From: Aminirod propionatiphilus
GTDB taxonomy: Bacteria; Synergistota; Synergistia; Synergistales; Aminithiophilaceae
Direction: 5' to 3'
DNA: 64,000 nt
Assembly (NCBI GenBank): GCA_018398915.1
Contig: CP074691.1
Location: 3,132,754 to 3,196,753 of the forward strand
Positions 1 to 64,000 of this stretch are shown one piece after another; positions within the stretch are counted from its first letter, which is position 1; every line of letters starts with the position of its first letter. The notes beneath the pieces were generated by a model. It searched no databases, was not told where the DNA came from, and was given only the letters and a program-made list of their open reading frames with translations. A program made the position numbers and the translations under genes.

Positions 1-2
1 CC

Positions 3-260
3 ACGGCCAAGCCGCCTCAGGAGGTCGCCGGCGAATGGCAGAAGGTCCTCTCCCTTCACGATGACCTTCACCGCCTGGGCCACGACGTGCAGCACCTCAT
101 GGCCGAGGGAAAGGCGGCCGAGGCCCGCTCCGCCTATGACCGCGCCGCCGAGACGAGCCGCAGGCTGACGGCCCTCCTTGAAGAGCTGGCCCGGCGCTGC
201 GACGGGCGACAGGGGGCAAAGGCGACTCCTGGCCTCATGGCCCTGCCCGGGCGCCCCTGA
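3..260 (+). CDS. C-terminal end of a CZB-like (chemoreceptor zinc-binding) domain protein, partial
   Basis: Only the last 85 codons are in the window; the frame is open from the first bases and ends in TGA at 258-260. The visible part is helical and has the spacing of a CZB-domain C-terminus: a Trp-containing helix, a His-Asp-Asp-Leu-His pair, then G-K-A-x-E-A-R and a closing L-T-A-L-L-E-E-L helix. CZB domains bind zinc through a His3-Cys core and sit on chemoreceptors or diguanylate cyclases. The N-terminal output domain lies outside the window, so the protein type is unknown. A strong hairpin follows 10 bp after the stop. Confidence 0.5.
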   Translation, partial: TAKPPQEVAGEWQKVLSLHDDLHRLGHDVQHLMAEGKAAEARSAYDRAAETSRRLTALLEELARRCDGRQGAKATPGLMALPGRP

Positions 261-270
261 CAGACCCCGA

Positions 271-297
271 CGCCCCGGGCCCTTTGGGCCCGGGGCG
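271..297 (+). terminator. Intrinsic-terminator-like hairpin after the partial gene
   Basis: A perfect 12-bp GC-only inverted repeat (271-282 with 286-297) with a TTT loop starts 10 bp after the stop codon. The downstream U-run is weak (ctttt a few bases later), as at many gene ends in this window. Confidence 0.7.
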
Positions 298-489
298 TCC
301 CGAGGCTTTTCTCCGTGGCGGGGCTGGACGACGGGGGACACTTCCTTCGGGGACCCCGGTCGTCCAGCCCCCCGTCGCACCTTCGTCGCGTGTCTCGCCT
401 GTCCCGGAGACGGCATCGGCCCCTGCGCCGACGACGGGGAGTCCTCCCCGATCGGCCGGGACCGCGTCGAGGACGGAGGAAGCCCCTGA

Positions 490-498
490 TGCTACAAT
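490..498 (+). promoter_or_regulatory. Candidate extended -10 promoter for the YqjD-like operon
   Basis: TGCTACAAT has the TGn extension plus a -10-like hexamer (TACAAT at 493-498), about 90 bp before the first small gene. No good -35 box is visible 17 bp upstream, which is common for extended -10 promoters. The preceding terminator at 271-297 means the operon needs its own promoter in this interval. Confidence 0.4.
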
Positions 499-589
499 GG
501 TCGACAGGAAGGGTCTTTTACGGGGCGTCGTCACGATGCCCGCAGCGAAGGAAGACCTCGAAAGGATCACCCGCGAAGGAGGGATGGCC

Positions 590-868
590 ATGACCGAGAA
601 CGCCCACGACGACCGGGAACTTCTGGCCCGCCTGGAGACACTGGCGGAGGAGGTGGCCGAGCTGCGTCACCGGATTGATCGGACGCCGCAGCTCGGCCTC
701 GAGACGGAACGGATCGCCCGTCTTCTTGAGGAGATGGGGGGAAGGGTGAGCGACCTCTGGGACAGGGGCGTCGAGGAAGTGACGTCGGGACGCAGGGCCC
801 CTCTGACCGCGGCGACCCTGGCCTTCGGAGCGGGCCTCCTTCTGGGAGCCTTGACGCGCCGGAAATAA
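590..868 (+). CDS. YqjD/ElaB-like (DUF883-type) tail-anchored membrane protein
   Basis: A 92-residue protein with a charged, coiled-coil-prone N-terminus (E/L/R-rich, residues 5-55) and one C-terminal transmembrane helix ending in an Arg-Arg-Lys tail. This is the layout of the YqjD/ElaB family, inner-membrane proteins that in E. coli bind ribosomes in stationary phase. The start at 590 is chosen because GAAGGAGG (575-582) lies 7 nt upstream; ATGs at 536 and 584 are less well placed. The following genes resemble YqjE and YqjK, so the E. coli yqjD-yqjE-yqjK order is recreated. Sequence similarity is weak and the assignment rests on architecture and context. Confidence 0.65.
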   Translation: MTENAHDDRELLARLETLAEEVAELRHRIDRTPQLGLETERIARLLEEMGGRVSDLWDRGVEEVTSGRRAPLTAATLAFGAGLLLGALTRRK

Positions 869-869
869 C

Positions 870-1148
870 ATGGAGGCCCTCTCCCGATTCCTCCTGGCCC
901 TCTGCGACCTCGTCGAGGCCGAGGGACGCCTTCTTCGCCAGAGGGGCGTCGAGGCCGTCCAGGCCGTCGCCACCCTGCTACTGGCTTTTCTCTGTCTCGC
1001 CCTGGGTCTGGTCCTCCTGGGGAGAGGGCTCTATCTTTTTCTGGCGCGACTCTGGGGCCCGCCGACGGCCTCGGCCCTCATGGGATCGCTCTTTCTCGCC
1101 CTGGGAGGGGGCCTCTGGTGGACGGCCGGCCGCAAAGCCCGCAGCTAG
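870..1148 (+). CDS. YqjE-like small membrane protein (phage holin III superfamily type)
   Basis: A 92-residue protein with an amphipathic N-terminal segment and two hydrophobic helices (about residues 32-52 and 65-85), ending in a basic tail. YqjE-family proteins have the same two-helix layout and follow yqjD. It starts one base after the previous stop, so translation is probably coupled. The molecular function of the family is not established; roles in envelope stress have been suggested. Confidence 0.6.
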   Translation: MEALSRFLLALCDLVEAEGRLLRQRGVEAVQAVATLLLAFLCLALGLVLLGRGLYLFLARLWGPPTASALMGSLFLALGGGLWWTAGRKARS

Positions 1149-1426
1149 CCGTCGAGGAGGCCCGGAACCGTCTCCTTCAGGCGGCGCACGGCGCCGATCC
1201 CCTCGCCGGGCTCCGACGCCATCGGTGGGCCACGCTGGCAGGAGCGGCGGCGGCGGGGTTTCTTCTGGGGCGAAGGGGTCTGCGTCTTTTGCCCTTTTTG
1301 CTTCGGGGAGCGGAGGCCTTTCTGTCCCTGACGGCAGGACACCTTCCGATCCCTCGGGGACAGGCGGCCCAAGGGGCACCAAGCCGCTCCGGCGCCGCTT
1401 CGCCTTTGGCGTCGAAACGCCCCTGA
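1118..1426 (+). CDS. YqjK-like small hydrophobic protein, third gene of the cluster
   Basis: A frame of up to 102 codons overlaps the previous gene by 31 bp if the GTG at 1118 is used; a later start is possible. The product has an Arg-rich helix, then a Gly/Ala-rich hydrophobic segment (A-G-A-A-A-A-G-F-L-L-G-R-R-G) like the glycine-zipper tail of YqjD/YqjK proteins, and a second hydrophobic stretch. The Pro/Ser/Ala-rich C-terminus looks unstructured. The case for a real gene is position plus the glycine-zipper helix; the exact ends are uncertain. Confidence 0.45.
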   Translation: MDGRPQSPQLAVEEARNRLLQAAHGADPLAGLRRHRWATLAGAAAAGFLLGRRGLRLLPFLLRGAEAFLSLTAGHLPIPRGQAAQGAPSRSGAASPLASKRP

Positions 1427-1724
1427 GAGCAAGGACTCCGACGAGACCGGTGCCGAAAGCCGGAGGAACCTCGGGTGGAGAGACAACGGGAACGAGGGCG
1501 AATCCTCCCTCGGGAGATCCGTCAGGCCATCCGGGTGACGAGGACTTCGGCGGGTTTGCGCTCGCGCCGCCGACGGCATCGGACCGGCGGCGGCGCGGCC
1601 GGGAGGGGAGCGCTCCCAGGAGAAGCGGCCCGACGAGGAGGAGCTGGCCCCTCCGGGCAGGGAACTCTCCGGGGCCCCTCAAGATGCCGCGACGGCGGGT
1701 CGCGGCGAATCCGCACCACGGGGC
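1427..1724 (+). other. Non-coding or unassigned stretch of about 300 bp
   Basis: Frames that run through here on both strands give Arg/Pro/Gly-rich translations without domains or good ribosome sites and look like GC-rich chance ORFs. No RNA gene or repeat was recognised. The far end runs into the promoter of the trp leader. Confidence 0.5.
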
Positions 1725-1753
1725 TTGCGCGGGAGGACCTCCTGTGGTAGTTT
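1725..1753 (+). promoter_or_regulatory. Candidate sigma70 promoter for the trpB leader transcript
   Basis: TTGCGC (1725-1730) and TAGTTT (1748-1753) are separated by exactly 17 bp. Transcription would start near 1760, giving a leader RNA of about 225 nt that includes the Trp-rich leader peptide and the hairpins before trpB. Confidence 0.5.
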
Positions 1754-1806
1754 TTCCTGGAATGGATCTCTTCCCCCTCCGGGGGGAGGACCGGAGTTGA
1801 GGCGAG

Positions 1807-1863
1807 ATGAGCCCGAAATCCCTGTCCCTTCAGATGAACCGCTTCTGGTGGTGGCCTCTCTAG
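1807..1863 (+). CDS. trpL: trp leader peptide with three consecutive Trp codons
   Basis: An 18-codon frame, MSPKSLSLQMNRFWWWPL, ends in TAG at 1861-1863. Codons 14-16 are three tandem TGG codons. Trp is the rarest residue, so such a run directly upstream of a tryptophan biosynthetic gene is the signature of a ribosome-sensing attenuator. The Trp codons lie just ahead of and inside the first arm of a hairpin (1850-1857 with 1862-1869). A ribosome stalled for charged tRNA-Trp would therefore mask this hairpin and alter downstream folding. Confidence 0.85.
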   Translation: MSPKSLSLQMNRFWWWPL

Positions 1864-1955
1864 GCCACCGCAGCCGTCGTGCGTCCGGGGCTGCGGGGGA
1901 ATTCTTCCCTCACAGCCCCTTTTCCTTTTTCGGAGGGGCCTGACGAGGCCCCTCC
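1846..1955 (+). promoter_or_regulatory. Transcription attenuator controlling trpB
   Basis: Visible pairings in order are: 1850-1857 with 1862-1869 (8 bp, overlapping the Trp codons), 1868-1875 with 1889-1896 (8 bp, mutually exclusive with the first), and the terminator 1932-1955. A further alternative, 1915-1920 with 1934-1939, would open the terminator arm. The first two pairings give the expected switch between a leader hairpin and a competing hairpin. How the competing hairpin reaches the terminator is inferred and should be checked by folding. Confidence 0.7.
1932..1955 (+). terminator. Attenuator terminator hairpin upstream of trpB
   Basis: A perfect 10-bp GC-rich stem (1932-1941 with 1946-1955) has loop GACG and is followed by a T-containing stretch (ttcgtcgttt). 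It lies between the leader peptide and the trpB ribosome site. Confidence 0.7.
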
Positions 1956-1986
1956 TTCGTCGTTTCATGAGGAGGTTTTTCTGAAG

Positions 1987-3171
1987 ATGAGTCGAGATGA
2001 GATGAGACGAGGCTTTTTCGGGGAATATGGCGGCGCCTTCGTGCCCGAGGCCCTTCTGCCCCGCCTGGAGGAGCTCGATCGGGCCTTCGTCGAGGCCACG
2101 GCCGACGGCGAGTTCGAAAGGGAGTATGTGCGCCTCCTCAAGGAGTACGTGGGGCGCCCCTCGGCGCTGACGGAGTGCGCCAACGTGAGCCGTCACTGCG
2201 GCGGCGGCCGCCTCTTCCTCAAGAGAGAGGATCTGAACCACACGGGGGCCCACAAGATCAACAACGCCCTCGGCCAGGCCCTGCTGGCCCGACGGATGGG
2301 GAAGAAGGAGCTCATCGCCGAGACGGGGGCGGGGATGCACGGGACGGCGACGGCGACGGTGGCGGCCCTCTTCGGGATGAAATGCACCGTCTACATGGGC
2401 GCCGTCGACGTGAAGCGTCAGGCTCCCAACGTGGCCCGCATGAAGGCCCTCGGCGCCGAGGTCGTCGAGGTCCACGACGGGCTGGCGACGCTGAAGGAGG
2501 CCGTCGACGCGGCCCTGACGGCCTACGTGGAACAGCCCGAGACCTTCTATCTCCTGGGCTCGGCCGTGGGACCCCATCCTTTCCCGACGATGGTGCGCCG
2601 CTTCCAGAGCGTCATCGGCCGCGAGGCCCGGGAGCAGTTCCTGGCCCGCGAGGGACGCCTTCCCGACTACGCCCTGGCCTGTGTCGGCGGCGGCAGCAAC
2701 GCCATCGGCCTCTTCTCGGCCTTCGTCGACGACGCCTCGGTGAAACTCGTCGGCGTCGAGCCCGCCGGACGGGGCCTTCATACGGGCGACCACGCGGCGA
2801 CTCTCGTGGCGGGCAGGCCTGGCCTGATCCACGGCTTCCGCAGCTACGTCCTGGCCGACGGGGCCGGCGAGCCTCTGCCCGTCTATTCCATCTCGGCCGG
2901 CCTGGACTATCCCGGCGTCGGCCCCGAACACGCCTTCCTCAAGGACTCGGGAAGGGCCTCCTATGTGGCCGTCACCGACGACGAGGCCGTCGAGGCCTTC
3001 AGGACCCTCTGCCGCCTCGAGGGGATCATCCCCGCCCTGGAGAGCGCCCACGCTCTGGCCCAGGCCCTGAAGATGCTCCCCGGCCTGAGAGAGGACGAGA
3101 CGCTCCTCGTCAATCTTTCGGGACGGGGCGACAAGGACCTCGATCAGGTCCTCCCCCTCCTGGGCCTCTGA
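1987..3171 (+). CDS. trpB: Tryptophan synthase beta chain
   Basis: Makes L-tryptophan from indole and L-serine using PLP, normally as alpha2beta2 with TrpA. The 394-residue protein is full length for the TrpB1 type. The PLP lysine is K90 in H-T-G-A-H-K-I-N-N and the catalytic acid is E112 in A-E-T-G-A-G; the phosphate-binding loop G-G-G-S-N-A-I-G and the C-terminal S-G-R-G-D-K-D are present. Numbering runs three ahead of the Salmonella enzyme, and the residue matching its Q114 is Met117 here. Start ATG 1987 follows GAGGAGG at 1969-1975. No trpA or other trp gene is next to it, so it may serve indole salvage or partner a distant TrpA. It ends directly against the convergent gene at 3172. Confidence 0.95.
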   Translation: MSRDEMRRGFFGEYGGAFVPEALLPRLEELDRAFVEATADGEFEREYVRLLKEYVGRPSALTECANVSRHCGGGRLFLKREDLNHTGAHKINNALGQALLARRMGKKELIAETGAGMHGTATATVAALFGMKCTVYMGAVDVKRQAPNVARMKALGAEVVEVHDGLATLKEAVDAALTAYVEQPETFYLLGSAVGPHPFPTMVRRFQSVIGREAREQFLAREGRLPDYALACVGGGSNAIGLFSAFVDDASVKLVGVEPAGRGLHTGDHAATLVAGRPGLIHGFRSYVLADGAGEPLPVYSISAGLDYPGVGPEHAFLKDSGRASYVAVTDDEAVEAFRTLCRLEGIIPALESAHALAQALKMLPGLREDETLLVNLSGRGDKDLDQVLPLLGL

Positions 3172-4053
3172 TCAGCAGGAGAGCACGACGGCGTTCTTCC
3201 CCTGCGCCTTCGCCCTGTAGAGGGCCTCGTCGGCCCGCCCGACGAGGCCCTTCAGCTTCTCCTCTCCGTCGAAGCAGGCCCCGCCGAGGCTTACGGTGAC
3301 GTTCAGCCGCCAGCCTCCGGCGAGGACGGGCGCGGAGGCGACGGCCGACCGGACCCGTTCGAGGATCTCTCCGACTTCCGGGCCGGCCACTCCGGGAAGG
3401 ACGATGAGGAATTCCTCGCCGCCGTAGCGCCCCACCTCGTCGTAGTCGCGCAGGGTCTCCGTCATGCGCCGGGCGACGTCGCAGAGGACGATGTCGCCGA
3501 CGAGGTGGCCGTAGCGGTCGTTGACCTTTTTGAAATCGTCCAGATCGGCCATGGCCACGGCCAGGGGGGTTTTGAGGCGCTGCGACCGCGAGAGCTCCTT
3601 CTCCAGGCGGGTCAGGACGGCGCCGCGGTTGAAGAGCCCCGTCAGGCCGTCGTGATCGGCCTGATGGCGGAGGCGATCCTGCAGCTCCAGGATGCGCCGC
3701 CCCGCCTGGACGCGCATCTTGAGCTCCTGGGCGTCGAAGGGCTTGGTGACATAGTCGTCGGCTCCGGCGTCGAGGCCGGCGACGACACTGGCCCGATCGC
3801 CCTGGACGGTGAGGAGGAGGACGTAGCGGTAGCGTCCCTCGGGACTCTGGCGGAGCCTGCGGCAGATTTCGGGGCCCTCCATCCCGGGCATGAGCCAGTC
3901 GATGACGGCGAGAGGGGGAGCCTCGTCGTCCTGAAGGATCTGCCAGGCCTCGCTGCCGTTCTCGGCCGTGACGACATCGTACCCCCACTGAGCCAGAAGC
4001 GAGGCGACCATGAAACGGGTCGTTCTGTCGTCTTCGGCGACGAGCACTCTCAT
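3172..4053 (-). CDS. Response regulator with GGDEF output (PleD-like diguanylate cyclase)
   Basis: An N-terminal receiver domain (residues 1-120) has the acidic pair E-D-D, the phospho-acceptor Asp in A-V-I-D-W-L-M-P-G (about residue 50) and Lys in T-K-P-F. A linker helix leads to a GGDEF domain (about 140-290) with an intact G-G-E-E-F signature near residue 211. It is predicted to make cyclic di-GMP when phosphorylated. ATG at 4053 overlaps the stop of the kinase gene by 4 bp (ATGA) and follows AGGGGAGGT, so the longer frame to 4089 is rejected. The partner is almost certainly the hybrid kinase upstream. Confidence 0.92.
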   Translation of the reverse strand: MRVLVAEDDRTTRFMVASLLAQWGYDVVTAENGSEAWQILQDDEAPPLAVIDWLMPGMEGPEICRRLRQSPEGRYRYVLLLTVQGDRASVVAGLDAGADDYVTKPFDAQELKMRVQAGRRILELQDRLRHQADHDGLTGLFNRGAVLTRLEKELSRSQRLKTPLAVAMADLDDFKKVNDRYGHLVGDIVLCDVARRMTETLRDYDEVGRYGGEEFLIVLPGVAGPEVGEILERVRSAVASAPVLAGGWRLNVTVSLGGACFDGEEKLKGLVGRADEALYRAKAQGKNAVVLSC

Positions 4054-6191
4054 TCTGTCCAACCTCCCCTGCCCTCTTCCTTCCACCACGTCAGGAAACC
4101 CGCCGCTTCCTTCTCCAGCTGCTCCAGCGCCCTCGCCGCACCGGTCCGGTCACGCCCTCGACAGCGCCTCTCCAGGTCGGTGGCGCGACCGTGAAGGGCC
4201 GAGGCGGCGCTGTTGGCCGCCGCCCCCTTCAGGGCGTGGGCGACGAGGCGCAGTCGCTCCAGATCGCCCCCGGCCAGGGCCGCCCGGGCATCGCCGACAT
4301 AGGCCTCCAGGTCTTCGGCGAAGGTCTCGACGATCTGAAGGCAGAACGTCGCGTCGCCTCCCATGCGATCCCGGAGAAGCTCCATGTCGAGCAGATCGGG
4401 CCTCGGCCTGGGCCGCCTGGCCTCGAGAAGACCGTCGATGACGCGGCGCAGGACGTCGGGAAGGATCGGCTTGGAGAGGTAGCCGTCCATTCCCGCATCG
4501 AGACAGCGCCGACGGTCGCCCTCGAAGGCCCCCGCCGTGAGGGCCACGATGGGGATCGCCGGGTCGGGAAGGGTCGACGAGGCGCGGATGCGGGCCGTCG
4601 CCTCGAAACCGTCCACGTCGGGCATCTGGATGTCCATGAGGACCAGATCGAAGGGCTCCCGGGCCAGGCGCTCCAGGGCGGCCTCGGCCGAGGCGACGGA
4701 GGCGGCCTTCAGGCCCAGCTTCTCGGCCATGGCCTCGGCGACGCGGCGGTTGGTCCGGCTGTCGTCGACGACGAGGAGGCGCGCGCCGGGAAAGCGGGAG
4801 AGGACGATCTTCGTCGGCCCCTCGTCGCGCTCCCCTCCATCGGCGAGGCGGAAGGGAACGTCGAAGTAGAAGAGGGAGCCCTCTCCGAAGACGCTTTCGA
4901 CGGCGATGGTCCCGCCCATGAGGTCGACGAGGCGCTTCGAGATCGCCAGCCCCAGGCCCGTCCCGCCGTAGCGGCGCGTCGTCGAGGCGTCGCCCTGGGA
5001 GAAGTGGAGGAAGAGGCGCTTCTGCTGCTCTTCGGTGATGCCGATCCCCCTGTCGCGGACGGAAAAGCGCAGCGTCACCCCCTCGCCGTCCCGCCTCTCG
5101 ACGGCGACGCAGAGGAGGATCTCCCCCTCGTCGGTGAACTTGACGGCGTTGTCCGTCAGGTTCACCAGGACCTGACGGAGCCGCCCTCGATCGCCCTCGA
5201 CGCAGGAGGGGATGTCGGGGGCCAGGCAGAGACGCAGCGTCAGCCCCTTGCGGGCCGCTCGGGGGGCGAGAGAGGTGCGGATCTCGTCGAGGAGCTCGGC
5301 GACGGAGAGGGGGTGCCTCTCGATCGCGACCTTGGAGGCCTCGAGCCTGGAGAAGTCGAGAACGTCGTTGATGAGGCGCAGGAGAGAGCGTCCCTCGCGG
5401 CGGATCATTTCGACGCGCTCCTTCTCCTCCCCGCCGAGGGCACCGTCGGCCAGGAGTTCGGCCATGCCGAGAATGCCGTTGAGGGGCGTCCGCATCTCGT
5501 GGCTGACGTTGGCGATGAAGAGGTCCTTGGCCCGGTTTTCCTCGGTCTTCTCCGACACCTTCAGCTCCAGCTGGCTTCGATAGGCGGCCCTCTCCCGCTC
5601 CGTGGCCTCGAGATGGTCCACCTTGAGCCTGAGCTCCTCGTTGAGATCGCGCACGAGGCGATAGAGTTCCAGGTTGTGGAGCGTCGAAGCCGTCAGGGCC
5701 AGAGTCGCCGTCAGGAAGGCCCGGCCCAGATCGGGAAGGAGGGCCAGGTCCTCGTCGAGGACGGCGACGAAAAGGCCCAGGTCGCGATCGGGCGTGACGA
5801 GGCCCTGGAGAAGGAGCGATTCCCTCCCCTCGCCGGCCGTGACGGTCAGGGCCTTGCTGCGCCTCAGGGCCCAGGCGACGGTGCCGTCGTCGATGAGGAG
5901 CTCCGTCTCGGCGGCGATGAAGGGCTCCCACTCGGGCGGATCGCAGAGGGCAAGGCGGAAGTCGAGGCCGTCGGGAGCCACGAGCCAGAAGGCCGTCGCC
6001 TTGAAGCGGATCAGGCTCCGGACCTTGGCCGACGTCTCCTCCAGAAGGGCCGAGGCCGTCGTCACCTCGTCGAGGCGCGGCACGAGAAGGGCCTGGTTCA
6101 TGGCCGCCTCGAGAAGCCTGGCGCCCCTCTGTCGCTCCCGGCGAAGGCGGTCGACCTCCTCGGCGAGGGCGTTTCTTTCCTGATCCGTCAT
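4050..6191 (-). CDS. Hybrid sensor histidine kinase (GAF-like, HisKA, HATPase, REC, Hpt)
   Basis: A 713-residue cytoplasmic phosphorelay kinase without transmembrane helices. In order: a GAF-like sensor (about residues 35-180); a coiled coil (185-225); HisKA with S-H-E-M-R-T-P-L-N (His near 231); a HATPase with N-box L-T-D-N-A-V-K-F and G-box G-G-T-G-L-G-L-A; a receiver with Asp in [10 protein letters not shown] (near 518); and an Hpt domain with V-A-H-A-L-K-G-A-A (His near 652). Phosphate probably passes His-Asp-His-Asp to the REC-GGDEF protein next door. ATG at 6191 overlaps the HDOD gene stop by 4 bp. The signal sensed is unknown. Confidence 0.93.
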
Positions 6192-7435
6192 GAGTTCTCA
6201 CCGCCGAAAAAGACGTGCATGATTTCCTTGATCTGCCGCTCCCCCTGGATCACGATGCCCGACAGGGCCTCGGCCTCGATCCCCAGGGCCTCCCAGGCCC
6301 CGGCCTTGAGGGAGGGAACGAAAAGAGAGCCGCTGGTGCCGATCTGGAGGGCGAGGGAGAGGATATCGGCGACGTGGACGGGAGCGGCTCCCTCGGGGGC
6401 TCCCTCGTCGACGGGGCTGTGGTGAAAGCCCACCAGCTGAGGGAGGGGATCGGGGATGTGCCACGACGCCAGGAGGACCTGTCCGAGACGGGCATGATCG
6501 AATCCGAGAAGGTCGCGCTCGCCCTCGTGGAGAGGCGCCCCGAGACGCCGCGACAGGGCGAGGGCGCAGGTCATCTCCCGCGGGAGACGGCGGTAGAGGA
6601 CGAGGCGTCCCAGATCGTGGAAAAGGCCGGCCAGGAAGAAACGCTCCTCCTGACGGGCGTCGCGGGAGGCCGCCAGGAGGCGGGCGAAGACGCCGCAGGC
6701 CACGGCATGCTGCCAGAAGGACTTCATGTCGACGTAACGGTCCGGGACCCTGTCGAAGACGTTGAGCGTCGAGACGGCCAGGGCAAGGCTGGAGAGCTCC
6801 GTCGTGCCGATGATGGCGATGGCCCGTGAGATGGAGTCGATGGGCTGGGGGAAGGCGTAGAAGGAGCTGTTGACGAGGCGCAGCAGCCGCGCCGAGAGGC
6901 TGGGGTCCTTGCCGACGACTTCGGCCAGGTGGACGGCCGAGGCGTAGGGCGTCTCGAGGAGTTCGCGGATCTTGAAATAGATGTCGGGAAAGGAGGCGAG
7001 GCGAACCTCTCCGAGGACCAGGCCCTCCGGCGTCAGATCCCGTCTCCGGCAGCGTCTCAGGAGTTCGAGAGGTTCGCTCCCGACGACGACGGGCCGGGGC
7101 TCGAAGCCCTCCTCCATCCGGGCGGCGAGGCGGTCGACGCAGAGGCGGAAGAGTTCGGCCATGGCCCGGTGATCGCGCCGCGACGGGGGGAAAAGAAGGG
7201 AAAGATGGGCCTCGGCCCGTCGCCGCACGGCCTCGGTGGCGCGCCGCTCCTCTTCGATGGCCTCGTCGTCGCTTCCCTCGACGGAAACGGCCAGGATTCC
7301 CAGAATCTTGAACATGCGGATCTGTTTGGCCGTCAGGGCCGATCCGCTGGCAAGCACAAAACGCCCCGCCGAGTCTCGGAGATTCTCGGCGAGGACCATG
7401 CCCTCCTTCAGGTTGGACGTTCCGACGCGCCCCAC
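6188..7435 (-). CDS. HDOD-domain signalling protein
   Basis: The N-terminus (N-L-K-E-G-M-V-L-A-E-N-L and A-S-G-S-A-L-T-A-K-Q-I) is typical of regulatory HDOD/HD-GYP proteins. A central HDOD domain (about residues 130-330) includes L-R-L-V-N-S-S-F-Y and an H-D-L-G-R motif. HDOD proteins are non-catalytic HD relatives that act in signalling and motility or adhesion control. The GTG at 7435 is preferred: the likely promoter (7466-7494) would start transcription near 7459, so a TTG at 7465 would not be transcribed. First gene of the three-gene signalling operon, joined by 4-bp overlaps. Confidence 0.85.
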   Translation of the reverse strand: MGRVGTSNLKEGMVLAENLRDSAGRFVLASGSALTAKQIRMFKILGILAVSVEGSDDEAIEEERRATEAVRRRAEAHLSLLFPPSRRDHRAMAELFRLCVDRLAARMEEGFEPRPVVVGSEPLELLRRCRRRDLTPEGLVLGEVRLASFPDIYFKIRELLETPYASAVHLAEVVGKDPSLSARLLRLVNSSFYAFPQPIDSISRAIAIIGTTELSSLALAVSTLNVFDRVPDRYVDMKSFWQHAVACGVFARLLAASRDARQEERFFLAGLFHDLGRLVLYRRLPREMTCALALSRRLGAPLHEGERDLLGFDHARLGQVLLASWHIPDPLPQLVGFHHSPVDEGAPEGAAPVHVADILSLALQIGTSGSLFVPSLKAGAWEALGIEAEALSGIVIQGERQIKEIMHVFFGGENS

Positions 7436-7465
7436 GACCAAGCCCCCAACGTTTTCCTGAAACAA

Positions 7466-7494
7466 GTCTAAACGATGGCGACGGCCGACACAAC
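7466..7494 (-). promoter_or_regulatory. Candidate promoter of the HDOD-kinase-GGDEF operon
   Basis: On the minus strand, TTGTGT (7489-7494) and TAGACT (7466-7471) are separated by 17 bp. It gives a short leader before the GTG start at 7435. Confidence 0.5.
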
Positions 7495-7507
7495 AGGAAC
7501 GGCGACG

Positions 7508-7550
7508 GCCCCCCGGGGGGAGGCCCGATCCCGGCGGCCTCCCTCGGGGG
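7508..7550 (-). terminator. Terminator-like hairpin after glnS
   Basis: The GC-rich arms 7508-7524 and 7535-7550 pair with one bulge around a 10-nt loop, just after the glnS stop (7560). There is no clear U-run. It separates glnS from the HDOD operon on the same strand. Confidence 0.55.
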
Positions 7551-7559
7551 GTCGGTCCC

Positions 7560-9233
7560 TCAGCTCCGCTGAGCCTTGCTCCAGCTCTCCTTGAGGGAGA
7601 CGGTGCGGTTGAGGACGAGGGCTTCGGGCCGGCTGTCGTCGTCGACGATGAAATAGCCGTGGCGGAGGAACTGGAAGCGCTCGCCGGGCCCGGCCTGGCC
7701 CAGCGAGGGCTCGACGAGGGCCGAGACGACGCGGAGAGAGTCGGCGTTGAGATAGTCGCGGTAGTCCTTGCCCTCCTCCATGGAATCCATGTCCCGGAGG
7801 GTGAAGAGCCGGTCGTAGAGGCGGACCTCGGCGGCCAGGGCGTGAGAGGCCTCGACCCAGTGGAGGGTCCCCTTAACCTTGCGTCCGTCGGGGGCCTCGC
7901 CGCCGCGGCTTTCGGGGTCGTAGCGGCAGCGAAGCTCGACGACCCGGCCCGATCCGTCGCGGATCACGTCGGTGCAGGTGACGAGGTAGGCGTGCTTGAG
8001 GCGCACCTCGCTGCCCGGCGAGAGGCGGAAGAACTTCTTGGGCGGGTTCTCCATGAAGTCGTCGCGCTCGATGAAGATCTCCCGGCCGAAGGGGATCTTG
8101 CGGTACGTCGCCTCGGCCGCCTCGGGGTTGTTCAGGGCCTCGAGCTCCTCGATCTGCCCCTCGGGGTAGTTCTCGATGACCACCTTGAGCGGATCCAGGA
8201 CGGCCATGACGCGGTCGGCATCGCGGTTGAGCTCCTCGCGGATGCAGAACTGGAGGAATTCGATGTCGACGAGGCTGTTGGCCTTGGAGACGCCGATGTC
8301 GGCGCAGAAGCGCCGGATCGCCGAAGGGGTGTAGCCGCGGCGGCGGAGGCCGCTGATCGTCGGCATGCGGGGATCGTCCCAGCCGGAGACGATCTTCTCC
8401 GTCACGAGCTGGAGGAGCTTGCGCTTGCTCATGACGGTGTAGGTCAGGTTGAGGCGGGCGAACTCGTACTGACGGGGCCTGGAGGGGACGGAGACGTTCT
8501 CCAGGAACCAGTCGTAGAGGGGCCGGTGATCGGCGAACTCGAGGGTGCAGATGGAGTGGGTCACCCCTTCGATGGCGTCCTCGTAGCCGTGGGCGAAGTC
8601 GTACATGGGATAGAGACACCAGCGGTCGCCCGTGCGGTGATGGCTCTTCTTCAGGATCCGGTAGAGGACGGGGTCGCGCATGTTGATGTTGGGATGGGCC
8701 ATGTCGATCCTGGCCCGGAGGACGCGGCTCCCCTCGTCGAACTCGCCCTCGCCCATGCGGCGGAAGAGGTCGCGGTTCTCCTCGACGGAGCGGTTCCGCC
8801 AGGGCGACTCCCTGCCGGGCTCGGTCAGCGTCCCCCGTGAGGCGCGGATCTCCTCGGGGCCCTGATCGTCGACGTAGGCCCGGCCCGCCTCGATCAGCTC
8901 CAGGGCCCAGCGGTGAAAGGACTCGAAGTAGTCCGAGGCGAAACGCAGGTGGGCCCAGCGGAATCCGAGCCAGCTCACGTCGCGCTTGATCGATTCGACG
9001 TACTCCGTCTCTTCCTTGGCGGGGTTGGTGTCGTCGAAGCGCAGGTTGCAGTCGCCGCCGAACTGCTCGGCCAGACCGAAGTTGAGGCAGATCGACTTGG
9101 CGTGTCCGATGTGCAGGTAACCGTTGGGCTCGGGCGGGAAGCGGGTGACGACCTTCGAGACCCGTCCCGACTGGAGGTCGTCGCGGATGATCTGTTCGAT
9201 GAAGCTGCCTCCCTGTTGCGTCCGTTCTTCCAT
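7560..9233 (-). CDS. glnS: Glutaminyl-tRNA synthetase
   Basis: Charges tRNA-Gln with glutamine directly. This class I synthetase has [16 protein letters not shown] near the N-terminus and the second nucleotide-binding motif V-M-S-K-R-K. The C-terminal half carries the two beta-barrel anticodon-binding domains of GlnRS, with the Y-F-I-V-D and [11 protein letters not shown] end. About 557 residues, normal for the family. ATG 9233 is preferred over an upstream frame start because GGAGG sits 8 nt before it and the promoter at 9268-9296 would exclude the earlier start. Direct GlnRS is absent from many bacteria, which amidate Glu-tRNA-Gln instead. Confidence 0.96.
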
Positions 9234-9267
9234 GGCCTTTTCCTCCGTTTGCGGTGAGCTTGAGCCC

Positions 9268-9296
9268 ATTGTACTCGTCGTGACCCCTTCCGACAA
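9268..9296 (-). promoter_or_regulatory. Candidate sigma70 promoter of glnS
   Basis: On the minus strand, TTGTCG (9291-9296), a 17-bp spacer and TACAAT (9268-9273) lie about 35 bp before the glnS start. Confidence 0.6.
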
Positions 9297-9302
9297 AAGC
9301 GA

Positions 9303-10805
9303 TCAGCCTCTGCCCCGCTCGGCGCGCCGGCGCTCCTCGTCGCGCAGGACGCGGCGCAGGACCTTGCCCAGAGGCGATCGGGGCAGCTCGCCGACGAAGG
9401 CGATCTTCCGGGGCGTCTTGAAGTGGGCCAGCCTCTCCCGGCAGAAGCGGAGCAGCTCCCTCTCCCCGGGAGGATCCATCCCCTCCTGGAGGACGACGAA
9501 GGCCTTGGGCACCTCGCCGCTGGTGGCGTTGGGACTGCCGATGACGGAGACCTCCCGGACGGCGGGGTGCTGGAGGAGCACCGACTCGACCTCCTGAGGG
9601 TAGACGTTGAAGCCGCCGACGATGATCAGGTCCGTGGCCCGATCGAGAAGGGTCAGGCAGCCGTCGTCGAGGCGGACCACGTCGCCCGTGTCGAACCAGC
9701 CGTCGCGGAAGCGCTGCTCCGTCGTCTCGGGATTGTCGCAGTAGCCTTCCGTGATGGAAGGCCCCTTCAGCCAGAGGACGCCCTCGCTCCCCTCGGGAAG
9801 GACCCGGCCCTCGTCGTCTCGGACCTCGTAGACGTAGCCGGGAATGACGGGTCCCACCGTTCCCAGGCGACGGGTGGCGTAGCTGCGGTTGACGGCGACG
9901 AGGGGAGAGCACTCGGTGAGGCCGTACCCCTCGAGAATGGGCAGACCCAGATGGGTCCGGGCCTTCTCGTCCAGGCCCAGGGGAACCTTGTCGCCGCCGA
10001 CGAGGAGGGTCCGAAGGCTTTTCGGCGCCCGACCGGTCCGGGCCGCGGCGGCGCAGAGAAGGGAGATCATCGTCGGCACGGCGAGGACGACGGTGCCCTG
10101 GGCGGCATCGAGGGCGTCGAGGGCGTCGGCGACGGGGAGAAAGGAGGGGAGGACGATCTGTCTGTAGCCGGCGACGAGGGGAAGAACGGAACAGAGGCCG
10201 AAGCCGAAGGCGTGAAAGTTGGGCAGGGCGTTGAGAATCGTCTCGTCGGGACCGAGGGCGGTGATGAAGGCCAGGGCCGTTCCGACGTTGTCGAGAAGGT
10301 TGGCGTGGCTCAAGGGGACGATCTTGGGACGTCCCGTCGTGCCCGACGTGGAATAGGTCACGGCCAGGGAGGGGGCGCCCCGGCGCCCTCCGCGGCAGGT
10401 CATCGGCGGCAGGAGCCCTTCGAGGGAAGCCAGGGCGACGGGGAGACCCGAAGAGGCGGAAAGGGACGCCTGATCGGCCGAGTCGGGGAGGACGAGAAGC
10501 GACGGCTCGAGCGTCTTCAGCGTCGAGAGGAGGAGATCGCCCCCTCCCAGGGGATTGAGGGGGGCCACGGAGCCGCCCAGACTCCAGGCGGCCAGGGAGA
10601 GGGAAAGACTCAGAGGGGAGTTGGGCACCATGAAGGCCAGGCGTTGCCCCTCTCCGAAGCCTCCCCGCTCCAGGGTCTCGATGCACGAGCGCGTCCGATC
10701 GAGGAAGCGGGGAACGGACCACCACTCCCCCTTCCACCAGAGCAGGGGCACGTCTCCCATAGCCTCCAGTCTGGCAAAGACGGTTCTCTCCAGTCTCTCC
10801 GTCAT
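9303..10805 (-). CDS. AMP-forming acyl-CoA synthetase (FadD-like)
   Basis: An ANL-superfamily adenylate-forming enzyme of 500 residues. Motifs are the P-loop Y-S-T-S-G-T-T-G-R-P-K (about residue 150), Y-G-L-T-E-C-S-P, G-W-F-D-T-G-D and the C-terminal catalytic Lys in S-P-L-G-K-V-L-R-R. It activates a carboxylic acid, probably a medium- or long-chain fatty acid, as acyl-AMP and then acyl-CoA; the substrate cannot be told from sequence. ATG 10805 follows AAGGAGG with 7 nt spacing. It lies 16 bp after the potassium channel gene and is probably co-transcribed with it. Synthesis of an acyl-ACP or a related acid thioester is an alternative role. Confidence 0.88.
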   Translation of the reverse strand: MTERLERTVFARLEAMGDVPLLWWKGEWWSVPRFLDRTRSCIETLERGGFGEGQRLAFMVPNSPLSLSLSLAAWSLGGSVAPLNPLGGGDLLLSTLKTLEPSLLVLPDSADQASLSASSGLPVALASLEGLLPPMTCRGGRRGAPSLAVTYSTSGTTGRPKIVPLSHANLLDNVGTALAFITALGPDETILNALPNFHAFGFGLCSVLPLVAGYRQIVLPSFLPVADALDALDAAQGTVVLAVPTMISLLCAAAARTGRAPKSLRTLLVGGDKVPLGLDEKARTHLGLPILEGYGLTECSPLVAVNRSYATRRLGTVGPVIPGYVYEVRDDEGRVLPEGSEGVLWLKGPSITEGYCDNPETTEQRFRDGWFDTGDVVRLDDGCLTLLDRATDLIIVGGFNVYPQEVESVLLQHPAVREVSVIGSPNATSGEVPKAFVVLQEGMDPPGERELLRFCRERLAHFKTPRKIAFVGELPRSPLGKVLRRVLRDEERRRAERGRG

Positions 10806-10821
10806 CACAGGGCCTCCTTGA

Positions 10822-11841
10822 TCACGTCGTCGAAGGATCGGAACGGGGCAGCAGAAAATCGCGCCTCAAGGCGGCCATGGCCGTTCGAGGCGCCAACAGG
10901 ATGAGCTCGTCTCCCCCTTCGATCCGTTTCTCCCCCGAGGGGTTGTAGGCGACGCTTCCGTCGACGCCGTGGATGGCGACGACGATGGCGTTGTAGCGCG
11001 AGCGGAGAGGGGCCTCCTTCAGGGCGAGCCCCTCCAGGGAACTGCCGTCGACGACGCGGAAGGATTCGAAATCGAGGTCCAGTTCGCGGGAGAGGTTGAT
11101 GAGTTCGAAGAAATCGGCCACGGCCGGGCTCAGGGCGGCCCGCGCCAGGGCGACGGCACCGGCCCGGACGGGATTGATGACCTTGTCGGCGCCGGCCCGG
11201 TAGAGGGCGTTGACGGCCTGGGCGTCGCTGGCGCGGACGACGATGCGCAGGTCCGCCTTGAGGGCCTTGGCCGAAAGGGTGACATAGACGTTGTCGGCGT
11301 CGGCCGAGAGGGCCGCCACCAGCCCCCGGGCGCGGTGGATCCCCGCCTTGGCGAGGATCTCCTCGCCCGTCGCGTCGCCGACGAGGACGGGCCACCGGTC
11401 GGAGGGGAGAGAGGCGATCCGCTCGGCGTCGCGTTCGATGACGACGAGACTCTGACCGGCGGCGGCGATCTGCTCCGCCACCTGGAGCCCCACCCGGCCG
11501 AGACCGCAGACGATCCAGTGGTCGTTGAGACGTTCCAACCCGTTATCCCTCCGTTTTCCCAGAACCTGGCGCATCCTGTCGACGACGATCGTCTGGACGA
11601 GCCTCCCCACGATGACGCCGACGGTGCCCACGGCGGCGATGATGTAAAATGTGAGAAAGACCTTGGCCTCGGGCGTCAGATAGGGCGGGGCCTCATAGCC
11701 CACCGTGGCCAGGGTGGTGACGATGTAGAAAAGGGCGTCGATCCAGGGGAGATCGGCCAGCAGGCGGAGGCCGAGAACGCCGACGGCGATCAGCCCCAGG
11801 GCGATGGTCAGCCAGAAAAGCAGATTCGTCCTTTCCTTCAC
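10822..11841 (-). CDS. Two-TM potassium channel with RCK (TrkA-N/TrkA-C) domains
   Basis: MthK-type architecture: an N-terminal helix (residues 8-28), a pore loop with T-T-L-A-T-V-G-Y-E-A, a second helix (60-85), a Rossmann RCK domain starting I-V-C-G-L-G-R-V-G, and a TrkA-C domain from about 250. It gates K+ flux in response to a cytosolic ligand such as Ca2+ or nucleotides. The filter reads TVGYEA where TVGYGD is usual, so the Gly after Tyr is replaced by Glu. GTG start at 11841 follows GGGGAG. It is divergent from xthA. Confidence 0.88.
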   Translation of the reverse strand: MKERTNLLFWLTIALGLIAVGVLGLRLLADLPWIDALFYIVTTLATVGYEAPPYLTPEAKVFLTFYIIAAVGTVGVIVGRLVQTIVVDRMRQVLGKRRDNGLERLNDHWIVCGLGRVGLQVAEQIAAAGQSLVVIERDAERIASLPSDRWPVLVGDATGEEILAKAGIHRARGLVAALSADADNVYVTLSAKALKADLRIVVRASDAQAVNALYRAGADKVINPVRAGAVALARAALSPAVADFFELINLSRELDLDFESFRVVDGSSLEGLALKEAPLRSRYNAIVVAIHGVDGSVAYNPSGEKRIEGGDELILLAPRTAMAALRRDFLLPRSDPSTT

Positions 11842-11900
11842 GCGATTCGCTCCCCTGTCGAGACGTGGGCAAAACCCTTTCGGAACGCGAGGGACATTTT

Positions 11901-11906
11901 ATTATA
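11901..11906 (-). promoter_or_regulatory. Candidate -10 box for the potassium channel operon
   Basis: A perfect TATAAT on the minus strand, 60 bp before the channel start and inside the only AT-rich patch of the divergent intergenic region. No convincing -35 is seen. The same patch may hold the opposite xthA promoter. Confidence 0.35.
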
Positions 11907-11973
11907 GTCGGAATAGAGCACCCCGTTATCCCCTCGCGGCAGATTTTTCTCCCAAGCAAGGAGGCGGATTTTT

Positions 11974-12759
11974 ATGGCCCTTTTCTCCGTGGCGACCTTC
12001 AACGTCAATTCCGTCCGCTCCCGGCTCCCCGTCCTGGAGCGCTGGCTTTCGGCGAACCCCGTCGACGTTTTGGCCCTTCAGGAGACGAAGGTCGTCGACG
12101 ACGACTTCCCCCTCCCCTTCTTCTCCGACAGGGGCTACCACGTCGCCTTCCGGGGCCAGAAGGCCTACAGCGGCGTCGCCCTGGCCTCTCGCCTCCCTTT
12201 CGACGACGTCTTCCACGGATTCGGCGACGGCCTCGAACCCGACGACGGACCGCGCCTCATCGGCGCCCGCTGGGGCGCCATGACCGTCGTCAACACCTAC
12301 GTCCCCCAGGGGAAGAGCCTCGACCACCCCGACTTCGAGTACAAAAAGCGTTTCCTTCGGCGTCTGGCGACCCTCTTCGACAGGGAGACGTCCCGCGGCG
12401 CCCAGAATCTCTGGGTGGGCGACCTCAACGTGGCGCCCACCGAATCCGACGTGACCAACGCCTCCACCAAAGGGGATCACGTCTGCTTCCACACCTCCAT
12501 CCGGGAGGCCTTCGCCGCCGTCGTCGACGGCCGTTTCGTCGACGTCTTCCGCAAGCACCGCCCCGGCGAGGGCGAGTTCTCCTTCTGGGACTACCGCGTC
12601 AAAAACGCCCTGGGGCGCAACATCGGCTGGCGCATCGACCACATCCTGGCCTCGGCCGACCTGGCCGATACCTCCGTCGACGCCTTCGTCGACAGGGAAC
12701 CGCGGAGCTGGGAGAGGCCCTCCGATCACACCGTCGTCGTCGCCCGCTTCCGGCGATGA
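11974..12759 (+). CDS. xthA: Exodeoxyribonuclease III (AP endonuclease)
   Basis: Repairs abasic sites and 3'-blocked ends. A 261-residue EEP-fold nuclease with the family motifs N-V-N-S-V-R-S-R, L-Q-E-T-K (metal-binding E37), V-N-T-Y-V-P-Q-G, G-D-L-N-V-A-P, R-I-D-H-I-L and the C-terminal S-D-H catalytic His. ATG 11974 has AAGGAGG upstream. It opens a tight operon, with its stop overlapping the next start by 4 bp (ATGA, 12756-12759). Confidence 0.95.
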   Translation: MALFSVATFNVNSVRSRLPVLERWLSANPVDVLALQETKVVDDDFPLPFFSDRGYHVAFRGQKAYSGVALASRLPFDDVFHGFGDGLEPDDGPRLIGARWGAMTVVNTYVPQGKSLDHPDFEYKKRFLRRLATLFDRETSRGAQNLWVGDLNVAPTESDVTNASTKGDHVCFHTSIREAFAAVVDGRFVDVFRKHRPGEGEFSFWDYRVKNALGRNIGWRIDHILASADLADTSVDAFVDREPRSWERPSDHTVVVARFRR

Positions 12760-13670
12760 GCGAAGCCTCCGTCGCGCTGGCCGGAACGGTCGGCGAATGG
12801 GTCCAGGGGTGGATCTTGCCCGACGGGGAGGCTCTGGTCAGCCTCGTCGTCCCCTGGCGGGGGCGCGTCTCCGTCGGAGAGGACCTCGACGACCCCCTTC
12901 CGGCCAAGGCGGCCTCGGCCCTGGCCGTTGCCCGGCGCCGCCTGGACCGGCCCGGGCTGGGCGCCCGGATCGACAACCCTCTCCCCGTCGGCAAGGGACT
13001 GGCCTCGTCGACGGTCGACGTCTGCGGCATCCTGGCGGCGGCCTCGCGCCTCGCCTCCCCTCCCTGGGGCGAGGAGGAGATCTTCTCCCTGGCCTGCTCC
13101 GTCGAGCCCTCCGACGGCATCCTCTTTCCCGGCCTGGCTCTCGTCGACCACCTGAGGGGACGGCTCATCGAGCGTCTGCCGCCGCCGCCCCCCCTGAGCC
13201 TTCTGGCCCTCATCCCTCCCCGGAGCCTCGACACAGAGGCGTACCGCCGCGATCCCGCCTTCCTGAAAAGGGTCCGCGATCGGGCGCCGGAGCACCTCAG
13301 GGCCTACTCCTGGCTGCGCCGGGGACTCTTCGAGGGAGACGGAGCCCTCGTCGCCCGAGGGGCCACCCTCTCGGCTCGGACCCAGAACGGGCTGCTCCCC
13401 AGGCCCGAATGGCCCCTGCTCGAGGAGGGGCTGCGCTGGCCGGGAGCGCTCGGCATCGCCCTTGCCCATTCGGGGACGGCCTCGGCCCTTCTCTTCCGGG
13501 ACCGGCCGTCGGCCGACGAGGCGCGACGGCGTCTCGTCAAAGGGTTCTCGGGATCGGTCGTCCTCTTCGAGCCCTGCGGCGGCGGAATCGCTCCCCTCGA
13601 CACGCCGCCGGGAAAGGGAAAGGGAAACGTCACCAGAAACGGCCATCTTTCAAGGAGGTGTCCCCTGTGA
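12756..13670 (+). CDS. GHMP-family kinase, probable L-threonine kinase (PduX-like)
   Basis: A 304-residue GHMP kinase. The ATP loop is P-V-G-K-G-L-A-S-S-T-V-D (about residues 77-88), and the N-terminal G-T-V-G-E-W-V-Q-G is characteristic of PduX-type kinases. PduX makes L-threonine O-3-phosphate, precursor of the aminopropanol linker of cobalamin. A C-terminal G-I-A-L-A-H-S-G-T-A-S-A-L motif also fits. Overlaps xthA and the following propeller gene by 4 bp each. No other cobalamin synthesis genes are adjacent, but B12 uptake and activation genes lie at 53-59 kb. Another GHMP substrate is possible. Confidence 0.75.
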   Translation: MSEASVALAGTVGEWVQGWILPDGEALVSLVVPWRGRVSVGEDLDDPLPAKAASALAVARRRLDRPGLGARIDNPLPVGKGLASSTVDVCGILAAASRLASPPWGEEEIFSLACSVEPSDGILFPGLALVDHLRGRLIERLPPPPPLSLLALIPPRSLDTEAYRRDPAFLKRVRDRAPEHLRAYSWLRRGLFEGDGALVARGATLSARTQNGLLPRPEWPLLEEGLRWPGALGIALAHSGTASALLFRDRPSADEARRRLVKGFSGSVVLFEPCGGGIAPLDTPPGKGKGNVTRNGHLSRRCPL

Positions 13671-14761
13671 AGAAAACGTTCGGAACCGTCCTCGTCGCGC
13701 TCCTCTTTTCGCTTTTCGCCGTCGCGGCCGCCTCGGCCCTGGAAGTCGGCTACCGCGCCGACAAGGGCCGCAGCGCCGTCTTCGCCCCGGGAGGCGTCGT
13801 CCGGGGCGAGTCGGCCTGGACCTTCAACGCCGAGGGAGGCGTCACGGCCTCGCCCATCGTCGTCGGTTCGACCCTCTACGTCGGCAGCCAGGGAGGGCGC
13901 GTCTACGCCCTCGAGGCCGCCACGGGACGCCCCTTTTGGTCCGTCTCCGTCGGCGGCTCCGTCTCGGCCTCGCCGGCCTTCGCCGACGGGAAGCTCTTCG
14001 TCGGCACCGATTCGGGGGCCGTCTTCTGCCTCAATGCCGCCGACGGGCGGGAACTGTGGCGCTACGGCGGAGACTGGTCCTTCCGCGCCTCGCCCGCCGT
14101 CGTCGGCGGCGTCGTCTACATCGGCGACCTTGGCGGGACCGTCATGGCCCTCAACGCTTCGTCCGGGAAACCTCTCTGGAGCTTCGGCTCCGACCGCTGG
14201 TTCTCGGCCTCTCCCCTTCCCGCGGGAGACCTGGTCTTCGTCGGCGGCCACGGGGGACGCTTCTCGGCCCTCGAGGCCGCAACGGGAAAAGAGCGCTGGG
14301 GCAGCTCCACGGGAGGTCCCCTCGACGTGTCGGCCTCGTACCGCGACGGCATCGTCTACTTCGGCGGCAACGGCGGCTGTCTCTACGCCGTCCAGGTCTT
14401 CAAGGTCATCCCCCTCTGGCAGGCCTGCGTCGACAGCGGCATCTCGACGGCCATCGCCCTCTCGGGGAACAGGGCCTTCTTCGGCACCTACGACGGCGGC
14501 CTCTACGCCCTGGACATCGCGGCCAAGGGCAACATCCTCTGGCGCTTCGCCGCCGACGGGGCCATCCTCTCCGATCCGGCCGTCGAAGGCGACCGGGTCT
14601 ACTTCGGCGGAGCCGACGGCCGCATCCACGCCCTCCACGTCGCCTCGGGCCAGGAGCTCTGGAGCTACGATGCCGGCGCCGAAATCGTCGCCGGTCCCGT
14701 CCTCTGGAAGGGAACGCTCCTCTACGGAACCACGACGGGCCTCGTCGGCGCCCTGCGCTGA
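13667..14761 (+). CDS. Secreted PQQ-type beta-propeller repeat protein
   Basis: A Sec signal peptide (residues 1-24, cut after A-S-A) precedes a chain of about seven or eight blades, each with the pattern Y-V-G-(S/T)-x-G-G-x-(V/L)-Y-A-L-(E/D)-A-A-T-G-x-x-x-W. These are PQQ/BamB-type blades; none shows obvious cofactor residues. No lipobox Cys or C-terminal anchor is seen, so it should be periplasmic or released. The GTG at 13667 overlaps the kinase stop (GTGA) and has AAGGAGG upstream. Function is unknown; BamB-like scaffolding or ligand binding are possibilities. Confidence 0.8.
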   Translation: MKKTFGTVLVALLFSLFAVAAASALEVGYRADKGRSAVFAPGGVVRGESAWTFNAEGGVTASPIVVGSTLYVGSQGGRVYALEAATGRPFWSVSVGGSVSASPAFADGKLFVGTDSGAVFCLNAADGRELWRYGGDWSFRASPAVVGGVVYIGDLGGTVMALNASSGKPLWSFGSDRWFSASPLPAGDLVFVGGHGGRFSALEAATGKERWGSSTGGPLDVSASYRDGIVYFGGNGGCLYAVQVFKVIPLWQACVDSGISTAIALSGNRAFFGTYDGGLYALDIAAKGNILWRFAADGAILSDPAVEGDRVYFGGADGRIHALHVASGQELWSYDAGAEIVAGPVLWKGTLLYGTTTGLVGALR

Positions 14762-14800
14762 CGAGAGGCGACCTCTCCCCTTACTTTTGGATGACAGGCC

Positions 14801-14829
14801 TTGACATAGGGAGAGCCTTTCGCTAGAAT
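14801..14829 (+). promoter_or_regulatory. Strong sigma70-type promoter of the decarboxylase-transporter operon
   Basis: Consensus TTGACA (14801-14806), a 17-bp spacer and TAGAAT (14824-14829). Transcription should begin near 14836, leaving a leader of about 210 nt before the first start codon. Confidence 0.8.
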
Positions 14830-14835
14830 TAAGCT

Positions 14836-15047
14836 TGTAGATCTTTTTCCACCATCGAACTCTGGTCTCCTCGAGGGGCCGCGCCTGGGGCCGGCCCCTC
14901 TCTTCGTCACCTCTTTCGGAAGCTCCCTTCGCACCCCGTTCGGAGAACCTTCTCCGTCCGTCGTCCTCTCGCCTCAGATTCCGCCCGTCGGCAGCCCGCC
15001 GACGGCTGTGTCATGCCCATTCGATCCGCACAAGGAAAGGTGATGGA
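14836..15047 (+). other. Long structured 5' leader
   Basis: Two hairpins are visible: 14873-14880 with 14893-14900 (GAGGGGCC arms) and 14985-14992 with 14998-15005 (CCGTCGGC arms, 5-nt loop). No known riboswitch class or amino-acid-rich leader peptide was recognised. The length and stems suggest post-initiation control of the operon. Confidence 0.45.
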
Positions 15048-16664
15048 ATGAACGTACGAACAGGAGCGGCACAGGCCGTCAAAACCCTCGAAATTCTCGG
15101 CGTGAAGACCCTTTTCGGCATCCCCGGCATCCACAACCTCGACCTCTACGACGCCCTTCTCGACTCCCCCATCGAAGTCCTCACGACACGACACGAACAG
15201 GGCGCCGCCTTCGCCGCCGACGGCTACGGCCGCATGACGGGAGAGCCGGGAGTGGCCCTCGTCATCGGCGGACCGGGGCTCACGAACGCCCTCACCCCTC
15301 TCGGCCAGGCCTTTCACGACTCCGTCCCCCTCCTCCTCCTCTCCAGCGACGTTCCCCGGGCCTACGGCAAAAGCCGCCGGGGCTTTCTGCACGAGCTGCG
15401 CGACGGCCAGGGAATGGCCCGGAGCGTCTGCAAGGAGAGCCTGGCCGTGACGGAGGCCGCCGACATCGCCCCGGCCATCGAGAGGGGCTGGACGCTCTGC
15501 CGTCAGGGCCGTCCCGGCCCCGTCCACGTCCAGATCCCTCTCGATCTTCTGGCTCAGAGGGGCTCCTTCGACGATCCCCGGCCTCCTCGACGTCCTTCCG
15601 CCCCCCTCCTGCCGCAGGAGCCTTTCGACGAGGCCCTCTCCCTTCTCCGCGAGGCCCCTCAGGCGGCCTTCGTCGCCGGAGGCGGGGCCCGTCACGCCCG
15701 ATCCCTGACGGAGCTCGTCGAGAAGCTCGGCGCCCCTCTGGCGACGACCTGCGCCGGCAAGGGCATTCTCGACGAGGGTCATCCCCTCAGCCTCGGAACG
15801 ACCCTCCATCTGGCTCCGGTCCGGGCCTTTCTCGAATCGGTCGACGTCCTCGTCGTCGTCGGCTCCGAGCTGTCGCCGACCGACCTGTGGGAAAACCCCC
15901 TCAGGCCGAGGGGGAAGGTGATCCGCGTCGACGTCGATCCCTCCCACTTCACCGCCTCGCCCCAAGCCGACGTGGCCCTCGCCGCCGACGGCGATCTCGT
16001 CGTCGGGGCCCTCGCCGCGGCACTGGAACGCCGACCCTACTCCGTCGAGGAGCGGGGAAGGACGGTCCGGCGCCTTCTCGACGAGGCCCGCTCCTCCCTG
16101 CCTTCCGTGACGGGTCTGGGCCCCCTGGCCGACGAGGTCCGGTCCTTTCTGCGGGCCCTCCGCCGGGGCCTGCCCCGGGAAGGCGTCCTCTTCGCCGACA
16201 TGACGACGCCGGCCTACATGGCCCTCAGCGAATTTCCCGTCGCCGAGGCCGGCCTCTTCTTCCACCCCGTCGGCTTCGGCACCCTCGGCTGGGCCCTGCC
16301 CGCCGCCCTGGGAGCCCGCGCCGCCGACAGGCAGAGACCTCTCGTCGTCCTCTGCGGCGACGGCGGGTTCCAGTTCACCCTGCCCGAGCTGGCTCTGGCC
16401 GTCGAATCCCGCCTTCCCCTCGTCATCGTCATCTGGAACGACGGGGGTTTCGGCGAGATCCGCCGCAACGAGGAGCTTCGCCACAGAGGGCGGACCCTCG
16501 CCGTCGACCAGAGCCTTCCCGATCTTCCCGCCCTGGCCCGGGCCTACGGCGTCGACGCCTCGGTCCTCTTCTCGCCCCGGGAGCTGGAGACGGCCCTGAG
16601 CCAGGCCCTGGCCTCGGGGAAAACGACGCTCATCGACTACCGATCGGGAGGGCAGGGACGATGA
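15048..16664 (+). CDS. Thiamine-diphosphate 2-oxoacid decarboxylase/synthase family enzyme (AruI-like)
   Basis: A 538-residue ThDP enzyme with the usual three domains. The N-terminal PYR domain has the activating Glu in R-H-E-Q-G-A-A-F-A-A-D-G-Y. The C-terminal ThDP motif runs from G-D-G-G-F-Q-F to N-D-G-G-F-G. The N-terminal G-I-P-G-I-H-x-L-D-L-Y and G-Q-A-F-H-D-S-V-P segments resemble 5-guanidino-2-oxopentanoate (2-ketoarginine) decarboxylase AruI more than biosynthetic acetolactate synthase, and no regulatory IlvN subunit follows. Coupled by ATGA overlap to an aminotransferase, so decarboxylation of a transaminated amino acid to an aldehyde is the best guess. The substrate is not established. 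Confidence 0.75.
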   Translation: MNVRTGAAQAVKTLEILGVKTLFGIPGIHNLDLYDALLDSPIEVLTTRHEQGAAFAADGYGRMTGEPGVALVIGGPGLTNALTPLGQAFHDSVPLLLLSSDVPRAYGKSRRGFLHELRDGQGMARSVCKESLAVTEAADIAPAIERGWTLCRQGRPGPVHVQIPLDLLAQRGSFDDPRPPRRPSAPLLPQEPFDEALSLLREAPQAAFVAGGGARHARSLTELVEKLGAPLATTCAGKGILDEGHPLSLGTTLHLAPVRAFLESVDVLVVVGSELSPTDLWENPLRPRGKVIRVDVDPSHFTASPQADVALAADGDLVVGALAAALERRPYSVEERGRTVRRLLDEARSSLPSVTGLGPLADEVRSFLRALRRGLPREGVLFADMTTPAYMALSEFPVAEAGLFFHPVGFGTLGWALPAALGARAADRQRPLVVLCGDGGFQFTLPELALAVESRLPLVIVIWNDGGFGEIRRNEELRHRGRTLAVDQSLPDLPALARAYGVDASVLFSPRELETALSQALASGKTTLIDYRSGGQGR

Positions 16665-17788
16665 CCCTCGGGGGACTGCGCGAACCGGTCCGATCCGTCG
16701 AGCCCTACGTGGCGGGCAAGACCGTCGAGGAGGTCCGCCGGGAGCTGGGCCTGGAGACGATCATCAAGCTCGGATCCAACGAGAACCCCTACGGCCCCTT
16801 CCCCGAATCGCTGCGGGCCATGGAAAAGGAGCTGCCCCACCTCAACCGCTACCCCGACGTCTCCTTTCAGCGCATCAAGACCCTCCTGAGCGACCTCCAG
16901 GGGCTGCCTCCGGAGTGCTTCGCCCTCTCCCACGGGGCCGAGGGCATGCTCCAGACGATGGGCAAGTGCTTCATCGAAGCCGGCGACGAGGTCCTGCTCC
17001 CTGCGGCGACGTACAGCCTCTATCTGGAGATCACCCGCCTCATGGGCGGCCTTCCCCGGACCGTCCCCCTGACGGCCGACTTCCGGGCCGACGTGGAGGC
17101 CCTCCGCCGTGCCGTCGGACCCCGGACGAAACTGATCTGGCTCGCCAATCCCAACAACCCCACGGGGACGGTCTGCGACGGCAGGGCCCTGGAAGAACTC
17201 GTCGAGGGCCTGCCCGAGAAGGTCTGGCTCGTCCTCGACGAGGCCTACGCCGAGTTCGCCGATCCCTCCCTTCTTCCCGACAGGAGGCGCCTCATCGCCG
17301 AGGGACGGAACGTCATCGCCGTGCGGACCTTCTCCAAGGCCTGGGGACTGGCCGGTGCCCGCCTCGGCTATGCCATGGCCCGGCCCGAAATGGTGACCGT
17401 CATCGACACCGTCAGCGAGCCCTTCAACGCCAACCGCATCGGCCTGGCCGGGGCGAAGGCGGCCCTCGTCGAGGGCCGGCCCTCCTACGAGAGGGCCCTG
17501 GCCGCGATCCTCGCCGACCGGGCCTGGCTCGCCGCCGAGCTGGAGCGCCTGGGCTGCTCCGTCACGCCCTCCCAGACGAACTTCCTCTTCTTCGAGACGC
17601 CTTACAGCGCGTCCGAACTCTCCCGGGCCCTTCTCGAGCGGGGCGTCATCGTCCGGTCCTGCGAGGGCTGGGGTTTCGATCGGGCCATTAGGGTCAGCAT
17701 CGGCACCACCGAAGAGACGAGGCGCTTCGCCTCCCTTTTCGGCGATGTTCTCGACGACTTCCGCAAAGGGGTGAGGCACCATGGTTGA
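16661..17788 (+). CDS. hisC: HisC-like class I/II PLP aminotransferase
   Basis: A 375-residue aminotransferase with S-N-E-N-P-Y-G-P, N-P-N-N-P-T-G-T, D-E-A-Y-A-E-F and the PLP lysine K226 in T-F-S-K-A-W-G-L-A-G-A-R-L-G-Y. This matches the histidinol-phosphate aminotransferase family, many of whose members act on aromatic or other amino acids. No other his genes lie nearby. It sits between a 2-oxoacid decarboxylase and an uptake system, all with overlapping ends, so a catabolic role supplying the decarboxylase is more likely than histidine synthesis. The gene symbol gives the family only. Confidence 0.8.
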   Translation: MTLGGLREPVRSVEPYVAGKTVEEVRRELGLETIIKLGSNENPYGPFPESLRAMEKELPHLNRYPDVSFQRIKTLLSDLQGLPPECFALSHGAEGMLQTMGKCFIEAGDEVLLPAATYSLYLEITRLMGGLPRTVPLTADFRADVEALRRAVGPRTKLIWLANPNNPTGTVCDGRALEELVEGLPEKVWLVLDEAYAEFADPSLLPDRRRLIAEGRNVIAVRTFSKAWGLAGARLGYAMARPEMVTVIDTVSEPFNANRIGLAGAKAALVEGRPSYERALAAILADRAWLAAELERLGCSVTPSQTNFLFFETPYSASELSRALLERGVIVRSCEGWGFDRAIRVSIGTTEETRRFASLFGDVLDDFRKGVRHHG

Positions 17789-18911
17789 GTTTGAAGCCGT
17801 CAGCAAGGTCTACGAAGACGGGACCCGCGCCGTAGACTCTCTCGATCTTTCCATCGCCAAAGGCGAATTCGCCGTTCTCATCGGACCGTCGGGCTGCGGC
17901 AAGACGACGAGCCTGAAGATGGTCAACCGCCTCGAGGAGTGCACGGAAGGACGGATCCTCGTCGACGGCAGGGACATCCAGGACGTCGATCCCGTGACGC
18001 TGCGCCGCAACATCGGCTACGTCGTCCAGGACATCGCCCTCATGCCCCACCTCTCGGTGGGTGAGAACATCGCCACCGTCCCCCGCCTTCTGGGCTGGAA
18101 GAAGACCAAGATCGATGACCGCGTCGACGAGCTTCTGGCCATGGCCGGCCTGGAGCCCAAGAAGTACCGCTACCGCCTGCCGGAACAGCTCTCGGGGGGG
18201 CAGAAACAGCGCATCGGCGTCCTCCGCGCCCTGGCCGCCGATCCCGACGTCATCCTCATGGACGAGCCCTTCGGCGCCCTCGACCCCCTGAGCCGCGACA
18301 GGCTCCAGACGGAGCTTCTGGAGATGCAGAAATCGGTCAAAAAGACGATCGTCTTCGTCACCCACGACATGAACGAGGCCCTCAAGATGGCCGACAGGGT
18401 CATCCTCATGCGGCGGGGCAAGGTGGAACAGATGGGCTCCCCCGTCGAGATTCAGACAAACCCCGTCAACGACTTCGTCCGCACCTTCCTCGGCGAGGAC
18501 CGCCTGGCCCAGATCACGCCCGACATGGGAATCGAAAGCCTCGTCCAGGACCCCTACCTTCGCGTTCAGGCGACGGAAAAGGCCGCCGACGTCCTGAGTC
18601 GGATGGAGGACCTCAACCTCGACACGGGACAGGTCGTCGACGACAAGGGCAAGTGGATCGGCATGGTCGTTCCCAGGAGGGCCAAGGCCCTGGCCCGCGA
18701 CGGAGGCACCATCGCCCGGGCCGTCCGCAAGGACCGCCATCTGAACATCGAAGAGGCGACCATCAGCGATGCCGCAGCCATGCTGGCCGACATGGATCTG
18801 CCCGTTCCCGTCCTCGACGGCAAGGGGCACCTCCTGGGCATCGTCGACTCCTCGGGCATCGCCCGGCTGGCCATCGGACGGCTCTGCCGCAAGGGAGGTG
18901 AGACCCGATGA
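17781..18911 (+). CDS. Glycine betaine/quaternary-amine ABC transporter ATPase with CBS domains
   Basis: A 376-residue OpuCA/OpuBA-type ATPase with Walker A G-P-S-G-C-G-K-T-T, signature L-S-G-G-Q-K-Q-R, Walker B V-I-L-M-D-E-P-F-G-A-L-D and H-loop V-T-H-D. The C-terminal part (about 250-370) carries paired CBS motifs ending G-H-L-L-G-I-V-D-S-S-G, the module that senses ionic strength or nucleotides in Opu transporters. ATG 17781 overlaps the aminotransferase by 8 bp. It energises the permease and binding protein that follow. Confidence 0.92.
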   Translation: MVEFEAVSKVYEDGTRAVDSLDLSIAKGEFAVLIGPSGCGKTTSLKMVNRLEECTEGRILVDGRDIQDVDPVTLRRNIGYVVQDIALMPHLSVGENIATVPRLLGWKKTKIDDRVDELLAMAGLEPKKYRYRLPEQLSGGQKQRIGVLRALAADPDVILMDEPFGALDPLSRDRLQTELLEMQKSVKKTIVFVTHDMNEALKMADRVILMRRGKVEQMGSPVEIQTNPVNDFVRTFLGEDRLAQITPDMGIESLVQDPYLRVQATEKAADVLSRMEDLNLDTGQVVDDKGKWIGMVVPRRAKALARDGGTIARAVRKDRHLNIEEATISDAAAMLADMDLPVPVLDGKGHLLGIVDSSGIARLAIGRLCRKGGETR

Positions 18912-19714
18912 CTCAGCGCAGCCTCTGGGATCTGTTCATCACCTACGTGGCCCGCTCCTATCCGCGGATCCTCATGTTGACCTGGCAGCACCTCTACATC
19001 TCGGGGATCGCCCTGGCCATCACCCTCGCCATCTGCATCCCCCTGGGCATCTACCTGACGCGACACGAGAAGCTGGCCCCCTACGTGATCGGCCTGGCCA
19101 ACGTCTTCCAGACCATCCCGAGCCTGGCCCTGCTGGGTTTTCTGATCTTCGTCTTCGGCATCGGCAACGACAACGCCATTGCCGCCCTCGTCCTCTACGC
19201 CATGTTGCCCGTGATCCAGAACACCTACACGGGGCTCAGGAACGTCCCCCCCTCGCTGATCCAGGCCGCCCGAGGCATGGGCATGACGGAACGGCAGATC
19301 CTCCTCAAGGTTCAGCTGCCTCTGGCCCGTCCCGTTTTGATCGCGGGCATCCGCGTCGCCACCGTCTGGGTCATCGGCACGGCCACCCTGGCCGCGGCCA
19401 TCGGCGGCGGCGGACTGGGACGGCTCATCTTCTCGGGGCTTGCCTCGATCCGCAACGAAGTCATCCTGGCCGGCGCCATCCCGGCGACGATCCTGGCTCT
19501 CCTCGCCGATCAGTGCCTCAAGATGCTGGAGAACTATTACAGCCCTGAAACGAGGGCCAAGCGCCTCGCCCGGCTGGGGCCCCTCGAGCCGGACAAGCCC
19601 TGGGACAGCGACCAGGACGAGACGGTCCTGGCCGACGAAACGGAAGAAAATGAAGAGGCGGCCTCCGAGAGTCCGTCCGACGTCGACAAGACGAAAGGAG
19701 AGGATGTTTCATGA
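18908..19714 (+). CDS. Glycine betaine/quaternary-amine ABC transporter permease
   Basis: A 268-residue OpuBB/OpuCB-type membrane protein with about five or six helices and the ABC coupling motif around G-M-T-E-R-Q-I-L-L-K-V-Q-L-P-L-A-R-P. The C-terminal 50 residues are charged and Glu-rich. Starts by ATGA overlap with the ATPase gene. There is only one permease gene, so the channel is probably a homodimer. Confidence 0.92.
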   Translation: MTQRSLWDLFITYVARSYPRILMLTWQHLYISGIALAITLAICIPLGIYLTRHEKLAPYVIGLANVFQTIPSLALLGFLIFVFGIGNDNAIAALVLYAMLPVIQNTYTGLRNVPPSLIQAARGMGMTERQILLKVQLPLARPVLIAGIRVATVWVIGTATLAAAIGGGGLGRLIFSGLASIRNEVILAGAIPATILALLADQCLKMLENYYSPETRAKRLARLGPLEPDKPWDSDQDETVLADETEENEEAASESPSDVDKTKGEDVS

Positions 19715-20643
19715 AGAACGGAACACAACGATGGGTTACGGTGCTGCTTTCGGTGACTCTGGCCCTGGTCATCTGTGCCGCACCGCTGACGGCGGCCTAT
19801 GCCGACGACGATCCCATGAACTACAAGGGCAAGGTGCGCGTCGGCGCCCAGACCGTCAACGAGGCCATCGTCCTGGCCTGGATCGCCGGCCTTCTCATCG
19901 AGGAACACACCGGCCTCAAGCCTGAGATGATCACCGAATTCGCCGCCTCCTCGGTGGTCCACCAGGCCATGGTCGCCGGTGAGCTCGATGTCTACGTCTC
20001 CTGGACGGGGACGCAGCTCACGGGCATCCTCCGCTACGAGGGCCCCAATCTCTCCGGCGAGGAGACCTTCCGCCGCGTCAAGGAGGGCTTCGAGGAACAT
20101 TTCGGCTTCACCTGGGCCAAGCCCCTGGGTTTCAACAACACCTACGTCATGACCGTGCGCCGCGAGACGGCCGAGAAGTACAACCTCAAGAAGGCCTCCG
20201 ACCTGGCCCCTTACGCCGCCGACTGGAAACTCGGCTGTGACGAGAACTTCGACACCCGTCCCGACGCCTATCCCGGCTGGTCCGAGCTCTACGGCATCAA
20301 ATTCAAGGATATCCTGCCTATGCAGTACTCCATCATGTACCGGGCCATCGCAAACAAGGAAGTGGACGTCATTCCCGCCTACTCGACGGATTCCCGCATC
20401 CCCAAGATGGATCTGGTCATGCTCGAAGACGACAAAGAGTTCTTCCCCGACTACAGCGCCGGCTACGTCATCGACATGAAGTTCCTCGAGAAGTACCCCA
20501 AGGTCCTGGATATCCTCGAGAAGCTGAGCGGCACCATCGACGAAGAGACGATGGCCAAGATGAACAGCCGTTTCGATGACGGCGAAGAGCCCGAGGACAT
20601 CGCCCGCGATTACCTCGTCAGCGTGGGGCTGATCGGCAGTTAG
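19711..20643 (+). CDS. Periplasmic substrate-binding protein of OpuAC type
   Basis: A 310-residue protein with a signal peptide (1-31, ending A-A-Y-A) and an OpuAC-type fold of the glycine betaine/choline/carnitine class: V-R-V-G-A-Q-T-V-N-E-A-I, a W-T-G-T-Q-L-T motif and Y-S-T-D-S-R-I-P. The signal Cys is preceded by Ile and does not form a proper lipobox, so the protein is likely soluble in the periplasm of a diderm cell. Last gene before a terminator hairpin. The transported compound is unknown; the upstream catabolic genes suggest it may feed them rather than serve only osmoprotection. Confidence 0.9.
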   Translation: MKNGTQRWVTVLLSVTLALVICAAPLTAAYADDDPMNYKGKVRVGAQTVNEAIVLAWIAGLLIEEHTGLKPEMITEFAASSVVHQAMVAGELDVYVSWTGTQLTGILRYEGPNLSGEETFRRVKEGFEEHFGFTWAKPLGFNNTYVMTVRRETAEKYNLKKASDLAPYAADWKLGCDENFDTRPDAYPGWSELYGIKFKDILPMQYSIMYRAIANKEVDVIPAYSTDSRIPKMDLVMLEDDKEFFPDYSAGYVIDMKFLEKYPKVLDILEKLSGTIDEETMAKMNSRFDDGEEPEDIARDYLVSVGLIGS

Positions 20644-20676
20644 CTCCTTCCCGTCAGGGCAGCTGGTGATTCTGGT

Positions 20677-20696
20677 GGGGGGGCTTCGGCCCCCCC
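20677..20696 (+). terminator. Terminator hairpin with UUCG tetraloop
   Basis: An 8-bp G7C/GC7 stem closes a TTCG loop, followed by tgtttc, 34 bp after the binding-protein stop. It ends or attenuates transcription before the oxidoreductase gene. Confidence 0.75.
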
Positions 20697-20738
20697 TGTT
20701 TCAAGGGGGAAAGACTCCCGCAAGGGGAGGTGGCAGTG

Positions 20739-22601
20739 ATGGCAGCAAAGAGTTACGGAGCTGTCCGCCTTGACGTCGATCTCGGCGACGGCTCGACCGG
20801 CAGGAAAACTCTCGACGGAGCCTCGCTCCGTCCCCAGATCGGCGGCGTGGGCACGGCCTGTTCCATCCTTTACGACGAACAGGCCCCGGGCCTCGATCCC
20901 CTCGCCCCGGAGGCGCTTCTGATCATCGCCACGGGGCCTCTCACGGACCCGGCCGTTCCCGGCGGCGGCAGCCTGGAGATCTGCGGCAAATCGCCCCAGA
21001 CCGGGGCCTGGTCGGAGTCGCGCCTCGGCACGGACGCCGGCATCGCCCTGAGAAAGGCCGGCGTGGACATCGCCGTCATCAGGGGGAGAGCCGCCAGGCC
21101 GTCGGCTCTCGTCATCGACGACGACCGCATCGAAATCATCGACGCGGCGATGCTGAAGGGGATGACCACTTCCCGGCGCGAGGCGGTCCTCGCCTCGAAG
21201 CTGGGCGAGGGTTTCGAGATCCTCTCCATCGGCGAGGCCGGCGAGAGGCTCGTTCCCTTCGCCGCCGTCATGTGCGGCCATCGGGCCGCCGGGCGGTGCG
21301 GCATGGGGGCCGTCATGGGGAGCAAGAACCTTCTGGCTCTGGCCATCCGGGGAAGGGGAACCCTCGCCAAGGCCAGCCCGGGACGGTGGGCGTCGGCGAT
21401 CCGCAAGGCCCAGGCCAAGGTGAGAGCCCACCCGACGTCGCCCGAGTTCACCCGCCACGGCACCATGGGCGGCATGCCCTACAGCGATGCCTCCGGCGAT
21501 TTTCCCAGCAGGAACTGGCTCTCCAACAGCTCCGGCAAGGGCCAGCAGATCTTCGACAGTTACTACGGCCGCCACTTCCGGAAGGCCGTCGGCTGTTACC
21601 GCGGCTGCCCCGTACGGTGCGGCCGCAAGGTCCTCGTCCCCGACGGGCCCTTCGAGACCCCCCTCCACGACGGGGGCGAATACGAGTCGGTCAGCGCCTT
21701 CACGGCCTTCGTCGACGGCACCGACGTCGACGCCGCCATCCGGGCCTCCTACCTCTGCAACGAGTACGGCCTGGACACGATCTCCTGCGGCGCCGTCATC
21801 GCCTTCGCCATGGAGTGCCGCGAAAAGGGGCTCCTCGATGAGTCCCTCATCGAGGGATTGGACCTCTTTTGGGGCAACGGCTCCGTCTTGCCCCGCCTCG
21901 TCGAGGCCATCGCCCGCCGGGAAGGGCTGGGAGAGCTCCTCAGCCTCGGCGTCCGCGCCGCGGCGCAAAGGCTCGGTCCCGACGCTTTGGAGGCCGCCGT
22001 CCACGTCAAGGGCCTGGAGGGGCCCGCCCACGATCCCCGGTCGGGCAAGCTCCTGGCCTTGACCTACGGCACCAACAACCGGGGCATGTGCCACATCCAC
22101 CCCATCGAGGCCAAGGCCTTCGACTGCGACAAGCAGAGTTTCGGCCTCACCGCCTACGGACTCCCCGATCCCGAGACGGTCCATCCCTGGGACGAGGAGG
22201 GCAAAGGAGCGATTGCGGCCAGGCTTCAGGATTACGGCACCCTCTTTGAGATGTTCGCCACCTGCAAGTTCTACGGCTACTGCGGCCTCGAACTCGACGA
22301 CTTCGCCGAGATGATCGGGGCCGCCACGGGGTGGGATGTGACGGCTTCGGAGCTTCTTCTGGCAGGCGAGCGGGTCAACACCCTCCAGCGCCTCTTCAAC
22401 CTCCGCGAGGGCCTCACCGCCGACGACGACCGCCTCCCCGACCGGGTGCGGCAGGTCCCCTCCTTCGGCCGCTACTCCGGAGAGGAGCGCTGCGCCATCG
22501 CCGACTACGAGAGGATGCTCGCCGACTACTACGAGGCCCGGGGCTGGGACGCCAAGGGCGTTCCGACGGAGGCGACGCGGCGGCGGCTGGGCCTGGACTG
22601 A
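20739..22601 (+). CDS. Aldehyde ferredoxin oxidoreductase, tungsten-pterin type
   Basis: A 620-residue AFOR-family enzyme. It oxidises aldehydes to carboxylic acids and reduces ferredoxin using a bis-pyranopterin tungsten (or molybdenum) cofactor and a 4Fe-4S cluster. The cluster cysteines are in G-C-Y-R-G-C-P-V-R-C (about residues 286-296), with a further Cys pair in the C-terminal A-T-C-K-F-Y-G-Y-C. The pterin-binding N-terminal domain has G-G-x-G-T-A-C and G-x-R-A-A-G-R-C-G-M-G-A-V-M-G-S-K-N. ATG 20739 has GGGGAGG 8 nt upstream. Position after the decarboxylase operon suggests it removes the aldehyde made there. Confidence 0.93.
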   Translation: MAAKSYGAVRLDVDLGDGSTGRKTLDGASLRPQIGGVGTACSILYDEQAPGLDPLAPEALLIIATGPLTDPAVPGGGSLEICGKSPQTGAWSESRLGTDAGIALRKAGVDIAVIRGRAARPSALVIDDDRIEIIDAAMLKGMTTSRREAVLASKLGEGFEILSIGEAGERLVPFAAVMCGHRAAGRCGMGAVMGSKNLLALAIRGRGTLAKASPGRWASAIRKAQAKVRAHPTSPEFTRHGTMGGMPYSDASGDFPSRNWLSNSSGKGQQIFDSYYGRHFRKAVGCYRGCPVRCGRKVLVPDGPFETPLHDGGEYESVSAFTAFVDGTDVDAAIRASYLCNEYGLDTISCGAVIAFAMECREKGLLDESLIEGLDLFWGNGSVLPRLVEAIARREGLGELLSLGVRAAAQRLGPDALEAAVHVKGLEGPAHDPRSGKLLALTYGTNNRGMCHIHPIEAKAFDCDKQSFGLTAYGLPDPETVHPWDEEGKGAIAARLQDYGTLFEMFATCKFYGYCGLELDDFAEMIGAATGWDVTASELLLAGERVNTLQRLFNLREGLTADDDRLPDRVRQVPSFGRYSGEERCAIADYERMLADYYEARGWDAKGVPTEATRRRLGLD

Positions 22602-22637
22602 GCGTCGTGCCAGAAGGCCCAACACGTTTTTCCCGAT

Positions 22638-23846
22638 CTACAGGCAAAGATCGAGAAGGGTCGAAATATAGACGGGGCAGCTTCGGATGACCTCGTCAAC
22701 GGGGCAGAACTCCCTGTCGCTATGGGCGACGCTAAGGTCGCCCGGCCCGAAGACAACGGTTTCGATGCCCCCGGCGGAGCTGAGAATGCCTCCGTCGGTC
22801 CACCCTGGGAAGGCCCCCAGCCGAGGCGATGGGCCGAAACGGGAGAGGGCCTCGGAGAGGCGCCTGACCAGAGGGGAATCGGGCGCCGTCAGCAGGGGAG
22901 GCTGTCCCACCGTGTTCATCGCCATGTCTCTCATGTTGCGGACGTCGCCGTCGTAGTCGGGGTCATCCTCTCTGAGGCGACGGATGATCTCGCGGAGTTC
23001 GTCCAAAACGGACTCCGTCGATTCTCCCGGTATCCAGCGCCTGTCGAGGCGGATCACACACTCTCCGGCAACGGTGCTCGGCTGGGTGCCTCCGAAAATC
23101 TGGCCCAGATTCAACGTCGAAGGGCCGGTGATCGGGTGAGTCCGCTCATTGATGGCAGGCAGCAGCTCGTCACAGAGAATGCGGAGAAGCTTTCCGGCCT
23201 TTTCGATGGCATTGACGCCCCGCTCGGGCGTCCCTCCGTGAGCCGCCCTCCCCCTGATGACGATCTCGATCCATTCGAGGGCACGATGGCCGTGATCGAT
23301 TCTCAATCCGGTCGGTTCGCCGACGATCGCATATTTCGTCCGGGGGCCCCGAGCCACGAGATCGCGAGTCCCCGCGTTCCAAAGCTCCTCGTCGGCGACG
23401 CCGGCAAAGACGACCTGCCCTTCGAGGGGAATCCCCGCCTCTTTAACGGCCAGAACGGCATGAATCATCGAAGCAAGCGCCGCTTTCATGTCGACCGATC
23501 CCCGCCCGAAAATTTTTCCGTCCACGATCTCTCCCGAAAAGGGATCACCTTTCATGTTCTCCACGCCGACGGTGTCCATGTGGCCGTTGAGCATGAGCGT
23601 CTTTTCGGGAGAGCGGTTCTTCCCCAACGTGGCGATGACGTTAAAGCGGCCGCCAGCCGTCAGACGCCGACACACCGTTAATCCCGCCTCCACAAGAAAT
23701 CGCTCCAGATAGGCGGCCATTTCCCTTTCCGGGTTCTCCAGGCCATGATGACTGGGTATGGCAATCAGCTTTCGCGTCAGATCGAGGAGGGAGGTTTCAT
23801 CCAAGCAGCTCAGGGCGGCCTGGAGAGCCTCCTTGCGGTTTTTCAC
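22638..23846 (-). CDS. M20 family metallopeptidase (ArgE/DapE type)
   Basis: A di-zinc amidohydrolase of about 402 residues. Metal and catalytic residues are visible in N-G-H-M-D-T-V, G-S-V-D-M-K-A-A, A-D-E-E-L-W-N-A-G, V-G-E-P-T-G and the late A-H-S-D-R-E-F. ArgE/DapE-type enzymes deacylate N-acyl amino acids or cleave small peptides; the substrate cannot be set from sequence. The GTG at 23846 has AAGGA 8 nt upstream, while the ATG at 23855 directly abuts its purine run, so the former is preferred. Lies downstream of the secreted protease on the same strand. Confidence 0.87.
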   Translation of the reverse strand: MKNRKEALQAALSCLDETSLLDLTRKLIAIPSHHGLENPEREMAAYLERFLVEAGLTVCRRLTAGGRFNVIATLGKNRSPEKTLMLNGHMDTVGVENMKGDPFSGEIVDGKIFGRGSVDMKAALASMIHAVLAVKEAGIPLEGQVVFAGVADEELWNAGTRDLVARGPRTKYAIVGEPTGLRIDHGHRALEWIEIVIRGRAAHGGTPERGVNAIEKAGKLLRILCDELLPAINERTHPITGPSTLNLGQIFGGTQPSTVAGECVIRLDRRWIPGESTESVLDELREIIRRLREDDPDYDGDVRNMRDMAMNTVGQPPLLTAPDSPLVRRLSEALSRFGPSPRLGAFPGWTDGGILSSAGGIETVVFGPGDLSVAHSDREFCPVDEVIRSCPVYISTLLDLCL

Positions 23847-23911
23847 GGCAGACATCCTTTCTTGGAGGTTTTGGAAAAGAACGGGGCCGGGGCTCGAAAG
23901 AAGCAACGTCG

Positions 23912-26479
23912 TCAGCGGCGAAACCTTCTCCGCGCCAGAACCACCAGAGGGACGCCGACGACAAGGGCCGACGCGCCGACGGAGCCGGTCCCAAGGGCAC
24001 AGCCGGAAGAGCTTCCCTCAACGAGAGGTCCCTCGCATTTTTCCCAGACGTCGAGAGTCAGGACGTAACGATCGTCCTCCTCGCTCACGACCACGCCGGG
24101 CTCCTCGTCCTCCCCGTCACCGGGAAGGACGATAGACAGTTCTTCGAGGTAGAGGGCCACCGTTCCCGAAGAATCGGCCTGGGCAAAACGCCTCCGCCCG
24201 TAGTCGTGACAGAGGAAGGCCTCGGGATCGGTGCTCCTCCGGGCGAAGAAGGCGAAATGACTTTCCAGTTCCTCGATGGCACGGTGCGACGAATCGTTGC
24301 CCAGATCTTCCGCCCTGAGGACAAAGCGCACATCCCGCAGCAGAACCGCCTTCCCGCAGGCCGTCGTCGGCGTGATCTCCAGGCTCAAGCGGGCAGCCCG
24401 ATAGAAGAACTCCCCTTCGATGCTCCCGTAGTAGTCCACCCAATCGTAACGCCCGTCCTCTTCGTCGAAGGCCTCGGGACGGATGGCGATCGCCTTCGGA
24501 CCGCTGGCGACGAGGGCGTCCTTTCCCGTCAGGAGCGTGACCTTCACGTCGGCCTCGAAGGGCTCTTCCGCCTCAGCGGCAACGATCGTTCCCTCGACTT
24601 TAGAAGCGCCGCTCCATCGGAGGAAAGAGAGCGGAAAGGCCGCGGCGCCGTCAGGGCCCTCCTCCTGTCGCTCGGCCGAAGCGAAAGGAGCCACGTTCAG
24701 CGGGAGAGCAGCGGCGGCGCGGGCTCCCGTTCCATCTTCGACGGTGATCCGCGCCGTGTAGGCCTTGGCGAAGGCGTAGGCATGAGAAGCATGGGGCAAC
24801 GGTTCACTCCGCACCGTCCGATCTCCGAAATCGAAGAGGTAGGTATAGGGCGGAACGCCTCCCGTGACGGTCGCGGAAAAGGTTACAGGCTCTTCCGCCG
24901 AAGGGGCTCCATCGGTTTGGAATGTCGTGACGGCAAGCGTCGACGAAGGCTCCGGCGCACCCTTGGCAAAAGCCTTGATGCAGGCGTTGGCCGAGGACGC
25001 GCCCTCGAAAGAGGCTGCGGTGAGGTCGGTGAAATGCACGCCGTCGGCGCTCCAGTAGCTCTGGCCCGGAGATGCCTTGGCGTTCTTTCTGTACCAATCG
25101 CCGAGGGGGATTTCCACGGCGGCGGGGTACGCGTAGTCGGGATTGTGGAGAGCCACGACGACGGCGAAGGGACCGGTCGAGAGGGTTACGCCCCTGTCCA
25201 GATCGACAAGATAATAACCGGGATAGGTCTTCGTTCCCCTTGCCGCCTCGTGGGAAGCGAGGTCCTCGGCAAGAGGGAAACCCCCGAAGCCCGGGATGAC
25301 GTAGACCCGATAGGCCGTCTCCAGATCGGTGGTGTAGAAACTCACGGCAGCGATCTCCGCCTCGTTTTCGGCACGAAAGACGTTGGCGAGCCAGATCTCC
25401 CTGGCCCCGCCGTCCGTGACGTTGGCCGTCATGCCCAACGGGTCATGCTGGTAAATGGAGGCGTAGTCGTCCGACGTCGCCCGGAAAACCGTCCCCTCGA
25501 CGAAGCTCGTATCGGCATAGGATATCCAGAAATACCCTTCATCGCCCCAGTTGCTGGAATAGCTGTTTTTGGCGAGCCAGGCCCCATCTTCAGGAGGTCT
25601 CTCCAAAAAGCGCTCCCTGGGAAAGGCATCGTCCCATCCGACGATCATCACCATATGATTGACGATCTCGGGCCCGTCCGGAGCACTGCAGTAGTAGGCG
25701 AACGTCTCCGGGTTGTAGTACCTCAGGACGTCGTCATGGTAACATACGGAAAGGGCGCCGCCATCACGGAGAATTCGCTTCAACGCGTGCCGGTCGTAGC
25801 GTGTCGGATCCGCGGCAGGCACGTCGAGCGACTCCGGGTAGGGACGGACCGACAGAAGGTGGAGCCAGTAGGCCTCGCGAAGAAGCTTCCGCCCCGACGG
25901 AAGAGCGTAATCCTCGGGAACCTGTCCCTCCACGTCGGTCCCGAAGGGAAGGTCCACCTCATCAACGGGACTCCCTCCCCTGGACAGGAGAGCGACGCTC
26001 ATCAGCGTATCTCCGCCTTGGTCGGCGAAATCGGGAGAGACCTCATCCTCCTCGGGCGGAGCGAAGGTCTCGAAGACTCCCGAGCAAAAGGCGGCAAAGG
26101 CGAGGTGCCACTCGGAAAAGGCTCGATCCTCGCCGGGCAGCAAGCTCGACTCGAAAGATCCCAGGGTGGAGAAGGCCCAGCAGAGCCCCGAGGGCGTCTG
26201 AAGCTCGACGGGGTTGACTCGCCCCTCCTCACGGAGATCGAAACGGGCAGGGAGGGAAAGCCTCTCTCCGGAACGTTTTTCCTGGCCGGGAGAGGAGAAG
26301 AAGGCCTCCCACCGTCGGCTTTCAAAATCGACGGGGCCTCTCACGCCTCCGGAAAGGGCGGCGGGAGACAGGGCGCGGGGAGGCACCCCCCCACGGACCG
26401 GAACAGCTCCGAGCAGAAGGACCCCAACAAGAATCACTCCCGAGAGGCGGTTCGTCTTCTTCCCTTTCTGAGCCCTCAT
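23912..26479 (-). CDS. Secreted papain-like (C1) protease with lectin-like and PKD domains and Synergist-CTERM
   Basis: A signal peptide is followed by a C1A peptidase domain (about residues 75-345): catalytic Cys in T-P-S-G-L-C-W-A-F-S (about 100), His in V-N-H-M-V-M-I-V-G-W-D (about 275) and Asn in A-K-N-S-Y-S-S-N-W-G. Next come a beta-rich lectin-like region (about 350-510), a PKD-like domain (about 525-600) with Y-T-Y-L-F-D-F-G-D, and a beta-rich region. The C-terminus S-S-S-G-C-A-L-G-T-G, hydrophobic stretch and R-R-R-F-R-R is a Synergist-CTERM sorting signal, so the protease is probably surface-attached. ATG 26479 has GGGGAGG upstream. A likely supplier of peptides to the M20 enzymes nearby. 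Confidence 0.9.
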   Translation of the reverse strand: MRAQKGKKTNRLSGVILVGVLLLGAVPVRGGVPPRALSPAALSGGVRGPVDFESRRWEAFFSSPGQEKRSGERLSLPARFDLREEGRVNPVELQTPSGLCWAFSTLGSFESSLLPGEDRAFSEWHLAFAAFCSGVFETFAPPEEDEVSPDFADQGGDTLMSVALLSRGGSPVDEVDLPFGTDVEGQVPEDYALPSGRKLLREAYWLHLLSVRPYPESLDVPAADPTRYDRHALKRILRDGGALSVCYHDDVLRYYNPETFAYYCSAPDGPEIVNHMVMIVGWDDAFPRERFLERPPEDGAWLAKNSYSSNWGDEGYFWISYADTSFVEGTVFRATSDDYASIYQHDPLGMTANVTDGGAREIWLANVFRAENEAEIAAVSFYTTDLETAYRVYVIPGFGGFPLAEDLASHEAARGTKTYPGYYLVDLDRGVTLSTGPFAVVVALHNPDYAYPAAVEIPLGDWYRKNAKASPGQSYWSADGVHFTDLTAASFEGASSANACIKAFAKGAPEPSSTLAVTTFQTDGAPSAEEPVTFSATVTGGVPPYTYLFDFGDRTVRSEPLPHASHAYAFAKAYTARITVEDGTGARAAAALPLNVAPFASAERQEEGPDGAAAFPLSFLRWSGASKVEGTIVAAEAEEPFEADVKVTLLTGKDALVASGPKAIAIRPEAFDEEDGRYDWVDYYGSIEGEFFYRAARLSLEITPTTACGKAVLLRDVRFVLRAEDLGNDSSHRAIEELESHFAFFARRSTDPEAFLCHDYGRRRFAQADSSGTVALYLEELSIVLPGDGEDEEPGVVVSEEDDRYVLTLDVWEKCEGPLVEGSSSGCALGTGSVGASALVVGVPLVVLARRRFRR

Positions 26480-26551
26480 GGACATCCTCCCCTTCGTTCA
26501 GCCCCGTCCGGCCCCGCCTTTCGACTCCGGCAAGGGATAAAAAGCGACTTG

Positions 26552-26566
26552 CGACAGTGCCTGTCG
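26552..26566. promoter_or_regulatory. Inverted repeat in the protease-pucR divergent region
   Basis: CGACAG, a TGC spacer and CTGTCG form a perfect 6-bp inverted repeat midway between the divergent protease gene and pucR gene. The minus-strand AT-rich run just beyond it could be the protease -10. A possible operator, weak on sequence alone. Confidence 0.3.
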
Positions 26567-26658
26567 ATAACATCGCATCAGCGGGATAAACCCGGTGACG
26601 GTGAGCCCCGCCAGGGATAGGGCGCGGGGAGGTCCGGCGGAGGAAAGGCGGTGACGTC

Positions 26659-27963
26659 TTGAAACTCTCGACCATGCTTACCCTCCCTCTCTTCCGGGGG
26701 GCCCAGGTCGTCGCGGGAAGGGACTACCTGGACAACAGGGTCACCTGGATCAACCTCATGGAGATTCTCGACTCCTTCGACCAACTCCAACCCGGAGAAT
26801 TTCTCATCTCCACGGGCTATGGCCTGAAGGATGACGCCACGGCGGCTCAAGCCATCCTCTCGCAGCTGGCCTCGCGCCGCATCGCCGGATTGGCCCTCCA
26901 GCCGGGTTACTACATCGACGAAATTCCCGGGACTTTCGTGGAGGCGGCGGAAGACAAGGGACTGCCTCTGATCCGTCTTCCCGCGAAACTGACTTTCGGC
27001 ACGATCACCAAGGCCCTTTTCGACGCCATGGGCGCCCTGCCCTCCGAGCAAGGAGGAGAGACCACCCCTCTCCGCAGACAGAGCACGCATCATCTGACGG
27101 AGAGGCTGCGGGACACCTTCATCGACGATCTTCTCGAAGGCCGAGGCGTTGCGAGTTATTCCGATACCTGCATCCGCGCCGACTCCCTCGGCTTTCGCCT
27201 CGATCTGACCTACCAGGTCGGTGTGATTCGCTTTCTCTCCGGCCGCACCCTCTCCCCCGCCGACGGGGAAGCGCCCCTTCTGCAAGCCGTCACCGAAGAC
27301 CGGGCCCTCTTTCCGGCCGCCTACTGGCGCCACAGGGAGAGGGAACACGTCCTCCTTTTCTCCACCACGGCAAGGAACGCGAAAAGCCTCTTCGTCGAGG
27401 CCCTGCGCCATCTTCTTCCGAAGGATGCCGCTTGCCTCATGGGCATCGGCTATCCTTCGGCCAAGCTGGAGGGCATTTCCAAAAGCTACGAGGAGGCCCG
27501 CATTGCCGCCGATCTGGGGCGACACCTCCACTGCCCCGCCCTCGTCACCGCCTTTCGCGACGTAGAGGCGCTGCACCTTCTCCGGGCCTGCCGAAACGGG
27601 GAGGAACTGCAGCACTTCTGCGAGAGGGTCCTCGCTCCTCTTGTCGACTACGACAGGAAGCACAGGGCCCCTCTACGGGAGACGCTGCAACTCTACCTTC
27701 AGAGCCTCAACAAGATCCGCACCTCTCAGGAACTTTTCATTCATCGCCAGACTCTGGCCTTCAGACTCCGCAAAATCGAGGAGATCACGGGGAGAAACCT
27801 TGAAAGCGCCGATGATCGGCTCATCCTGGAACTGGGGCTGGCCGCAGAATCGCTCCTCTCGTCCCAGACGCCTCCCGGAGAGGCTTGGGGCGGCCCGCCG
27901 GGAGCGACGCCGGCGAGGAATGCCGAACTTCACCGGCCCTTGGGTGCAGCCGATCGACCGTGA
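26659..27963 (+). CDS. PucR-family transcriptional regulator
   Basis: A 434-residue protein with an N-terminal PucR sensory domain (residues 5-125, with G-A-Q-V-V-A-G-x-D-Y-L-D-N-R-V and P-G-E-F-L-I-S-T-G-Y), a GGDEF-like middle region and a C-terminal PucR-type helix-turn-helix (about 325-385: T-L-x-L-Y-L-x-S-L-N-K-I-R-T-S-Q-E-L-F-I-H-R-Q-T-L-A-F-R-L). PucR proteins usually activate purine or amino-acid catabolic genes. The TTG start at 26659 is used because the next ATG (26674) lacks a ribosome site. Between the protease and the YfcC/M20D genes, it is the likely regulator of this peptide-use cluster. Confidence 0.88.
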   Translation: MKLSTMLTLPLFRGAQVVAGRDYLDNRVTWINLMEILDSFDQLQPGEFLISTGYGLKDDATAAQAILSQLASRRIAGLALQPGYYIDEIPGTFVEAAEDKGLPLIRLPAKLTFGTITKALFDAMGALPSEQGGETTPLRRQSTHHLTERLRDTFIDDLLEGRGVASYSDTCIRADSLGFRLDLTYQVGVIRFLSGRTLSPADGEAPLLQAVTEDRALFPAAYWRHREREHVLLFSTTARNAKSLFVEALRHLLPKDAACLMGIGYPSAKLEGISKSYEEARIAADLGRHLHCPALVTAFRDVEALHLLRACRNGEELQHFCERVLAPLVDYDRKHRAPLRETLQLYLQSLNKIRTSQELFIHRQTLAFRLRKIEEITGRNLESADDRLILELGLAAESLLSSQTPPGEAWGGPPGATPARNAELHRPLGAADRP

Positions 27964-28040
27964 GGCCCCCGATGCCGCCACGGAGGACGTTGCGACAGAA
28001 AGAGGCGAAGGGACGTGGACATGTCCCTCCGCCTCTCCGT

Positions 28041-29480
28041 CTATGCAGGCCCCAGATTGATGGCTACGGCAACGAGGATGAAAATCACCTGAAGCACGAA
28101 CATGAGCAGGAAAAGCGGCACCATGAAACGGTACCACCGCTGGATGGGAACGCCCATGATGCCGCACTCCGTGGCCACTGCCGTGGGCCATATGAGGTTC
28201 GAGAAACCGTCTCCGAACTGAAAGGCGAGGACCGCCACCTGCCGCTTGATCTCGAGGGCATCGGCGAGGGGCACCATGATGGGCATGGAGGCTGCGGCCT
28301 GACCGCTTCCCGAGGGAATGAAAAAATTCAGGAGGTTCTGGACCACCAGCATGCCCACGGCGGCGAAGTTGTGCGAAAGGCCCGAAACGACATTGGAAGC
28401 CCAGTAGATAACGGTGTGGATGATCCGGCCCTCGGTCATGACCAGAGTGAGGGAGCGGGCGAGTCCCACGACGAGCGCTCCCAGGGCGACGCGTCCCACG
28501 GCCGCCACGAAGAGTTCGGCGATGCGGTTGAACCCGTAGCCGTTGATCCGTCCGACGACGACCATCATGATGATGAAAAGGGCCGCCAGTTCGTCCAGGT
28601 ACCATCCCCATTGCGTCGTTCCCGTGATGACAAGGACCACGGTGAGCACAAGACAGAAGGCGCTGATCCGATGTCTTCCCGTAAAAGGATAGCTGCGGAT
28701 CTGGGCCTCGTCGACGCCTTCTCCCATGGGGAAGGCAACGCCGTCGACGAAACTGAGTTTCGGGTCTCTCTTCACCCTGGCGGCGTAGCGCATGACGTAG
28801 AAGACGGCGAGACTTTGAAAGGCGATGAAAACGGCGACTCGGAAGGGCCACCCCGAACCGAAGGGAAGCTGGGCGATCTTCTGAGCGACGCCAATGGTGA
28901 AGGGGTTGAGAGTGGCGGCGGCAAAGCCCGTCGCCACTCCGACGACGACGACGGCACCGCCGACGAGGCCATCATAGCCCAGGGCGAGGAAAATGCCCAT
29001 GAAGGCCGGAATCAGGCCGTAGACCTCCTCGAAAATGCCCACCGTCGAACCGAGGATGCCGAAAAGAAACATGAAGGAGGGGATGATGAGGGTGCCGACC
29101 CCCTTGAAACGGCGCAGCATGGCGCCTACGGCACCGAAAAGCGTGCCCGATTCGATGAGGACGTTGACGAAACCATAGGCGAAGAGGATGAAGAAAATGA
29201 TGTCCGAAGCGTCGATCATGCCCCTTTGAATGCTCCCCACCATGGAGAAGAAGCTCACGGGCGAGGAATCCACCTGATGGTATGATCCTGGAAGAAGCAG
29301 CGTCCGCCCCGATACGGGATCGTCGAACGTCTCGTATTCTCCGGCCGGAATGACATAGGTCAGGGCCGTCAGCATCATAAGAACGCCGACGAGAAGGACA
29401 TAGACGTGGAGATTCTGCAGAAGAGGTTTGCGCGCCTCTTTTTCCAGACCTGTCCCTGGTTCCTTTCCGTGCTCCTTCAT
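28041..29480 (-). CDS. YfcC-family membrane transporter (DcuC/ArcD-related)
   Basis: A 479-residue protein with about 12 transmembrane helices. An N-terminal cytoplasmic tail is followed by V-I-P-A-G-E-Y, and late motifs N-F-F-I-P-S-G-S-G-Q-A-A-A-S-M-P-I-M-V-P and D-G-F-S-N-L-I-W-P-T are hallmarks of the YfcC/AbgT-like ion-coupled transporter group. Members move amino acids, peptides or C4 acids; the substrate is not defined. Starts by ATGA overlap with the M20D amidohydrolase, a pairing seen for AbgB/AbgT-type import and cleavage of acylated amino acids. Confidence 0.88.
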   Translation of the reverse strand: MKEHGKEPGTGLEKEARKPLLQNLHVYVLLVGVLMMLTALTYVIPAGEYETFDDPVSGRTLLLPGSYHQVDSSPVSFFSMVGSIQRGMIDASDIIFFILFAYGFVNVLIESGTLFGAVGAMLRRFKGVGTLIIPSFMFLFGILGSTVGIFEEVYGLIPAFMGIFLALGYDGLVGGAVVVVGVATGFAAATLNPFTIGVAQKIAQLPFGSGWPFRVAVFIAFQSLAVFYVMRYAARVKRDPKLSFVDGVAFPMGEGVDEAQIRSYPFTGRHRISAFCLVLTVVLVITGTTQWGWYLDELAALFIIMMVVVGRINGYGFNRIAELFVAAVGRVALGALVVGLARSLTLVMTEGRIIHTVIYWASNVVSGLSHNFAAVGMLVVQNLLNFFIPSGSGQAAASMPIMVPLADALEIKRQVAVLAFQFGDGFSNLIWPTAVATECGIMGVPIQRWYRFMVPLFLLMFVLQVIFILVAVAINLGPA

Positions 29481-30664
29481 CGGTCCTCACTCTCCTTGTC
29501 TCGAAATCTGAGAAAATCGGCGCGAACCTGTTCCCGCAACGCCCGGTCCGTCAGGATCCGATAGCCACACAGGGCGAGAGCCTCGGCTCCGGCCAGAAGA
29601 GAGGCGTGAGCCGCTGGAGAGGTCATGGCCCGGGCGAATTCCCGGGTGTGGATGACGAGCGGCTCCCGTACGGTCGCCATCTCAGGGTGCAGGGTGGGAC
29701 AGCGGTAACTGACGTTGCCCACGTCGCTCGATCCAGAAGCCTCTTCGGAAGCGGAGCAGGGATAACCTCGTTCTTCGAGCAACTCCGCCATGAGACGCTC
29801 CGCTGTGGGGTTGCGAACCATGTCGTCCATGGGCTTTTCGTACGTCCACCAGGTGACGGTCGTTCCCGTGGCGAGGGCAGCCCCGCAGGCACACTTTCGG
29901 ACCTGCCTGACGAGGGCCTCGACTTCGGCCCTTCGGGGAGCCCGGAAATAAAAACGCCCTTCGGCGCTTTCGGGGACGACGTTCGGAGCAGCCCCCCCTG
30001 AAGTGACGATACCGTGCATGCGGACCTCGGGACGGAGATGCTGACGGAGCATGTCCAGGGCGTGAAAAAAGAGATGGAGACCGTTGAGGGCGTTCCGTCC
30101 CTCCCAGGGAGCGGCCGCGGCATGGGCGGATCTGCCCTGGAAGCGAAAGGCCACACCTTCCATGGCGAGACACTTACAGACCACTTTCGTGCGGGCCGAT
30201 TCGGCGTGAATCATCACGGCGAGGTCCACATCGTCGAAAAGCCCCGCATGGGCCATGTCAATCTTGGCCCCGACCGTTTCCTCCGCAGGTGTCCCCACGA
30301 CGCGCACCCGCCCCGGCAGCGCGGGAAAAAGCGAGGCCAGCGCGGACCCGGCCAGAACCGAAAGGGCGCCGCTCCAGTTGTGACCGCAGCCATGCCCCAC
30401 ATCGGGAAGGGCATCGTACTCCGCAAGAAAAACCACGAGAGGCCCCTCGCTCCCTCCTGCCTCGGCACAGAAAGCCGTCTCGTACCCGCCGTAGGGAAAA
30501 ACCAGGCGAAAACCCTGTTCCCGCAGAAGATCCACCCAGAGGCGACTCGCTCTATACTCTTCGCACCCCAGTTCGGGATTCGCCGCAATCCAATCGCTCG
30601 CGGCGATAAATAGCTCCTTTTTTGCGCTGATGAAATCGGCCACTCGTCGTCTCTGTTCTTCCAC
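29477..30664 (-). CDS. M20D family amidohydrolase (AbgB-like)
   Basis: A 395-residue metallo-amidohydrolase with metal ligands in V-G-H-G-C-G-H-N, P-A-E-E-T-V-G and M-I-H-A-E-S, and a dimerisation domain with G-R-S-A-H-A-A-A-A-P-W-E-G-R-N-A-L. M20D enzymes cleave N-acyl or p-aminobenzoyl-glutamate-type amides and some dipeptides. GTG 30664 is supported by GGAGG 8 nt upstream. First gene of a two-gene operon with the YfcC transporter, behind a promoter with an operator-like palindrome. Confidence 0.88.
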   Translation of the reverse strand: MEEQRRRVADFISAKKELFIAASDWIAANPELGCEEYRASRLWVDLLREQGFRLVFPYGGYETAFCAEAGGSEGPLVVFLAEYDALPDVGHGCGHNWSGALSVLAGSALASLFPALPGRVRVVGTPAEETVGAKIDMAHAGLFDDVDLAVMIHAESARTKVVCKCLAMEGVAFRFQGRSAHAAAAPWEGRNALNGLHLFFHALDMLRQHLRPEVRMHGIVTSGGAAPNVVPESAEGRFYFRAPRRAEVEALVRQVRKCACGAALATGTTVTWWTYEKPMDDMVRNPTAERLMAELLEERGYPCSASEEASGSSDVGNVSYRCPTLHPEMATVREPLVIHTREFARAMTSPAAHASLLAGAEALALCGYRILTDRALREQVRADFLRFRDKESEDR

Positions 30665-30700
30665 GGCATGACCCTCCTTTCTTTCGTTTTCAAATAAATC

Positions 30701-30716
30701 AAAACATATATGTTTT
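30701..30716. promoter_or_regulatory. Perfect 16-bp palindrome, candidate operator
   Basis: AAAACATATATGTTTT is its own reverse complement and lies right after the -10 box of the amidohydrolase promoter, around the transcription start. It sits in an unusually AT-rich island in an otherwise GC-rich window. A repressor site is likely; the bound protein is unknown. Confidence 0.6.
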
Positions 30717-30719
30717 TAT

Positions 30720-30748
30720 AAACTACACAAAAGGGCCTCGCAGGTCAA
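30720..30748 (-). promoter_or_regulatory. Candidate promoter of the amidohydrolase-YfcC operon
   Basis: On the minus strand, TTGACC (30743-30748), 17 bp and TAGTTT (30720-30725), about 55 bp before the GTG start. Confidence 0.6.
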
Positions 30749-30916
30749 TTCTCCACAATGTCGCAACTTGAACCAGGGAAACCCATCAGAGAGGACAATT
30801 GCATACAAAAAAAGGCCTTCCCGCCTCAAAACTCCTTGGTCGGGACGATATCCCGCCCTTCCCTTTTCGAAGTCCTCCCCTGTTCAGACGAAAACGAAGC
30901 TTTTCACGGCCCCTCC

Positions 30917-30970
30917 GGCACAAAGGAAAGAGGCCCCCGGCCAAAGCCGGAGGCCTCTTTCCTTTGTGCC
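30917..30970 (-). terminator. Very long hairpin after the acetyltransferase gene
   Basis: Arms of 25 nt (30917-30941 and 30946-30970) pair with one mismatch around a 4-nt loop, 8 bp after the GNAT stop. There is no U-run outside the stem, but the arms contain a T-rich half. Probably a terminator or mRNA-end structure. Confidence 0.65.
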
Positions 30971-30977
30971 TCTTCGG

Positions 30978-31481
30978 CTAAAAGTCGAAAAGGTAGAGCT
31001 CCACCTCGGCCTCGCCCTCGCCGAGGCGGATTTTCCCCTCGCGGCGGAAGCCCAGCTTGCGCAGAAGGGAGAGGGAGCGCCCGTTGGCGCCGTTGACGAC
31101 GGCGGCCAGGCGTTTCAGCCCCAGGCGACGGCTGTCGACGACGACGGCCCCGACGGCCTCGACGGCGTAGCCTCTGCCGTGAAAGGCGGGCAGGAAGGCG
31201 TAGCCCACGTCGACGTCGTCCAGGGCGGGGCGTTTGACGAGGCCGCAGATGCCCAGGGGCTCGCCGGAAAGCCTCTCCTCGACGAGGTCGAGGGCGAATC
31301 CCCGCGTCCTGCGGCTCTCCATGGGCCCCTCTGCGATATAGGTCCGGGCCCCGTCAAGGGTCCTCACTCCCTTGTCGCCGATGAACTCCAAAAAGGAGGG
31401 ATCGTTGAGAAGGGCGAGGATGAAGGGAGCGTCGTCGGGGACGAGGGGACGGATGCGGAGACGTTGCGTTTCGAGAACCAT
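30978..31481 (-). CDS. GNAT family N-acetyltransferase (RimJ/RimL type)
   Basis: A 167-residue protein starting E-T-Q-R-L-R-I-R-P-L, with G-Y-A-F-L-P-A-F-H-G-R-G-Y-A as the acetyl-CoA loop and a late V-N-G-A-N-G-R-S-L-S-L-L-R-K-L-G-F-R-R-E-G motif. This matches the RimJ/RimL-like group that acetylates protein N-termini, amines or antibiotics. ATG 31481 is chosen from alignment with the usual family start; the frame is open further upstream but without domain content. Confidence 0.88.
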   Translation of the reverse strand: MVLETQRLRIRPLVPDDAPFILALLNDPSFLEFIGDKGVRTLDGARTYIAEGPMESRRTRGFALDLVEERLSGEPLGICGLVKRPALDDVDVGYAFLPAFHGRGYAVEAVGAVVVDSRRLGLKRLAAVVNGANGRSLSLLRKLGFRREGKIRLGEGEAEVELYLFDF

Positions 31482-31649
31482 GTCGATCACCGGCCTTTGC
31501 GAGAGGGTCACGAGCGGATCAGGAGGGATCGCGCGAAGGGGACGTTCCCTTCGCACCGGCGGCCCGGAGCCGAGACGACGGAACCGGCCGATGATCGACC
31601 GAGCCCTGACGAGGCGGACCGGACAGGCGAGCGGATCGCTTACAATGAC

Positions 31650-31655
31650 ATTATA
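31650..31655 (-). promoter_or_regulatory. Candidate -10 box for the acetyltransferase gene
   Basis: A perfect TATAAT on the minus strand in the 253-bp divergent region between the GNAT and DJ-1 genes, about 170 bp before the GNAT start. No good -35 is visible, so support is weak. Confidence 0.25.
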
Positions 31656-31734
31656 GAGGGTTTTTCTCCCCCGGCAGGTCGGGGATCTGTACCCGCTCCA
31701 CCGGACCGGAGAGGACCGAAAGGAGGCAGGGAAA

Positions 31735-32289
31735 ATGAAACGAACCGTCCTTGTTCCGCTGGCCCAGGGGTTCGAGGAGATCGAGGCCGTAACGGTCATC
31801 GACGTGCTCCGCCGGGCCAAAGCGGAGGTGATCACGGCCTCTCTGGGCGATCTCGCCGTCGAGGGGGCCCACGGCCTCACCCTTAAGGCCGACACGAGGC
31901 TCGAAGAATGCCGGGAAAGGGACTTCGACCTCGTCGTTCTCCCCGGAGGCATGCCCGGGGCGTCTCATCTGGCCGCCTCGCCGACGCTGGAAAAGCTGCT
32001 GCGCCGCCACGTCGGGGCCCGACATCCCCTGGGGGCGATCTGCGCCGCCCCCGCCGTCGTCCTCGGCGGCCTGGGGCTCCTGGAGGGCCGGGGGGCCGTG
32101 GCGACCTACCCCTCCTTCCGCGATCGGCTCGACGAGGCCCACAGGACCAACGAACGGCTCTGCGTCGAACCCGACCTCGTCACGGCAGCCGGGCCCGGCG
32201 TGGCCATGGACTTCGCCCTGGCCCTCGTCGCGCTCCTGGCGGGACAGGACGCGGCCGACGACCTGGCCCGGGCCCTGATCGTCGACTGA
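31735..32289 (+). CDS. DJ-1/PfpI (YajL-like) family protein
   Basis: A 184-residue protein with F-E-E-I-E-A-V at the N-terminus (conserved Glu), L-V-V-L-P-G-G-M-P-G and the nucleophile-elbow Cys103 in G-A-I-C-A-A-P. DJ-1/YajL proteins are linked to oxidative stress and to repair or removal of glyoxal-type adducts. ATG 31735 follows AAGGAGG. Single gene closed by a hairpin. Confidence 0.92.
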   Translation: MKRTVLVPLAQGFEEIEAVTVIDVLRRAKAEVITASLGDLAVEGAHGLTLKADTRLEECRERDFDLVVLPGGMPGASHLAASPTLEKLLRRHVGARHPLGAICAAPAVVLGGLGLLEGRGAVATYPSFRDRLDEAHRTNERLCVEPDLVTAAGPGVAMDFALALVALLAGQDAADDLARALIVD

Positions 32290-32315
32290 GTCGTCCTTCG
32301 CCGTTTCGTCCTCTG

Positions 32316-32348
32316 GCCCGAGAGGCCCCTCCAGGGGGCCTCTCGGGC
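32316..32348 (+). terminator. Terminator hairpin after the DJ-1 gene
   Basis: A 14-bp perfect GC-rich stem (32316-32329 with 32335-32348) and a short loop lie 27 bp after the stop, followed by gtcttcac. Confidence 0.65.
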
Positions 32349-32455
32349 GTCTTCACATACCTCGGGAGCGCGTCACCGCCCTCTTCACACCGTCAGGCCG
32401 CGCTCCCGGAAGGGGCGAAGTTGTTCTCAGAGGGGCTCCGGAAAAGCCCTCGGGG

Positions 32456-33484
32456 TCAGCCCTTTTCCCCCTCCGATTCCGCCAGGGCACGCACCTGCTC
32501 CAGGGGAAGGTCGAGGACGTCGGCCACCTGGGCGGCGTCGAAGCCGCGGGAGAGCATCTTCCGGGCGCTTTCAAGCATCGCCTCGCGACGGCCTTCCTGA
32601 CGACCTTCCATACGGCCTTCCTGACGGCCCTCCTGACGGCCCTCCTGGCGGCCTTCCATACGACCCTCCTGACGGCCCTCCTCGCGGCCTTCCAGGCGGC
32701 CTTCCTTCCTGATCTTCCTGATCTCGCGCTGCACGTAGGTCACCATCTTCTCCGCCTCCTCTTCGCTCGCGATTTCTTCGGCCATTCCGCTCAGGTCCAC
32801 TCCCTCACGCTTCGCCAGGATCGTCAGGTAGCCCGCGAAGTGGCGCGACAGGATCTCACGCTCCTCCGGCGGAAGGAGCTTGCGGTACTCCAGCAGACGA
32901 CGCACCGTCATGGACAGGTCCTCTTCCTTCGACGGGTTGGCCAGGTAGAGCAGACCTCCCAGCGCGTCCCGGAAGGCCAGGAGCTCCTCCGACGTCCGCT
33001 TGCCCAGGACCATGAGGTGGTAGCTGAAGTTGGGCACGAATCCCGCGAAGGCATCCCCGTTTTCGACCTTCTCGACGAAGGTCGACGCCACCGTCCATTT
33101 CTGCATTCCGTCGTAGAAGACCACGGGGATGACGGGCGGCAGCAGGTAGCTCTTCCTCCTCGATTTCGACCCCGCCTCTTCCACGCAGCGCTCCCAGATG
33201 CGCACCATGTAGGCCAGCAGGCGGAAGGGCATGAGGTGGTCCACGCTCGATTGGTGCTCGACGAGGATGTAGATGTAGGTCTCCTTCCCTCCGCGGCGGA
33301 TCCGGTAGAGGACGTCCGATTCCCGCGCGACGAGTTCCTGGGAGATGAAGGAGACGTTCTCCAGTTCGATGTCCTCCAGGCCCACTCCCTCCAGCGTCCC
33401 GAAGCGGAGAAAGCGCCTCAGAAACTGGAAAAAGAGGACTTTGTCGCTCAGAAAGTTGCGGAAGGCCCGGTCCTTGTCTCCCAT
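32456..33484 (-). CDS. Rpn-family PD-(D/E)XK recombination-promoting nuclease (YhgA-like)
   Basis: A 342-residue protein. The N-terminal nuclease domain has the family core: Asp in R-E-S-D-V-L-Y-R-I and E-x-Q in I-L-V-E-H-Q-S-S, then P-V-V-F-Y-D-G. RpnA-type proteins are DNA endonucleases that raise RecA-independent recombination; databases often call them putative transposases. Residues 255-300 are E-G-R-Q/M/R tetrapeptide repeats encoded by a 12-bp tandem repeat. ATG 33484 has GGAGGGGG upstream. No inverted repeats or partner transposase suggest an IS. Confidence 0.85.
   Translation of the reverse strand: MGDKDRAFRNFLSDKVLFFQFLRRFLRFGTLEGVGLEDIELENVSFISQELVARESDVLYRIRRGGKETYIYILVEHQSSVDHLMPFRLLAYMVRIWERCVEEAGSKSRRKSYLLPPVIPVVFYDGMQKWTVASTFVEKVENGDAFAGFVPNFSYHLMVLGKRTSEELLAFRDALGGLLYLANPSKEEDLSMTVRRLLEYRKLLPPEEREILSRHFAGYLTILAKREGVDLSGMAEEIASEEEAEKMVTYVQREIRKIRKEGRLEGREEGRQEGRMEGRQEGRQEGRQEGRMEGRQEGRREAMLESARKMLSRGFDAAQVADVLDLPLEQVRALAESEGEKG
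32589..32708 (-). repeat. Ten 12-bp tandem repeats inside the Rpn gene
   Basis: Ten contiguous units of the type cggccttcctga and close variants (read on the plus strand). Because the unit is 12 bp, gain or loss of copies keeps the reading frame and changes the number of E-G-R-x tetrapeptides linking the nuclease domain to the C-terminus. Confidence 0.9.
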
Positions 33485-33644
33485 CAAAGCCCCCTCCTTT
33501 CTGTACCTGTACGCGACCTCGACCCCGGCGACCGCCCTTCCCCTATGATACCCCGTAGAGACTGAAGAGGACGTTTTTGCGGGCCCTAAATCTCCGGGGT
33601 CCTATGCGCAAAGGCACCGGAGCCCCTGGAGAGCGGCGACGCCC

Positions 33645-34115
33645 TCAGGAGCGCGTCACGGTGAGAAGCAGGTCCCGGCCTGCCCGGACAGATCCGTCGA
33701 CGGCCTCGAAGGAGCGGGCCCCGGCCGTGACGACGACGGGCGAGAGACGCGAGACGGCCCGGGCCAGGGCCTCCCTTTCGAAGCGGACGACGGGGTCTCC
33801 CGCCTTCAGAAGGTCGCCCTGAGAGGCCAGGCAGGTGAACCCCTCTCCCCGGAGCGACACGGTCTCGATGCCGATGTGGACGAGAATCTCCACCCCTTCG
33901 GGACTTCTGATGCCGAAGGCGTGTCCCGTCGGGAAGAGGACGACGAGCTCGCCGTCGCAGGGAGCGACGACGAGACCGTCGCCGTCGGGATCGATGGCGA
34001 CGCCGTCGCCGACGAGGCGGGCGGAGAAGACGGGGTCGGGCACGTCGTCGAGGGAGACGATCCGCCCCGACAGAGGCGCCATGATCCTGAGGCGCCTGGC
34101 GCCGAAGCCGAACAC
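33645..34115 (-). CDS. crr: PTS glucose-type EIIA component
   Basis: A 156-residue EIIA-Glc-like protein with P-L-S-G-R-I-V-S-L-D-D-V-P-D-P-V-F, T-G-H-A-F-G-I and the phospho-accepting His80 in I-L-V-H-I-G-I-E. It takes phosphate from HPr and passes it to the EIIB domain of NagE, which has no EIIA domain of its own. GTG 34115 begins 2 nt after the previous stop. Last gene of the GlcNAc operon. Confidence 0.92.
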   Translation of the reverse strand: MFGFGARRLRIMAPLSGRIVSLDDVPDPVFSARLVGDGVAIDPDGDGLVVAPCDGELVVLFPTGHAFGIRSPEGVEILVHIGIETVSLRGEGFTCLASQGDLLKAGDPVVRFEREALARAVSRLSPVVVTAGARSFEAVDGSVRAGRDLLLTVTRS

Positions 34116-34117
34116 GG

Positions 34118-35092
34118 CTACCTCGCCAGGGACGACGCCATGCGCCGCCAGGCGTGACGCCGACCCCGGATGGCCACGGAGTAGGCCAGGATGTTTTCGG
34201 GCACGGCGATGCCGGGGTAACCCGAGTCGCCGATATGGTGCAGATCGGCGCCGCAGCTTTTGGCCCAGAGGGCGATCTGGCGGATCGTCGCCTCGTCGGA
34301 GCCCTCCTGGGAGGTGCCGATCGTCGTCATGGCCAGGGCTCCCCTCCGGTGGACGGCGTCGACGCGCGATCGGACGGCGTCGACGGAAAGGCCCGGAACG
34401 GTCCCCGGCGCGGGGAAGAGGACGATGTCGGCTCCCGAGCCGATCCAGGCCTCGACCGTCGCCTCGTCGACGAGGGGGGAGGCCGCGTCGCGCGACGATC
34501 CGGCCCCGTGCATCTTGCCCGCCGCCAGGATCAGGTCGGACCCGACGGCCTTCCGCAGGGTTCCGAGGGCCCCGGTGATGGCCGTCGTCGTGACGCCCGT
34601 GGCGGGGTTGCCCGTGAGGACGATCATGGAGGCGCCCTGCTCTTTGGCCTTGAGGGCCGATTCCGCCGTGGCCCGCCGCCCCGGGGGCACGGGGGCCCGC
34701 ATGGACAGGACGGTCTCGTCGTCGTCGACGGGCTCGAGATTGACGGCGACGGGACGGCCGACGAGGGCCCGGAGCTCGCGAATCGCACCGACCCGGACGG
34801 GTCCGCCCAGGGCCGACCCGTCCGGATAGGTGCGGCGGAAGAAGTCGTCGTCGCCCGACGGGAGGCCCTCGATGCGGGGGTGATCGACGTCGAACAGGTT
34901 GAGGAGGATCAGGTCGGCGCCGAAGGCCCGGGCCAGCTCGGCGTTGGTGACGTCGCCCAGAAGGGGCGGCGCCGGGGCGATGATTTCGGCGACGAGGGTC
35001 CGTCCCTCGGCGGCGCGGAAGCTTTCGAGAAGCTCCCGTCCCGTCATGGCCGCCAGGTGAGACGTCTGGGCGTCGAGCATGCGTCGTGCCAT
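34118..35092 (-). CDS. Predicted TIM-barrel protein of PTS/amino-sugar loci (DUF7916-like)
   Basis: A 324-residue protein with barrel-type repeats: L-V-A-E-I-I-A-P-A-P-P, A-D-L-I-L-L-N-L-F-D-V-D-H-P, G-A-S-M-I-V-L-T-G-N-P-A-T-G-V, I-L-A-A-G-K-M-H-G-A-G and a C-terminal H-H-I-G-D-S-G. I associate it with a family of uncharacterised proteins, often labelled PEP-phosphonomutase or DUF7916, found beside GlcNAc and other PTS genes. No reaction is known. ATG 35092 is used (AGAGGAG 6-8 nt upstream). It is sandwiched between nagB and the EIIA gene, so a role in amino-sugar metabolism or its regulation is likely. Confidence 0.6.
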   Translation of the reverse strand: MARRMLDAQTSHLAAMTGRELLESFRAAEGRTLVAEIIAPAPPLLGDVTNAELARAFGADLILLNLFDVDHPRIEGLPSGDDDFFRRTYPDGSALGGPVRVGAIRELRALVGRPVAVNLEPVDDDETVLSMRAPVPPGRRATAESALKAKEQGASMIVLTGNPATGVTTTAITGALGTLRKAVGSDLILAAGKMHGAGSSRDAASPLVDEATVEAWIGSGADIVLFPAPGTVPGLSVDAVRSRVDAVHRRGALAMTTIGTSQEGSDEATIRQIALWAKSCGADLHHIGDSGYPGIAVPENILAYSVAIRGRRHAWRRMASSLAR

Positions 35093-35129
35093 GGCCATCT
35101 CCTCTTTCTCGTTATCTTTCAGCTGATAT

Positions 35130-35855
35130 TCAGAGCGTTCTCGCCGCCGCCTCGTCGACGATGACGGTGGCGTTGGGGTGGAGCTGGAGGACCGAGGCGG
35201 GCAGATCGGGCGTGACGGCGCCCATGACGGCTCCCCTGATGGCCTCGGCCTTCTCGGCCCCCGAGGCGAGGAGGAGGATCCGCCGGGCGCTCATGATGGT
35301 TCGGATGCCCATGCTGATGGCGCTCCGGGGAACGTCGTCGGCACGGGCGAAGAAGCGGGCGTTGGCCTCGAGGGTGCTCTCGGCGAGAGTCACGACATGG
35401 GTCCCCGTCTCGAACTTCACGTCGGGCTCGTTGAAGCCGATGTGGCCGTCGCGCCCCAGGCCCAGGATCTGAAGATCGATGCCTCCGGCCCTCTCTATGG
35501 CCGCCTCGTAGCGGCGGCACTCGGCGGCCAGGTCCGGCGCCGCCCCGTCGGGAATGTGGCGCCTGCCGGGCGAGACGTTGACGAAGCGGAAGAAATGCTC
35601 CCTCATGTAGCTCTGGTAGCTGTTGGGATGATCGGGGGTGAGGCCCACGTACTCGTCGAGATTGAAGGTGGTGACGCCGGAGAAATCGACGTCTCCGGCC
35701 CGGAAGAGAAAGGCCAGCTCGCGGTAGAGCCCCTTGGGCGTGTCGCCCGTGGCGAGGCCCAGGACGCACTTGGGGTTCAGGATGACCCGGCTGGCCACGA
35801 TGTAGGAGGCCTTGCGGCTCATCTGATCATAGTCTCGGGCAGTCACGACGCGCAT
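35130..35855 (-). CDS. nagB: Glucosamine-6-phosphate deaminase
   Basis: Converts GlcN-6-P to fructose-6-P and ammonia. A 241-residue protein with G-L-A-T-G-D-T-P-K-G-L-Y, N-L-D-E-Y-V-G-L, G-L-G-R-D-G-H-I-G-F-N-E-P and D-E-A-A-A near the end. The ATG at 35855 lies inside the end of nagA (29-bp overlap), so translation is coupled. Confidence 0.95.
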   Translation of the reverse strand: MRVVTARDYDQMSRKASYIVASRVILNPKCVLGLATGDTPKGLYRELAFLFRAGDVDFSGVTTFNLDEYVGLTPDHPNSYQSYMREHFFRFVNVSPGRRHIPDGAAPDLAAECRRYEAAIERAGGIDLQILGLGRDGHIGFNEPDVKFETGTHVVTLAESTLEANARFFARADDVPRSAISMGIRTIMSARRILLLASGAEKAEAIRGAVMGAVTPDLPASVLQLHPNATVIVDEAAARTL

Positions 35856-36993
35856 GGCTGTCGAAGACCTCCTTTCCTCCAACGAAGGTTTTTCTCACCT
35901 GCCAGGCCTCGTCGAGAAAGACGAGATCGGCCCGGCAGCCCGGCTCAAGCCGCCCCCGATCTTTCTCTCCGAGAAGGGCGGCGGCGTTGGCCGAGACGAG
36001 ACGGACGGCCTCCCAGAGGGGAAGGCCCGTCTCGCCGGCCACGTTGCGCAGGGCCCGATCGAGGGTGAGGACGCTCCCGGCCAGAGTGCCGTCACGAAGG
36101 GTCGCCGCGGAGCCGTCGACGTGGACCCTCTGGCCGCCCAGCTCCCACTCCCCCTCGCCGAGGCAGGCGCCGCGCATGGCGTCGGAGACGAGGACGAGCC
36201 TGTCGAGGCCCTTGAGCTTGAGGACGAGGCGGAAAAGGGCCCTGTGGCTGTGGACGCCGTCGGCGATGAGTTCGCAGAAGACGTCGCCGTCGAGGGCCGC
36301 CCCGACCAGGCCAGGGGAGCGGTGGTGAAAGGGCTCCATGCCGTTGAAAAGATGGGTCACGCTCCGGGCTCCCTGGCGGAAGGCCTCCATGGCCTGCTCG
36401 TAGGTGGCCGCCGAGTGGCCCAGGGAGGCGACGATCCCTGCATCGCGGAGGGCCGCCAGGAAACGCCCTCCCTCGTCCTCTTCGGGGGCGAAGGTCACGA
36501 GACGGAGGACGTCGCCGTGGGCGGCGACGAAGCCGGGATCGGGACGGCGCAGGAAGGTGCCGTCCTGGGCCCCCAGGCGACGGCGGCTGATGTAGGGCCC
36601 CTCGAGATGGGCGCCGAGCACGCGCGCCCCCCCTCCCCTGAGGGAGAGGGCCGAGCGCACGCCGTCGAGGGCCGCCACGATGTGGCCTTCGTCCATGGTC
36701 ATCGTCGTGGGACAGAAGGCCGTCACGCCGTGGGCGGCCAGCCCCTCGGCGATGGCCTCCAGCGAGGAGGGGCTGCCGTCCATGGTGTCGACGCCGCAGG
36801 CGCCGTGGACGTGGACGTCGATGAAGCCCGGCACGATCCAGTGGCCGCCTCCGTCGACGACCTCCACGTCCCGGGGAAAGGCCGTCTCGTCGCCCAGGGC
36901 GACGAGACGCTCGCTCGCCTCGTCGACGAGGAGGGCCTTTCCCTCGATCCAGGTCCTGCCGGCGACGATCTTACCGCCCCTGATGATCTTCAC
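35827..36993 (-). CDS. nagA: N-acetylglucosamine-6-phosphate deacetylase
   Basis: A 388-residue amidohydrolase. Metal-binding motif G-F-I-D-V-H-V-H-G, then H-L-E-G-P-Y-I, L-G-H-S-A-A-T, T-H-L-F-N-G-M and L-V-S-D-A-M. It makes GlcN-6-P for NagB. GTG 36993 is chosen because GGGGAGG lies 7 nt upstream; the longer open frame starts with low-complexity Arg/Gly sequence. Confidence 0.95.
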   Translation of the reverse strand: MKIIRGGKIVAGRTWIEGKALLVDEASERLVALGDETAFPRDVEVVDGGGHWIVPGFIDVHVHGACGVDTMDGSPSSLEAIAEGLAAHGVTAFCPTTMTMDEGHIVAALDGVRSALSLRGGGARVLGAHLEGPYISRRRLGAQDGTFLRRPDPGFVAAHGDVLRLVTFAPEEDEGGRFLAALRDAGIVASLGHSAATYEQAMEAFRQGARSVTHLFNGMEPFHHRSPGLVGAALDGDVFCELIADGVHSHRALFRLVLKLKGLDRLVLVSDAMRGACLGEGEWELGGQRVHVDGSAATLRDGTLAGSVLTLDRALRNVAGETGLPLWEAVRLVSANAAALLGEKDRGRLEPGCRADLVFLDEAWQVRKTFVGGKEVFDSHARRDCPRL

Positions 36994-37029
36994 GGAGACA
37001 CCTCCCCTTCCGCACTCTCTTCGTCCTGC

Positions 37030-37069
37030 GCCCCGTCCGGCCCCGCGAAACCGCAGGGCCGGACGGGGC
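37030..37069 (-). other. Intercistronic hairpin between nagE and nagA
   Basis: A perfect 14-bp GC-rich inverted repeat (37030-37043 with 37056-37069) with a 12-nt loop in the 98-bp nagE-nagA gap. It could stabilise the nagE message or partly terminate transcription so that the permease and enzymes are made in different amounts. Confidence 0.6.
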
Positions 37070-37091
37070 ATCGGCTCGCCGTCGACGGGGC

Positions 37092-38474
37092 CTATTTTTT
37101 CAGGTGGCGCCTCATGGCGTCGGCCAGGATCTCCGCCTTCGTGCCGATGACGACCTGCATCGTCGTGGCGTTGGGCCGGATGATCGCCGTGGCGCCCAGG
37201 GCCTTGACGCGCGCTTCGTCGACGGCCGAGCCGTCCCGAAGAACCAGGCGGAGACGGGTGATGCAGGCGTCGATCTGGACGAGATTGTCACGGCCGCCCA
37301 GCGTCTCGACGTAGGATCCGGCCAAGCGGGCCATATCGGCCGCCGAGAGGGCCTGGGCCGTCGCACCCGTCGCCTCGGCCTCGCGGCCCGGCGTGGGAAG
37401 ATCCATGGCCCGGATGATGAAGACGAAGAGGAAGTAGTAGACGGCGGCGAAGGCGAGGCCGATGGGGACGATCATCCATCCCTTCGTCGAGAGGCCGTAG
37501 TTGAGGACGTAGTCGATGGCGCCGGCCGAAAAGCCGAAGCCGTGGTGGACCCCCAAGAAGGAGCAGAGGGCCAGGGCGACGCCGGAGAGAAGGGAGTGGG
37601 CCACGTAGAGGACGGGGGCGAGGAACATGAAGGCGAACTCGATGGGCTCGGTGATGCCCGTCAGGAAGGAGGTGAGGGCCACGCTGAGAAGGATGCCGGC
37701 CACGGCCTTGCGGTTCTCGCGGCGCGAGGTGCTGTACATGGCCAGGGCCGCTGCGGGCAGGGCGAACATCATGATGGGGAAAAATCCCGTCATGAAGGTC
37801 CCCGCCGTGGGGTCGCCGGCGAAGAAGCGGTGCAGGTCGCCCGTGACGATCTTGCCCGCCGCGTCGCCGTACTCGCCGAAGACGAACCAGACGAGGCTGT
37901 TGAGGACATGGTGCAGGCCCAGGGGAATGAGAAGGCGGTTCAACGTTCCGAAGACGAAGGCGCCCAGCAGCCCCGCGCCGATGATCCACTCCCCCACGCC
38001 CTGAATGACGCTCTGGACGGGAGGCCAGACGTAGCCCAGGACGAGGGCCATGACGATGCTGGCCGCCGAGGCGGCGATGGGGACGAAGCGCTTGCCGCCG
38101 AAGAAGCCGAGAAAGTCGGGGAGCCTGATGTCGTGATAGCGGTTGTAGAGCAGACCGGCCACGACGCCGGAGAGGATGCCGGCCAGGACGCCCATGTTGA
38201 CCGTCTCGTTGATGGTGACGATGGCCTTCGTCAGGGTCAGGTAGCCCACGGCCCCGGCCAGGGCGGCCGCGCCGCCTCCGTCGAAGGCCAGCCCCACGGC
38301 GACGCCGATGGCGAAAAGGAGGGCCAGATTGTCGAAAATGGCCGCCCCCGCCTGCATGACGAAGGGAATGTCGAAGACGTCTCCCGCCCCGAGCCGGAGA
38401 AGCAACGCCGCCGCCGGAAGCACCGCCACGGGAAGCATGAGAGCCTTTCCCAGTTTCTGCAACCCTCCAAGCAT
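37092..38474 (-). CDS. nagE: N-acetylglucosamine PTS permease, EIICB
   Basis: Imports and phosphorylates GlcNAc. A 460-residue protein with an N-terminal EIIC domain of about ten helices (G-I-T-E-P-I-E-F-A-F-M-F is the sugar-binding motif) and a C-terminal EIIB domain with phospho-Cys404 in I-D-A-C-I-T-R-L-R. No EIIA domain is attached; the separate EIIA gene at 33645 supplies it. ATG 38474 is used because GGAGG is 9 nt upstream, whereas the GTG at 38483 directly abuts it. Confidence 0.95.
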   Translation of the reverse strand: MLGGLQKLGKALMLPVAVLPAAALLLRLGAGDVFDIPFVMQAGAAIFDNLALLFAIGVAVGLAFDGGGAAALAGAVGYLTLTKAIVTINETVNMGVLAGILSGVVAGLLYNRYHDIRLPDFLGFFGGKRFVPIAASAASIVMALVLGYVWPPVQSVIQGVGEWIIGAGLLGAFVFGTLNRLLIPLGLHHVLNSLVWFVFGEYGDAAGKIVTGDLHRFFAGDPTAGTFMTGFFPIMMFALPAAALAMYSTSRRENRKAVAGILLSVALTSFLTGITEPIEFAFMFLAPVLYVAHSLLSGVALALCSFLGVHHGFGFSAGAIDYVLNYGLSTKGWMIVPIGLAFAAVYYFLFVFIIRAMDLPTPGREAEATGATAQALSAADMARLAGSYVETLGGRDNLVQIDACITRLRLVLRDGSAVDEARVKALGATAIIRPNATTMQVVIGTKAEILADAMRRHLKK

Positions 38475-38525
38475 GTCGAACACCCTCCTGATAGCGAGAT
38501 GGGGAAGAGCGCCTTCCCCGTGGAA

Positions 38526-39260
38526 CTAGATTCCGAAGGAAATTTCGTACCTGAAGCGTTTGCCCCGGTAGACGCACTTGGAGTACTCCACGGGCGTCTC
38601 GGGCTCGGCGTAGGCCACGCGCCTGAAGAGGAGAACGGGCGTCGCCGGCTCGAGATCGAGCTGGGCGGCCTCGAAGTCGGAGCAGAGGACGGGCTCGATG
38701 GTCTGGCGGGCGTGGGAGAGTTTCATGGCGAAGTGCTCCCTCATCAGCACGTAGAGAGAGCGTCCCTCCAGAAGGTCGCGGGAGAGGGAGGGAAAGCGGC
38801 AGCGGGGCACCCAGGCGTTTTCGAGGGAGAAGGGCTCGCCCTCGACGTAGCGCAGGCGAAGGATGTTGAAGACCGTCCTCTCCTGGGAGGAAAGGAGAAG
38901 AGCCTCGCCGATCGTCCTGGAGGCCTCCTCCTCGGCGAAGGAGAGGATCTCCGTCCGGGCCTCGAGGCCTGCGGCCCTGATGTTGTCGGAAAAACCCGTC
39001 AGGCACGACGAGGTGCAGGTGGGCTTGGGAGAGGCCACGAAGGTCCCCCGCCCCTTCTCCCGGTAGAGGACGCCCTCGTCGACGAGGGCCGAGACGGCCT
39101 TGCTGGCCGTCATGCGGCTGATGGAGAAGCGCTCGCAGATATCGCGTTCGGAGGGGACGGGATCGCCCGGCGCCAGGGCGCCGTCGTCGATCATGGCCTG
39201 GAGAACCTCCTTGAGCTGGTAGTAGAGCGGAACGGGGCTTTCCCTGTCCAGTCTGCCCAT
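38526..39260 (-). CDS. nagR: GntR/HutC-family regulator of the GlcNAc operon (NagR/YvoA-like)
   Basis: A 244-residue protein with an N-terminal winged helix (P-L-Y-Y-Q-L-K-E-V-L, P-S-E-R-D-I-C-E-R-F-S-I-S-R-M-T) and a C-terminal UTRA effector domain (about 85-240). NagR-type proteins bind GlcN-6-P or GlcNAc-6-P and release DNA. ATG 39260 follows GGAGG by 7 nt. First gene of the operon; a dre-like site overlaps its promoter, so it should repress itself and the whole set. Confidence 0.92.
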   Translation of the reverse strand: MGRLDRESPVPLYYQLKEVLQAMIDDGALAPGDPVPSERDICERFSISRMTASKAVSALVDEGVLYREKGRGTFVASPKPTCTSSCLTGFSDNIRAAGLEARTEILSFAEEEASRTIGEALLLSSQERTVFNILRLRYVEGEPFSLENAWVPRCRFPSLSRDLLEGRSLYVLMREHFAMKLSHARQTIEPVLCSDFEAAQLDLEPATPVLLFRRVAYAEPETPVEYSKCVYRGKRFRYEISFGI

Positions 39261-39293
39261 GATTGTTCCTCCCGAACGTTGTCTAGTCATCAT

Positions 39294-39307
39294 GTGGACT
39301 ATACCAC
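39294..39307 (-). promoter_or_regulatory. dre-like NagR operator overlapping the nag promoter
   Basis: GTGGACTATACCAC: its core TGGACTATACCA is nearly the known NagR/DasR-type dre element (TGGTATAGACCA in one orientation). The minus-strand -10 TATAGT (39298-39303) lies inside it, so binding would block the polymerase. Confidence 0.7.
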
Positions 39308-39370
39308 ACTGAGGCCAGAAGGGGAATGCCCCGGCTCTCGCGCGAGAATTTCTTTTCGAGGCGACACCCC

Positions 39371-39399
39371 TTGACAGCGGCGACGGCGGAGAGAACAAT
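39371..39399 (+). promoter_or_regulatory. Promoter of tetR
   Basis: Consensus TTGACA (39371-39376), a 17-bp spacer and AACAAT (39394-39399), ending at the first base of the palindromic operator. Confidence 0.7.
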
Positions 39400-39439
39400 A
39401 GACTAACAGTCTAGACTATCAGTCTAGACTGTTAGTCTA
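39399..39439. promoter_or_regulatory. 41-bp palindromic TetR operator
   Basis: Perfect 19-bp inverted arms (39399-39417 and 39421-39439) flank a 3-bp centre. Each arm contains the smaller palindrome AGTCTAGACT, so two dimer sites overlap. It spans the transcription start and ends just before the ribosome site, the classic position for autorepression. Confidence 0.85.
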
Positions 39440-39455
39440 AAAGGAGGGAACGATC

Positions 39456-40127
39456 ATGGGAGACAGGAAGGAAAGCGAGAAGCGGGCCGACATTCTGGCC
39501 GCGGCACGGGCCCTGTTTTTCGAGCGGGGCTACGAGGGGACCTCCGTCGACGCCATCATCGAAGGGGCGGGGGCATCGAAGGGGACGTTCTACTACCATT
39601 TCGACTCGAAGGAATCGCTGCTCAACGAGCTGACGAAGGAGCTGACCGAGCCCGTCTACGCCCTCATCGCCGCCATCGCCGAGGGGGAGGGGGACGGTCT
39701 GTCCAAGCTGAACCGCATCTTCGAGGCCTCGGGGCAGTGGAAGGCCCGCAACCGCCAGGCGATGCAGATGATGGTGCGAGCCTTCTGGAGGGAGGAGAGC
39801 GTCCTGCTGCGGCACAAGCTGATGAGTTGGACGGCCGAGCGGGGGGCGGCCCTCGTGGGCCCCGTGCTGAGGCAGGGAAAGGAGGAGGGCCTTTTCGACA
39901 TCGGTGACCCCGTCGGGACGGCGGAGCTGATTTTCCAGATGGGGAACGGCCTGAGCGACGCCATGGCCCCTCTCATCCTCTCCGTCGACGATCACCCGGA
40001 AAACGTCGACCGTCTGCTGGAGAAGGTGGCCCTCTACAACAGGGCCATCGAGCGGATTCTGGGCCTTTCCGAGGGGGCGATCCGCTTCGTCGACGCCCGG
40101 GCCCTCCGCGACATCCTCCTCGCCTGA
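39456..40127 (+). CDS. TetR/AcrR-family transcriptional regulator
   Basis: A 223-residue protein with a TetR helix-turn-helix (residues 8-55: I-L-A-A-A-R-A-L-F-F-E-R-G-Y-E-G-T-S-V-D-A-I, A-S-K-G-T-F-Y-Y-H-F-D-S-K-E) and an all-helical ligand domain of unknown specificity. ATG 39456 has AAGGAGGG 7 nt upstream. It is transcribed away from the nag operon and followed by a convergent gene, so the only visible target is its own promoter. Confidence 0.92.
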   Translation: MGDRKESEKRADILAAARALFFERGYEGTSVDAIIEGAGASKGTFYYHFDSKESLLNELTKELTEPVYALIAAIAEGEGDGLSKLNRIFEASGQWKARNRQAMQMMVRAFWREESVLLRHKLMSWTAERGAALVGPVLRQGKEEGLFDIGDPVGTAELIFQMGNGLSDAMAPLILSVDDHPENVDRLLEKVALYNRAIERILGLSEGAIRFVDARALRDILLA

Positions 40128-40137
40128 CGCGGTCCGG

Positions 40138-40163
40138 CGGGGTCCCGCGGCCGCGGGACCCCG
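40138..40163. terminator. Bidirectional terminator-like palindrome between tetR and pbpC
   Basis: A perfect 26-bp palindrome (13-bp arms) exactly between the convergent stops of tetR and pbpC. With no unpaired loop it would fold with a small internal loop; the flanks lack U-runs. Confidence 0.6.
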
Positions 40164-40164
40164 T

Positions 40165-42324
40165 TCAGGGCTGTCCCGCTCCCCAGGGCATCACCTCGAC
40201 GTGGACGCTGTGGAAGCGCCCCGCCTCGTCGACGGCGCCGACTCTGTGCCGACCGGCCGAAAGGGTCCAGAAAAGGGTCTGTCCCGGCCGGGCCTCTCCC
40301 AGATGGAGGCCGTCGACGAACCAGCCGATCCGCCCCCTCGCCCCTTCGCAGGCCAGGGGCACCCGAGGGGGATCGCCCCAGGGAGGCAGGAGGTAGGTGG
40401 CCCCCTCCAGGGGGGAGGCGATCCGGAAAAGGGCCTCTTTGAGGGGCCTCTCTCCGGGCGGGGCCAATTCGGAAGGCCACAGGGTGACGACCTGGCCCCC
40501 CTGCCACCGGTGGAGGGAGCAGGGCTCGGAGGGGGAGAGGCCGGGAAGGTACCAGGCCTCGACGAGGTGGGGACAGGCCGAGGTGGGAGGAAGGCCCGAT
40601 AGGGAACAGACGGCGCGGCGGCCTACGGAGGCGGGGCGATCGGGCAGGGAGCCCCCCAGGGCGGCCATGATCTCGACGGCGGGAGGAACGGCCGCCGCGA
40701 GCCCCACCAGTTCGGCATGGGCCGTCCCCAGGGGGTCGCCCATCCAGACGACGACGGTCCACGCCTCGTTCCAGGCCACGGCCCAGGCGTCGCGGAGGCC
40801 GTAGGAGGTGCCCGTCTTGAGGGCCACCTCCGCTCGTCCCCCGAGGAGGCTGCGCTGGGCCGGAGAGAGGCGGCGGCCGTCGCCGAGGATCTGGCCGACG
40901 AGGAAGGCGCTCCCCTCCGAGAAGGGCGAGGGCGCCTCCCTGAGGCCCTCTCCCTCGACGAAGCGCAAGGGACCGTCGCGCCCCGAGGCGAGCGTTCTGT
41001 AGGCCCGGGCCATTTCGAGAGGCGTGACCTCGCAGCCTCCCAGGACGAGGGAATCGCCGTAGCGGGCGCCGTCGCCGGTGAGTCGGGAGAAGCCGAGCCC
41101 CCGGAGGCGGTGGAGAAAGCGCTCGACGCCGAGGGCTCTCAGGGCCCGGACGGCGGGGACGTTGAGGGAATCGGCCAGGGCGTCGGCCATGGAGACGGGG
41201 CCTCGATAGCGCAGGTCGAAGTTGCGCGGCGCCCGGCCCGAGAGGGCCAGGGGCGTGTCGGCCATGAGGGACGACGGCGAGAGGAGCCCCTCGTCGAGGG
41301 CCATGGCGTAGAGGAGGGGCTTCAGGGCCGACCCCGGCGATCGGGGAGCCGAGGCGCAGTCGACCCATCCCCAGGGAAGGGGGGAGCCGAAGCGGCCGTT
41401 GCCGACATAGGCCCGGACCGATCCGTCGCGGTTGTCGACGACGACGGCCGCCGCCGTCACCTCCTGCGGCAGGGGGCGCAGTCCCGCCGCGAGGCTGTCG
41501 AAGACCCGGCGCTGAAGGGAGGCGTCCAGGGTGGAGCGGCCGCCGCCGCGGCTCAGAACCTGGGAGGCGAAGAGGAACTCCTCCCGGGGGAGGGTCATGG
41601 CCCGGGGGATCGCCTCGGCCATGGCCAGACGGGCCTCCGATTCCGTCACCCGCCCCCGCCGCGCCAGATCGGCCAGGATGAGATCCCTCCTGGCCCTGAG
41701 CCGCTCGGGATAGAGGTCGGGCCTGTAGCGCGTGGGCCCCTTGAGAAGGGCCGTCAACGTGGCCGCCTCGGCCAGGGAAAGGTCCCGAGGCCTCTTGTTC
41801 CACCAGGCCAGGGCTCCCGCCGCCGCCCCCTTCAGGTTGCCGCCGAAGGGGGCCCTGTTGAGGTAGGCCTCGAGGATCGCCTCTTTCGGGAGTCGGCGCT
41901 CCAGGGCCAAGGCCTGGAGGAACTCGACGGCCTTGGCCCCCAGGGTTCTCGGCCGGGGGTGCAGGAGGCGGACGAGCTGGCTCGTCAGCGTCGACCCTCC
42001 GGAGACGATTTTCCCCTGTCTCAGGTTCTGGCCGACGGCCCGGACCAGACCGATGCCGTCGACGCCTCCGTGGCTGAAAAAGCGGCGATCCTCCACCTCG
42101 ACGACGACGAGAGGAAGCCAGCGCCCCATCTCCTCCAGGGAGAGGGGGAGACAGACCTCCTCTTGCCCCGTCAGTCCCGCCCAGAGGAGCCGCCCCTCCC
42201 GGTCGGTCACCGTCGGCGATGCCTCGAGAGGAGGCACCTCCTCGGCGGGGACGAAAGAGGGCGCCTGCCAGAGGAGGGCCGCCAGGAGGGCGCCCAGAAG
42301 GACCGCTCCGGGACCTCGGGTCAT
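40165..42324 (-). CDS. pbpC: Penicillin-binding protein 1C
   Basis: A bifunctional class A peptidoglycan synthase of 719 residues. An N-terminal membrane helix precedes the GT51 domain (E-D-R-R-F-F-S-H-G-G-V-D and G-G-S-T-L-T-S-Q-L-V-R) and the transpeptidase domain with S-P-G-S-A-L-K (SxxK Ser), D-S-L-N (SxN) and K-T-G-T-S (KTG). A C-terminal beta domain is typical of PbpC. ATG 42324 follows the macroglobulin stop with no gap. The yfhM-pbpC pairing is conserved in many Gram-negatives. Confidence 0.94.
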   Translation of the reverse strand: MTRGPGAVLLGALLAALLWQAPSFVPAEEVPPLEASPTVTDREGRLLWAGLTGQEEVCLPLSLEEMGRWLPLVVVEVEDRRFFSHGGVDGIGLVRAVGQNLRQGKIVSGGSTLTSQLVRLLHPRPRTLGAKAVEFLQALALERRLPKEAILEAYLNRAPFGGNLKGAAAGALAWWNKRPRDLSLAEAATLTALLKGPTRYRPDLYPERLRARRDLILADLARRGRVTESEARLAMAEAIPRAMTLPREEFLFASQVLSRGGGRSTLDASLQRRVFDSLAAGLRPLPQEVTAAAVVVDNRDGSVRAYVGNGRFGSPLPWGWVDCASAPRSPGSALKPLLYAMALDEGLLSPSSLMADTPLALSGRAPRNFDLRYRGPVSMADALADSLNVPAVRALRALGVERFLHRLRGLGFSRLTGDGARYGDSLVLGGCEVTPLEMARAYRTLASGRDGPLRFVEGEGLREAPSPFSEGSAFLVGQILGDGRRLSPAQRSLLGGRAEVALKTGTSYGLRDAWAVAWNEAWTVVVWMGDPLGTAHAELVGLAAAVPPAVEIMAALGGSLPDRPASVGRRAVCSLSGLPPTSACPHLVEAWYLPGLSPSEPCSLHRWQGGQVVTLWPSELAPPGERPLKEALFRIASPLEGATYLLPPWGDPPRVPLACEGARGRIGWFVDGLHLGEARPGQTLFWTLSAGRHRVGAVDEAGRFHSVHVEVMPWGAGQP

Positions 42325-45300
42325 CTAACGGACCGTCAGCCGTCCCCCGCCGCCGAGACTTCGGACTCCCGGAGCGTACATGGCCTCGGCCACGACGGGG
42401 GGGAGGGCGAAGTCGCCTCGGGCGACGACGCGGCAGCGGTAACCGAGAGTGACGCTCCCGTCCAGGGCGTCGGGGAAGAGAAGGACCCTGTCGAAGCGGA
42501 CGTCGCGGCGGGCGCCGACCGTCTCCTCCTCGGGCCCCAGGGCGGGATTCCAGACGTCGAAACAGCCGGGGAGGAGGTCGATGACGACGACGTCGCGGAC
42601 CGCCCCCGTGGGGACGATGTCGATGCGGACATGAAGCTCCTGGCCCAGGGTCAGGGGCTGGCTCATGTCGATCTCCGCGCCCTCCCTGTCGGTGAAGGTG
42701 CGCCGTACCCGGAGGCCTCGGTCCTCGGCCGCGACGGCGTCGAGGGGGACGCCCGAGGCCGTCCAGGCGGCGTAGAGGGGGCCGGGACCGGCGTTCTCCA
42801 CCTTCCAGGCGACGAAGCGGTCGGCCGAAAGGAGAAGGTCGTCGCCCGTGGCCAGGGGGATCGGCCTCGTGCCGTCGTCGACGACGGCCGAGAAGGGACG
42901 GAGGTCGGCCCGGGCGAGGTAGGGCCCCAGGGCCATCAGGGCCGTGGCCGCCTCCTGAGAGGAGAGGGGCCCGGAGGCGACGGAGCGGAGGAGTTCGGCG
43001 GCCAGAGAGGCCTCGGCGGCCCCGCCCCGGTCGAGGGCGCCCAGGGCCAGAAGACGGAGGGCCCGGTCCCTGAGGGGCGAGGCATAGGGATCGCGGCCCG
43101 GGAGACCGGTGCCTCCGGCGAGGGCCAGCCCCTCTTCCTTTTTGCCGGCAAGGCCGTAGGAGCCGGCCAGGAGGGCCCGTCCGGCGTCGTCCATCTCGCC
43201 GGCCCTCTCGGCGAGCCAGGCCATCCAGCCCAGAGGGGGCTCCCCGGAAAGGGCCATGACGTAGGCGGCATAGGCCTTGCGCGACAGGCTCTCCCCGTCG
43301 TCGGAAACGTCGGAGAGGACCGACCCAAGAAAGGACCGGACGCGACGGGCCATGGCTTCGGGCACCTGTCCCGCCTCGAGGGAGGCCAGGAAATGGGCGG
43401 CATAGAGGCTTCCCCAGCCGTCGAAGGAACCGTTGGGCCAGGAGGCGAAGCCTCCGTTGTAGAGCTGGTAGGTCTGGAGGCTGGCGACGACCTCCCCGAT
43501 GGATCGGGTCCCGTCGGCCCTGTCGGGAAGGACGACGAGGGGCCATGCCGAGGAGACTCGCTGTTCCAGACAGCCGTAGGGATAGTCCCTCAGAAGGGAG
43601 AGGAGGGGGAGCAGATCGGCCTTGGGCGATCCCGAGAGGTAGAGGGAGGTTCGGAGCGTTCCCGGAAGCCAGCGTCCCTCCTCCTTCATGACGAAGGAGC
43701 CTCCTTCGATGACGGCGCTCCCCGAAAGGGTGACGGGAGGCATGGGGGGCCGGACGACGGTCTCCCGTTCGACGACGAAATCGAGACCCGGCCCCCTGAC
43801 GGCGACGGAAAGGGTCCCGTATCCCGATTCGGCGGAGGCCTCCAGAGGAAGGTCGAGGAGACGGCTCTCGCCGGGGGCCACCGTCAGGGAGAAGGCCGAT
43901 TCGCCGTCGAGCCTCAGCGAGCCTCGGGCCTCGACGGCCACCTCCAGGGCCAGATCGTCCGAGGCCGTCGAGAGGATCTGGAGGGGGACGACGGGGCGGT
44001 CGCCGGGGGCGAGAACCTGGGGAAGGCTCGGATCGACGGTCAGGGGCCGGGCGACGGCCACGTCGTCCTGGGCCGACCCGACGGAGGCGCCGGAGAAGAC
44101 GGCCATGAGGCGGGCGCCGCCGGAGAACTGGGGCAGATCGAAGGAGGTTCGGACCTCGCCCCCCTCGACGGGCAGGGAGCGGACCTCGGAAAGAAGGCGG
44201 AATCCCCGGGCCTGAAGGGGAGAGAGAAGGGCCCCCAGGGCGCCTCCCGCCCCGCCGGCGGGGTGAAGCAGGGGCGTCTGACGCGACTCGACGGGGATCA
44301 GCTCGTCGTAGAGATCGCGGGCCCTCGAGCCCAGCCTGCGTCGGGCCGTGAAGAGCGCCTGCGGGTCAGGCGTCTCGTGGCCCGTGAGTCCCAGGACGGC
44401 CCGATCGACCAGAGCCAGCCAGAGCTCTCCCGACAGGGGCCGGCCCCTGTCGTCGGTGACGCGGGCGACGGCGTCGAGCTTCCCGCCGGGCTCGGCCTTG
44501 TCGGGAAGTTCGAGGGTCACCGAGGCGCGGCTCGAGCCCGTCTCCACCGGCAGGGGGAGAGCCCCCAGGGCGCTGACGGGGCCGTCGCCCCCGGCGGGAC
44601 GGATCATCTGGAAGGTGCACCAGCCGTTGGGCCAGATGCCCCCGTCGACGGCGAAGGCAACGGTGCCCGAGGCGCCGGCGCGGAGGACGCGGGCTTCGAC
44701 GAGGCCCTCGGCCTCGACGGTGAAGAGGGCCCGCCCCGGGAAGGGGGCCCGGTAGGCCAGGGAGGCCCTATCGCCGGCCCCGTAACGGTCCCTGTCCAGC
44801 TCCAGATCGACCCGATCGGGGAGAGAGGCCCCCCTGGAGGCGCTCCCCCAGGGACGCCAGACGTCGAAGCGCGTCGAGGCCGACGATCCCTCTCCGTCGG
44901 AGAGGACGAGAAGGAAGCGCCCCTCGCCGCCGGGCCTGAGGGAGAGGGGCGCCCGTCCCTTCCCGAGGGCCACCGTCCCCTGCGAGAGGGGTATCCTCTC
45001 CTCCTGCCAGCCCATCCGCGTCCGCCCCTCTTCGCGGACCATGACGTAGCGGTCGGCCAGGGAGAAAAGCTCCCAGGTCAGGGAGACCTCGGCGGGAAGG
45101 TCGTCGGCCGTGACGGCCGCCACCTCGAAGGGAAGGGGCCTGTCGGGAAGGAGATCTCCCTCGGGGCTGCGGATGCCGATCTGGAGAGGCGTCACGGCGC
45201 AGGGAAGGGAGAGGGGACGAAAGACCCAGCGGCCGCCCGGCTCCATGACCTGGAGGGAGAGGACCAGCTCCACCATGGACGGGGCCGTCCACTCGCCGGG

Positions 45301-47487
45301 GACGGTCCAGTCGCAGGAGGCCCGGCCCGACGCGTCGAGGACGCCCGAGGCGATGGAAACCTCCGAGCCCTGGAAATCCTTCTCGTCGTCGCCGAAGGTG
45401 AACTGAGGAAAGCGGGTGGAGCGGTAGGTGCGGGGCAGGGTACGGGCCTGAAGCTCCCATGCGAGTTCCGGCGCCGGGGCGCCGAAGAGGTAGGCGGCGC
45501 CGAAGGAGAGGGTCAGCGCCTCGCCCCCCCGCGTCCGGGACTGAGAGGAGGTCAGGTCCGCCTCGATGCGGGGCGGGGTGAAATCCTCGACCTGGAAGAC
45601 GGCGCTGCCCAGAGGCGTCTCCTCCGCTCCGGGCACGAAAAGGTCGAAGCGGTAGCGCCCCGTGGGTGACTCGGCGGGGAGCTCGAAGACGGCCGTCGCC
45701 GTCCCCTGGGCGGAGAGGGGCTCGACGCCCCGGAAGGCCTCCATCCCCAGGGCGTTGGTCACCTTCCAGAGGACCGGGAAGGTGCCGGGCAGGGCCATCC
45801 GGGGACCGCGGACGCAAGAGGTGATCGTCACGCCTTCGCCGGGGCGGAAGATGCCGCGGGGAAGCAGGCAGGCGGCCTCGTAGGTCGTCACCCAGGGCGA
45901 GCCCGATCGGTCGGCGCCGTCGGCGAAGCGGTCTCCCGCCAAGGTCAGGAAGGAGAGGTCTCCCTCGTGAGCGACGGTAACGACGGCCGGACGCAGCTGA
46001 GGATCCCAGGGCGTCTCCCTCTCGACGATCCAGAGGCCGTCGCTGTCGGTCACGCCCTGAGCCAGGAGCTGGTTGCTCGACGAGTAGACCGAGACGGCGG
46101 CTCCCTTGACGGCCTCGGCCGAGGAGAGACCGTTGACCCAGACCAGCAGCCCCCTCTCCCAGACGCGGGCCGAGAGGCCCAGATCGGTCAGGGTCACCAC
46201 CTGGCGCGCCACCTCCCAGCCGTCGGCTCCGTCGCGGGCCTCGACGAGAAAGACGCCGCGATCTTCGCCGAGAAGGGCGCCGAGATCGAGGGCGCTGCGG
46301 ACCGTCCCGTTGAGGCGGCTGTCGACGCGGAAGGCCGTCGTCCCCAGAGAGCGGCTAAGGGCCTTGGGCGGCTCCGTCCCCTCCCCGAGAGCTCCCGTGA
46401 CGAGGGGGACGTTGTTCGGGTAGAGTTTCCAGGCCGCGACGTCGACGGCGTCGACGTTGACCGTCTCCAGGGGGATGCGCGGCGCCTCGGCCGTCGAGAG
46501 GAAGGTTCCCGCCACGGGAAAGCGCAGAGAACGGTCCCGATCGGGCAGGACGAAAGAGAGGGTCTCGTCGGCCGCCAGTCCCTCGCCCCCGCCCAGCCCC
46601 TTTTTCAGGGCGACGGTGATCCTCTCGCGGGAGGCGAAATCGCCGACGAGGGCAAAGCCGCCGTAGAGAGGCTCGACGCGGAAGGGTCTCTCCGGCGCCA
46701 GGGTCAGGTAGCCCCGGACGTCGGCGGGGTCGACGGGACGGGAGGTGTAGAGGATGAGCCGCCCCCCGCCGTCGCCGCTCTCGGCGTAGCTGCCGGTGAC
46801 AAAGAGGCGCGGCGAGGCGTCGAGAGTGATCGTCTCCGTCGTCTCGAGCCCCAGAGGTCCCGCATCGGAGGTGAGTCCCCTCTCGACGGTCAGCCGGAGG
46901 GACGGGCCCGACAGGGAATCGGTCCTGACGACGACCCTCTCCGACGGAACCTGCCCCTGCGGGGTCAGATCGATCCTCCGCCCGTCGCTCTCGGCCGTGA
47001 CGAAGCCGGCCAATCGCTGAGGCGGGACGGGAAGGGAGAAGGAGAACTCCAGCGTCATCTCCCCGTAGGGCGTCCGTTCCGTGGGACGGACGGAGAGGAG
47101 CTTCAGCGGAGCCGTGCGGAACTCGAAGGCCTGAGGTCCGGCCAGAAGACGCCCCGACCGGTCGCGGAGCGCCTTGAGGGTCACGCGGTACTCCGTCGCC
47201 GGAGCCAGGGCGGCGCGCGGCGTGAAGACGAGCCGATCGGGCCCGTCCCAGACGGCATCGCCCTCGAGGGGCGGCCGGATCTCCAGGGGCAGCGATGGGG
47301 ACGGCACGATCTTCCCGACCAGCCCCGCCTCGGCCACGGGAGCCGAGAAGGTCAGGCCGATCTCCGGCCGGCCCGACGTCTCCCCCTGGGGGGAAAAGGA
47401 GAGAACGGAAAAATCATCGGCCCGGGCGCCTGCCGCCCAGAGCCAGAAAAGGAGGAAAGAGCCCCACAGCACCATCCCTTTTCTCAT
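42325..47487 (-). CDS. Bacterial alpha-2-macroglobulin (YfhM-like)
   Basis: A 1720-residue periplasmic protease-trapping protein. The signal peptide (1-23, ending A-R-A) is followed by an Ig-like N-terminal domain, a series of MG domains, the bait region, and a thioester motif Y-G-C-L-E-Q near residue 1304, inside the alpha-helical thioester domain. The intact C-x-E-Q predicts covalent trapping of attacking proteases. Unlike E. coli YfhM no lipobox Cys is present, so membrane tethering is not by a lipid. Paired with pbpC for envelope repair and defence. Confidence 0.93.
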   Translation of the reverse strand: MRKGMVLWGSFLLFWLWAAGARADDFSVLSFSPQGETSGRPEIGLTFSAPVAEAGLVGKIVPSPSLPLEIRPPLEGDAVWDGPDRLVFTPRAALAPATEYRVTLKALRDRSGRLLAGPQAFEFRTAPLKLLSVRPTERTPYGEMTLEFSFSLPVPPQRLAGFVTAESDGRRIDLTPQGQVPSERVVVRTDSLSGPSLRLTVERGLTSDAGPLGLETTETITLDASPRLFVTGSYAESGDGGGRLILYTSRPVDPADVRGYLTLAPERPFRVEPLYGGFALVGDFASRERITVALKKGLGGGEGLAADETLSFVLPDRDRSLRFPVAGTFLSTAEAPRIPLETVNVDAVDVAAWKLYPNNVPLVTGALGEGTEPPKALSRSLGTTAFRVDSRLNGTVRSALDLGALLGEDRGVFLVEARDGADGWEVARQVVTLTDLGLSARVWERGLLVWVNGLSSAEAVKGAAVSVYSSSNQLLAQGVTDSDGLWIVERETPWDPQLRPAVVTVAHEGDLSFLTLAGDRFADGADRSGSPWVTTYEAACLLPRGIFRPGEGVTITSCVRGPRMALPGTFPVLWKVTNALGMEAFRGVEPLSAQGTATAVFELPAESPTGRYRFDLFVPGAEETPLGSAVFQVEDFTPPRIEADLTSSQSRTRGGEALTLSFGAAYLFGAPAPELAWELQARTLPRTYRSTRFPQFTFGDDEKDFQGSEVSIASGVLDASGRASCDWTVPGEWTAPSMVELVLSLQVMEPGGRWVFRPLSLPCAVTPLQIGIRSPEGDLLPDRPLPFEVAAVTADDLPAEVSLTWELFSLADRYVMVREEGRTRMGWQEERIPLSQGTVALGKGRAPLSLRPGGEGRFLLVLSDGEGSSASTRFDVWRPWGSASRGASLPDRVDLELDRDRYGAGDRASLAYRAPFPGRALFTVEAEGLVEARVLRAGASGTVAFAVDGGIWPNGWCTFQMIRPAGGDGPVSALGALPLPVETGSSRASVTLELPDKAEPGGKLDAVARVTDDRGRPLSGELWLALVDRAVLGLTGHETPDPQALFTARRRLGSRARDLYDELIPVESRQTPLLHPAGGAGGALGALLSPLQARGFRLLSEVRSLPVEGGEVRTSFDLPQFSGGARLMAVFSGASVGSAQDDVAVARPLTVDPSLPQVLAPGDRPVVPLQILSTASDDLALEVAVEARGSLRLDGESAFSLTVAPGESRLLDLPLEASAESGYGTLSVAVRGPGLDFVVERETVVRPPMPPVTLSGSAVIEGGSFVMKEEGRWLPGTLRTSLYLSGSPKADLLPLLSLLRDYPYGCLEQRVSSAWPLVVLPDRADGTRSIGEVVASLQTYQLYNGGFASWPNGSFDGWGSLYAAHFLASLEAGQVPEAMARRVRSFLGSVLSDVSDDGESLSRKAYAAYVMALSGEPPLGWMAWLAERAGEMDDAGRALLAGSYGLAGKKEEGLALAGGTGLPGRDPYASPLRDRALRLLALGALDRGGAAEASLAAELLRSVASGPLSSQEAATALMALGPYLARADLRPFSAVVDDGTRPIPLATGDDLLLSADRFVAWKVENAGPGPLYAAWTASGVPLDAVAAEDRGLRVRRTFTDREGAEIDMSQPLTLGQELHVRIDIVPTGAVRDVVVIDLLPGCFDVWNPALGPEEETVGARRDVRFDRVLLFPDALDGSVTLGYRCRVVARGDFALPPVVAEAMYAPGVRSLGGGGRLTVR

Positions 47488-47670
47488 CGCGATCCTCCAC
47501 CTTCCCCGTTTTCGGATCGACGCCCCCGCAAGGCGCCACGGGGCGAACGACAGACGGCGACGGCCCTTCCGGGCCTCGACACGGCACCCTCATCTTACCG
47601 CACCGACTGAAGAAAGGCAGCTCTGCCCCCTTTCGATCGGTATCGTCCGGCCGGACCGCCTCGACCTCGG

Positions 47671-48141
47671 TCACTCCCATCGGGATTCCCTGAAGGTGTC
47701 GCACCCGCCCCCGGACCAGGAAAGACGGGCCTCCTCCAGGGGAAAGACGAGCTCCCTCGACCCGCCCTGGCCGGAAAGAGTCAGCAGAAGGCTATCGCTC
47801 TCGACGCGCAGAGCTTCAAGCTCCCGCAGCCCCTCTTCCGACAGGGGAAGAAACCCCGAAAAATCGCCGTCGCCGTCGAAAAAGCAGACGCCCGAGGGCT
47901 CCCCCTCCAGGGCATCGGAAGGCGTGATCGTCACCCAGGTTACGAAGGTCGGCGACGGGCCTTCCACCGTTCCCCGCCTCGCCCCCGCGACAGGCGATGA
48001 CCGGAAAAACCGCTGAACCCGCCAGATCCGATCTCCCTGGCGGATGGCGTAGGAAAAGCCCGATTCAGGGACCGGAGGCTGCCAAAGCACCCCGAAAAGG
48101 GCACCTACCAGGAGCAGGGTCAGGCCTTTTTCCGCCTTCAT
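47671..48141 (-). CDS. Hypothetical exported protein
   Basis: About 156 residues, with a signal peptide or N-terminal anchor (K-A-E-K-G-L-T-L-L-L-V-G-A-L-F-G-V-L-W) and a beta-rich soluble part with two aromatic and Gly-rich stretches. ATG 48141 is preferred to the longer frame because the extension is Pro/Gly/Arg low-complexity sequence. I recognise no family. It lies upstream of the macroglobulin gene on the same strand, 183 bp apart, so co-expression is possible. Confidence 0.6.
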   Translation of the reverse strand: MKAEKGLTLLLVGALFGVLWQPPVPESGFSYAIRQGDRIWRVQRFFRSSPVAGARRGTVEGPSPTFVTWVTITPSDALEGEPSGVCFFDGDGDFSGFLPLSEEGLRELEALRVESDSLLLTLSGQGGSRELVFPLEEARLSWSGGGCDTFRESRWE

Positions 48142-48290
48142 TTCGCCTTTTCCCCCCGGCCGAGGCCATGGGACACATCGACCGCACGTCCCTCCGGGGA
48201 CGTTGCGATCCGCCTCTCCCGGCAACACCGGGAGTCCCCCTTCAAGACGAAAAGGGACACCGCGAAAAGAGCGGTTTTTCCTGTCATCAT

Positions 48291-48593
48291 CTATCTGCCT
48301 CCCTCTCCCATCCCCTCGGACAAGGGATGGACGTCGCAGAAAACGACATCCATCAGCTCGCGGACCGTGACGATCACTCGTCCGTCGCCCCAGGAAATGA
48401 CGTCGCCGTCGGTAGCGACGGCGCGGAAGAGCGCGACGTCACGCAAGTCACCGTAGCGAGCCGTATTCAGCTTCCGGCTCACGTCGACGACGATGACGCT
48501 GCCCGTCTCCATCTCCACGAAGAGACGCCAATCGTTCAGAGGAACGATAGACCTTATGAAGGCCACCCTTCTCCCTCCTCTCTTTTCTGCCAT
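48291..48593 (-). CDS. DUF2442-like small protein
   Basis: A 100-residue protein with the DUF2442 pattern: a strand W-R-L-F-V-E-M-E-T-G-S-V-I-V-V-D-V, then Y-G-D-L-R-D-V-A-L-F-R-A-V and D-G-D-V-I-S-W-G-D-G-R-V-I-V. Members are small and of unknown role, sometimes next to DUF4160 in toxin-antitoxin-like pairs; no partner is seen here. ATG 48593 has GGAGG 8 nt upstream. Confidence 0.7.
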   Translation of the reverse strand: MAEKRGGRRVAFIRSIVPLNDWRLFVEMETGSVIVVDVSRKLNTARYGDLRDVALFRAVATDGDVISWGDGRVIVTVRELMDVVFCDVHPLSEGMGEGGR

Positions 48594-48740
48594 GCCCCTC
48601 ACCTCCGTCCGTCAGCGGTCCCGTTCCCCCGAGGCCATCGCACCCGACCTCGTATGTCAGGAGACGGACCTCGCCCGACACCACGGGAGTGCGACCCAGG
48701 CCGCACTCCCCTTTGCCCACCGTCAATGCCCTGTCACGTC

Positions 48741-48785
48741 GGAGAGGCTCTCCCCATCCTCTTCGAGGATAGGGAGAGCCTCTCC
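48741..48785 (-). terminator. Long hairpin after the LuxR regulator gene
   Basis: 21-nt arms (48741-48761 and 48765-48785) pair with a single mismatch around a TTC loop, 28 bp past the regulator stop. No U-run. Same design as the hairpin at 30917-30970. Confidence 0.6.
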
Positions 48786-48812
48786 GGAAAACCATAACCC
48801 TTGCGGGTAGTT

Positions 48813-51317
48813 TCAGGAGTAGTCTTTCCTGAGAGCCCTTTGCACGTCACGGCGAGAACCGATCTGGAGTTTACGGAAAACCGACTTGAGGTGATATTTG
48901 ACGGTGTTCTCCGACAGGAAGAGTTCGGCGGCGATCTCGCCGTTGTTTTTTCCCTCGGCGACGCGCCGAGCCACCTCGTATTCCCGCGACGTGAGGCCGC
49001 CGGGACGTCCCTCCTTGCCCGGGAGACCGGAGAGGAGCCTTTCCCTGCCCCGGCCGTAGCGTGCCCTGAGCTCCAGGAGCTCGTGGCGTCCGTCGGCCTC
49101 TTTGCCGGACAGGGCCTTGTCGAGAAGAGATCCCAGGAGGTCGGCGTTTTCCGCGAAGGGGAGGTAAAGGCCGTCGGGCAGGGTCAGGTCGAGGGCCCGG
49201 ACCAGGGTGTCGACGCCGTCGCTCTCCCGGCCCAGGCGGCTCTGGGCGACGGCGATGTCAAGGGTCACGCAGATTTCGGCCAAGAGGCTCCGGTAGCGCC
49301 GGGCCGCGAAGAGAAACGCTTCGGAGCGCAGGACCACCTCCCGCTCCCGCCCCGTCAGAAGCAGGAGGCGCCCGTAGATCATGAAGGCGAAGGGGACGGA
49401 GGGAGAGAGCGTCTTGAGGAAGTGGCCCTCCCGGAGCCAGGCGGGCACGCCGTCGGGAGCGTCGATGAGGACAGCCGTGAACCCCGCGGCCATGTCGGCG
49501 ATCCGCCTCGACAGAGCGTAGGAAGAGTGACGGGCGCACTCTTCCATGAGGGCTCGACTCGCGTCGCGGGACGGCCCGTCGCCGTGAAGCAGCGCGATCC
49601 GCTGGAGAAGGAAGGTCGCGCAGAGATAGAGGCTGTCCTGATCGTGGCGATGGGTCACTTCGAGGGCCTTCAAGGCCAGGCCTTCGGCCTCGCCGTCACG
49701 TCCGCGGCAGAAGAGGGCCTCGGCACGGAAAAGCAGGTCGGCGCCGCTGCCGTTACCCGACGTCAGGGCGCTGTAACGGGGAAGCCAGTAGTCCATCTGG
49801 TCCATCTCGCTCTCCAGCCGGCCCGGGTCGCGATGGTACATCCCCAAAACCGAGGGCCAGCCGAAGGTCCAGGGCGAATCGGGCTCGAAGAGGGAGCTCG
49901 TCGTCCCCAGCAGCTCGGCGGCACGCTGATGGCTTTTTCCCATCCCCTCGATGTCGTTGTAGGCGCCGAAGGAGATGGCCAGGTGGAGTTCTCCCAACAG
50001 GGAGCGGCGCCTCCCTTCGTCCATGTCGGCCTTTTCCAGAAGCTCTTTCATCTCGCCGCAGACCCGGCCGTAGAGCGCCATATCGCCCAGAGTGAAGGCC
50101 TCGAAGGCGATGGAGATGAAGGTGAAGGCATGGTCGCGACGCAGCTCGGGCGTGGCGTTGTCGACGACGTCGCGCAGGAGGGGAAGCATCGTATCGAGGC
50201 TCTTGTCCAGGACGGCCCGAGACAGGTCGGCGCAGCGCAGATCGAGGGAGAGGATGGCCGGGAAGTCTCGGAGACGGTAGAAGAAGTCCAGGGCACGGGT
50301 CTTTTCGCCCTGACCGGCACACCACTGGCCGGCCCGGTGGAGAATCGCCCGCCGCAGCGGTTGGGGCTCGTCGCGCAGGGCCGAACGGACGAAGTCGAGA
50401 ATGATGGCGTGGAGAAAATACCGGCGGCTGGTGATGTCGTAGCGCACAAAGGGGCCGCGGCGAAGGCTTTCGACAAGAGATTCCGAAAGGGCTTCGACGC
50501 CGAGGAGAAAGCAGGCCTGAGGCAGAGAGAAGCTGTCGAAGGGAGAAAGGCGGAAGAGAACGTGCCGTTCCTCCAGGGAGAGATCGCGCCAGAACAGCTC
50601 GTGGACGAGCTCGTAGATGCCGGTCTTGTGCCCGAAGGAGCCGTTGCGGATGAAGCTCACCAACTGGAGGTACAAGGCGGCGATCCATCCCTCGGAGTAG
50701 CGGTGAAGGCTTTCCATCTGCTCCCGATTCAGCTCCACCCCGGCCAGACGGTAGTACTCCCCGATCTCCTCGGCCCGAAGATAGAGGTCCTCGTTGTCGA
50801 TGCGGAGCACGCCCGCGTTGCTCAGGACGGCCAGCCCCCGCGACGAGAGCTGCTGGGTGAGGATGACGACCTTGAGCCTCTTGCCGCCGTGCTCGACGAG
50901 GGCCCGCCAGACCGACGGCGGGAGGTTCTTCTGAATGAATTGGAAGTTGTCGCAGACCAGGTAGGTCGGGTCGTCGCAGCGCAGCTCCATCAGCGCCTGG
51001 GCGATCTCCCCCTGATTCTCCTCGACGGGAAATCCCTGGCGGAGCAGGCGGGAACCGGTTTCGGGATCGATGGCCTCGAGCTCGCGGCTCAGCCGCAGCC
51101 ACCCCGAGGTGCAGGGCTCCTCGCTGGCCACGAACCAGCGGACCTCGGCGCCTTTGCCCTCTTCCTGCGCGAAAAAATCCTGAACGGCCGTCGTCTTGCC
51201 CGCTCCGGAAGGGGCCTCGACGAAGGTCGTGCGGAACGTGCCGATCCGCCTCAGCCGCGACTGCAACCGGTCCGAGTAGTAGTGAACCTGAGGGAGATAG
51301 GTCTGGGAGGGGGACAT
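48813..51317 (-). CDS. MalT-like LuxR-family ATP-dependent transcriptional regulator
   Basis: An 834-residue STAND-type activator. It has an N-terminal NTPase with Walker A E-A-P-S-G-A-G-K-T-T (about residues 34-43) and a Walker-B-like Y-L-V-C-D-N-F, a long TPR-like helical region (about 330-740), and a C-terminal LuxR helix-turn-helix (L-T-S-R-E-Y-E-V-A-R-R-V-A-E-G-K-N-N-G-E-I-A, V-K-Y-H-L-K-S-V-F-R-K-L). Such proteins multimerise with ATP and an inducer. ATG 51317 has AAGGAG upstream. It is divergent from the riboswitch-controlled binding protein; a regulatory link is not shown. Confidence 0.9.
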   Translation of the reverse strand: MSPSQTYLPQVHYYSDRLQSRLRRIGTFRTTFVEAPSGAGKTTAVQDFFAQEEGKGAEVRWFVASEEPCTSGWLRLSRELEAIDPETGSRLLRQGFPVEENQGEIAQALMELRCDDPTYLVCDNFQFIQKNLPPSVWRALVEHGGKRLKVVILTQQLSSRGLAVLSNAGVLRIDNEDLYLRAEEIGEYYRLAGVELNREQMESLHRYSEGWIAALYLQLVSFIRNGSFGHKTGIYELVHELFWRDLSLEERHVLFRLSPFDSFSLPQACFLLGVEALSESLVESLRRGPFVRYDITSRRYFLHAIILDFVRSALRDEPQPLRRAILHRAGQWCAGQGEKTRALDFFYRLRDFPAILSLDLRCADLSRAVLDKSLDTMLPLLRDVVDNATPELRRDHAFTFISIAFEAFTLGDMALYGRVCGEMKELLEKADMDEGRRRSLLGELHLAISFGAYNDIEGMGKSHQRAAELLGTTSSLFEPDSPWTFGWPSVLGMYHRDPGRLESEMDQMDYWLPRYSALTSGNGSGADLLFRAEALFCRGRDGEAEGLALKALEVTHRHDQDSLYLCATFLLQRIALLHGDGPSRDASRALMEECARHSSYALSRRIADMAAGFTAVLIDAPDGVPAWLREGHFLKTLSPSVPFAFMIYGRLLLLTGREREVVLRSEAFLFAARRYRSLLAEICVTLDIAVAQSRLGRESDGVDTLVRALDLTLPDGLYLPFAENADLLGSLLDKALSGKEADGRHELLELRARYGRGRERLLSGLPGKEGRPGGLTSREYEVARRVAEGKNNGEIAAELFLSENTVKYHLKSVFRKLQIGSRRDVQRALRKDYS

Positions 51318-51585
51318 GGCGTCTCCTTTGTCGTCTTGGCCCGAGCGAACAGGCGCCTTCGGGCACAGAGGCTAGGGCTAGGGCGAGGCACGGGCGGAGC
51401 GGTCCGTCATCGCTCGGACGAGACCCTGCCCAGAACTCCGCCGAAAGGATTCCTCAAAGGCGTCGACGGCCACTCCCCGCCGGGGTCCGATGCGGCAGGA
51501 CTTCCGATTCCGCGTTCCCTCCTGAATCTTTCTCGGAGGAGAAGGGGGCTCGCTTGATGTCTTTCGCGCTCTTCGACGCCCCTCC
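51318..51585. other. Intergenic stretch between the MalT-like gene and the riboswitch promoter
   Basis: No gene, RNA or clear repeat is seen beyond short direct repeats of ggctag near 51372-51383. It must hold the promoter of the MalT-like gene, but no convincing boxes were found. Confidence 0.4.
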
Positions 51586-51614
51586 TTGAAGAGGAACGGC
51601 TCGGCGTCTACAAT
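51586..51614 (+). promoter_or_regulatory. Promoter of the riboswitch-controlled binding protein
   Basis: TTGAAG (51586-51591), a 17-bp spacer and TACAAT (51609-51614). Transcription would start about 15 nt before the structured leader. Confidence 0.7.
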
Positions 51615-51634
51615 CTTCTGGTCATTATTCATAC

Positions 51635-51735
51635 GCCTCCGAGCCCGACGGCCTAAAGGGACCTCCCCACGGCACCGGGCCGATAGGGTGGAGCCGGAAA
51701 CGGCTTCGCCTCCCTGCGGAAAGGAGGAAACCGGT
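51635..51735 (+). ncRNA. Probable molybdenum/tungsten cofactor (Moco/Tuco) riboswitch
   Basis: The leader has the outline I recall for the Moco RNA motif: CTCCGAGCC near the 5' end, a short stem CACC/GGTG (51673-51676 with 51687-51690), a GNRA hairpin GCCG-GAAA-CGGC (51693-51704), then TTCGCCTCCC and a closing GGAGG (51723-51727) pairing with CCTCC (51636-51640). A true intrinsic terminator follows at once, fitting an off/on switch. Moco RNAs control cofactor synthesis, molybdate/tungstate uptake and cofactor-using enzymes. The match is by eye; a covariance search is needed. Confidence 0.6.
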
Positions 51736-51746
51736 GCGGTCCCCGA

Positions 51747-51785
51747 GACCGGCTTTCCGTCGTTTCCGGAAAGCCGGTCCTTTTT
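51747..51785 (+). terminator. Intrinsic terminator of the riboswitch leader
   Basis: 13-bp perfect arms (51747-51759 with 51767-51779), a 7-nt loop and a run of T residues to 51785. It lies between the aptamer and the coding start, so it is the likely expression platform. Confidence 0.85.
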
Positions 51786-51867
51786 ATCCCCAGAAGGAGG
51801 TGCGACGGAAGGGGCGGGGACGGGAACCGCGACATCATCGACAGCCACAAGAGAGGGAGGATCTTCC

Positions 51868-53178
51868 ATGATCGGCACGTTCTCCAGAGGTTTCAGACGT
51901 CTTGTCCTTTCCGTTTTCTGCCTGTCTCTTCTCGCCGCCGCCGCCTTCTCGGCGACGACGGTCCGCGTCCAGGGCTCCATGGTGACGGAGAAATACTCTC
52001 TGGCCCTGAAGGAAAGCTACTCGGCCGCCCATCCCGACGTCGCCGTCGACGTCGCCACCGTCGGCAAAGACGGCGGTCTCATCAACCTCGCCGCCGGGAG
52101 CGCCGACATCGTCAACTCCACCCTCGCCCTCGCCGACCAGGACCGAGAGGAGGTTCTCGAGGCCATCGAGGCCGCCGAAGAGGCGGGTGTCGTCTTCACC
52201 GAGCTTCCCACGACGATCGACCCCGTCATCTTCTGCGTCAACCCCGACAACCCCGTCAGAAACCTCACCTTCGACGCGCTGCGCGACATCTACACGGGCG
52301 TCGTCACCAACTGGAGCGAGGTGGGCGGAGAGGACCGGGAGATCGTCGTCTGGATCAGCGACTACGACAGCGACAGCAAGATGCACGTCGTGAGCCGCGA
52401 CCTCCTGGCCGGACGGGCCCAGGCGCCGGGCGCCCGCGTGGACGCCAAGGGAAAGAACATGCTGACGGAGGTCTCCAACGACGTGGCCGCCATCGGCTAC
52501 GACAGCCGTTTCTACTGCCTGGCCGACCTGAGGGACAATCCGGCCAAGAAATTCGTCATGGTCGACGTGGGCCCCTCCGACGATCCCGCGCCGTCGGCCC
52601 CCTCGCGCAAATTCCCCGTGGCCCGTCACCTCTGGACCGTCTACCGCGAGGACATCTCGGACGAGGCCCTCGGTTTCCTCCTCTATTCCCTCTCTCCGGA
52701 GGGACAGAAGATCACCGCCTCCAACGACATGGTCCCCACCCTGGGAGCCATCGAGACCCTCGAGGTGACCTGGTGGGACGGCAGGGCCTACCTTCCCCTG
52801 CTGACCGTCGACGAGGCCCTCGGCGGCGCCATGGAGGCCTCCTGCGCCATGCCGGGCGAGAAGACCCTCTACGTCCGCAACAACAGCCGTTACGACGGCC
52901 TCGCCCTCCGGTGCGTCGCCGCCGACGGGACGGAGAAGGCCCTCGACGTGAGAGGGACCTTCCTCGACGGCGACTTCGCCGACAGGAGCCTTCCCATGGG
53001 CGAGGTCACCGAAATCGGCCTGCCCGACTTCGCCGCCGGCGACAGGCTTCACTTCACCTTCAACGGCCAGCCCGTGACCCTCACCTTCACCGGCGAGGGG
53101 TCGAGCGGCTGCAACGGCTTCGGGCCCCTTTCCCTCATCCTGCTCCTGCCCCTTCTGATCCTGCGACGCCCCTTCTGA
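51868..53178 (+). CDS. PstS-like substrate-binding protein with Synergist-CTERM
   Basis: A 436-residue exported protein: a signal peptide (1-29, A-A-A-F-S-A), a PBP-like-2 domain (30-280) opening T-T-V-R-V-Q-G-S-M-V-T with G-S-A-D-I-V-N-S-T-L-A and F-D-A-L-R-D-I-Y-T-G, and a beta-rich C-terminal domain (about 300-410). The end, G-S-S-G-C-N-G-F-G-P plus a Leu-rich stretch and R-R-P-F, is a Synergist-CTERM signal. The domain family includes phosphate, sulfate and tungstate binders. Its riboswitch points to molybdate or tungstate, but no ABC partner genes follow. ATG 51868 has GAGGGAGG 7 nt upstream. Confidence 0.85.
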   Translation: MIGTFSRGFRRLVLSVFCLSLLAAAAFSATTVRVQGSMVTEKYSLALKESYSAAHPDVAVDVATVGKDGGLINLAAGSADIVNSTLALADQDREEVLEAIEAAEEAGVVFTELPTTIDPVIFCVNPDNPVRNLTFDALRDIYTGVVTNWSEVGGEDREIVVWISDYDSDSKMHVVSRDLLAGRAQAPGARVDAKGKNMLTEVSNDVAAIGYDSRFYCLADLRDNPAKKFVMVDVGPSDDPAPSAPSRKFPVARHLWTVYREDISDEALGFLLYSLSPEGQKITASNDMVPTLGAIETLEVTWWDGRAYLPLLTVDEALGGAMEASCAMPGEKTLYVRNNSRYDGLALRCVAADGTEKALDVRGTFLDGDFADRSLPMGEVTEIGLPDFAAGDRLHFTFNGQPVTLTFTGEGSSGCNGFGPLSLILLLPLLILRRPF

Positions 53179-53199
53179 CGACGCTACGATGACGCCGGA

Positions 53200-53240
53200 G
53201 AGGGATGGAGGAGAAATTCCTCCATCCCTCTTTTATTTTT
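53200..53240. terminator. Strong intrinsic terminator between convergent genes
   Basis: 13-bp perfect arms (53200-53212 with 53218-53230), loop GAAAT, followed by TTTTATTTTT. It serves the binding-protein gene and, from the other side, may end the corrinoid-activation operon. Confidence 0.9.
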
Positions 53241-53283
53241 CCGCCGAGACCCTGGAAGGCCGGGGCGGAAAAGGAGATCCCCC

Positions 53284-55125
53284 TCAGGCCCCTCCCCGGC
53301 TCTCCAGGCGGAGGGCCTCGATGAAACGGTCCTGGAAGGTCCCCCGACCTTCGAGGTCGACCGACTCGGCTCGGTCGGCCAGGGCCTGGGCCTCGTCCCA
53401 GGCCTCCGGCCCCCCAAGGAGGACCGTCAGGGCCCCCTCTCCGGCTCCGTTGCCGACGGAGGCGATCCGGCCCCTCATCGCCTCGGGGAAAAGCCCCAGG
53501 GCCAGCAGCGATTCGGGACGGAGGGCGCCGCCGAAGGCCCCGGCCAGAAGGCACTCGTCGACGTCGTTCCAGGTCAGCCCCTCCCTGTCGAGAAGCTCTT
53601 CCATGGCGGCCTGGAGGGCCCCCTTGGCCAGCTGAAGCTGGCGGATGTCCTGCTGGGTCAGGACGAGAGTGCCCTGTTCGGCGGAGCCGAGGCGGATCCG
53701 CCGTCGGCCTTCGAGGCTTTCGACGCGCCGGGCCAGGCGGGGAAAGGGGATCGCCTCGCCGTCGGCGATCCTTCCCGAGCCGTCGACGGCTCCTTTCCGG
53801 ACCAGCAGGGCGACGACGTCGATGAGGCCCGGCCCGCAGAGGCCCTCGACGGTTCCGCCGCCGATGACGGAGAGGGCGATGTCGTCGTCCCGCCAGAGGG
53901 CGCCGTCGACGGCGCCGGGAAGGGCCACCATCCCCGACGAGACGTTCCCGCCCTCGAAGGCGGGGCCGGCGGCAGTGGAGCCGACGACGATCCGCTCGCC
54001 GACGACGAGGGCGATCTCCCCGTTGGTCCCCACGTCGACGAGGAGGCGTCTTTTCGGGGGAAGGGCGGCGGCGCGAACGAGGAGGCCCGTCATGTCGGAG
54101 CCGACGAAACGGCCCAGCAGGGGAAGAAAGCGGACCCGCGCCCACGGCGCGAGGGGAAGAGCGACGTCGCCGGCCCGAAGGGGCGGCGTGCGGCGCAGGA
54201 GAGGGGCGAAGGGAAGCCTTCCCAGCGTGACGGGCGAGAGCCCCAGGAAGAGGTGGTGCATGACGGCGTTGCCGACGAGGAGAACGTCGACGCAGTGGCC
54301 GACGTCGAGCCCCTCTCCGTCGGCCAGGGCGACGAGCAGGCGTCCCGCCTCGGCTCGGACCGAATCGGTCAGGGCCCGCAGAGAGGCGGCGTCGGCCAGG
54401 CCCCGGGCGATGCGGGAGAGGACGTCGCCGCCGTAGAGGGCCTGGGGATTCCGCCCCCTCAGGGCGGCCAGGACCCTTCCCCTCTCCAGGTCGACGAGGT
54501 AGGCGACAAGCGTCGTCGTGCCGATGTCGCAGACGGCCCCGAGAGGCCGGGCCCCCTCCCGATGGGGGAGAAAGCCGGCCAGGACGCCCCCTCGCAGGAC
54601 GGCCAGGAGGGAGGTCCGCCGGCCCGGCCGCAGACCGTCTCCGAGGGAGGCCGCCCCATCGAGGTTTCCCGCTTCGACGGCATGGCCCGCCCGGGCCAGC
54701 ATGGAGCCGATCCCTTCGAGGACGCTCGCCGACGGGGCCAGCTCGTCCCAGTCGAAGGAAAGGGGGACGAAGACCGTCTCCTGAACCGTCTTTCGAGCCT
54801 CTCCGTCGAAGGGAACCGTCCCGCCCCCTCCCGGGACGCCGAGGGTCACCGTCGCCTCCCCCGCGAGACGGGCGCGGCAGGCCAGGCGGATTTCTGCGGA
54901 CCGGGAGCCCAGGAGGGCTCTCTCCCCTTCGTCGGCAGGGGAGAGGTCTCCCGAGACTCTCAGGCGGCAGCCGCCGCAGAGCCCTCGGCCGCCGCAGGGG
55001 GCCTCGACGAAGAAGCCCTCCCGGCGGAGGACGTCGAGAAGGGTCTCGCCGACGGAGGCCTCGACGGTCCTTTCCGACGGGCCGAAACGGATCGTGAGGC
55101 GGCAGGAACGGCTGCTCTTGTCCAT
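53284..55125 (-). CDS. Corrinoid protein reductive activator (RACo/RamA-like, 2Fe-2S plus ASKHA)
   Basis: A 613-residue protein. The N-terminal 2Fe-2S ferredoxin domain (residues 1-95) has cysteines in A-P-C-G-G-R-G-L-C-G-G-C and a later L-A-C-R-A-R. A middle domain leads to a C-terminal ASKHA ATPase (DUF4445 type, about 200-600) with V-C-D-I-G-T-T-T, L-V-D-V-G-T-N-G-E-I and A-G-A-F-G-G. RACo proteins re-reduce cob(II)alamin to cob(I)alamin on methyl-transferring corrinoid proteins at the cost of ATP. ATG 55125 follows GGAGG by 9 nt. Last gene of the cobalamin-riboswitch operon; no corrinoid protein or methyltransferase gene is adjacent. Confidence 0.85.
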   Translation of the reverse strand: MDKSSRSCRLTIRFGPSERTVEASVGETLLDVLRREGFFVEAPCGGRGLCGGCRLRVSGDLSPADEGERALLGSRSAEIRLACRARLAGEATVTLGVPGGGGTVPFDGEARKTVQETVFVPLSFDWDELAPSASVLEGIGSMLARAGHAVEAGNLDGAASLGDGLRPGRRTSLLAVLRGGVLAGFLPHREGARPLGAVCDIGTTTLVAYLVDLERGRVLAALRGRNPQALYGGDVLSRIARGLADAASLRALTDSVRAEAGRLLVALADGEGLDVGHCVDVLLVGNAVMHHLFLGLSPVTLGRLPFAPLLRRTPPLRAGDVALPLAPWARVRFLPLLGRFVGSDMTGLLVRAAALPPKRRLLVDVGTNGEIALVVGERIVVGSTAAGPAFEGGNVSSGMVALPGAVDGALWRDDDIALSVIGGGTVEGLCGPGLIDVVALLVRKGAVDGSGRIADGEAIPFPRLARRVESLEGRRRIRLGSAEQGTLVLTQQDIRQLQLAKGALQAAMEELLDREGLTWNDVDECLLAGAFGGALRPESLLALGLFPEAMRGRIASVGNGAGEGALTVLLGGPEAWDEAQALADRAESVDLEGRGTFQDRFIEALRLESRGGA

Positions 55126-55214
55126 CGGACGCTCCCTCCTCGCGAAACGATCGTGGAGATCGGGACAGCCTCTCAGGGATGGGCCGTCGCGTCGGGGCCG
55201 GCTGCCGCGACGGC

Positions 55215-55895
55215 TCACCCCCGGCGGCGCCAGAGGCAGCTCTCCCTCAGGCGGCAGTCGCCGCAGAGGGAGCCGATCCGGTCGCCGCCGAATCCGGCAC
55301 CGAGGCCGACGGCCAGGGAGAGGCTCTTGAAGGGGCGAAGCAGGGCCTGAGGGGATAAAGAGACGCCGATCGACGACGGATCGAGAAAGGCGGCGATCTC
55401 CCTCTGCCCCTCGACGGACCATCCCTCGAGAGAGCCCGGCAGGAGGGCCGGTCCCGTCCCCAAGCCGAGCGATCGGGCCCATCCCTCGACGTCGCCGAAG
55501 AGCCGGGCCGTGAGGGCCTCCAGGGCCAGAGTGCCCGCCCCGTCGAGGATCGCCGCCCTCGGCGGATCCTCGTCCGCGAGGGCCCGGACCTTCTCCTCCA
55601 GGCCGGGGCCGATCGTCGCCAGGGCCAGGGCGACCCGGGAGGCTCCCGCCAGGAGGCGCCACCGGGGCCCGATGGAGAGACTTCCTCTGCGCCCGTCCAG
55701 GTCGAGATCGACGGCGCCGTCGCCGAGACGCCTCACGTCGGCGACGGTCCAGACGAAGGCCGGATCGAGAAGGCCCGCCAGCTCGGCCAGAAGGGACGAG
55801 ACAAGAGGCCGGAAGGCCTCGCGGCGCCTCCTCCCGACCCTCTCCAGAAGCCTTTCCGCATCGACGGCGACGACGACGTTCCTCTCTACCTTCAC
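55215..55895 (-). CDS. Protein related to the MetH activation domain
   Basis: A 226-residue protein with the central A-L-A-L-A-T-I-G, D-G-A-G-T-L-A-L-E-A-L and P-G-S-L-E-G-W-S-V-E-G-Q-R-E-I segments plus I-G-V-S-L-S-P-Q-A-L-L-R-P-F-K-S-L-S. These parallel the SAM-binding activation domain of cobalamin-dependent methionine synthase. It ends in a Cys-rich tail (S-L-C-G-D-C-R-L-R-E-S-C-L-W) that could hold a metal cluster. Stand-alone versions are found next to RACo-type activators. GTG 55895 is the likely start. Confidence 0.75.
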   Translation of the reverse strand: MKVERNVVVAVDAERLLERVGRRRREAFRPLVSSLLAELAGLLDPAFVWTVADVRRLGDGAVDLDLDGRRGSLSIGPRWRLLAGASRVALALATIGPGLEEKVRALADEDPPRAAILDGAGTLALEALTARLFGDVEGWARSLGLGTGPALLPGSLEGWSVEGQREIAAFLDPSSIGVSLSPQALLRPFKSLSLAVGLGAGFGGDRIGSLCGDCRLRESCLWRRRG

Positions 55896-56011
55896 GATCC
55901 TTCATCCCCTTCCGGCAAAGACTACCACCGGGGCCTCCCCTGAGGGAAACCCCGGCGGTTCCTCGCTCGGTCCGGGAAAGCCCGGCCGGGCTAGGCGACG
56001 GGCCCTCAGGC

Positions 56012-57994
56012 TCAGAACTTCCAGAGGAGGCTGACCAGCCAGGTCCTCCCCTGGAGGGGATACCAGGCCAGCCCTTCGGCCCCGCTCGTGGGGACGAAGG
56101 TCATCTCCTTGGACTTGTCGAAAAGGTCGTTGACGCCGACGGTGAGGACCTTGTCGTCGTCCAGGTTCCAGCTCAGGCCGGCGTTGACGACGGTGAGGTC
56201 GCTGTAGCAGACCGTCTCGCGCTGATCCAGGTAGTTGTCGCCCGTGTAGTCCACCTCGCCGAAGAGACGGAGCCGCTCCGAGGCGGCATAGGCCAGACGG
56301 GCGTGGACGGCGCTCTCGGGGCGGTTGGGCAGCCTCTTGTCGTACTGGAAGCTGTCGGCCGTCTTGTTGAGGGCCCTCATGTAGGTGTAGGAGAGGGTCA
56401 GGTCCCAGGGATGACGGATGAAGCGCGTCTCCAGCTCGACGCCGTCGATCTCGGCGTCGCTGACGTTCTGGTACTGGCCGTAGCGGGGGTTGATCATGAT
56501 GAACTCGACGAGGTTGTCCACCTCGCTGTGGAAATAGGTCAGGCCGACGCGGGTTTCGACGGACCGCCACGCTCCCTTCCAGTGGAGCCCCAGGTCCCAC
56601 TGGCTCCCCTCCTCCCAATCGAGCTTCTCGTTGGGCAGGATGGTGGCGCCGTCGCCGTAGAGCTCGTAGAAGTTGGGCGCCCGGTGGTACCGGCCGAAGG
56701 AGGTCTTGAGGCGCCAGGCGGGAGCGAAGAGCCAGTCGGCGGCCAGAGACCAGGAGAGGTGTCCCTCGCCGTCGACGTCGTTCCACTTCAGCGTCGGGAC
56801 GGCGACGAGCGTCCCCGCCCTGTTGAGGGTGATCGAGTCCTGAAGGGAGAGGTCGATCTTGTCCCGTCCGAAGCGGCTCTTGCCCCCCAGGTTGTCCACG
56901 ACGTCTCCCTCGACGTCCAGATTCTCGCGGGAATAGGTCCCGAAGAACTCCAGGTAGTGATCGAGGCCGACGGGAAGCGAGGCCGAGAGGGAGAGGAAGT
57001 CCCTGTCCGATTTGTAGAGGTTGTGGAGGTCGCCGTACTGGCCCAGGTAGTTGTAGGGGTTGAAGAACTCCTTCTCCTGCTCCAGATGGCCCGCCTGAAG
57101 GCTCATGTCGACGTCGCCGACGCGGAAGGTCCGTCCCAGGGCGACGTCCCACTTCTCCGTCTCCAGGCGGGTCCCGTCGCGCTGCGAGCTCCTCTTGTCG
57201 TTGCCCGGAGCCTGAAGGGGCAGGTCGCGCGTCCGGTCCTGCCAGGAGAAACGGGCCGTCCAGGCGTCGCGGCTCCACTTGAGGAGCAGGTTGCGCTGGT
57301 CCCAGCCGTTGTTGAGGCGCGTCGCCTCGTAGTCGTCGTTGCCGTTGTAGGGTGTGCCGTTGTCGTTGAGGTAGGAGAAATCGCCGTCGCTGCCCGAGAA
57401 TTCCGTGGCGACGAGGAGGTCGCCGCCCAGAAGGGGCGTGGCGTAGCGCAGGGCCGAGCGATACTCGCCGTACTCTCCCAGCCCGACCAGGAGGGAGCCC
57501 TGGGCCCTTTCGGGGGCCACGGTGACGATGTTGATGACGGCCCCCATGCCCGAGACGCCGAAGGCGGCCGGGACGTGGCCCCGATAGACCTCGATGCGGG
57601 CCACGTTCTCGACGGGAATGGTCGCCAGGTCGACGGCGGCCTCGCTCTCGAGGTTGGCCAGGACGCCGTCGACGTAGACGGCTACCTGGGCCGACGTGCT
57701 CCCCCGGACGGAGGCCACCGTGTAGCCGCCCCGTCCCTGGGTGCGGATGACGTGGACGCCCACGGACTGGTCGAGCAGCTCCGGCAGGGTCTTGAACTCG
57801 CCGCGGACCTCTTCGGGGACGATGACCGTCACCGCTCCGGGAGAGACGTCCTGATCCTCGTCGCCGAGGGCTCCGGCCGTGACGAGGACCGAAGGCAGCT
57901 CCGTCACGGCCTCGACGGGGCGGGCCCCGAGGCCCAGGACGACGAGGGCCGCCGCCGCCAGCAAGGGAATCCTTCTTCTCATGGTCTGCGCCAT
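56012..57994 (-). CDS. btuB: TonB-dependent cobalamin receptor
   Basis: A 660-residue outer-membrane receptor with a signal peptide (cut near residue 30), a TonB-box-like stretch (L-P-S-V-L-V-T-A), a plug domain (about 45-165, with R-T-Q-G-R-G-G-Y, V-A-V-Y-V-D-G-V and R-I-E-V-Y-R-G) and a 22-strand barrel ending in an aromatic C-terminal Phe. The BtuB assignment is helped by the cobalamin riboswitch at the head of the operon. ATG 57994 or 57982 could be the start. It proves the cell has an outer membrane. Confidence 0.88.
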   Translation of the reverse strand: MAQTMRRRIPLLAAAALVVLGLGARPVEAVTELPSVLVTAGALGDEDQDVSPGAVTVIVPEEVRGEFKTLPELLDQSVGVHVIRTQGRGGYTVASVRGSTSAQVAVYVDGVLANLESEAAVDLATIPVENVARIEVYRGHVPAAFGVSGMGAVINIVTVAPERAQGSLLVGLGEYGEYRSALRYATPLLGGDLLVATEFSGSDGDFSYLNDNGTPYNGNDDYEATRLNNGWDQRNLLLKWSRDAWTARFSWQDRTRDLPLQAPGNDKRSSQRDGTRLETEKWDVALGRTFRVGDVDMSLQAGHLEQEKEFFNPYNYLGQYGDLHNLYKSDRDFLSLSASLPVGLDHYLEFFGTYSRENLDVEGDVVDNLGGKSRFGRDKIDLSLQDSITLNRAGTLVAVPTLKWNDVDGEGHLSWSLAADWLFAPAWRLKTSFGRYHRAPNFYELYGDGATILPNEKLDWEEGSQWDLGLHWKGAWRSVETRVGLTYFHSEVDNLVEFIMINPRYGQYQNVSDAEIDGVELETRFIRHPWDLTLSYTYMRALNKTADSFQYDKRLPNRPESAVHARLAYAASERLRLFGEVDYTGDNYLDQRETVCYSDLTVVNAGLSWNLDDDKVLTVGVNDLFDKSKEMTFVPTSGAEGLAWYPLQGRTWLVSLLWKF

Positions 57995-58013
57995 CCTCTC
58001 GCCTATCGTCCCG

Positions 58014-58053
58014 AAAGAGCCGGGACGGCCCTGCCGCCCCGGCTCTTTTTTTT
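58014..58053. terminator. Hairpin between the propeller gene and btuB
   Basis: 11-bp arms (58014-58024 with 58038-58048) around a 13-nt loop. The T8 run is on the plus strand, where no gene ends; on the minus strand only CTTT follows. For the operon it may act as a partial terminator that lowers btuB relative to the first gene. Confidence 0.55.
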
Positions 58054-58079
58054 CAGCTATAGCCCGTCTCTTCCGGGGC

Positions 58080-59390
58080 CTAGCGCCTGCCCGAAAGAAG
58101 GAAAAGGGGCACGAGGAGGAGCAGGCCGGCGGGGACGAAGCCGCCGTTGCAGCCGCCGCTCGAGCCGCCGCTGGGACGGAGGATCTCGCCGGAGAAGCTC
58201 AGGCCCGCCGCGGGAAGAAGATCGTAGGGATTGCCGCCCAGATCGGTGGCCTCGTAGGCCCTCAGGAGGGCCCCCGCCCTGTCGATCGTGACGGCGGCGT
58301 AGCTCCCCTCGACCCAGAAACGGTCCGTGGCGCCGTCGAAGAAGAGGGTGCCTCCGAAGCCGATCCCCAGGCCGTAGGCCACCTCCGAAAGGTCGACCTC
58401 CTTGTCCTCCCAGAAGTCGTCGGCCAGGGCCGCCGCCTCGAGTCCGCCGACGGTCGTCCGGTAGATCAGGGTCGGGTTCAGCCAGTTCGACGAGGCCACA
58501 TTGACGAGAAGGGCCCCGTCGGAGGCGACGGCGAGACCGCAGTAGCCGTAGGTGGTGTCGGGAAGGGCCGAGCCGTCGTCGATGACGGTGGCCGTGAAGG
58601 CCGTCAGGTCCACCTTGACGAGGGAGGGCTCGAGGGCGCCGACGTAGCCGCCTCCGAAACAGGCCACGTAGAGGGCGTTGCCGTAAAGGGCCATGGCGGC
58701 CTTCGTGACGGAGCCGCCGGGGTTCTTGCCCACGTTCAGGCTGTCGACGACGGTCATGTCGGGGAGGGAGATCTTGTAGAGTCGCCCGGCGTCGTAGGTG
58801 AAGGTGCCGTCCACGTCGGAGACGAGGGCGTAGAGGTAGCCGTCGACGATGCGGAAATCCTTGACCTGGTCGGTGAAGGCGTCGCCGTCGTCGAAGGAAA
58901 GGGTCTCGACGGGCTCGACGTCGGCCGTCCCGTCGAGGAAGTCCTCGATGTCATACTGCTCGATCGATCCCGCCCGGAGCCCCGTGTTGCCCCAGTTGGC
59001 CACGTAGAGGTAGTCGCCCTCGACCTGGGCCTGCTGGATGTTGTCGCCGAAGGCCTTCTGGGCGACGGGTCCCGACCAGTCCTCTCCGGGGTAGAGGCTC
59101 ACCGTGTCGGCCGTGCCGCTTCCCTTGTACTCGCGGAGGAGGATCTTCTTCTCGCCCCAGATCTCGACGACGAAGCCCATGGGATCGCCGCCCAGGCCCG
59201 TGACGAGGTTCTTGGAGATCACGTCGGGGCTGGCCACCTCGATCGTGCCCAGCGCGGCCGCCGTGTAGGTGTTGTCGACGGTCAGGAAGACGGCGTCGGC
59301 ATCGGTCAGGGCGGCCCAGGAGGTCCCCGCCGTCAGGGCGAAGACGAGGGCCAGGAGCAGGCTCCAGCGGAACGTTCCGGTTCGTTTCAT
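58080..59390 (-). CDS. Synergist-CTERM surface protein, propeller-like, under cobalamin control
   Basis: A 436-residue protein with a signal peptide (1-26, ending S-W-A) and no trained family match by eye. The body has repeated strand patterns such as D-Y-L-Y-V-A-N-W-G, G-Y-L-Y-A-L-V-S-D-V-D-G, G-N-A-L-Y-V-A-C-F-G-G-G and R-L-Y-K-I-S-L-P, as expected of a six- or seven-bladed beta-propeller. The C-terminus G-G-S-S-G-G-C-N-G-G, a hydrophobic stretch and R-R form a Synergist-CTERM. ATG 59390 follows GGAGGAG by 8 nt. First gene after the cobalamin riboswitch and directly before btuB, which suggests a surface corrinoid-binding role like Bacteroides BtuG. Confidence 0.8.
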   Translation of the reverse strand: MKRTGTFRWSLLLALVFALTAGTSWAALTDADAVFLTVDNTYTAAALGTIEVASPDVISKNLVTGLGGDPMGFVVEIWGEKKILLREYKGSGTADTVSLYPGEDWSGPVAQKAFGDNIQQAQVEGDYLYVANWGNTGLRAGSIEQYDIEDFLDGTADVEPVETLSFDDGDAFTDQVKDFRIVDGYLYALVSDVDGTFTYDAGRLYKISLPDMTVVDSLNVGKNPGGSVTKAAMALYGNALYVACFGGGYVGALEPSLVKVDLTAFTATVIDDGSALPDTTYGYCGLAVASDGALLVNVASSNWLNPTLIYRTTVGGLEAAALADDFWEDKEVDLSEVAYGLGIGFGGTLFFDGATDRFWVEGSYAAVTIDRAGALLRAYEATDLGGNPYDLLPAAGLSFSGEILRPSGGSSGGCNGGFVPAGLLLLVPLFLLSGRR

Positions 59391-59433
59391 TTCACACACT
59401 CCTCCTCGAACGGTTGAAGGCCTCGGACCAACG

Positions 59434-59455
59434 AAAAAGGCCCCTCTCGGGGCCT
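59434..59455 (-). terminator. Intrinsic terminator of the cobalamin riboswitch
   Basis: On the minus strand, AGGCCCC, loop GAGA and GGGGCCT are followed by TTTTT. It lies between the aptamer and the first gene. Confidence 0.85.
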
Positions 59456-59474
59456 CGGACGCGAAACGAACGGC

Positions 59475-59675
59475 CTCCCCGGCCCTCGAGGGAGACAGTC
59501 GCCGGAGAGGTTTCGGTATCCGGACTCGGGATCGCCTTCGGCGCGCCTCACCGACCGAGCCGGTTGCCTCGCGCGCCTCGTCGCCCTCACCGTAGCGGGA
59601 CTGTGCCGGATTCTCACCGGCTTCCCGAAAGATCTCTCCCCATCTTCTTCCGAATCAGGCCTCAGGCCTCTTCGT
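59475..59675 (-). ncRNA. Cobalamin (adenosylcobalamin-type) riboswitch
   Basis: The minus strand carries the conserved core GCCGGTGAGAATCCGGCACAGTCCCGCTAC-type sequence (59592-59622 on the plus strand), one of the most recognisable riboswitch cores. It is followed by purine-rich GGCGACGAGG and a B12-box-like end near 59490-59520. It should fold on binding cobalamin and cause termination at 59434-59455, shutting off uptake and activation genes. Confidence 0.93.
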
Positions 59676-59683
59676 CGTGAATA

Positions 59684-59712
59684 AAAATAGGTCCAGCGCC
59701 CCGGCAAGTCAA
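59684..59712 (-). promoter_or_regulatory. Promoter of the cobalamin riboswitch operon
   Basis: On the minus strand, TTGACT (59707-59712), a 17-bp spacer and TATTTT (59684-59689). The start near 59677 is at the beginning of the aptamer. Confidence 0.8.
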
Positions 59713-59746
59713 GGACCACTTCATGGTCAAGACCCGTCTTTTTGTC

Positions 59747-60880
59747 CTATCGCCTCTCGATCCTCTCCAGAACCTCGACGGCCACCGTCCGTCCCGCCTC
59801 GGGTCGGGCCAGAGAGAGGGCGCACCGACGGAGGCGGGCCCTCTCGGCCTCGTCGGCCAGAAGGGTCTCGGCCTTGATGCGGGCCGTCCTGTAATCGAAG
59901 AGGACCCGCGCCGCCCCCCTGTCGAGGAGGTAGTCGCTGTTGCGCTGTTCCTGGCCCGGTATGGGGTCGACGATGACCATGGGCGTCGCCGTGCAGAGGA
60001 TCTCCGACGTCGACAGCCCCCCGGGCTTGGTGAAGATGAGGTCCGAGGCGACGTAGTGATTCTCGATGGCGTCGACGAAGCCGGAAACCCGGAGCCTCGT
60101 CACCCCGCCGAAGCGCTCCTCGAGGCGGGAGCGCACCTTCGCGTTGTTGCCGCAGACGGCCAGGACCGTCAGATCTCCGTCGAGAAGGGAGGTGATGACC
60201 TCCTCGAAGGGGCCGACGCCGATGCCTCCTCCCATGACGAGGACGACCCTCTCCTCGTCGGCCAGATTCAGGGCGGCGCGGGCCTCGGCCTTCGACGGGA
60301 GAGAACCGTAGCGGGGCGACACGGGAATGCCCGAGACGACGACGCGGTCCATGGCGATGCCGTCGGCCCCGTACTGGAGGGCCGTCTCGTCGCTGGCGAC
60401 GAACCAGCCCGTGAAGGGATGGTGGCGGTGGAAAAGATGGCTCAGGAAGTCGGTGTTGACGTAGAAAACGGGACGGCGGGGCAGCAGGCGCTCGGCCACG
60501 GCGGCGGCGCCGAAGAAATGGGTGAAAAGAAGGGCATCGGGGTTGAAGGCCTCGAGACGCTCGATGAGACGGCTCAGATGGAGCCTCTCCGTCAGCTCGT
60601 TGAGGGTGGCCACGACGCCGTCGGCGGCCTCGGGCTCGTCGAGGCTGTCGTAGAAGTAGCCCCAGAGCTGGGGGGCCCGACGGACCATCTCCAGATAGGA
60701 TCGGGTGTAGAGTCCCCGGACGAGGGCGTTGGTGAAGTCGAGCGTGTCGAGACAGAGCGTCTCACAGTCGGGAGACTCCCTTTCGAACCAGCGGGCCAGG
60801 GCCAGGGCCGCCGTCTTGTGGCCCGTTCCGGCCGAGGCGTAGAGCAGGGCAACTCTTCGTTTCCGCCCTTGAATCACCAT
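59747..60880 (-). CDS. GT28 family glycolipid glycosyltransferase (MGDG synthase/UgtP-like)
   Basis: A 377-residue GT-B enzyme. The N-terminal S-A-G-T-G-H-K-T-A-A is the MGDG-synthase/UgtP loop, and the C-terminal half has V-M-G-G-G-I-G-V-G, K-P-G-G-L-S-T-S-E and D-P-I-P-G-Q-E-Q-R-N for nucleotide-sugar binding. It probably transfers a sugar to diacylglycerol or a related lipid. ATG 60880 follows GGAGG by 7 nt. It is downstream of the TIM-barrel and TRIC genes on the same strand. Confidence 0.88.
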   Translation of the reverse strand: MVIQGRKRRVALLYASAGTGHKTAALALARWFERESPDCETLCLDTLDFTNALVRGLYTRSYLEMVRRAPQLWGYFYDSLDEPEAADGVVATLNELTERLHLSRLIERLEAFNPDALLFTHFFGAAAVAERLLPRRPVFYVNTDFLSHLFHRHHPFTGWFVASDETALQYGADGIAMDRVVVSGIPVSPRYGSLPSKAEARAALNLADEERVVLVMGGGIGVGPFEEVITSLLDGDLTVLAVCGNNAKVRSRLEERFGGVTRLRVSGFVDAIENHYVASDLIFTKPGGLSTSEILCTATPMVIVDPIPGQEQRNSDYLLDRGAARVLFDYRTARIKAETLLADEAERARLRRCALSLARPEAGRTVAVEVLERIERR

Positions 60881-60974
60881 CGTAGGACCTCCTCGTGAGT
60901 GACGCGCTTCTCCTGCAAGAAGCGCCCGTTCGAAACCGCGTCGTCCCCCGCTCCCGGCCTCGGGGGGAACCGTT

Positions 60975-61955
60975 TCATGCCGGTCCGGATTTCAGGGCGC
61001 GGCGCTGGGTGACGACGGCGGCGCTTTTGGCCTCCACCGTAGGGGCGTTCAATTCGTGGGTGACGAAAAGAGGCTCGACCCGTTCGACGAGGGCGCGGGC
61101 GACGCCGGTCTCGAAGGGACGGTGTTCGTCGACGAGAAAGAGCCTGCGCCGCGCCTCGTCGGCCCTCTCCCTCAGGGTCCGGCCCTTCAGATCGGCGGCG
61201 GCGGCGAAGAAGCCGGTCCGGCGCCGCAGTGGCCCCGAGAGGCTCTTGTGGAGATGGACGGCCTCGATGCGGTCGACGACCCAGACAGGGAGGGCGTCGA
61301 GGCGGGCCAGGACGTAGGCGAGGGCCTCCTCCTCCGTCTTTGGCTCGTCGGTCGTGTTGAGCAGATGCCCCACGTCGAGAAGAAAGGCCCAGTCGTCGAA
61401 GGGGAGAGCCTCGGCAAAGGCCTTGATGGGACCGGCGTCGAGAAAGGTCAGTCCCGGCCACCAGAGGTTCTCGAAGTAAAGGCGCATCGGCGGCCTGCCG
61501 CCGAAGGGGGCGCAGGCCTGAGTGAGAAGTTCGGCCAGAGCCTGAAGGACCTCGTCGTCGCCGTTGACGACACCGTTGGTGGCGATCTCGTCGGCTCCGG
61601 CGTTGGCCAGGTGGAAGACGGCGTAGTCGGGCGCGAGCGTCGCCCCCTGGGCCATGTAGCGGCTCAGGTTGGCGACGAGGTCGTCGCGGCTGGAACCACC
61701 GAAGTAGTAGAGGGGTTCCTCCCCTCCCAGATCGTCCGGCAGGGGACGTCCCTGCCAGAGGTGATACCAGTCCATCCAGTAGGGGAGGTGAATGCCCGTC
61801 GCCGCCTCGGGCGGAGCCCCTCCCGTGCCGTCGAAGGCCGTGAGAAGCTCCAGTCCGTCGAGACCCAGGGAACGCCAGTGGGCCAGGACCGTCGGCCAGT
61901 CGCCGAAGGGCTCGAGATCGAAAGGGTAGACGGAGAAATTGACGAGTTCCTTCAC
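60975..61955 (-). CDS. Sugar phosphate isomerase/epimerase-like TIM barrel (AP endonuclease family 2)
   Basis: A 326-residue xylose-isomerase-like barrel with L-G-L-D-G-L-E-L-L, Y-F-E-N-L (metal-binding Glu), F-L-L-D-V-G-H-L-L-N (Asp and His) and V-H-L-H-K-S. These residues fit a divalent-metal site. Substrate is unknown. The GTG at 61955 overlaps the stop of the TRIC gene by 4 bp (GTGA), which sets the start. Confidence 0.78.
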   Translation of the reverse strand: MKELVNFSVYPFDLEPFGDWPTVLAHWRSLGLDGLELLTAFDGTGGAPPEAATGIHLPYWMDWYHLWQGRPLPDDLGGEEPLYYFGGSSRDDLVANLSRYMAQGATLAPDYAVFHLANAGADEIATNGVVNGDDEVLQALAELLTQACAPFGGRPPMRLYFENLWWPGLTFLDAGPIKAFAEALPFDDWAFLLDVGHLLNTTDEPKTEEEALAYVLARLDALPVWVVDRIEAVHLHKSLSGPLRRRTGFFAAAADLKGRTLRERADEARRRLFLVDEHRPFETGVARALVERVEPLFVTHELNAPTVEAKSAAVVTQRRALKSGPA

Positions 61956-62587
61956 GACGGGAAACCCCGTCGAAGAAGGCGTCGGGCCATGGGAAGGCGC
62001 AGCCCCAGAGCCAGAGAGGAAAGGCGCAGAGCGACGACGGAGCCGAAGGCCAGAAAGGCCGCCGCGACCTCGCCCGCCAGGGGGAGGAGAAGGAGGAAGA
62101 GCCCCCCTCCCGCCAGAGAGGCTGTGGCGTAGATTTCCCGCCGGAGGACGAAGGGGATCTCCCGGACGAGAAGATCGCGGACCATACCCCCTCCGACACC
62201 GGTCAGACAGGCCATGAAGAGGACGGGGACCGCCGAGGTCTGGCCCAACCTGAGACAGACGAGGGCGCCCTCGACGGTGAAGGCCCCGAGGCCGACGGCG
62301 TCGCACAGGAGGAAGAGCCCTTTTCCCCCCTCGGGTCCCCTGGGCAGGAAGAGGGCCGCCGAGGCGGCCGCAAGGGCCACGACGAGGGAAAGAGGCGATC
62401 TGAAGGCCTCGGGTGGCGTGTTGCCCAGAATCAGGTCCCTCAGAATCCCTCCGCCCAGGGCCGTCGTCAGGGCCAGGACGACGAGGCCGAAGAGATCGAG
62501 TCTCTTTCTCATGGCGACGAGAGCCCCCGACAGGGCGAAAGCCGCCGTGCCGACGAGGTCCATCGCCGGAAGCCAGCCGGAAACCAT
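61952..62587 (-). CDS. Trimeric intracellular cation channel (TRIC/UPF0126) family protein
   Basis: A 211-residue membrane protein with seven predicted helices made of two UPF0126 repeats, each with a Gly-rich R-D-L motif (A-L-G-G-G-I-L-R-D-L-I-L-G-N-T-P-P and V-G-G-G-M-V-R-D-L-L-V-R-E-I-P). Prokaryotic TRIC homologues conduct K+ or other monovalent cations. ATG 62587 has GGAGG 11 nt upstream. Confidence 0.9.
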   Translation of the reverse strand: MVSGWLPAMDLVGTAAFALSGALVAMRKRLDLFGLVVLALTTALGGGILRDLILGNTPPEAFRSPLSLVVALAAASAALFLPRGPEGGKGLFLLCDAVGLGAFTVEGALVCLRLGQTSAVPVLFMACLTGVGGGMVRDLLVREIPFVLRREIYATASLAGGGLFLLLLPLAGEVAAAFLAFGSVVALRLSSLALGLRLPMARRLLRRGFPS

Positions 62588-62743
62588 GGTGATCGGAACC
62601 TCCTTAAACCGCCTTCCCGAGGGCCTCTCCCGAAGAGGGGCGAAGCGTCGGAGAGGGAGCCTTTCAAAAAAGTATCATCAAGGCGACAGCCCTTTTCACG
62701 AGGCAGAGGGCTGCCGTCTCGCCGGACAGGGAACGCCGACCCG

Positions 62744-63751
62744 TCACTTTCCCTCCATCTTGGCCCTGAGGAGGTCGCCCAGGGTGAGGCCGACGGGGCG
62801 CTCCTGATCGCGGGCCGTCCTGATGCCCGACAGAAGGGTGTCGCGAATCTGGCTCTGGCTGAAGTGAGCCGGAAAGTAGAGGGCCGCCGCGTCGCCGTGT
62901 CCGCCGCCGCGCACCTTTTTGCCGTCCTTGAGGAGCCCCACGATCCGGGCCGCCAGCCCCTGGCGGCTCCTGAGGGAGACGGCCCAGTCGCCGTAGACGC
63001 GACGACTGCAGACGGCCACCATGTCAGGAGGATTCTCCGATCTGTCCAGGATGAGACCGCAGAAGTCGGAGGCGTCTCCGAAATCGAGGATCCCCGTCGG
63101 GACGAGGGCCAGGTCGTCACCGTGGCGCTCGACCTGCTCCAGGGCCCGACGGAAGCGCTCTTCCTGGCGCGCGATGAAGTCCAGGGCCAGAGTCAGCTCG
63201 TGAGGCGACATCTCGGCCCGGCCGTCGGCGACGAGGCGGCAGAAGACGCTCCAGGGACCGCAGAGGGTGATCAGGGCCTGCCAGTGGCGGCTTTCCTCGT
63301 ACCGGCCCAGCCAGAGATCCCTGTCGTTGGCGATCTCGACGAGACGCTCCAGTCCCAGGAGTCGGTCCCTGACGGGCCCCTCGGGCGTCCGCTCCAGAAG
63401 CCAGAGGTAGTAGACCTTGGCGGCGCAGTGGGCCACGTCGACGACGGCCCAACGGCGGTTGGAGAAGACATCGGCCGTCGTCTTGTGATGATCGAAGAGG
63501 ACGGGAGAGGCGACACCTTCGTAGAAGCGGTCCATCTCGTCGACGGTCTCCCGCCTCTGACAGAAGAGATCGACGACGAGCAGGTCCTGACCGGCCTTCA
63601 TCGTCTCCAGGATGAGGGCATCGACCTCGCCGTAGCCGGTGAGGGTGACCTTGACGGGCGATCTCTCGGGAAAATGGCCGTGCCACGCCACGGCTGCCGC
63701 CGTGACTCCGTCGAGATCGGTGTGACTGATGACGTGAAGCAACTTATCCAC
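62744..63751 (-). CDS. DHH-family phosphoesterase (NrnA/RecJ-like)
   Basis: A 335-residue protein. The DHH domain has I-S-H-T-D-L-D-G-V-T (motif I), L-V-V-D-L-F and F-D-H-H-K-T (DHH motif III); the DHHA1 end has G-G-G-H-G-D-A-A. Such enzymes cleave nanoRNA, cyclic dinucleotides or single-stranded DNA; the DHHA1 Gly-rich loop favours small nucleotides. GTG 63751 is preferred to the longer frame because GGAGG is 8 nt upstream. Confidence 0.85.
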   Translation of the reverse strand: MDKLLHVISHTDLDGVTAAAVAWHGHFPERSPVKVTLTGYGEVDALILETMKAGQDLLVVDLFCQRRETVDEMDRFYEGVASPVLFDHHKTTADVFSNRRWAVVDVAHCAAKVYYLWLLERTPEGPVRDRLLGLERLVEIANDRDLWLGRYEESRHWQALITLCGPWSVFCRLVADGRAEMSPHELTLALDFIARQEERFRRALEQVERHGDDLALVPTGILDFGDASDFCGLILDRSENPPDMVAVCSRRVYGDWAVSLRSRQGLAARIVGLLKDGKKVRGGGHGDAAALYFPAHFSQSQIRDTLLSGIRTARDQERPVGLTLGDLLRAKMEGK

Positions 63752-63849
63752 CGGCGACGCCTCCTTGAGCGGAACTTTCTCCCTGATTGACGTCCCCCAT
63801 TTTACCCGACGAAGGGCCCTCCGCAGGAGGCTTTTTCGATGAAAGTTTT

Positions 63850-63990
63850 CCACATATCCACAGGCCCTGTGGATATGTGGAGCCTTCCGCTGCGAGCGGC
63901 TTCGTCACGGGACTGTCACGATTGGTGAGTTTCTTCATGAGATCGTGAAAAAAGGGCAAACCCCGCCGATAGCCTCTCGACTTATCCACG
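63850..63990. other. DnaA-box-like cluster with a 31-bp palindrome at the window end
   Basis: Two inverted ATATCCACA sites (63854-63862 and 63868-63876) sit in a 15-bp perfect inverted repeat (63850-63864 with 63866-63880). TTATCCACG follows at 63982-63990, and TTATCCACC overlaps the DHH start at 63744-63752. No gene is seen from 63752 to 64000. Such density of near-consensus boxes suggests a replication-origin or DnaA-regulated region, but the palindrome may also simply be a hairpin. Confidence 0.4.
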
Positions 63991-64000
63991 ATACCTGGGG

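Follow-up and report, generated by a model that had tools for sequence, protein, structure and literature searches.

The locus and its control elements

The window analysed is a stretch of 64,000 nt of Aminirod propionatiphilus (GCA_018398915.1, CP074691.1, positions 3,132,754-3,196,753 of the forward strand), in which the locus occupies positions 53284-59712. All of its elements lie on the minus strand, in the order cobalamin riboswitch, Synerg-CTERM protein, BtuB-like TonB receptor, MetH-activation-like protein and RACo-type activator. The features are as follows (window coordinates).

59684-59712, minus: sigma-70-like promoter match TTGACT-17-TATTTT, a consensus match only (9/12 positions)
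59492-59686, minus: cobalamin riboswitch aptamer RF00174 (full model, 61.7 bits against a cut-off of 31.5, E = 7.5e-13)
59437-59456, minus: terminator-like hairpin with a T-run between the aptamer and the propeller gene, candidate riboswitch expression platform
58080-59390, minus: gene 1, BtuG-like propeller protein, 436 residues, probably secreted, with Synerg-CTERM (family profile A2, AlphaFold models and Foldseek; start read from the sequence)
59313-59390, minus: putative signal peptide, residues 1-26 (read from the translation; cleavage site judged by eye)
58086-58163, minus: Synerg-CTERM sorting signal, residues 410-435 (TIGR04564, 26.0 bits against a cut-off of 22.5)
58011-58046, minus: GC-rich hairpin without a U-run between the propeller and BtuB genes (MFE -33.2 kcal/mol, z = -4.8)
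56012-57994, minus: gene 2, BtuB-like TonB-dependent receptor, 660 residues (PF00593, E = 6.5e-38; PF07715, E = 1.4e-15)
55215-55895, minus: gene 3, stand-alone MetH-activation-like protein with a C-terminal cysteine motif, 226 residues (profile A3 to 1j6r, E = 4.2e-9)
53284-55125, minus: gene 4, RACo-type corrinoid reductive activator (2Fe-2S and ASKHA domain), 613 residues, ATG at 55125

This gene set and order, with a promoter-like site and a riboswitch, had been proposed in an earlier sequence-only reading, as had the Synerg-CTERM tail on the propeller-like protein; both were recovered here. Scanning of positions 53000-60000 gave two sigma-70-like sites, against 0.1 expected from shuffles, and seven terminator-like sites, against 3.5 expected (s.d. 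2.2). On shuffling the 59437-59456 stretch, 7 of 200 sequences folded equally well; by the site count and the shuffle folds, this hairpin alone is not significant. The gaps between the four genes measure 85, 116 and 89 nt, and a single transcript across them is plausible.

The gap between genes 1 and 2 is interrupted by the strong hairpin lacking a U-run, an observation relevant to the single-transcript reading. Similar hairpins between propeller and BtuB genes are present in some relatives. Values of z < -2 were obtained for 10 of the 21 scored propeller-first gaps, 5 of the 19 scored receptor-first gaps and 15 of 120 random windows, gaps shorter than 30 nt being left unscored (15 propeller-first and 3 receptor-first); a hand-picked set gave 5/6. 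By these counts the intergenic hairpin is enriched, not universal.

The propeller protein

In single-sequence searches, the propeller protein matched no Pfam family and no BtuG chain was listed in the PDB up to E = 10. RecA-chimera matches in the PDB were rejected, as they span 32 residues and no stretch passes alone. With the family profile A2, the top three of 177,635 distinct PDB sequences were the BtuG chains 8ptf, 8ptd and 8blw_B (E = 2.3e-9 to 4.1e-8), the alignments running over short repeat stretches. The first two are named BtuG in Foldseek titles and 8BLW is BtuB1G1 (PMC10404256). A kelch protein was also matched in the PDB by this profile (E = 3.8e-6), and a Pfam kelch model was matched by 5 of 24 family members (best E = 3.9e-5). 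PF16819, which we take to be the BtuG-type domain, reached E = 0.15 in one of the 24. The similarity of the Synergistota propeller to BtuG is distant, and part of it, judging from these sequence matches, may be general to propellers.

An internal repeat relates residues 90-148 to residues 200-262 (90% probability). Two AlphaFold models, each from a two-sequence alignment and so of low depth, predict a propeller (pTM 0.66 and 0.75, mean pLDDT 56.2 and 65.5); a seven-bladed form, as in BtuG, is possible, since the strand pattern repeats, but the N- and C-terminal parts mostly have pLDDT < 50. In Foldseek searches against the PDB, BtuG chains were found at ranks 2, 4 and 5 for the first model and at ranks 5, 6, 7, 10 and 17 for the second. 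Rank 1 was Atg18 or Sec12, not BtuG, and for the first model the TM-score of Escherichia coli YncE exceeded that of 8ptf. With the second model, XusB structures were also listed (ranks 27 and 32). A viral structure library listed virus and phage propellers and nothing bearing on B12. The likeness to BtuG drawn in the sequence-only reading thus held up, within the depth of these two models: the predicted fold is a propeller, and BtuG is among its best solved matches as well as supplying the top three of profile A2.

The protein is acidic, with a charge of -36 against a family median of -16 (raw values; the charge and lipobox survey contained one row without an open frame, and G037 was read in the wrong frame). 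The charge of BtuG2 is -18 (PMC10404256). By pattern, the window protein has no lipobox. Synerg-CTERM tails number 12 in its genome, and a narrow literature search on this sorting signal found no paper.

The receptor and its pairing with the propeller

Among NCBIfam models the receptor scores best with TIGR01779, the vitamin B12 receptor (E = 4.9e-43), though its 147.6 bits fall below the BtuB equivalog cut-off of 599.7.

Members of the propeller family were present in 63 of the 185 Synergistota genomes examined. The 94 profile-match rows were reduced to 92 members by merging two row pairs (G102:C213 and G143:C34), and setting aside 13 of these as the weakest or most fragmentary gave a strong set of 79; L033, which duplicates L035, and L069, which was not among the 94 rows, did not enter the adjacency survey. 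The pair seen in the window recurs across the phylum, as the sequence-only reading would have it: a BtuB-like receptor adjoins 58 of the 79 strong members, in both gene orders and in 47 genomes. The other 21 have no adjacent receptor, and for 13 of them the nearest contig end is over 300 nt away. Among the 13 weak members it is adjacent in four and absent beside nine, so that adjacency over all 92 members amounts to 62. A cobalamin riboswitch lies within 1.5 kb upstream of 41 of the 58 pairs; of the remaining 17, four run to within 200 nt of where their contig stops.

Propeller and receptor tree distances were correlated (r = 0.889 over 53 pairs, five of the 58 having been dropped as short or interrupted), and none of 2000 permutations reached this value. 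When the partners of two paralogues were swapped, r fell in nine of nine genomes. The corrin-ring gene cbiC was counted by hand in 31 of the 52 genomes with strong members, including that of the window, and the putative lid is therefore not confined to auxotrophs. The idea that the family tracks loss of corrin-ring synthesis was rejected (31/52 versus 107/185 overall).

The putative activation genes

Gene 3 matched no Pfam or NCBIfam model, and PF02965 was absent from the matches of 15 members of its family. The family profile A3 finds MetH in the PDB, the best match being 1j6r, presumably TM0269 of Thermotoga maritima. Gene 4 scored over the cut-off for Fer2 (PF00111) and for the RACo middle (PF17651) and C-terminal (PF14574) domains. 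No activation domain was detected in the MetH of the window's genome, and it is plausible from these domain assignments that genes 3 and 4 form a reactivation module for it.

The tie between uptake and corrinoid reactivation drawn in the sequence-only reading stands in part. The domains of gene 4, the profile match of gene 3 and the gap in MetH fit it; among the stretches examined, the four-gene order was confined to two genomes, both of the window's species. Of the 63 genomes that supplied these stretches, six had a relative of gene 3 near the propeller and three had a RACo-type gene there.

Proposed mechanism and alternatives

We consider it likely that the propeller and the BtuB-like receptor form a riboswitch-controlled, capped B12 transporter in which the propeller is a corrinoid-binding surface lid, and that genes 3 and 4 reactivate the MetH corrinoid. 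The propeller would be exported, and its Synerg-CTERM tail would anchor it on the outer surface. As a lid on the receptor it would capture cobamides and pass them to BtuB for TonB-driven import. When cobalamin is plentiful, the riboswitch would lower expression of the operon, and the hairpin 3' of the propeller gene may yield more lid than receptor message. In the window's species the operon would also encode a free-standing activation protein for MetH and a reductive activator of the RACo type, and the two would return oxidized MetH corrinoid to its working state.

Propellers are often enzymes, and the surface propeller might act at another step, for example by freeing corrinoids from their carriers or by enzymatic processing of cobamides ahead of uptake through BtuB. 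The occurrence of some members in open frames of about 700-1200 residues with much extra sequence (L067, L071 and L066) and the 21 strong members without an adjacent receptor favour such a role; we nevertheless think it unlikely, because pairing in both gene orders, the co-variation and BtuG as the best PDB profile match fit a lid better. That the proteins form a general capped TonB transporter like that of XusB, with ligands only partly corrinoid and the riboswitch pairs as one subset, seems distinctly improbable. The XusB matches of the second model and the 17 pairs without a riboswitch within 1.5 kb would agree with it, but most pairs have the riboswitch, four of those without it are close to a contig end, and the window receptor scores best in NCBIfam with a B12 receptor model.

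Synerg-CTERM proteins are varied, as the number of such tails in the genome illustrates, and the propeller could be an unrelated surface or adhesion protein placed in a B12 operon by chance. Adjacency in so many genomes and in both orders, together with the tree correlation, already makes this unlikely, and we give it very little credence.

Synergistota appear to carry a surface propeller that partners a B12 outer-membrane transporter, BtuG-like with a different anchor. With a conserved, BtuB-linked and mostly riboswitch-controlled propeller in this phylum, the BtuG picture would no longer be limited to Bacteroidetes. One set of Synerg-CTERM proteins thereby gains a suggested role and partner, and whether a transporter lid needs a lipid anchor can be asked directly.

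Probable exchange of the surface anchor

Outside the window's order, Synergistales, relatives lack the CTERM tail and instead resemble lipoproteins at the N-terminus; the surface anchor therefore seems to have been exchanged. A profile of three of these relatives matched WD40 proteins and not BtuG in the PDB; the relatives do match the window propeller family. Two papers place BtuG, or lipoprotein-capped TonB transporters, in Bacteroidetes only (Wexler et al., 2018, PMC6143338, for BtuG homologues; Abellon-Ruiz et al.). From a further B12-binding family, a paper of 2026 (PMC13398666) already argues that capture of B12 at the surface extends beyond gut Bacteroides, which makes a Synergistota lid somewhat less surprising. 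On balance we lean towards the view that TonB-linked B12 propeller lids are not a Bacteroidetes invention and are widespread in Synergistota, with the anchor swapped within the phylum. If so, Synerg-CTERM would be a means of displaying transporter lids on the cell surface.

Comparison with known systems

BtuG (BtuG1-3 of Bacteroides thetaiotaomicron, the lid of BtuBG) provides the best PDB profile matches of the Synergistota family and has in common with it the predicted propeller fold, a gene beside btuB, a cobalamin riboswitch and acidity. It carries a lipobox and the Bacteroidetes lipoprotein export signal, whereas the window protein has the Synerg-CTERM tail and an ordinary signal peptide. 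BtuG comes from another phylum and was missed by the single-sequence search with the window protein, the likeness here coming from sequence and models. XusB, a xenosiderophore-binding lipoprotein of Bacteroides fragilis, is the partner of a TonB receptor; it resembles the propeller as a Foldseek match of the second model and differs from it in its siderophore ligand and in being a lipoprotein. With BtuB (TIGR01779) the window receptor shares the plug, the barrel and the best-scoring NCBIfam model; it differs in falling below the model cut-off and in its pairing with a propeller.

Gene 3 resembles the MetH reactivation protein 1j6r, its best profile match, in being separate from MetH, and differs in its C-terminal cysteine motif, its RACo-type neighbour and the lack of a PF02965 match. 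Gene 4 shares the Fer2, RACo middle and RACo C-terminal domains with the RACo and RamA-like (DUF4445) corrinoid activators, from which it is set apart by its location in a B12 uptake operon and by its probable target, MetH.

Locus organization

The features of the locus are as follows, and the intergenic gaps between genes 1 and 2, 2 and 3, and 3 and 4 are 85, 116 and 89 nt, respectively.

Features of the cobalamin-riboswitch locus
59712–59684 (−): sigma-70-like promoter match from a consensus scan
59686–59492 (−): cobalamin riboswitch, 61.7 bits against a cut-off of 31.5
59456–59437 (−): terminator-like hairpin between the riboswitch and gene 1, alone without significance
59390–58080 (−): gene 1, secreted protein of 436 residues with a Synerg-CTERM C-terminus (TIGR04564)
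57994–56012 (−): gene 2, TonB receptor
55895–55215 (−): gene 3, protein of 226 residues
55125–53284 (−): gene 4, RACo-type activator, start read from the sequence

The order of promoter match, cobalamin riboswitch, Synerg-CTERM protein, TonB receptor and genes 3 and 4 matches the sequence-only reading. Nine cobalamin riboswitches were found in a whole-genome search of the genome, a single contig of 3.2 Mb. A molybdenum/tungsten (Moco) riboswitch at 51625–51742 (+) stands at the head of a Synerg-CTERM PstS-like binding protein (51586–53178, +), which is a second candidate for riboswitch-linked surface capture and adjoins the B12 locus.

Sequence family and predicted structure of gene 1

The gene 1 protein matched none of the Pfam models. 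With the protein alone as query, matches came from 42 of the 185 genomes of the phylum, some at the C-terminal tail only, and a profile built from 24 family members reached 63 of the 185 at E 1e-10 or better. When this profile was searched against 177,635 distinct PDB sequences, the top three matches (E 2.3e-9 to 4.1e-8, the best aligned stretch being 66 residues) were 8ptf and 8ptd, the PDB titles of which name BtuG, and chain B of 8blw, the BtuB1G1 complex (PMC10404256). A kelch protein was fourth (E 3.8e-6), the Pfam kelch model was matched by five of the 24 members (best E 3.9e-5), and PF16819 reached E 0.15 at best, in one of them. Judged by these profile comparisons the similarity to BtuG is real, but part of it may be common to propellers in general, and in view of the kelch matches homology to BtuG is a possibility. 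The title of 8ptf names BtuG2, yet in its aligned stretches it resembles 8blw chain B and 8ptd, an entry titled BtuG1. Comparison of profile windows with the whole profile revealed internal repeats, the best pair being residues 90–148 and 200–262 (90% probability). Propeller domains were also seen in open frames of about 700–1200 residues with much extra sequence, in three stretches fetched around family members (L067 5371–8928, L071 2–2848 and L066 1–2124).

Structures were predicted from two sequences only, the window protein and a 66% identical relative (L033), giving a mean pLDDT of 56.2 and a pTM of 0.66 with the former as query and 65.5 and 0.75 with the latter. Both models consist mostly of strands in a repeated pattern. 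In Foldseek searches of PDB chains the first model had BtuG as its 2nd, 4th and 5th match and the second model as its 5th, 6th, 7th, 10th and 17th, with BtuG1, BtuG2 (BT1954) and BtuG3 (BT2095) represented; rank 1 was Atg18 for one model and Sec12 for the other. The TM-scores of the first model were higher with Escherichia coli YncE (0.52/0.61) than with 8ptf (0.48/0.53). For 58080–59390, which had been read as propeller-like, these low-depth models say propeller, with BtuG among the best PDB matches, and lean to BtuG; a blade count of seven is not settled by them.

Pairing with the receptor across the phylum

Pairing was surveyed for the 79 strongest of the 92 family members (52 genomes) using receptors similar to the window's BtuB within the fetched stretches, and each of the 63 genomes with a family match was searched in full for riboswitches. 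For 58 of the 79 members, in 47 genomes, a BtuB-like receptor lies no more than 1.3 kb away on the same strand, so that the propeller–BtuB pair is conserved; the propeller comes first in 36 pairs and the receptor in 22. Among the 13 weaker members a receptor lies beside four. Of the 21 strong members that lack a receptor, eight come as close as 300 nt or less to a contig end; the remaining 13 lie farther from one. For 41 of the 58 pairs a same-strand riboswitch lies no more than 1.5 kb upstream; among the 17 pairs that lack one there, four run to less than 200 nt from a contig end. One genome (G036, 1326623–1351183) has four family members in a stretch of 25 kb, and a single BtuB-like receptor adjoins the last of them.

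Propeller and receptor tree distances were correlated (r = 0.889, 53 usable pairs), a value reached in none of 2000 permutations, which ignore shared ancestry. Exchange of two partners within a genome, which handles ancestry better, lowered r in each of the nine genomes that have at least two usable pairs, by less than 0.002 in two of them.

Between genes 1 and 2 lies a GC-rich hairpin without a U-run (MFE −33.2, z −4.8). Values of z below −2 were obtained for ten of 21 scored propeller-first gaps (median −1.97); among receptor-first gaps the figure was five of 19 (median −0.02), and among random windows 15 of 120. Such hairpins are known to protect the message upstream of them, and this one may do so or may attenuate the downstream message.

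Genes 3 and 4

In the PDB a profile of 15 gene 3 family members matched 1j6r, titled 'methionine synthase' (E 4.2e-9); matches to full MetH chains were weak, at E 0.02 or higher. We take 1j6r to be TM0269, which is said in the title of a cited study to be necessary for reactivation of Thermotoga MetH. The MetH of the window's genome (843 residues, adjoining the MTHFR gene) has the methyltransferase, pterin and both B12 domains and lacks the activation domain; PF02965 was not found in a search of this genome. The sole S-methyl_trans match there, at 2636961–2637761, belongs to this MetH. DUF4445 (RamA-like) proteins have been inferred to reactivate B12 in diverse bacteria, one of which has a MetH without the activation domain (Price et al., 2018; PMC5764234). 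Given the 1j6r match, the MetH without an activation domain and the DUF4445 precedent, genes 3 and 4 probably reactivate MetH.

Within the fetched stretches a gene 3 relative lies near a family member in six of the 63 genomes (G021, G105, G109, G111, G121 and the window's own, G000) and a RACo-type gene in three (G000, G021 and G121). Among the genes that follow the receptor in G105 are those for a periplasmic binding protein and an ABC ATPase, besides the gene 3 relative. The combination proposed to tie uptake to corrinoid reactivation recurs in these stretches, but a single species showed all four genes in this order. In G121 (L042 2292–5379) divergent RACo-type and gene 3-like genes lie upstream of a riboswitch–propeller–BtuB operon.

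In another genome (G100; L039 2371–7477, L065 455–5514) a cobalamin riboswitch is followed by a 4Fe-4S protein, a 2-hydroxyglutaryl-CoA dehydratase D-like protein, a BadF-type ATPase and a propeller at the contig end (Pfam assignments from L039 only). This set is possibly an ATP-driven corrinoid reductase.

Charge and anchor

Charge and tail were analysed among family members alone, in the 68 that no stretch end truncates, one of them a misread frame. By count of K, R, D and E the propeller domain is net negative in 65 of the 68 (median −16, window −36). BtuG2, with a charge of −18 that is thought to attract the vitamin (PMC10404256), is likewise acidic.

A Synerg-CTERM-like tail was recognized by a simple pattern in 63 of the 68; the other five are the misread row and proteins of four genomes (G001–G004) from one taxonomic family in the phylum outside the window's order. 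The NCBIfam model TIGR04564 matches 14 of 24 members; G098 was counted by the simple pattern but has no TIGR04564 match. Each of the four tail-less proteins has a hydrophobic stretch whose last residues are WGC, with glycines or nearly so after them, an N-terminus that looks like a lipoprotein signal, though the W there is unusual. TIGR04564 has one match in G002 and none among the matches listed in G001, G003 and G004. Three of these proteins matched the window family (95% probability, E 2.7e-8), and their profile matched WD40 proteins and not BtuG in the PDB.

Comparison with known systems

Applying BlastP criteria to 313 strains from the human gut, Wexler et al. (2018; PMC6143338) reported no BtuG homologue outside Bacteroidetes; distant relatives would escape such a search. 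Lipoprotein-capped TonB transporters were described as apparently exclusive to Bacteroidetes (Abellon-Ruiz et al., 2023; PMC10404256). A 2026 paper (PMC13398666) places DUF4465 B12-binding proteins in eight bacterial clades, 40% of a large cluster lying beside PF16819 propellers, and argues that surface B12 scavenging extends beyond gut Bacteroides; its passages on these propellers do not name the phyla that carry them, and no word starting with 'synergist' occurs in the main text. In the open-licence literature we found no paper on a Synergistota propeller–BtuB pair or its CTERM tail, and the supposition that no BtuG-like factor has been described in this phylum holds to that extent.

BtuG carries a lipoprotein signal, whereas the window protein has none; because of this and because its cobamide binding is putative, gene 1 is better kept apart from BtuG proper. 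It quite likely works like BtuG, as a putative BtuG-like lid of a B12 transporter with a different anchor, paired with its receptor in many Synergistota genomes and joined in the window's species to a probable MetH reactivation module.
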